13,124 nt of DNA, taken from NCBI GenBank assembly GCA_026388755.1, contig JAPLJE010000687.1, positions 1-13,124 on the forward strand, given 5' to 3'. Below the pieces are notes generated by a model. It saw nothing but the letters and a program-made list of their open reading frames with translations. It ran no database searches and was not told the origin of the DNA. Made by a program: the position numbers and the translations under genes. This document shows, piece by piece, positions 1 through 13,124 of the stretch. This stretch comes from Deltaproteobacteria bacterium (GTDB lineage: Bacteria; Desulfobacterota; Desulfobacteria; Desulfobacterales; Desulfatirhabdiaceae). The stretch's first letter is position 1; every line of letters begins with the position of its first letter.

Positions 1-111
1 GGTAATTAATTTATAATGACTGATTTCAGACAGGTAGCGCTGAAGCGGGTCATAACGAATCAGCGCTTTGTCATCTGAAGCAGGGTCCCAAGTTATTTTC
101 TGTTTTTTCAT
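1..111 (-). CDS. rpoH: RNA polymerase sigma factor, RpoH/sigma-32-like, N-terminal part only
   Basis: The reverse strand opens with ATG at 111 and stays open for 37 codons to the window edge, so the gene is cut by the window and continues to the left. The visible protein contains the segment YDPLQRYLSEISHYKLIT, which is the pattern found at the start of sigma-70 region 1.2 in RpoH-type alternative sigma factors (usually written YDPLxRYLxEI...LLT). RpoH directs RNA polymerase to heat-shock promoters. A GAGG lies about 14 bases upstream, rather far; a second in-frame ATG at 123 is only two bases from that GAGG and is therefore less likely to be used. The family call rests on only 37 residues; another group of sigma-70 protein is possible but less likely. 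It is transcribed divergently from the tRNA. Confidence 0.68.
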   Translation of the reverse strand, partial: MKKQKITWDPASDDKALIRYDPLQRYLSEISHYKLIT

Positions 112-231
112 AAAAAATACCATTACCTCAAAATATGAAAAAAATCATTTCTTCAAATATCAAAACTAATGAACTCGTAAAATAGTCGGTTCACGGTCGT
201 TTTTGACCACAATTTATTGAATTTAAATGAT

Positions 232-259
232 ACTATAATTTAGACTTTGGCTTTTACAA
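232..259 (-). promoter_or_regulatory. Candidate sigma-70-type promoter for the rpoH-like gene
   Basis: On the minus strand TTGTAA (254-259) and TATAGT (232-237) are separated by 16 bases, about 120 bases upstream of the sigma factor start, giving a long leader. The roughly 300 bases between the sigma gene and the tRNA hold no convincing gene; this and the tRNA promoter are the only signals I see there. The match is by eye only. Confidence 0.35.
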
Positions 260-370
260 GATCATCAAAACTAACGATTAAAGATTTTCGAAACATAGTA
301 TCCATTAGGATATTAGAGGAATATGTGGAATGGATCAGCAGAATTACCATCGGTTTATCGGGATTTCTTA

Positions 371-397
371 TTTACAACCATAAATTCCTGTGATAAT
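371..397 (+). promoter_or_regulatory. Candidate promoter for tRNA-Arg
   Basis: TTTACA (371-376) and GATAAT (392-397) are spaced by 15 bases and lie about 20 bases upstream of the first base of the tRNA, which suits a tRNA promoter. The spacer is slightly short, so this is tentative. Confidence 0.32.
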
Positions 398-419
398 CAA
401 CCAAAAAATATGGTATATT

Positions 420-494
<75 letters not shown>

Positions 495-496
<2 letters not shown>

Positions 497-514
497 TAAA
501 ACCAAGGGTTTATG
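495..514. terminator. Small hairpin directly after the tRNA
   Basis: CATAA-ACC pairs with GGT-TTATG around an AAG loop, with one bulged A. It sits between the convergent tRNA and integrase remnant and could end transcription from either side, but there is no T run directly after it on the plus strand. Confidence 0.28.
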
Positions 515-526
515 GTTATCATGTCA

Positions 527-721
527 TTACATTTTTTCTTTTGCGTGAGAATCTATGTGAGATTTTTGCCTTGCATGCTCATACTCCTGTATTGCTTTTA
601 TCTCAGAATTACCGACTGAATGCAAATAGATTTCAGTGGTTGCACGATTTTCATGACCTAAAATACTCTGGATCGACCAAATGGGTATGTTGCTGAATTC
701 CATCAGAGATGCACCTGATGG
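527..721 (-). pseudogene. Tyrosine recombinase (phage-type integrase), C-terminal remnant
   Basis: The last ~65 residues of a tyrosine recombinase survive. The segment IQSILGHENRATTEIYLHS carries the conserved LGH box and the TTEIYLH motif whose tyrosine is the nucleophile that cuts and joins DNA. Similarity starts near ASLMEF, close to position 720, and everything upstream (the catalytic Arg-Lys-His part and the arm-binding domain) is missing. There the sequence runs into an IS3-family relic on the other strand, so insertion followed by deletion probably destroyed the gene. The sequence is of the phage or island integrase type, not the IntI type of integrons. The remnant points toward the tRNA-Arg, 30 bases away, and is most likely the leftover integrase of an island once inserted there. 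It cannot be active. Confidence 0.82.
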
Positions 722-745
722 CGGTGGTCCCGAGATTATTACAAG

Positions 746-853
746 GGACAAAAGTCCAAAAAGCAAACCGAAGAGCATGTGGACGAACTCTACAAGAAGA
801 TCGGCCGGTTAAAGGTGGAACGCAATTTTTTGTCCAAAAAGCTCAATCTGTAA
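746..853 (+). pseudogene. IS3-family OrfA, C-terminal fragment
   Basis: A 35-codon open stretch ending in TAA at 851 encodes GQKSKKQTEEHVDELYKKIG and then RLKVERNFLSKKL. This is the typical end of IS3-family OrfA, where a leucine-zipper-like helix (DELYKKIGxLxVExxFL) mediates subunit contact. The N-terminal helix-turn-helix half is absent. The fragment abuts the truncated integrase, marking the junction of the two wrecks at about 720-745. It belongs with the OrfB pieces that follow. Confidence 0.72.
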
Positions 854-864
854 GCTCGAAACAG

Positions 865-1175
865 CGAAAGCAGATAATAGACCCCCAATAAGCCCCGCTT
901 GAGCATTGCCAACCAGTGCCGGCTTTTGAACATCAACAGATCCTCCTTGTATTATCGGCCCAAACCCAGAACCAGCAGGCCGCATCAGAAGCATAAGATC
1001 CATCCGTACCTGCTCCGAGGTTTGTTTGGTCATTGACCGGCCGAATCAGGTGTGGACGGCCGGGACCGAGTTCAGGATAACATTTTCATAGAACCTGTGG
1101 TGGACGCTCAAGTACCACTACATTTACCTCCACTCCTAAGGAAAAGCAGACAAGTTTTCCGGCACCGCGCTGAAA
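865..1175 (+). mobile_element. IS3-family OrfB (DDE transposase) relic, internally deleted
   Basis: Fragments of OrfB appear in order but in different frames. Positions 890-1033 encode RLSIANQCRLLNINRSSLYY followed by a proline-rich stretch and HPYLLRGL, the usual OrfB start. DRPNQVW follows at about 1033-1053 in another frame. Then, from 1052, comes DGRDRVQDNIFIE, which includes the last acidic residue of the DDE triad. After one missing base the frame continues as LWWTLKYHYIYLHS, the usual sequence after that glutamate. The central catalytic part between QVW and the DNIFIE box is missing, so a deletion of several hundred bases is inferred near 1053. Several frameshifts and stops are present. 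I could not locate the terminal inverted repeats. Confidence 0.7.
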
Positions 1176-1520
1176 ACGATCGAGGCGACGCCAAAATATC
1201 GTATCACACGTCAAGATCCCAGAGAGCGCATCATCGACTTTTGCGATGGGACCCATGTGACTGGACAAAGGTGTCGCAGGCCAACGACAATGTCGTCCAC
1301 CTTCTTGTCGCTACGGCAATCATGCCAGATCAAGGCAACACCACGTCGCTGATCCTTTCCGGGGTCATGCGCGTCTGAAAGGAAGTGGGAGCAAACTGTA
1401 GCCTTGCGAAATAACGGCCTGAGGAATCAAGTTTACCTGGATTGGTAGTGCAATCCAACCCATAAGGACCTATCTGAGTAGACGAGATGAATAGAATATA
1501 TTAAGCCGAGCTTTCGCTGC
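1176..1520. other. Unassigned stretch after the IS relic
   Basis: About 345 bases, GC-richer than their surroundings up to roughly 1440, without a gene I can support. One frame reads TPKYRITRQDPRERIIDFCDG, which looks like former coding sequence but matches no family I recognise. It may be a second insertion-sequence remnant. Confidence 0.4.
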
Positions 1521-1521
1521 C

Positions 1522-1548
1522 GTCAGAATAATACCGTTGTTAAAGAAG
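1522..1548 (+). repeat. Short dispersed repeat, copy 1
   Basis: GTCAGAAT, a short spacer, then CCGTTGTTAAAGAAG. The same two blocks recur at 3831-3856 with the spacer changed from AATA to GAT. Weaker similarity extends about 10 bases upstream. This copy lies 34 bases before the start of an exported-protein gene. Confidence 0.6.
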
Positions 1549-1581
1549 TGCCTTTTTTCAATTGCTTCTAAAGAGGTTTGG

Positions 1582-2298
1582 ATGAACATTGTGCACAATA
1601 TGTGGCATGATAACCTTTTTCCACTGGTACTGGGAGCTTGGTTTGTCTTATTTGTCTTCTCAACTGTTCTGAGTGATGACGCCAGCATAAATACTCTACC
1701 GCAGATTTCAGAACAAAATTCATCTACCGTTATTGTAAAATATAGCAATCTTGACAATGCAACGATCTACAGTATCTCAAGCGGAAATTGCACAATTGAA
1801 TGGATTGCCCGCAATTTTGAGATTGGTGTCATAAAACACCGATCTCAATGTACAGTTCCCCTGTCTCAACAACTCCCGTTTCTGACACAGATTTGTACGG
1901 AATTCTTCAGCAAAGACAAAAATACCCAGGCATTTCGCACATTGTTCTGGGGTAGGCTTACACCCGATGAAAGCGAACCCTCTTCACAGGAGCTGTCACT
2001 CCGTCTTGCACTGGCTGCACATAAATCACCTGACTGGGATGTAAAGCGAGGAAAACCGAAAAATGGAGACATAAACGGGTTTGTCAGAGACCTTGCCAAC
2101 ACTGAGATGATCTATCCGGAACTGAAGGAACTGTTTGAGCGTTTTCATAAAAGAATAACATTTTCCTGCGCAGAAAAGGTTCTGGTTTTAGAGGCAGGAA
2201 AAATGCCGTTTTTCGATCAATTGAAGCAACACGGCATCAAGGCATCAGAAAGGCTGCCGTTTGATTGCATGATATGGTTTTCGGTATCAGCACAATAA
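1582..2298 (+). CDS. Hypothetical exported or membrane-anchored protein, 238 aa
   Basis: I do not recognise this family. The ATG at 1582 is chosen because AGAGG sits five bases upstream; a longer reading from 1537 lacks such a site. The N-terminus carries one hydrophobic segment (about residues 11-30, FPLVLGAWFVLFVFSTVLS) that can act as a signal peptide or anchor, followed by a mixed-charge domain of about 205 residues presumably outside the cytoplasm. Five cysteines follow that segment (in NCTIEW, SQCTVP, QICTEF, FSCAEK and FDCMIW), so disulfides are possible. No catalytic motif is evident. The next gene begins four bases after the stop, suggesting co-transcription. A dispersed repeat lies just upstream. 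It is the first intact gene after the integrase and IS wreckage. Confidence 0.72.
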   Translation: MNIVHNMWHDNLFPLVLGAWFVLFVFSTVLSDDASINTLPQISEQNSSTVIVKYSNLDNATIYSISSGNCTIEWIARNFEIGVIKHRSQCTVPLSQQLPFLTQICTEFFSKDKNTQAFRTLFWGRLTPDESEPSSQELSLRLALAAHKSPDWDVKRGKPKNGDINGFVRDLANTEMIYPELKELFERFHKRITFSCAEKVLVLEAGKMPFFDQLKQHGIKASERLPFDCMIWFSVSAQ

Positions 2299-2301
2299 AT
2301 T

Positions 2302-2697
2302 ATGATTCGGACTAATCACTATAGATCAAATATTACAATGAGTATTATGCAAAATAACACGTTTACCTCGGTGTATTATTTTTTATTGGCATCTCTTTGG
2401 GTTGTTTTGCCTGTGTCGTGCATACACACACCTGAGGTAGTAGGCAGGTGGCAGGAGATAGGGAAAACAGCCACTTTAGAATTTCACAGTGATAGTACAT
2501 TCAATGCCGTTGATGATATGGGAATGGCAGTAAGTGGTAAATTCACGCTTGATAAGGATCAAAATATACGTTTTGAGATTAAACATAAGGACTCTTCTAC
2601 TGAAACAATAAATGGAGCACTTTCCGTACACGGTGATGAGCTTACCTATACAACTGAAGATTTCAAGGAAGTGTATAGATATAAAAGAGCGCAGTGA
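2302..2697 (+). CDS. Hypothetical lipoprotein-like exported protein, lipocalin-like fold suspected
   Basis: The frame starts three bases after the preceding stop codon. The N-terminus has a hydrophobic segment (YYFLLASLWVVLPVSC) ending at a cysteine, resembling a lipoprotein signal although proline three places before the cysteine is unusual. The mature part begins VVGRWQEIGKTATLEFHSD and continues in alternating short strands (FNAV, VSGKFTL, IRFEIKH, LTYTTED, YRYKR). This is the look of small lipocalin-like beta-barrel proteins in which a 'GxW...L.F..DGTF' opening is typical. No ribosome binding site clearly picks the start: ATGs at 2302, 2338 and 2347 are all possible, and 2347 would give the most ordinary signal peptide. 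Function unknown; probably co-transcribed with the gene before it. Confidence 0.66.
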   Translation: MIRTNHYRSNITMSIMQNNTFTSVYYFLLASLWVVLPVSCIHTPEVVGRWQEIGKTATLEFHSDSTFNAVDDMGMAVSGKFTLDKDQNIRFEIKHKDSSTETINGALSVHGDELTYTTEDFKEVYRYKRAQ

Positions 2698-2809
2698 TAG
2701 ATGGATAATATAGTTATCCCGATATGTTAAACTATCCCGCCTGGGTTGTCTGGCGAAATTTCTCAATAACAAATCGCCAAAAACAGTCGGAATTAGGGAC
2801 AAGAGGACG

Positions 2810-2880
2810 CACCAACCTCTTATTCAGAAAAAATAGTCTGTGCCTGCCGGTTTCTACAGACTGTATAATCATTGTTGGGC
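2810..2880 (+). repeat. attC-like site (integron cassette recombination site), candidate
   Basis: GTTGGGC at 2874-2880 fits the integron R' core GTTRRRY exactly. About 60 bases upstream CCAAC (2812-2816) can pair with its GTTGG. Between them AGTCTGT (2835-2841) pairs perfectly with ACAGACT (2856-2862), extendable by two more pairs. The gene for a 62-residue protein starts 28 bases after the core, as in integron cassettes. The R pairing is only 5 bp and the two sides are uneven, so this is a candidate, not a firm call. Confidence 0.38.
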
Positions 2881-2907
2881 GTCACCAAATGGACGGGAGA
2901 TCCGAGA

Positions 2908-3096
2908 ATGTCAAATAAGTATATCGTCGTTTCAGGTGCTTTCTTCGGCGTGGTTTCAGTGCTTCAGGCGGTGCGAGCCCTGAATCAATGGCCGGTACAC
3001 GTCGGAACCGTCGAAATACCGGTCTGGGCCTCATGGATCGCTATGGTTGTTGCGGGCAGTCTCTGTGCGTGGGCATTCCGATCTCGGGGAAGATAA
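2908..3096 (+). CDS. Small two-helix membrane protein, 62 aa, probable cassette gene
   Basis: The start at 2908 is preceded by GGGAG with eight bases of spacing; an in-frame upstream start at 2872 lies inside the attC-like site and is less likely. The protein has two hydrophobic stretches, about residues 5-21 (YIVVSGAFFGVVSVLQA) and 36-53 (PVWASWIAMVVAGSLCAW), joined by a short polar loop, and ends in a basic tail (RSRGR). I know of no assigned function for proteins of this kind; similar short membrane proteins are common in integron cassettes (general knowledge). Here the gene is framed by an attC-like site on each side, 2810-2880 and 3137-3184, making a unit of about 304 bases, the right size for a one-gene cassette. 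Confidence 0.68.
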   Translation: MSNKYIVVSGAFFGVVSVLQAVRALNQWPVHVGTVEIPVWASWIAMVVAGSLCAWAFRSRGR

Positions 3097-3136
3097 TGTT
3101 GTCATGAGCATCGCAGTTATTTCACGTTGCAATGCC

Positions 3137-3184
3137 GCATAACCCATAATGTCTGATCTGACCTATCGACGTGAATAGTTATGC
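3137..3184 (+). repeat. Second attC-like hairpin, short, candidate
   Basis: GCATAAC (3137-3143) pairs perfectly with GTTATGC (3178-3184). Inside, GTC-T-GAT pairs with ATCGAC leaving one extrahelical T on the left arm, the gene-proximal side. The right-hand core GTTATGC is identical to that of the stronger attC at 8379-8454. At 48 bases it is shorter than known attC sites (about 57 or more), so it may be degenerate or a chance hairpin. Confidence 0.35.
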
Positions 3185-3226
3185 ATACGGATCAATCCAA
3201 TTATTTTTCGTCAGGAGATAGATAGC

Positions 3227-3299
3227 GTGTACTCCGTCCTTGATATCGATCTCGACTATTTCAACCAGTTGCCCGAGCCCGGACTTTGTGTCTCCCGTC
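3227..3299 (+). pseudogene. 5' fragment of a gene beginning YSVLDIDLDYF (UPF0489-like?)
   Basis: A GTG at 3227 follows AGGAG by nine bases and opens a frame reading VYSVLDIDLDYFNQLPEPG. The DIDLDYF pattern resembles the start of UPF0489-type proteins, but this is recognition from a short segment. The frame runs to a stop at 3392, but beyond about 3300 it is only the shadow of the next gene, which reads in another frame. It therefore looks like the surviving beginning of a cassette gene whose body was replaced. The ribosome binding site may now drive a useless 55-codon peptide. Confidence 0.4.
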
Positions 3300-3737
3300 G
3301 TGACTCAAGAACTCCTGAAAGTCCTGTCACGCTTCACGACGATGGCATTCTTGGTTGGAGCAAGTCTTTGCTTTGCCGAATCGGGTATTCCTAATCTGGT
3401 GGGGACGTGGTCAGTAAAAGCGGAGGGCGGCGTCATCACAAAAGGCGGCGCATCAGGCTCTAAAACGCACCACAGCGGCGAATTCAGCACCATTACTGCC
3501 GAAGCGGTCGTGACCAAACAGCAAGGCAGGGTTCTCCACGGAACTTTTACATCATCCAAAGCTACCGAGTCTTTCATCGCAGTCATCGGCATGGACAACA
3601 AGAGCTTTTTCTACTCCGATGAAGATGGCTTCTTGGAAGGAAGACTCGTCAATAAAGACAAAATCAATGCCGTTTATCGCCATGTAACCCCTGCCGACAC
3701 AGTGGTGGGTGTGGGGACCTGGACGCGGAAGAAATAA
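3300..3737 (+). CDS. Hypothetical exported beta-rich protein
   Basis: I do not recognise a named family. The body from about residue 30 reads GIPNLVGTWSVKAEGGVIT, then a run of short strands (EFSTITAEAVV, VLHGTFTS, SFIAVIGMDNKSFFYSD, GFLEGRLV, INAVYRHVTP, VGVGTWTRKK). The opening GTW and closing GVGTWTRK suggest a closed beta-barrel or sandwich of the lipocalin or avidin kind, outside the cytoplasm. A signal peptide is present (basic KVLSRFTT, hydrophobic MAFLVGASLCFA, likely cut after FAES). The start is uncertain: the ATG at 3342 falls inside the signal peptide and removes its basic part, the GTG at 3300 keeps it but has no ribosome binding site. The original start was probably lost when the gene was joined to the fragment upstream. 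It may be poorly expressed. Confidence 0.6.
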   Translation: MTQELLKVLSRFTTMAFLVGASLCFAESGIPNLVGTWSVKAEGGVITKGGASGSKTHHSGEFSTITAEAVVTKQQGRVLHGTFTSSKATESFIAVIGMDNKSFFYSDEDGFLEGRLVNKDKINAVYRHVTPADTVVGVGTWTRKK

Positions 3738-3748
3738 GAAGATTCCCG

Positions 3749-3779
3749 GGTGGAAATGAATATTCATACCACCATTTTC
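3749..3779 (+). terminator. Candidate terminator hairpin
   Basis: GGTGG (3749-3753) pairs with CCACC (3769-3773), enclosing ATGAAT/ATTCAT, followed by ATTTTC. It lies 12 bases after the stop codon at 3737. The T run is short, so its strength is doubtful. Confidence 0.4.
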
Positions 3780-3830
3780 AAGCTGGATTTCCAGAGAAAC
3801 TCATGATGATAAATATGAATTTTGCTCCCG

Positions 3831-3856
3831 GTCAGAATGATCCGTTGTTAAAGAAG
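3831..3856 (+). repeat. Short dispersed repeat, copy 2
   Basis: GTCAGAAT-GAT-CCGTTGTTAAAGAAG, matching copy 1 at 1522-1548. This copy is about 92 bases upstream of the next (broken) exported-protein gene. It is too short to be a known insertion sequence. Confidence 0.6.
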
Positions 3857-3948
3857 CCCGGTTAAACCTTGTTTTATGTGGACAGAAAACCAGAACTCCA
3901 TATTTTATACGGATCGGTCTTATTATTATACATAGTGAGAATGAATAA

Positions 3949-4369
3949 ATGAAAATTCGCTTCGCAGTCATAATCAGCATATTTGCCGTTTCTCTCATTG
4001 GCGTTTGCAGTGCCGGGGAAAAGAAGGAAATTCGTTTTCCTCGTGGCAGCACCTCAGTTATGATCGGAGGATGAGTTATCCGGGGGGAACGAGACTTGTA
4101 TTTTTTAACTGCAAACGCAAAACAGACGACGGAAATCAAAATATCCGCTTTGGAAGATAATGCGGTTTTCCAAATATATAAGCCGGGATATACGGTTTCA
4201 AAAAAAGATGGAATTACCGATATTGATGGCGAATCTCTTCCGGAGGCCGGTGAAACAAATGATGCCAAAGTATGGAAAGGCGTTCTTACCTGTTTCTGGT
4301 AAATATTTAATCGTTGTTGGCGGAACTCGCGGAAATGCCAATTACAAACTGAAAGTCGCAGTTCAATAA
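3949..4369 (+). pseudogene. Exported protein, broken by a stop codon and a frameshift
   Basis: ATG at 3949 opens a clear signal peptide (KIRFAVIISIFAVSLIGVCSA). The frame meets TGA at 4072 after IRFPRGSTSVMIGG, then resumes in the same frame as VIRGERDLYFLTANAKQTT and ISALEDNAVFQIYKPG up to a stop near 4300. The expected ending PVSGKYLIVVGGTRGNANYK continues in the next frame to TAA at 4367, so one extra base entered near 4288. Read through, the parts form one protein of about 140 residues of the type often seen as an exported beta-sandwich with 'RGERDxYxxxAxxGQ...GxYLIVVGGTRGNA' (pre-peptidase C-terminal-like). Two independent lesions make it a pseudogene. The TGA falls where a serine codon would be expected, not cysteine. 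Confidence 0.72.
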
Positions 4370-4377
4370 GCCTTATC

Positions 4378-4653
4378 GTGCAGCCTGGAGCTTTTCCTTC
4401 TGTCCCCACACCACCCGAGAAACTATGTAATGTTGACGCTGGGTGTGTCATAGAGCCTATCGATATGATGCGTGCCCTGAAATGTGATGGCTGCTACAAA
4501 TTGCGATTGGATGAAGCAAAGAAAGAAGGTCTGAAGATCCAACTGACAGGGGTGCCAACTTTTATTATCAACAATAAACAGAAAATTGTCGGGGCTCAGT
4601 CAGTAACGGTATTTACAGATCTTCTGGATAAGATCACAAAAGTTCAAGGTTAA
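4378..4653 (+). pseudogene. DsbA/FrnE-family thioredoxin-fold protein, C-terminal remnant
   Basis: From about 4486 the frame reads DGCYKLRLDEAKKEGLKIQ, then LTGVPTFIINNKQKIVGAQ and a final FTDLLDKITKVQG. The GVPTF segment with its cis-proline, followed by the GAQ strand and terminal helix, is the usual end of DsbA-like or FrnE-like oxidoreductases. The catalytic CxxC half of the thioredoxin fold is missing. The first ~36 codons of the frame (from 4378) do not resemble the family, and no ribosome binding site is evident. I take it as the tail of a deleted gene. Neighbours on both sides are also broken, and the one after it is another thioredoxin-fold gene, so the pair may once have been a redox cluster. 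Confidence 0.62.
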
Positions 4654-4704
4654 AGACTTATGAGGAAAGTTCACAGATCTTTTTCATAAACCAGAGGCCC
4701 CCTT

Positions 4705-5137
4705 ATGAAACTGAATATCGGATCTATTGCCCCGGAGTTTGCTGCAAGCGATAGTAATGGCATCAAAATAAACCTTTCCAGCTTGATAAAAAATGGACCC
4801 GCCGTGCTTGTTTTTCTGAGGGGTTTCAGTTGACCATTTGCCAGAAAGCATCTGGGTCAGATGAAACAAGATATCAATCAATTTACAGATAGGAAAGCTC
4901 AGATCGTCGTGATTGCTTTGGGAGAAAGAAAACATTCCATTTATTGCTATTCCCGATCCTGATGAAACACTTGGAAAGCGCTATGGTCAGGGATGGAGCC
5001 TTATAAAACTGGGGCGGATGCCGGCACTGTTTATCATTAATCAGAAAGGCACCATTGCCTTTGCACAATATTCAAATAATATGGCTGACATTCCTGAAAA
5101 CGGCAAGCTGTTCCAGATTCTTGAAGGATTGAAGTAA
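4705..5137 (+). pseudogene. Peroxiredoxin-like redoxin with in-frame TGA at the catalytic Cys position (candidate selenoprotein), frameshifted
   Basis: ATG at 4705 has AGAGG seven bases upstream. The product begins MKLNIGSIAPEFAASDSNG and reaches VLVFLRGFS-TGA-PFARKHLGQM. In AhpC/TSA-like redoxins this site reads RGFxCPFCRxxL, so the TGA (4831-4833, codon 43) replaces the peroxidatic cysteine, and the second cysteine is alanine. A SECIS-like hairpin follows. If TGA inserts selenocysteine the protein would be a peroxidase acting on peroxides with thiol reductants. The frame then continues to VVIALG near 4920. The family ending WEKENIPFIAIPDPDETLG and RMPALFIINQKG is in the next frame to TAA at 5135. 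Family proteins have roughly ten more residues here, so a small out-of-frame deletion is inferred. A plain TGC-to-TGA nonsense mutation in a dying gene remains possible. Confidence 0.7.
4831..4863 (+). promoter_or_regulatory. Candidate bacterial SECIS element
   Basis: Fifteen bases after the in-frame TGA (4831-4833) CATCTG (4849-4854) pairs perfectly with CAGATG (4858-4863) around the three-base loop GGT. Bacterial SECIS hairpins lie directly downstream of the UGA, usually with 16-37 bases between UGA and the apical loop, and carry a G at the start of the loop (GGU in E. coli fdhF), where SelB binds. Here the loop starts 21 bases after the TGA and begins with G. No lower-stem extension is visible. 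Confidence 0.5.
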
Positions 5138-5154
5138 AAAATGAGCTTGGGGGA

Positions 5155-6333
5155 ATGAAACATTATAAAAACGGGTTAATAAAACCTCCCATACTGAGGT
5201 CTGGGGTGGAGAAGGAAAGGGAAAGGCATGCAACATGGCTGGAGCTCCTGTATGATCTTGTTTTTGTTGCCGCCATCTCGCAGCTTTCTGTGAATCTGAA
5301 CAAAGATTATTCTTTTTTTGGATTTCTCAATTTCTCGATCCTCTTTATACCGGTCTGGTGGGCATGGATAGGCCACACATTCTACCTGACTCGCTTTGAT
5401 TCAGATGATGTTATCCACCGTCTTCTCACAATGGTACAGATTGTGGCCGTTGCATCGCTTATCGTGCATGTACCCAGCGCCCTGGGCGAAAGTACAAATG
5501 GCTTTGCTCTTTCCTATGCAGCAGTGCGCTCTATGCTGGTGCTTGAATACTGGCGGGCCGGAAGGCATAACCGACCCGTTCGTCCTCTCGTTAATCGTTA
5601 TATGATCGGTTTTGGATGTGCGGCTGCCTTATGGGTGGTATCGACATTCATACCGATGCCCCATCGCTTTATTGTATGGTATCTTGCAATAGGGGTGGAC
5701 TTCTTTGCCCCTTTGACCGCTGGAGCCCTTCATGTCAAGTTCCCTCCCCATCTTGTGCACCTTCCTGAGCGCTTCGGTCTCTTTACGATCATTGTGATTG
5801 GTGAGGCCGTTGTCAGCATTGTCATGGGCATTAAAGCAGGACATTTGATTTCCTCATCGGCTGCTGCTGCCATTATGGGGCTAATTATTGTCTTTACGCT
5901 TTGGTGGGGATACTTTGATGGAGTCAAGGGTGCCGGAACAAGACAGCTTACCTCAAAGGATCATGTAAGGGCTTATCAACAATGGCTTTATTCACACTTA
6001 CCGCTTACCATGGCTATCGCTTCCATTGCAGTTGGTATCAGGCGGGTTATGGCGCTGCCCGCTTCGGAGATGCTTCCTTTTCAGGAGTCATGGATTCTTT
6101 CCGCCTCGATAGGGATTTGTATGCTGTCACTCAATACGATCTTTCTCTCCTCATATCCCGGCAGGCCACCTGACGAGGCGTTGCGTTTCGTATGCCCACA
6201 CTACGCCCTGGCTTTCTTGGCCTGCGTAGTCGGCGGCTTGGGGACCATCATTTCTGGCATCGCGGTTCTGGGGATATTGACAGCTTTAAGTGTCCTACTG
6301 ATTCTCTTTTCTCTCCGGTACCTACCTGAATAG
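5155..6333 (+). CDS. Low temperature requirement protein A (LtrA) family membrane protein
   Basis: The 392-residue product has the LtrA-family signature at its N-terminus: RHATWLELLYDLVFVAAISQL at residues about 25-45, preceded by the short polar lead PPILRSGVEKERE. About ten to twelve hydrophobic segments follow through the whole length, with the family's ERFGLFTIIVIGEAVVSIV motif at about 203-222 and FTLWWGYFD near 247. Length matches the family (about 380-400). LtrA was first linked to growth at low temperature in Listeria; its biochemical role is not established. The run TTGGGGGA ends immediately before the ATG, an unusually close ribosome binding site. The gene begins 17 bases after the broken redoxin and, unlike the three genes before it, is fully intact. 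Confidence 0.9.
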   Translation: MKHYKNGLIKPPILRSGVEKERERHATWLELLYDLVFVAAISQLSVNLNKDYSFFGFLNFSILFIPVWWAWIGHTFYLTRFDSDDVIHRLLTMVQIVAVASLIVHVPSALGESTNGFALSYAAVRSMLVLEYWRAGRHNRPVRPLVNRYMIGFGCAAALWVVSTFIPMPHRFIVWYLAIGVDFFAPLTAGALHVKFPPHLVHLPERFGLFTIIVIGEAVVSIVMGIKAGHLISSSAAAAIMGLIIVFTLWWGYFDGVKGAGTRQLTSKDHVRAYQQWLYSHLPLTMAIASIAVGIRRVMALPASEMLPFQESWILSASIGICMLSLNTIFLSSYPGRPPDEALRFVCPHYALAFLACVVGGLGTIISGIAVLGILTALSVLLILFSLRYLPE

Positions 6334-6459
6334 GAAAAAATCCCATGTCCAAACAAGAAAACCATTGGTACACTTTCAATACGGTCTCATCATAAAAAAT
6401 TAATTTCTGTATTTTCGTTTTTCACCTAACACCATTCTCACAATTAGAAAAGATTCAAG

Positions 6460-6990
6460 ATGCTGAAAAAAATGTGTTCCATCATAGTATTTTTCATTCT
6501 GGCGTTTCCATTACTGGCACAAAGTTTTGACTGCAATAAACCGGATTTTGGTGCCCGCATCGAGGATCTGAACAAAGATGGATTTTTCATAAAGTACATG
6601 GAAAAAGGGGGGATATCCTATTACAACTATACTGGGGTATGCCGCATGGATATGCATGATCATGTCAACCCTTCGATTTCATATGCTTTTATCGATAACC
6701 AATTGTATGCACGGATTATCAATGTGTCAGGTGAAAAGGACAGTCTTGAGGTTATAAGAAAAAGAATGGAAGGACACATTTCTAAGCAAATCGGCACACT
6801 ACCAGTTGAAATGAAACAGGACGGTGACTGGTGGATGTACCAATGGTTCAATGAAAAAGAGAAATTAAAATATAAGGTCAAAATACACAGCAAAACAAAG
6901 GAGGCCAAAGCTGTATTTTACTACGAACCTCTTCGAGCTAAACTGAAACTTATGAATGAGGCAGATGACCCAAAGTCACTGGTGGATTGA
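6460..6990 (+). CDS. Hypothetical secreted protein, 176 aa
   Basis: I do not recognise this family. The N-terminus is a textbook signal peptide: MLKKM, a hydrophobic core (CSIIVFFILAFPLL), and a likely cut after AQS. The mature protein begins FDCNKPDFGARIEDLNKDG and has two cysteines (in DCNK and VCRM) that could form a disulfide. It is rich in aromatic residues (GISYYNYTG, DWWMYQWFN) and lysine, and looks like a compact periplasmic domain. No catalytic motif stands out. The ribosome binding site is weak. A 126-base gap separates it from the LtrA gene; that gap is AT-rich and shows no clear promoter or terminator. It may be part of the same accessory block. Confidence 0.72.
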   Translation: MLKKMCSIIVFFILAFPLLAQSFDCNKPDFGARIEDLNKDGFFIKYMEKGGISYYNYTGVCRMDMHDHVNPSISYAFIDNQLYARIINVSGEKDSLEVIRKRMEGHISKQIGTLPVEMKQDGDWWMYQWFNEKEKLKYKVKIHSKTKEAKAVFYYEPLRAKLKLMNEADDPKSLVD

Positions 6991-7131
6991 TTTTCGGTAC
7001 AATTTAAAGGGAATGAAAACGCCTGTAAGTTTTTACGAAAACGATACAGCATGTTACAGATTCATCATCCCAAGGGAAGTCTGTTTATCATTTCAACTTC
7101 AGTAAGTGAGAAAAATAAGGAACGCTCGAAT

Positions 7132-7707
7132 ATGAAAGTCGTAGCATTTAATGGAAGTCCGCGGGTAAATGGTAATACCTTGCAGAGTCTCAAAATTGTT
7201 TTGGCGGAAATAGCGAAGGAAGGAATAGAGACGGAAATCATCCAATTAGGTGGCCGTAAAGTTTTTGGCTGCTTGGCCTGTGGCAAATGTCGGGAAACTA
7301 AAGATAACCGGTGTTCACGCAAGGACGATGAGATGAATACTTTTATTCAGAAAATGGGAGAGGCTGATGGAATCATTATCGGTTCACTTACCTACTTCAG
7401 TAATGTGAGTTCGGAAGTGAAGGCCCTTATCGACCGTTACGGTTATGTTTCGAAGTCCAACGGAGGTGTAATGTTGAAGGGAAAAGTAGGCGCTTCAGTC
7501 ATTTCTGCCCGTAGAGCAGGCTCAACCTTTACCTACTCTGCCATCAACTTCTTCTTTGGTATAGCCGAAATGATCATTTGCAGTTCAAATTATTGGAATA
7601 TGACATTATCCCGTGATCCAGGCGATGTCCAAAATGATGCTGAAGGCATCCAAACGTTCCAAACCCTTGGTAAAAACATGGCAAAGCTCTTAAAACAGGT
7701 TCGGTAA
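7132..7707 (+). CDS. Flavodoxin-fold NAD(P)H-dependent FMN reductase family protein
   Basis: The 191-residue product starts MKVVAFNGSPRVNGNT, the phosphate-binding loop of the FMN reductase (PF03358) branch of the flavodoxin fold. GCLACGKC at 46-53, with a further cysteine at 61, is the cysteine cluster seen in many anaerobe members of this family, in some of which such clusters bind iron-sulfur centres. GSLTYFSNVSSEVKALIDR at about 92-110 corresponds to the second FMN-contact loop. It should move electrons between NAD(P)H, FMN and an unknown acceptor in the cytoplasm. The start at 7132 is preferred because AAGGA lies ten bases upstream and the motif begins at once; an in-frame reading from 7051 adds 27 residues without family similarity. 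It is followed after 12 bases by the DUF3795 gene. Confidence 0.88.
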   Translation: MKVVAFNGSPRVNGNTLQSLKIVLAEIAKEGIETEIIQLGGRKVFGCLACGKCRETKDNRCSRKDDEMNTFIQKMGEADGIIIGSLTYFSNVSSEVKALIDRYGYVSKSNGGVMLKGKVGASVISARRAGSTFTYSAINFFFGIAEMIICSSNYWNMTLSRDPGDVQNDAEGIQTFQTLGKNMAKLLKQVR

Positions 7708-7719
7708 TATGGAGGATCT

Positions 7720-8157
7720 ATGAAAGAGAAGATAAATTTAACTGCTCCTTGCGGACTGGACTGCTTCAACTGCGACATTCACGAGAACAATCTGACAAAT
7801 GAGCTTGCCGAATTGATTCAAACCAAAATGGGTGTACCAAAGGGAGAAATTGCTTGCAAAGGGTGTCGCCAACAAGACGGAAAGCATTTCCATTTACCGG
7901 CAGATGGGTGCGCTACGTTGAATTGTGTAAAAGCAAAGGGTGTAGAGTTTTGCTGTGACTGCAATGATTTCCCGTGCGCATTTCTCGCACCGACGGCTGA
8001 TAAGGCCGCTCAGTATCCTCATAACATGAAAATTTACAATCTTTGCCGGATTAAGAAGGTTGGTCTTGAATATTGGATAGAAGAAGAAAAAGCCGGACAA
8101 ATACGAAAGAAATACTTCACTGGAAAATTTATTGTTGGGAAAGGGCATGCGGAATGA
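7720..8157 (+). CDS. DUF3795 domain protein, cysteine-rich
   Basis: The start ATG has an excellent ribosome binding site (GGAGG, four bases upstream). The product opens APCGLDCFNCDIH and continues ACKGCRQQDG (46-49), then cysteines at 64 and 69, and VEFCCDCNDFPC (78-86). This ordered cysteine pattern is that of DUF3795 (PF12675), a family common in anaerobes whose cysteines are presumed to bind metal. The C-terminal third is a helical tail with a lysine-rich end. Length (145 residues) is usual for the family. Only 12 bases separate it from the flavodoxin-fold reductase upstream, so the two are almost certainly one operon and may work together in redox or metal handling; that link is inference. 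Confidence 0.85.
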   Translation: MKEKINLTAPCGLDCFNCDIHENNLTNELAELIQTKMGVPKGEIACKGCRQQDGKHFHLPADGCATLNCVKAKGVEFCCDCNDFPCAFLAPTADKAAQYPHNMKIYNLCRIKKVGLEYWIEEEKAGQIRKKYFTGKFIVGKGHAE

Positions 8158-8177
8158 GTGGTACTGGATAATATAAA

Positions 8178-8202
8178 CATTAAAACAAATCATTCTTTAA
8201 TG
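8178..8202. repeat. AT-rich inverted repeat after the DUF3795 gene
   Basis: CATTAAA (8178-8184) pairs with TTTAATG (8196-8202) around an 11-base loop, 20 bases after the stop codon. It could be a weak transcription end, but has no GC stem or T run. Confidence 0.3.
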
Positions 8203-8301
8203 AAAGATGGAGGGGCCGACTGCGCCAGTGTTCTACAATCAGGCTGTTGTGCAAAGCGATTATCCCCATACAGATGGATAAAAATCATCGCAGCCCCCCA
8301 G

Positions 8302-8356
8302 CATTGGTGCGGTCGAAAACTTTGGAATTGATGTGAGAAATGCTACAGCACCAATG
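8302..8356. repeat. 9-bp perfect inverted repeat with long loop
   Basis: CATTGGTGC (8302-8310) and GCACCAATG (8348-8356) are exact complements 37 bases apart. It lies in the roughly 290-base gap between the DUF3795 gene and the minus-strand cassette, next to the attC site. There is no T run, so it is not a standard terminator; purpose unknown. No gene is supported in this gap. Confidence 0.5.
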
Positions 8357-8378
8357 AATAATCAGTCATGGAGCAGCC

Positions 8379-8454
8379 GCATAACACCGCAAATAATCGG
8401 CTGCGAATGAAGCACAGCGGAATTTATAGTCCGAGTTAATTTGCTTTGTTATGT
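8379..8454 (-). repeat. Integron attC site (cassette recombination site)
   Basis: Read on the minus strand: CATAACA (R'', 8453-8447), two bases, GCAAAT and a continuation to CTCGG (L''), a 30-base terminal part, CCGATTATTTGC (L'), two bases, TGTTATG (R', 8386-8380), then C. R''/R' pair over 7 bp and L''/L' over 12 bp, with two unpaired extra bases on the L'' side only (8435 and 8438 or 8439). That asymmetric bulge pattern defines attC sites and sets their orientation. The stop codon of the adjacent minus-strand gene lies inside R'', as is typical for cassettes. No integron integrase is present in the window. Confidence 0.75.
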
Positions 8455-8712
8455 GTTCTTCCTCTTCTTTCGCAACACGAGTTTAATCGAGATATAAGGG
8501 AACAAGAAAAATATAATGGCACAAATTTTGGTAAAGGCTATTCCCCAATAATTTAATAAAGTAAAATCATGCCTGCTTAATTCGAACCGTCCTGCTTGGA
8601 TGCTATACGCCCAGTTTCCTGCCAACAAAAAGAAAGCAAACCATAATAGCAATAGAGCATAACACAGAAGAAAACCTCGATCCAGTAAATAGTCTTGTTC
8701 GTCCATATTCAT
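8449..8712 (-). CDS. Small DUF6868-like membrane protein, integron cassette gene
   Basis: The 87-residue product starts MNMDEQDYLLDRG and has two long hydrophobic stretches: about 14-34 (FLLCYALLLLWFAFFLLAGNW) and 55-79 (YWGIAFTKICAIIFFLFPYISIKLV), linked by a polar loop (QAGRFELSRHDF) and closed by a strongly basic tail (LRKKRKNT). The order 'hydrophobic helix, polar F-x-L-S loop, K-I...FFLFPYI helix' resembles the DUF6868 family of small inner-membrane proteins; their role is unknown. Its TAA stop (8451-8449) is embedded in the R'' part of the attC site, so gene plus attC form a cassette. The 220 bases upstream, toward the slipin gene, hold no further gene and no clear second attC. No strong ribosome binding site is visible. 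Confidence 0.75.
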   Translation of the reverse strand: MNMDEQDYLLDRGFLLCYALLLLWFAFFLLAGNWAYSIQAGRFELSRHDFTLLNYWGIAFTKICAIIFFLFPYISIKLVLRKKRKNT

Positions 8713-8933
8713 GTCAGATACTCATCCATTTGGTCATCATCAGCAATTCAAATACGATTAAGGATTCATCAGTATTTAATAATCGATTTCAGTTTTCAGA
8801 TGAAACATGAATCAGGGCCGGACATCTCACCCTAGTCCCTGAAAAGTTATACCACTAAAAGCGTTAACGCCAGCTGTCCACTGTTGCGCCACTGTCTTTT
8901 CATGTCCCGAATTGCTGCAACATGCCTGATTTT

Positions 8934-9692
8934 TTATTGCCTGGACAGATAATCGTTTAACTTACCGGACAGCGTTATCATGTCGGATGGCATCAAGACG
9001 ACAGTGGTTGTGTTCTTATCCGCGCCGATTTCCTGAACCATCTGCATGCGGCGCAGTTCCAGAGCCAAGGGATTGGCCGCAATAATTTTTGAAGCTTCGG
9101 ACAGTTTTAGCGACGCTTCGCATTCAGCATCGGCCTTGATAAGGCGCGCACGTTTTTCGCGTATGGCTTCGGCTTCCATCGCCATAACTCGCTGCATAGA
9201 GTCTGGAATTTCAACATCCTTCATTTCAACAATTTCAACTTTGATGCCCCACGGCTCTGTCGCCTCGTCGATAATTTTCAGCAATGTGCTGTTAATCGTG
9301 TCACGTTCTTTTAAGACCTCATCAAGTAGATGCTGACCAATAATGTTACGCAGACTGGTCAATGCCACCTGATAAACAGCCGACTGGTAATTCTGCACGG
9401 CAATGATAGCCTTTTCAGGATCACATATTTTGTACCACAAGACGGCGTTAATTTTTACGGTCACGCTGTCCTTGGTAATTGTCTCTTGCTGCTCCACTTC
9501 GACAGTGACAGTACGCAGATCTACCATCGCCTGTCTTTCAATCAGAGGAATAATCCAATAAAGTCCGGGGCCCTTGAGAGTTTGATAGCGCCCTAGACGA
9601 AACACGACACCTCGTTCGTATTCCTGAGCGATTCTAAAACCAGAAATAAAAAACATAACAATAATTGCGATAAATATTAGAAATGGCTGCAT
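8934..9692 (-). CDS. Slipin, SPFH/Band 7 family membrane protein
   Basis: The 252-residue product begins with one membrane segment (about 2-19, QPFLIFIAIIVMFFISGF) followed directly by the SPFH domain: RIAQEYERGVVFRLGRYQ at 20-37, GPGLYWIIPLIER at 41-53, DLRTVTVEVEQQETITKD and the VKINAVLWYKICDPEKA strand. The C-terminal part is the alanine/glutamate-rich coiled region (MEAEAIREKRARLIKADAE) and ends VVLMPSDM, as usual for slipins. Slipins form membrane-bound oligomers and are often encoded beside an NfeD protein; no NfeD gene is visible here. The start has GAGG eight bases upstream. It is separated by 145 bases from the HD-GYP gene behind it, in which I see no definite promoter. Length is normal. 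Confidence 0.93.
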   Translation of the reverse strand: MQPFLIFIAIIVMFFISGFRIAQEYERGVVFRLGRYQTLKGPGLYWIIPLIERQAMVDLRTVTVEVEQQETITKDSVTVKINAVLWYKICDPEKAIIAVQNYQSAVYQVALTSLRNIIGQHLLDEVLKERDTINSTLLKIIDEATEPWGIKVEIVEMKDVEIPDSMQRVMAMEAEAIREKRARLIKADAECEASLKLSEASKIIAANPLALELRRMQMVQEIGADKNTTTVVLMPSDMITLSGKLNDYLSRQ

Positions 9693-9837
9693 ATGGTAGC
9701 CCTCACTTGTTTAAATAGGTCTTAAATCAATGGGATAATGTAACATTTTCATCCTTCGTTGTGCCCGCTCTAGGCATGGTCGTTATTGAGTTTATCTGCA
9801 ACCCATCCTTGAAAACAGGAATAACTGGCACTTTTCG

Positions 9838-12198
9838 TCAGTTTGCGCTTGCCGTATGGGTATCGGAAATTTCTATGACCAATGCGCTGTCAAGCAATTG
9901 GTGAAATTTTAGATGCAAATAATAATCGTCAAACGGAGGAGAACTGACAGCAACAACTGTTCCGATTTGACTTATCGTCCGGCTGGTACCTTTAACTGTT
10001 ATGATCAGTTTCAGTTCCATTTTACGACCCACCAATAACTGTGCAATCTCTTTCTTGACCAGTTTGATAATACAAGTCAAGCCTGAAACAGAAATATCGT
10101 CAATAACGCCCCTGAAGGGTTTTCCTACAGAAGCTCCGGAGGAACTCAATATCTGAAGAATCGCATTGCCTTCAATGCGGAAACGCCTCTCGGATCTTCC
10201 GTCCAGACCTTTCTTCTTCAACAGATCGTGAGCTTTTTCAAATTTCAGGCAGTATTTTTGAAGCTTTGACTCAAGTACCGGAAATTTCTCTTTCCACTCC
10301 TGCAAGACTCTTTTTTCCAGAAAATTGACCATTACTTTGGAAATGGGTGAAACAGTGGTAGTACAGACGCTGTTGTAAAAAAAAGTTTCTATTCCCAAAA
10401 TATCGCCTGGATTTATCTGTTTCAGCAAAACTTCTTGTCCGTTATGTCTGAAGAGCATTTGCAGTTGTCCTTGATTGACAAAATACAAATTTGAATTGAC
10501 TTCACCCTGGACAAAAAGAGGCTGATCTCTGTTATATGAGGCCTCCTTCATGGAATAATACAAGCAAGTTCCCTCCTCCTTACCAAGCATCTGATAAAGA
10601 TCGATCCATATCTCTTGATGATCCTGGGTCATACCTTTTTGTTTTTCCTGCTCAATGATCTCCGCAGAGTTGATGATTTCGTTCAACGCCATTGAATCAA
10701 TCTCATAAAGCTTTTCTCTTAATAATTCTGCTTTTGTAAAGTTTTTTTCCTTAGCACATGTCACGATCAAGTGAAATAATGTAGAGACAGCAGCATCTAT
10801 CCTATTTTCAGCGAGATGCTGGTCAACTAGTTGCTCCAATCTGAGATTATTCTCCATAACTGTATCCTCTTTTTGGTGACTACCGGCATCCAGAATCTGA
10901 TCGTTTGCCTTTTCAGTCGGGATTTCTGAAAGCTGGGGTGATTCTGTTTTCAAATCGGATTGTCCTAATTCTGATGAATTCATTGGTGTCAATATCCGGT
11001 TGTTCTGCGATTCTTCATTGGGTTGCAGATCCTCCGGATTTATCATTTTAAGAAACATATCCACAAGGATCGGGTTAAAAGTGGTTCCCTTTTCCTTTCG
11101 AAGAATATCTTCTATCTGCTTGAATGTCTTGGGCTCATTATAAGCCCGCCTACTTCTCAAAGCATCAAATACATCAGCGATGGTAATCGTTTGCGCCACA
11201 ATATTCGGCTTCCAGCCTGGCCTGATGAAGGGATATCCAGTCCCATCATATTTCAGATGGTGTTCAATAGCGGAAAGTATCACTATTTTGGGTATTCCCA
11301 CAAGTTTCATTAAAAGAAGCCCGCCCTTGAGAGAATGGGTTTCAATAATCGCTCGCTCTTCCTGAGTTAGCATTCCGGTTTTATTAAGAATTTCATCTGG
11401 GATGAATGACTTTCCCACATCATGGAGTAAAGCTGCGATTCCGGCTTCAAGCAGTTGTTTTCCGTTTACCCCCATCTTGCCAACCAAACTCATGGTTAAA
11501 ATGGCGACATTTATCAAATGGGTATACGTATATTCATGAAATGACTTGACGGTTCCCAGCAAATAAATCGGGCTGATGTTTCGTTGCAACTCACTCATAA
11601 ATTTTTTCATGATTTGACCCACATCGCGGAAATCTATTTGTTTCTCTTGATGGATCTTGAGGTATTGTTCTGCTAATTCGTACGATAGCTGATCTGCTGT
11701 CAATTCAGCGTTATGGCTACTCCGCCCGGATAATTTTTGGGGTGTTTCGGCTTCGCCAGGGTTCTCATTTTCCCCGCTGACATCGCTCTCGTTTATCCTG
11801 AGCACGACCTTTCCCAGTTTGATGCATTCTCTTGAGATAATGGAAGTGCTGTCAGCGGAAGCCAGATCCATCACAAACTGATGGAATTCATTTTCTTGAA
11901 GCCCAGGGGAAAAGGTTACACTTTCTATCCCCTTGCCCTTCAGAATTCGGGTAAATTTCACGATTGCTGGAGAAACATATTTAAGCCGGCGACGATTTAC
12001 CACAATGTCTTCTCCCGCAAGAAACAGCATTATGGGTTCGTCAACCTGCATCAAGTCCAGCAACTCACCATAAGCCCTTCCCAGATTGCCAGAAATACTG
12101 GAATTGTGCGAAAGGTAGAGCCGATGACTGCTGATCGCAGCATTGATCAAATAAAGGATTTGGATGAGCTTTTCTTGAAATTCAGAGTCCTTCATCAT
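9838..12198 (-). CDS. HD-GYP domain protein with cyclic-nucleotide-binding and PilZ domains
   Basis: A large cytoplasmic signalling protein. In the numbering of the full 794-codon frame: residues 10-150 form an N-terminal domain I cannot name (LYLSHN...EPIMLFLAGEDIVVNRRRL). Residues 225-395 are an HD-GYP domain with LLHDVGK (HD at 267-268), ETHSLKGG (H296) and EHHLKYDGTGYP (320-331), so c-di-GMP phosphodiesterase activity is expected. A linker (400-460) and helical part (460-545) follow. Residues about 550-660 resemble a cNMP-binding domain (LFVQGEVNSNLYFVNQGQL, INPGDILG). Residues 676-785 are a PilZ domain with RSERR (R676, R680) and DISVSG (709-714), the two c-di-GMP contact motifs. ATG 12198 is preferred because GAGAT precedes it; 12222 adds eight residues without a ribosome binding site. 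Probably co-transcribed with the HEAT-like gene upstream. Confidence 0.92.
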   Translation of the reverse strand: MMKDSEFQEKLIQILYLINAAISSHRLYLSHNSSISGNLGRAYGELLDLMQVDEPIMLFLAGEDIVVNRRRLKYVSPAIVKFTRILKGKGIESVTFSPGLQENEFHQFVMDLASADSTSIISRECIKLGKVVLRINESDVSGENENPGEAETPQKLSGRSSHNAELTADQLSYELAEQYLKIHQEKQIDFRDVGQIMKKFMSELQRNISPIYLLGTVKSFHEYTYTHLINVAILTMSLVGKMGVNGKQLLEAGIAALLHDVGKSFIPDEILNKTGMLTQEERAIIETHSLKGGLLLMKLVGIPKIVILSAIEHHLKYDGTGYPFIRPGWKPNIVAQTITIADVFDALRSRRAYNEPKTFKQIEDILRKEKGTTFNPILVDMFLKMINPEDLQPNEESQNNRILTPMNSSELGQSDLKTESPQLSEIPTEKANDQILDAGSHQKEDTVMENNLRLEQLVDQHLAENRIDAAVSTLFHLIVTCAKEKNFTKAELLREKLYEIDSMALNEIINSAEIIEQEKQKGMTQDHQEIWIDLYQMLGKEEGTCLYYSMKEASYNRDQPLFVQGEVNSNLYFVNQGQLQMLFRHNGQEVLLKQINPGDILGIETFFYNSVCTTTVSPISKVMVNFLEKRVLQEWKEKFPVLESKLQKYCLKFEKAHDLLKKKGLDGRSERRFRIEGNAILQILSSSGASVGKPFRGVIDDISVSGLTCIIKLVKKEIAQLLVGRKMELKLIITVKGTSRTISQIGTVVAVSSPPFDDYYLHLKFHQLLDSALVIEISDTHTASAN

Positions 12199-12243
12199 TG
12201 ATGATCTCGTGAAAAAGTGCATGACGACAGAGAACCGGTCGCG

Positions 12244-12258
12244 GAGAGAAATTCTCTC
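12244..12258. repeat. Short inverted repeat between the HEAT-like and HD-GYP genes
   Basis: GAGAGAA and TTCTCTC flank a single A. The 7-bp arms are too close to form a full hairpin, so it might be a dimer-binding operator or chance. It lies 8 bases downstream (minus-strand sense) of the HEAT-like stop codon. Confidence 0.25.
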
Positions 12259-12266
12259 ATTACTGT

Positions 12267-13124
12267 TTATGATAGGTTTTTACAGATTGTTCTAATCCTG
12301 TAATCATTAGCCTTTAGACCATAATTTATGATTTGGGAAATGCTTTCTTTAGGATAACCATCAAGTGATTCATAAAATGAAATTTTCATCTTTCTAAGAT
12401 TGTCGGGATAGATGGACAAGACCTTTCGGGAAAGTTTCACCAGAATCGGGAGCACACTAGGATCACCAATTTTTCCAAGTGATTTGATGATTGCGATATT
12501 TTTTCTGGAGTCCAGTTTACGCCAGGGTGATTTATTCAACAGGTTTAACAGATCACTTGCGACCTCCCGAACACGAAAAGAACCTGACAGTTGAATAGCG
12601 CCGAAACACTCCTTGTGATCGTTGGATTGAAGTGAATGACGAAGATAATCCGCAGCATTCGAATCTTTTAATTGCAGAAGCGCAGAAAGAGCATCTATTC
12701 TGATGAGAGAATCGTAATGATTTATCAGTGGCCTGATGTGCGGGATGGATACGTCAGAATCGATTTCCCTGATAAACATCAGCATTTTTCGTAAAACAGG
12801 AATACGGGGATCATTGAGCCACAGATGAGCTTCTTCCAGTGAATCTTTTCCCAGGCGTTTCAGCAGCCTGAATAATGCACGACTACCACTCGGGGATTCA
12901 TCCTCGATATATCGCGACATGATTCCGGGGATTGTGGATTTGCCGATAGCTGACAGAATCTGATGAGATATCCAAACCTGATCGCTCAAACCTTCTTGAG
13001 CCACATTTACAAACTTTTCAACTATCACGGAAGCAGTCAGTGTCTGAAGGTTTTCCGCTGCGACAAGCCTAATGGGGGATGATTTTTCTTGGGCGTGTCG
13101 TTGAATAGACTGGATCATCATCAA
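12267..13124 (-). CDS. HEAT-repeat-like protein, C-terminal part (cut by window edge)
   Basis: The reverse strand is open from the right edge to a stop at 12267, giving 285 residues; a TTG and two ATGs fall right at the edge, but the gene probably starts outside. The sequence is almost entirely helical, with repeating units of about 30-40 residues such as IPHIRPLINHYDSLIRIDAL, SALLQLKDSNAADYLRHSL and SLGKIGDPSVLPILVKLS. The 'D-x-x-V/I-R-x-x-A-x-x-A-L' and 'G-D-x-x-x-x-P-x-L' patterns are those of HEAT repeats, which form curved protein-binding scaffolds. No catalytic motif is seen. It precedes the HD-GYP/PilZ gene on the same strand by about 70 bases, so the two may form an operon in which the HEAT protein supplies partner binding; that is inference. 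Confidence 0.75.
   Translation of the reverse strand: MMMIQSIQRHAQEKSSPIRLVAAENLQTLTASVIVEKFVNVAQEGLSDQVWISHQILSAIGKSTIPGIMSRYIEDESPSGSRALFRLLKRLGKDSLEEAHLWLNDPRIPVLRKMLMFIREIDSDVSIPHIRPLINHYDSLIRIDALSALLQLKDSNAADYLRHSLQSNDHKECFGAIQLSGSFRVREVASDLLNLLNKSPWRKLDSRKNIAIIKSLGKIGDPSVLPILVKLSRKVLSIYPDNLRKMKISFYESLDGYPKESISQIINYGLKANDYRIRTICKNLS

Follow-up and report, generated by a model that had tools for sequence, protein, structure and literature searches.

The closest described systems to the locus analysed here are the peroxiredoxin-like (Prx-like) selenoproteins of the AhpC-TSA domain family (PF00578), which carry selenocysteine (Sec, U) and cysteine in a U-x-x-C motif and are given as Prx-like in the Sargasso Sea and GOS selenoproteomes (PMC1088965, PMC2398784). 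A "Prx-like thiol:disulfide oxidoreductase" is also included in a 2026 catalogue (PMC13188914), where its row lists UxxC and UxxU. In these sources many thioredoxin-fold selenoproteins have Sec paired with a nearby Cys, as UxxC or CxxU, and the UxxS, UxxT, and UxxV rows represent other selenoprotein families without the second Cys (PMC13188914, PMC2398784), so that Sec without a partner Cys already has precedents in print. The string "UxxA" has 0 occurrences in the text of PMC13188914, and no paper joining "UxxA" with "selenoprotein" was found in the literature search. The Prx-like U-x-x-C selenoproteins are therefore the already known group, and the U-x-x-A clade described below is a variant of them.

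The window, by which the whole analysed stretch of 13,124 nucleotides of a Deltaproteobacteria bacterium draft genome is meant, contains at 4705-5137 what is very probably a disrupted copy of a selenoprotein gene belonging to a lone-Sec (U-x-x-A) clade of Prx-like, thioredoxin-fold oxidoreductases. The features of this region are as follows:

4378..4653, plus strand: C-terminal remnant of a DsbA-like gene directly upstream of the redoxin gene (PF01323, 27.3 bits, cut-off 25.6)
4705..4917, plus strand: 5' part of the redoxin gene, 71 codons with the TGA as codon 43, N-terminal half of the AhpC-TSA/Redoxin domain
4831..4833, plus strand: in-frame TGA, kept in relatives, as the leading codon of U-x-x-A in the active-site motif RGFSUPFAR
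4849..4854 with 4858..4863, plus strand: stem of a bacterial SECIS-like hairpin, with the loop GGT at 4855..4857
4916..4917, no strand: junction with 29 bases missing in comparison with relatives, ambiguous in its place by a base or so, which breaks the frame
4925..5137, plus strand: 3' part of the redoxin gene in a shifted frame, 70 codons and the stop at 5135..5137

The redoxin start codon is ATG at 4705, and the in-frame TGA at 4831-4833, reported in an earlier note on this DNA and confirmed here, is the sole stop of frame 1 within 4705-4917. The description of the redoxin frame as otherwise open in the same note proved to be wrong, since 29 bases are absent at about 4917 and frame 1 closes with TGA at 4960 and 4963, TAA at 5038, and more stops after it. 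The segment 4705-5137 comprises 433 bases, which is not divisible by 3; alignment with four relatives places the missing 29 bases at about 4916/4917, and 433 + 29 = 462 bases correspond to 153 codons and a stop, the same length as in orthologs. The two halves of the window gene are matched in different frames, the first by PF00578 (AhpC-TSA; E 2.7e-10, 40.7 bits, cut-off 26, the TGA being entered as C) and the second by PF08534 (Redoxin; E 1.1e-4, 22.4 bits, which is under the curated cut-off of 26.6). The orthologs from two genomes of the same genus, G001 (85% identical) and G005 (77% identical), are full-length frames with TGA at codon 43 and are continuous apart from it, whereas the frame of the window copy is not continuous. 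Because the 29-base loss after codon 71 breaks the frame, only the N-terminal part could be made from the window copy as assembled, and the full redoxin cannot be.

The 101-residue database protein P0002 begins past the TGA position, has the segment missing from the window, and, in a comparison made at protein level only, is identical to the window gene in 89/89 compared residues (19/19 and 70/70 on either side of the gap). Since P0002 is without the gap and the rest of the window gene is unchanged, the lesion, as read from these sequences, is recent, polymorphic, or an assembly error. That the living organism has an intact gene, the gap being an artefact of assembly or strain mixture, is a serious possibility, though it is held at somewhat under an even chance; it concerns the lesion only and is compatible with the family reading. 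The agreement with P0002 speaks for such an artefact together with the draft state of the genome (3.97 Mb in 839 contigs, 92.95% complete, 5.68% contamination) and with dN/dS, in which relaxed constraint was not seen (0.11–0.24 over both halves for the window copy against four relatives; 0.08–0.24 for the intact pairs, one of which is undefined), but the gap has 29 bases and is not a one-base slip, and the adjacent genes also look damaged. The latter, at 3949-4287 and 4378-4653, make the interpretation lean towards real decay.

As to these neighbours, the frame at 3949-4375 of the window has a signal-peptide-like start, contains TGA in frame at 4072-4074, and changes frame farther on; a partial match to it was found in 1 of 56 other relatives (G006), and it is probably another damaged gene. 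In G005 a seemingly damaged DsbA-like gene is located on the same side of its redoxin (locus L156 on contig G005:C79, 4580-4993, minus strand); it gives 16.8 bits with PF01323, less than the cut-off of 25.6, and possesses the motif TGA-Pro-Phe-Cys with the TGA at L156 4991-4993. Judging from this motif, the gene may once have coded for another selenoprotein, of the U-x-x-C type, next to the redoxin. The DNA common to the window and one G005 contig is 78.6% and 89.4% identical, which supports the contig belonging to the genus. The higher value refers to window 7117-7708, within the FMN reductase gene 7051-7707, and to the G005 contig carrying the Sec-redoxin, and it indicates that the two regions share ancestry, though other genes lie between in the window.

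The TGA codon itself is widespread among relatives. In the search of 57 genomes, including the own genome of the window, some match was found in 23, and 11 other genomes contained a near full-length match (E <= 6.6e-26) with one TGA inside each. From the 115 genome_contigs relatives the best 80 were used, and TGA was present at the same codon in 80/80, being read by the strict motif in 72 and separately in 8; by motif type these loci are divided into 20 U-x-x-A and 60 U-x-x-C. To the question raised previously, whether relatives have U or C at codon 43, these best 80 loci thus give TGA and not just Cys. In the class-wide scan of 389 genomes, matches were obtained in 133; TGA was inside 30/30 rows with E <= 5.6e-53, G125 having also TAA, and the strict motif was found in 26 of 29 fetched loci, with TGA at the same codon in those 26; L136, L137, and L152 lack the strict motif. 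Other Prx-like families account for the weaker matches of both the 57-genome search and the class scan; a single TGA is present in most of them and missing from some. Neither TGG nor a Cys codon was found at the Sec site among the loci with the motif read.

The hairpin downstream of the TGA was likewise found as previously described, with a perfect 6-bp stem CATCTG/CAGATG and a GGT loop at 4849-4863, starting 15 bases past the TGA. According to PMC13188914 the bSECIS model requires a small apical loop, G at its first two positions, and a distance of 16–37 nt between the UGA and the loop, and the window hairpin fits it (loop GGT, 21 nt from the TGA). The best evidence for the hairpin is codon choice. 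In 22 U-x-x-A/E/T sequences (alignment A5, without L062 and the U-x-x-S row L146) the stem codons are nearly invariable, with His CAT in 21/22, Leu CTG in 21/22, and Gln CAG in 18/18, while each of the four codons is used for Pro CCN after Sec (1.94 of 2 bits), and Gly GGN of the loop reaches 1.87 of 2 bits. The U-x-x-C stem is different (TGGCGC-AGTT-GCGCCA) and is paired at 6/6 positions in 57/64 sequences, at 5 in 5, and at fewer in 2; in 53 distinct U-x-x-C sequences (alignment A6 of 54 rows, without seven U-x-x-C loci lacking the strict motif, L103, L116, and the class-scan loci) its codons are Ala GCG in 52/52, Leu TTG in 52/53, and Gln CAG in 50/50, and Pro CCN has 1.82 of 2 bits. Codon bias is observed also outside the stems (Lys AAA 17/19, Cys TGC 50/53). 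Under synonymous reshuffling the hairpin has a mean z of -2.03 (n=23) and -2.64 (n=64), as against +0.30 and +0.26, respectively, in the next stretch; taken singly, 9/23 and 30/64 sequences have p < 0.05. These coding sequences indicate that the hairpin is under selection beyond the protein sequence.

Base-pair covariation in the stems was not significant, 0 and 1 pairs being changed on both sides, and it is uninformative because the stems hardly vary. The Rfam scan of the window matched no SECIS family and gave no match at the site. The possibility that the hairpin scores as background, named in the earlier note, is answered in part: the bSECIS model fit and the synonymous constraint are in favour of the hairpin, but on its own it is weak (-4.4 kcal/mol) and it is absent from the minimum-energy fold of the 54-base stretch in the window, other folds being better in several relatives too.

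It is very improbable that the locus is a plain pseudogene in which the TGA is an ordinary nonsense mutation and the hairpin is a by-product of the HLGQM peptide. The 29-base gap would be the second lesion of such a gene, and the damaged look of the 3949-4287 frame and of the DsbA-like remnant at 4378-4653 agrees with it; however, the same TGA codon in all of the best 80 of 115 genome_contigs loci, the synonymously frozen stem codons, and dN/dS well under 1 on both halves of the window copy stand against it, and it is contradicted by the intact orthologs with TGA.

The selenoprotein gene reading is also consistent with the Sec machinery of the window's own genome (G000), in which SelA (528.8 bits), SelB (379.8 bits), and tRNA-Sec (77.1 bits, anticodon TCA) were found. 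Of the four genes proposed for checking, selA, selB, and selC are thus present, and selD is unmatched in the draft (best 23.8 bits against a cut-off of 125); as selD is above the cut-off in 11/11 other relatives searched, its lack is taken for incompleteness of the draft. Taken together, the conserved TGA, the bSECIS geometry, the synonymous constraint, and the Sec machinery make the TGA appear recoded as Sec in the family, and at this level the earlier proposal of recoding stands, but it does not extend to a full protein from the window copy. Reading of the TGA as Trp (or another residue) instead of Sec can hardly be credited, for although W is at the site in database copies such as P0001 and WxxC is in 77 of the best 120 of 7471 proteins, the codon is TGA and never TGG in loci with the motif read, SelA, SelB, and tRNA-Sec with the TCA anticodon are present, and 13 database relatives have Cys at the site.

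Among the database proteins P0001-P0187 the family is represented by entries of about 101 residues without the RGF motif or by entries with W at the Sec site. In the set of 68 database proteins found, 43 are 101 residues long and only 1 has the RGF motif. The W at the Sec site probably comes from gene calling with a TGA=W code. Such truncated or W-bearing entries amount to a failure of annotation and keep the family out of sight in ordinary searches.

Three residues past the TGA the window has Ala, and the claim that the partner Cys is replaced by Ala, leaving a lone Sec, was right and holds for the whole clade. Besides Sec, 19 of 21 aligned U-x-x-A/E/T proteins are Cys-free, some of these rows being partial, and L050 and L106 have one Cys each. 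In the tree the 21 U-x-x-A/E/T proteins are on one side of a branch with a support of 91/83, and 20 of them are grouped at 100/99, with L106 apart; the labels of this clade are Thermodesulfobacteriota, Myxococcota, and Pseudomonadota, with Bacteroidota occurring once. Within the genus of the window, G000, G001, and G005 are of the U-x-x-A type and G002–G004 are of the U-x-x-C type, and in G006 a redoxin match was not found. The tree also contains 13 Cys-bearing database proteins, all on the U-x-x-C side, and the statement that no Cys form exists anywhere was rejected on their account. In the database protein search the 7999 candidates sharing most words were scored, and the best 120 of 7471 proteins, like the best 80 of 115 loci, are a selection that may not include U-x-x-A clade members with Cys if these are rare. 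A redoxin relative was not found in viral contigs. Within 1.5 kb of the 20 U-x-x-A loci, among ORFs of at least 90 aa, a common neighbour was found only between L062 and L066. It is rather probable that these proteins form a nearly Cys-free redoxin clade in genomes labelled as Thermodesulfobacteriota, Myxococcota, and a few other phyla, with the single Sec as the only redox residue and with a Cys-containing member unseen.

The AlphaFold2 model of the G001 protein has pLDDT 94.3 and pTM 0.90, and its closest solved structures are Bcp4, Bcp1, and AhpE. Profile alignments place Sec at the first Cys of the ResA CxxC and at Thr or Ser of the peroxiredoxin TxxC, with Ala at the position of the peroxidatic Cys, so that the model and the alignments predict a peroxiredoxin-like fold with a thioredoxin-position nucleophile. 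The term "peroxiredoxin" in the name given to the gene previously is a loose label, Sec being at the thioredoxin-type and not the peroxidatic position.

Several known groups can be compared with the window clade. With the Prx-like U-x-x-C selenoproteins it has in common the AhpC-TSA domain and the hairpin directly downstream, and in both Sec is first in a thioredoxin-like motif, whereas Sec peroxiredoxins have TxxU; it differs in having Ala (Glu or Thr in two) for the second Cys and in being usually Cys-free, while the sister clade has Cys. The BCP/PrxQ and AhpE peroxiredoxins have Cys at the peroxidatic position, where the window clade has Ala, its Sec being at Thr/Ser of TxxC. The classical peroxiredoxin arrangement, with Cys or Sec last in TxxC/TxxU, is likewise absent, since Ala is there in the Bcp-chain profile alignments. 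From the ResA-type thiol-disulfide oxidoreductases (sequence match E 1.1e-13) the first Cys of CxxC corresponds to Sec and the second to Ala, and the structural match is weaker (TM 0.75–0.76 by query length). The NCBIfam model NF040769 (SelL-related redox protein) matches 36/36 aligned members; it ranks highest among the models for the first of them, the G001 ortholog, which has, however, 63.1 bits and is below the curated cut-off of 120. The UxxU motif of SelL is absent from the window clade.

The hairpin 21 bases past the UGA would be recognised by SelB in intact relatives, and Sec would be inserted at codon 43, which is predicted to be the N-terminal, thioredoxin-type nucleophile position of the active-site helix. 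The motif without the second Cys, and usually with none elsewhere in the aligned protein, points to a monoselenol mechanism, in which Sec would attack a peroxide or a disulfide; the selenenic acid or mixed selenenylsulfide would then be resolved by a thiol from outside, be it that of thioredoxin, of a partner protein, or of a small molecule. On the basis of these motifs, monoselenol chemistry resolved by an outside thiol is likely.

In summary, the window holds no more than a member of the family that is damaged or mis-assembled, and the meaning of the finding is connected with the family. If the reading is true, gene callers cut the lone-Sec clade to a stub of about 101 residues beginning past the TGA, and searches based on Sec/Cys pairs tend to miss it. 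The clade would then represent a natural monoselenol enzyme wholly dependent on outside thiols, and, as a conserved and nearly Cys-free Sec clade, it would test selenium chemistry without a built-in resolving thiol.
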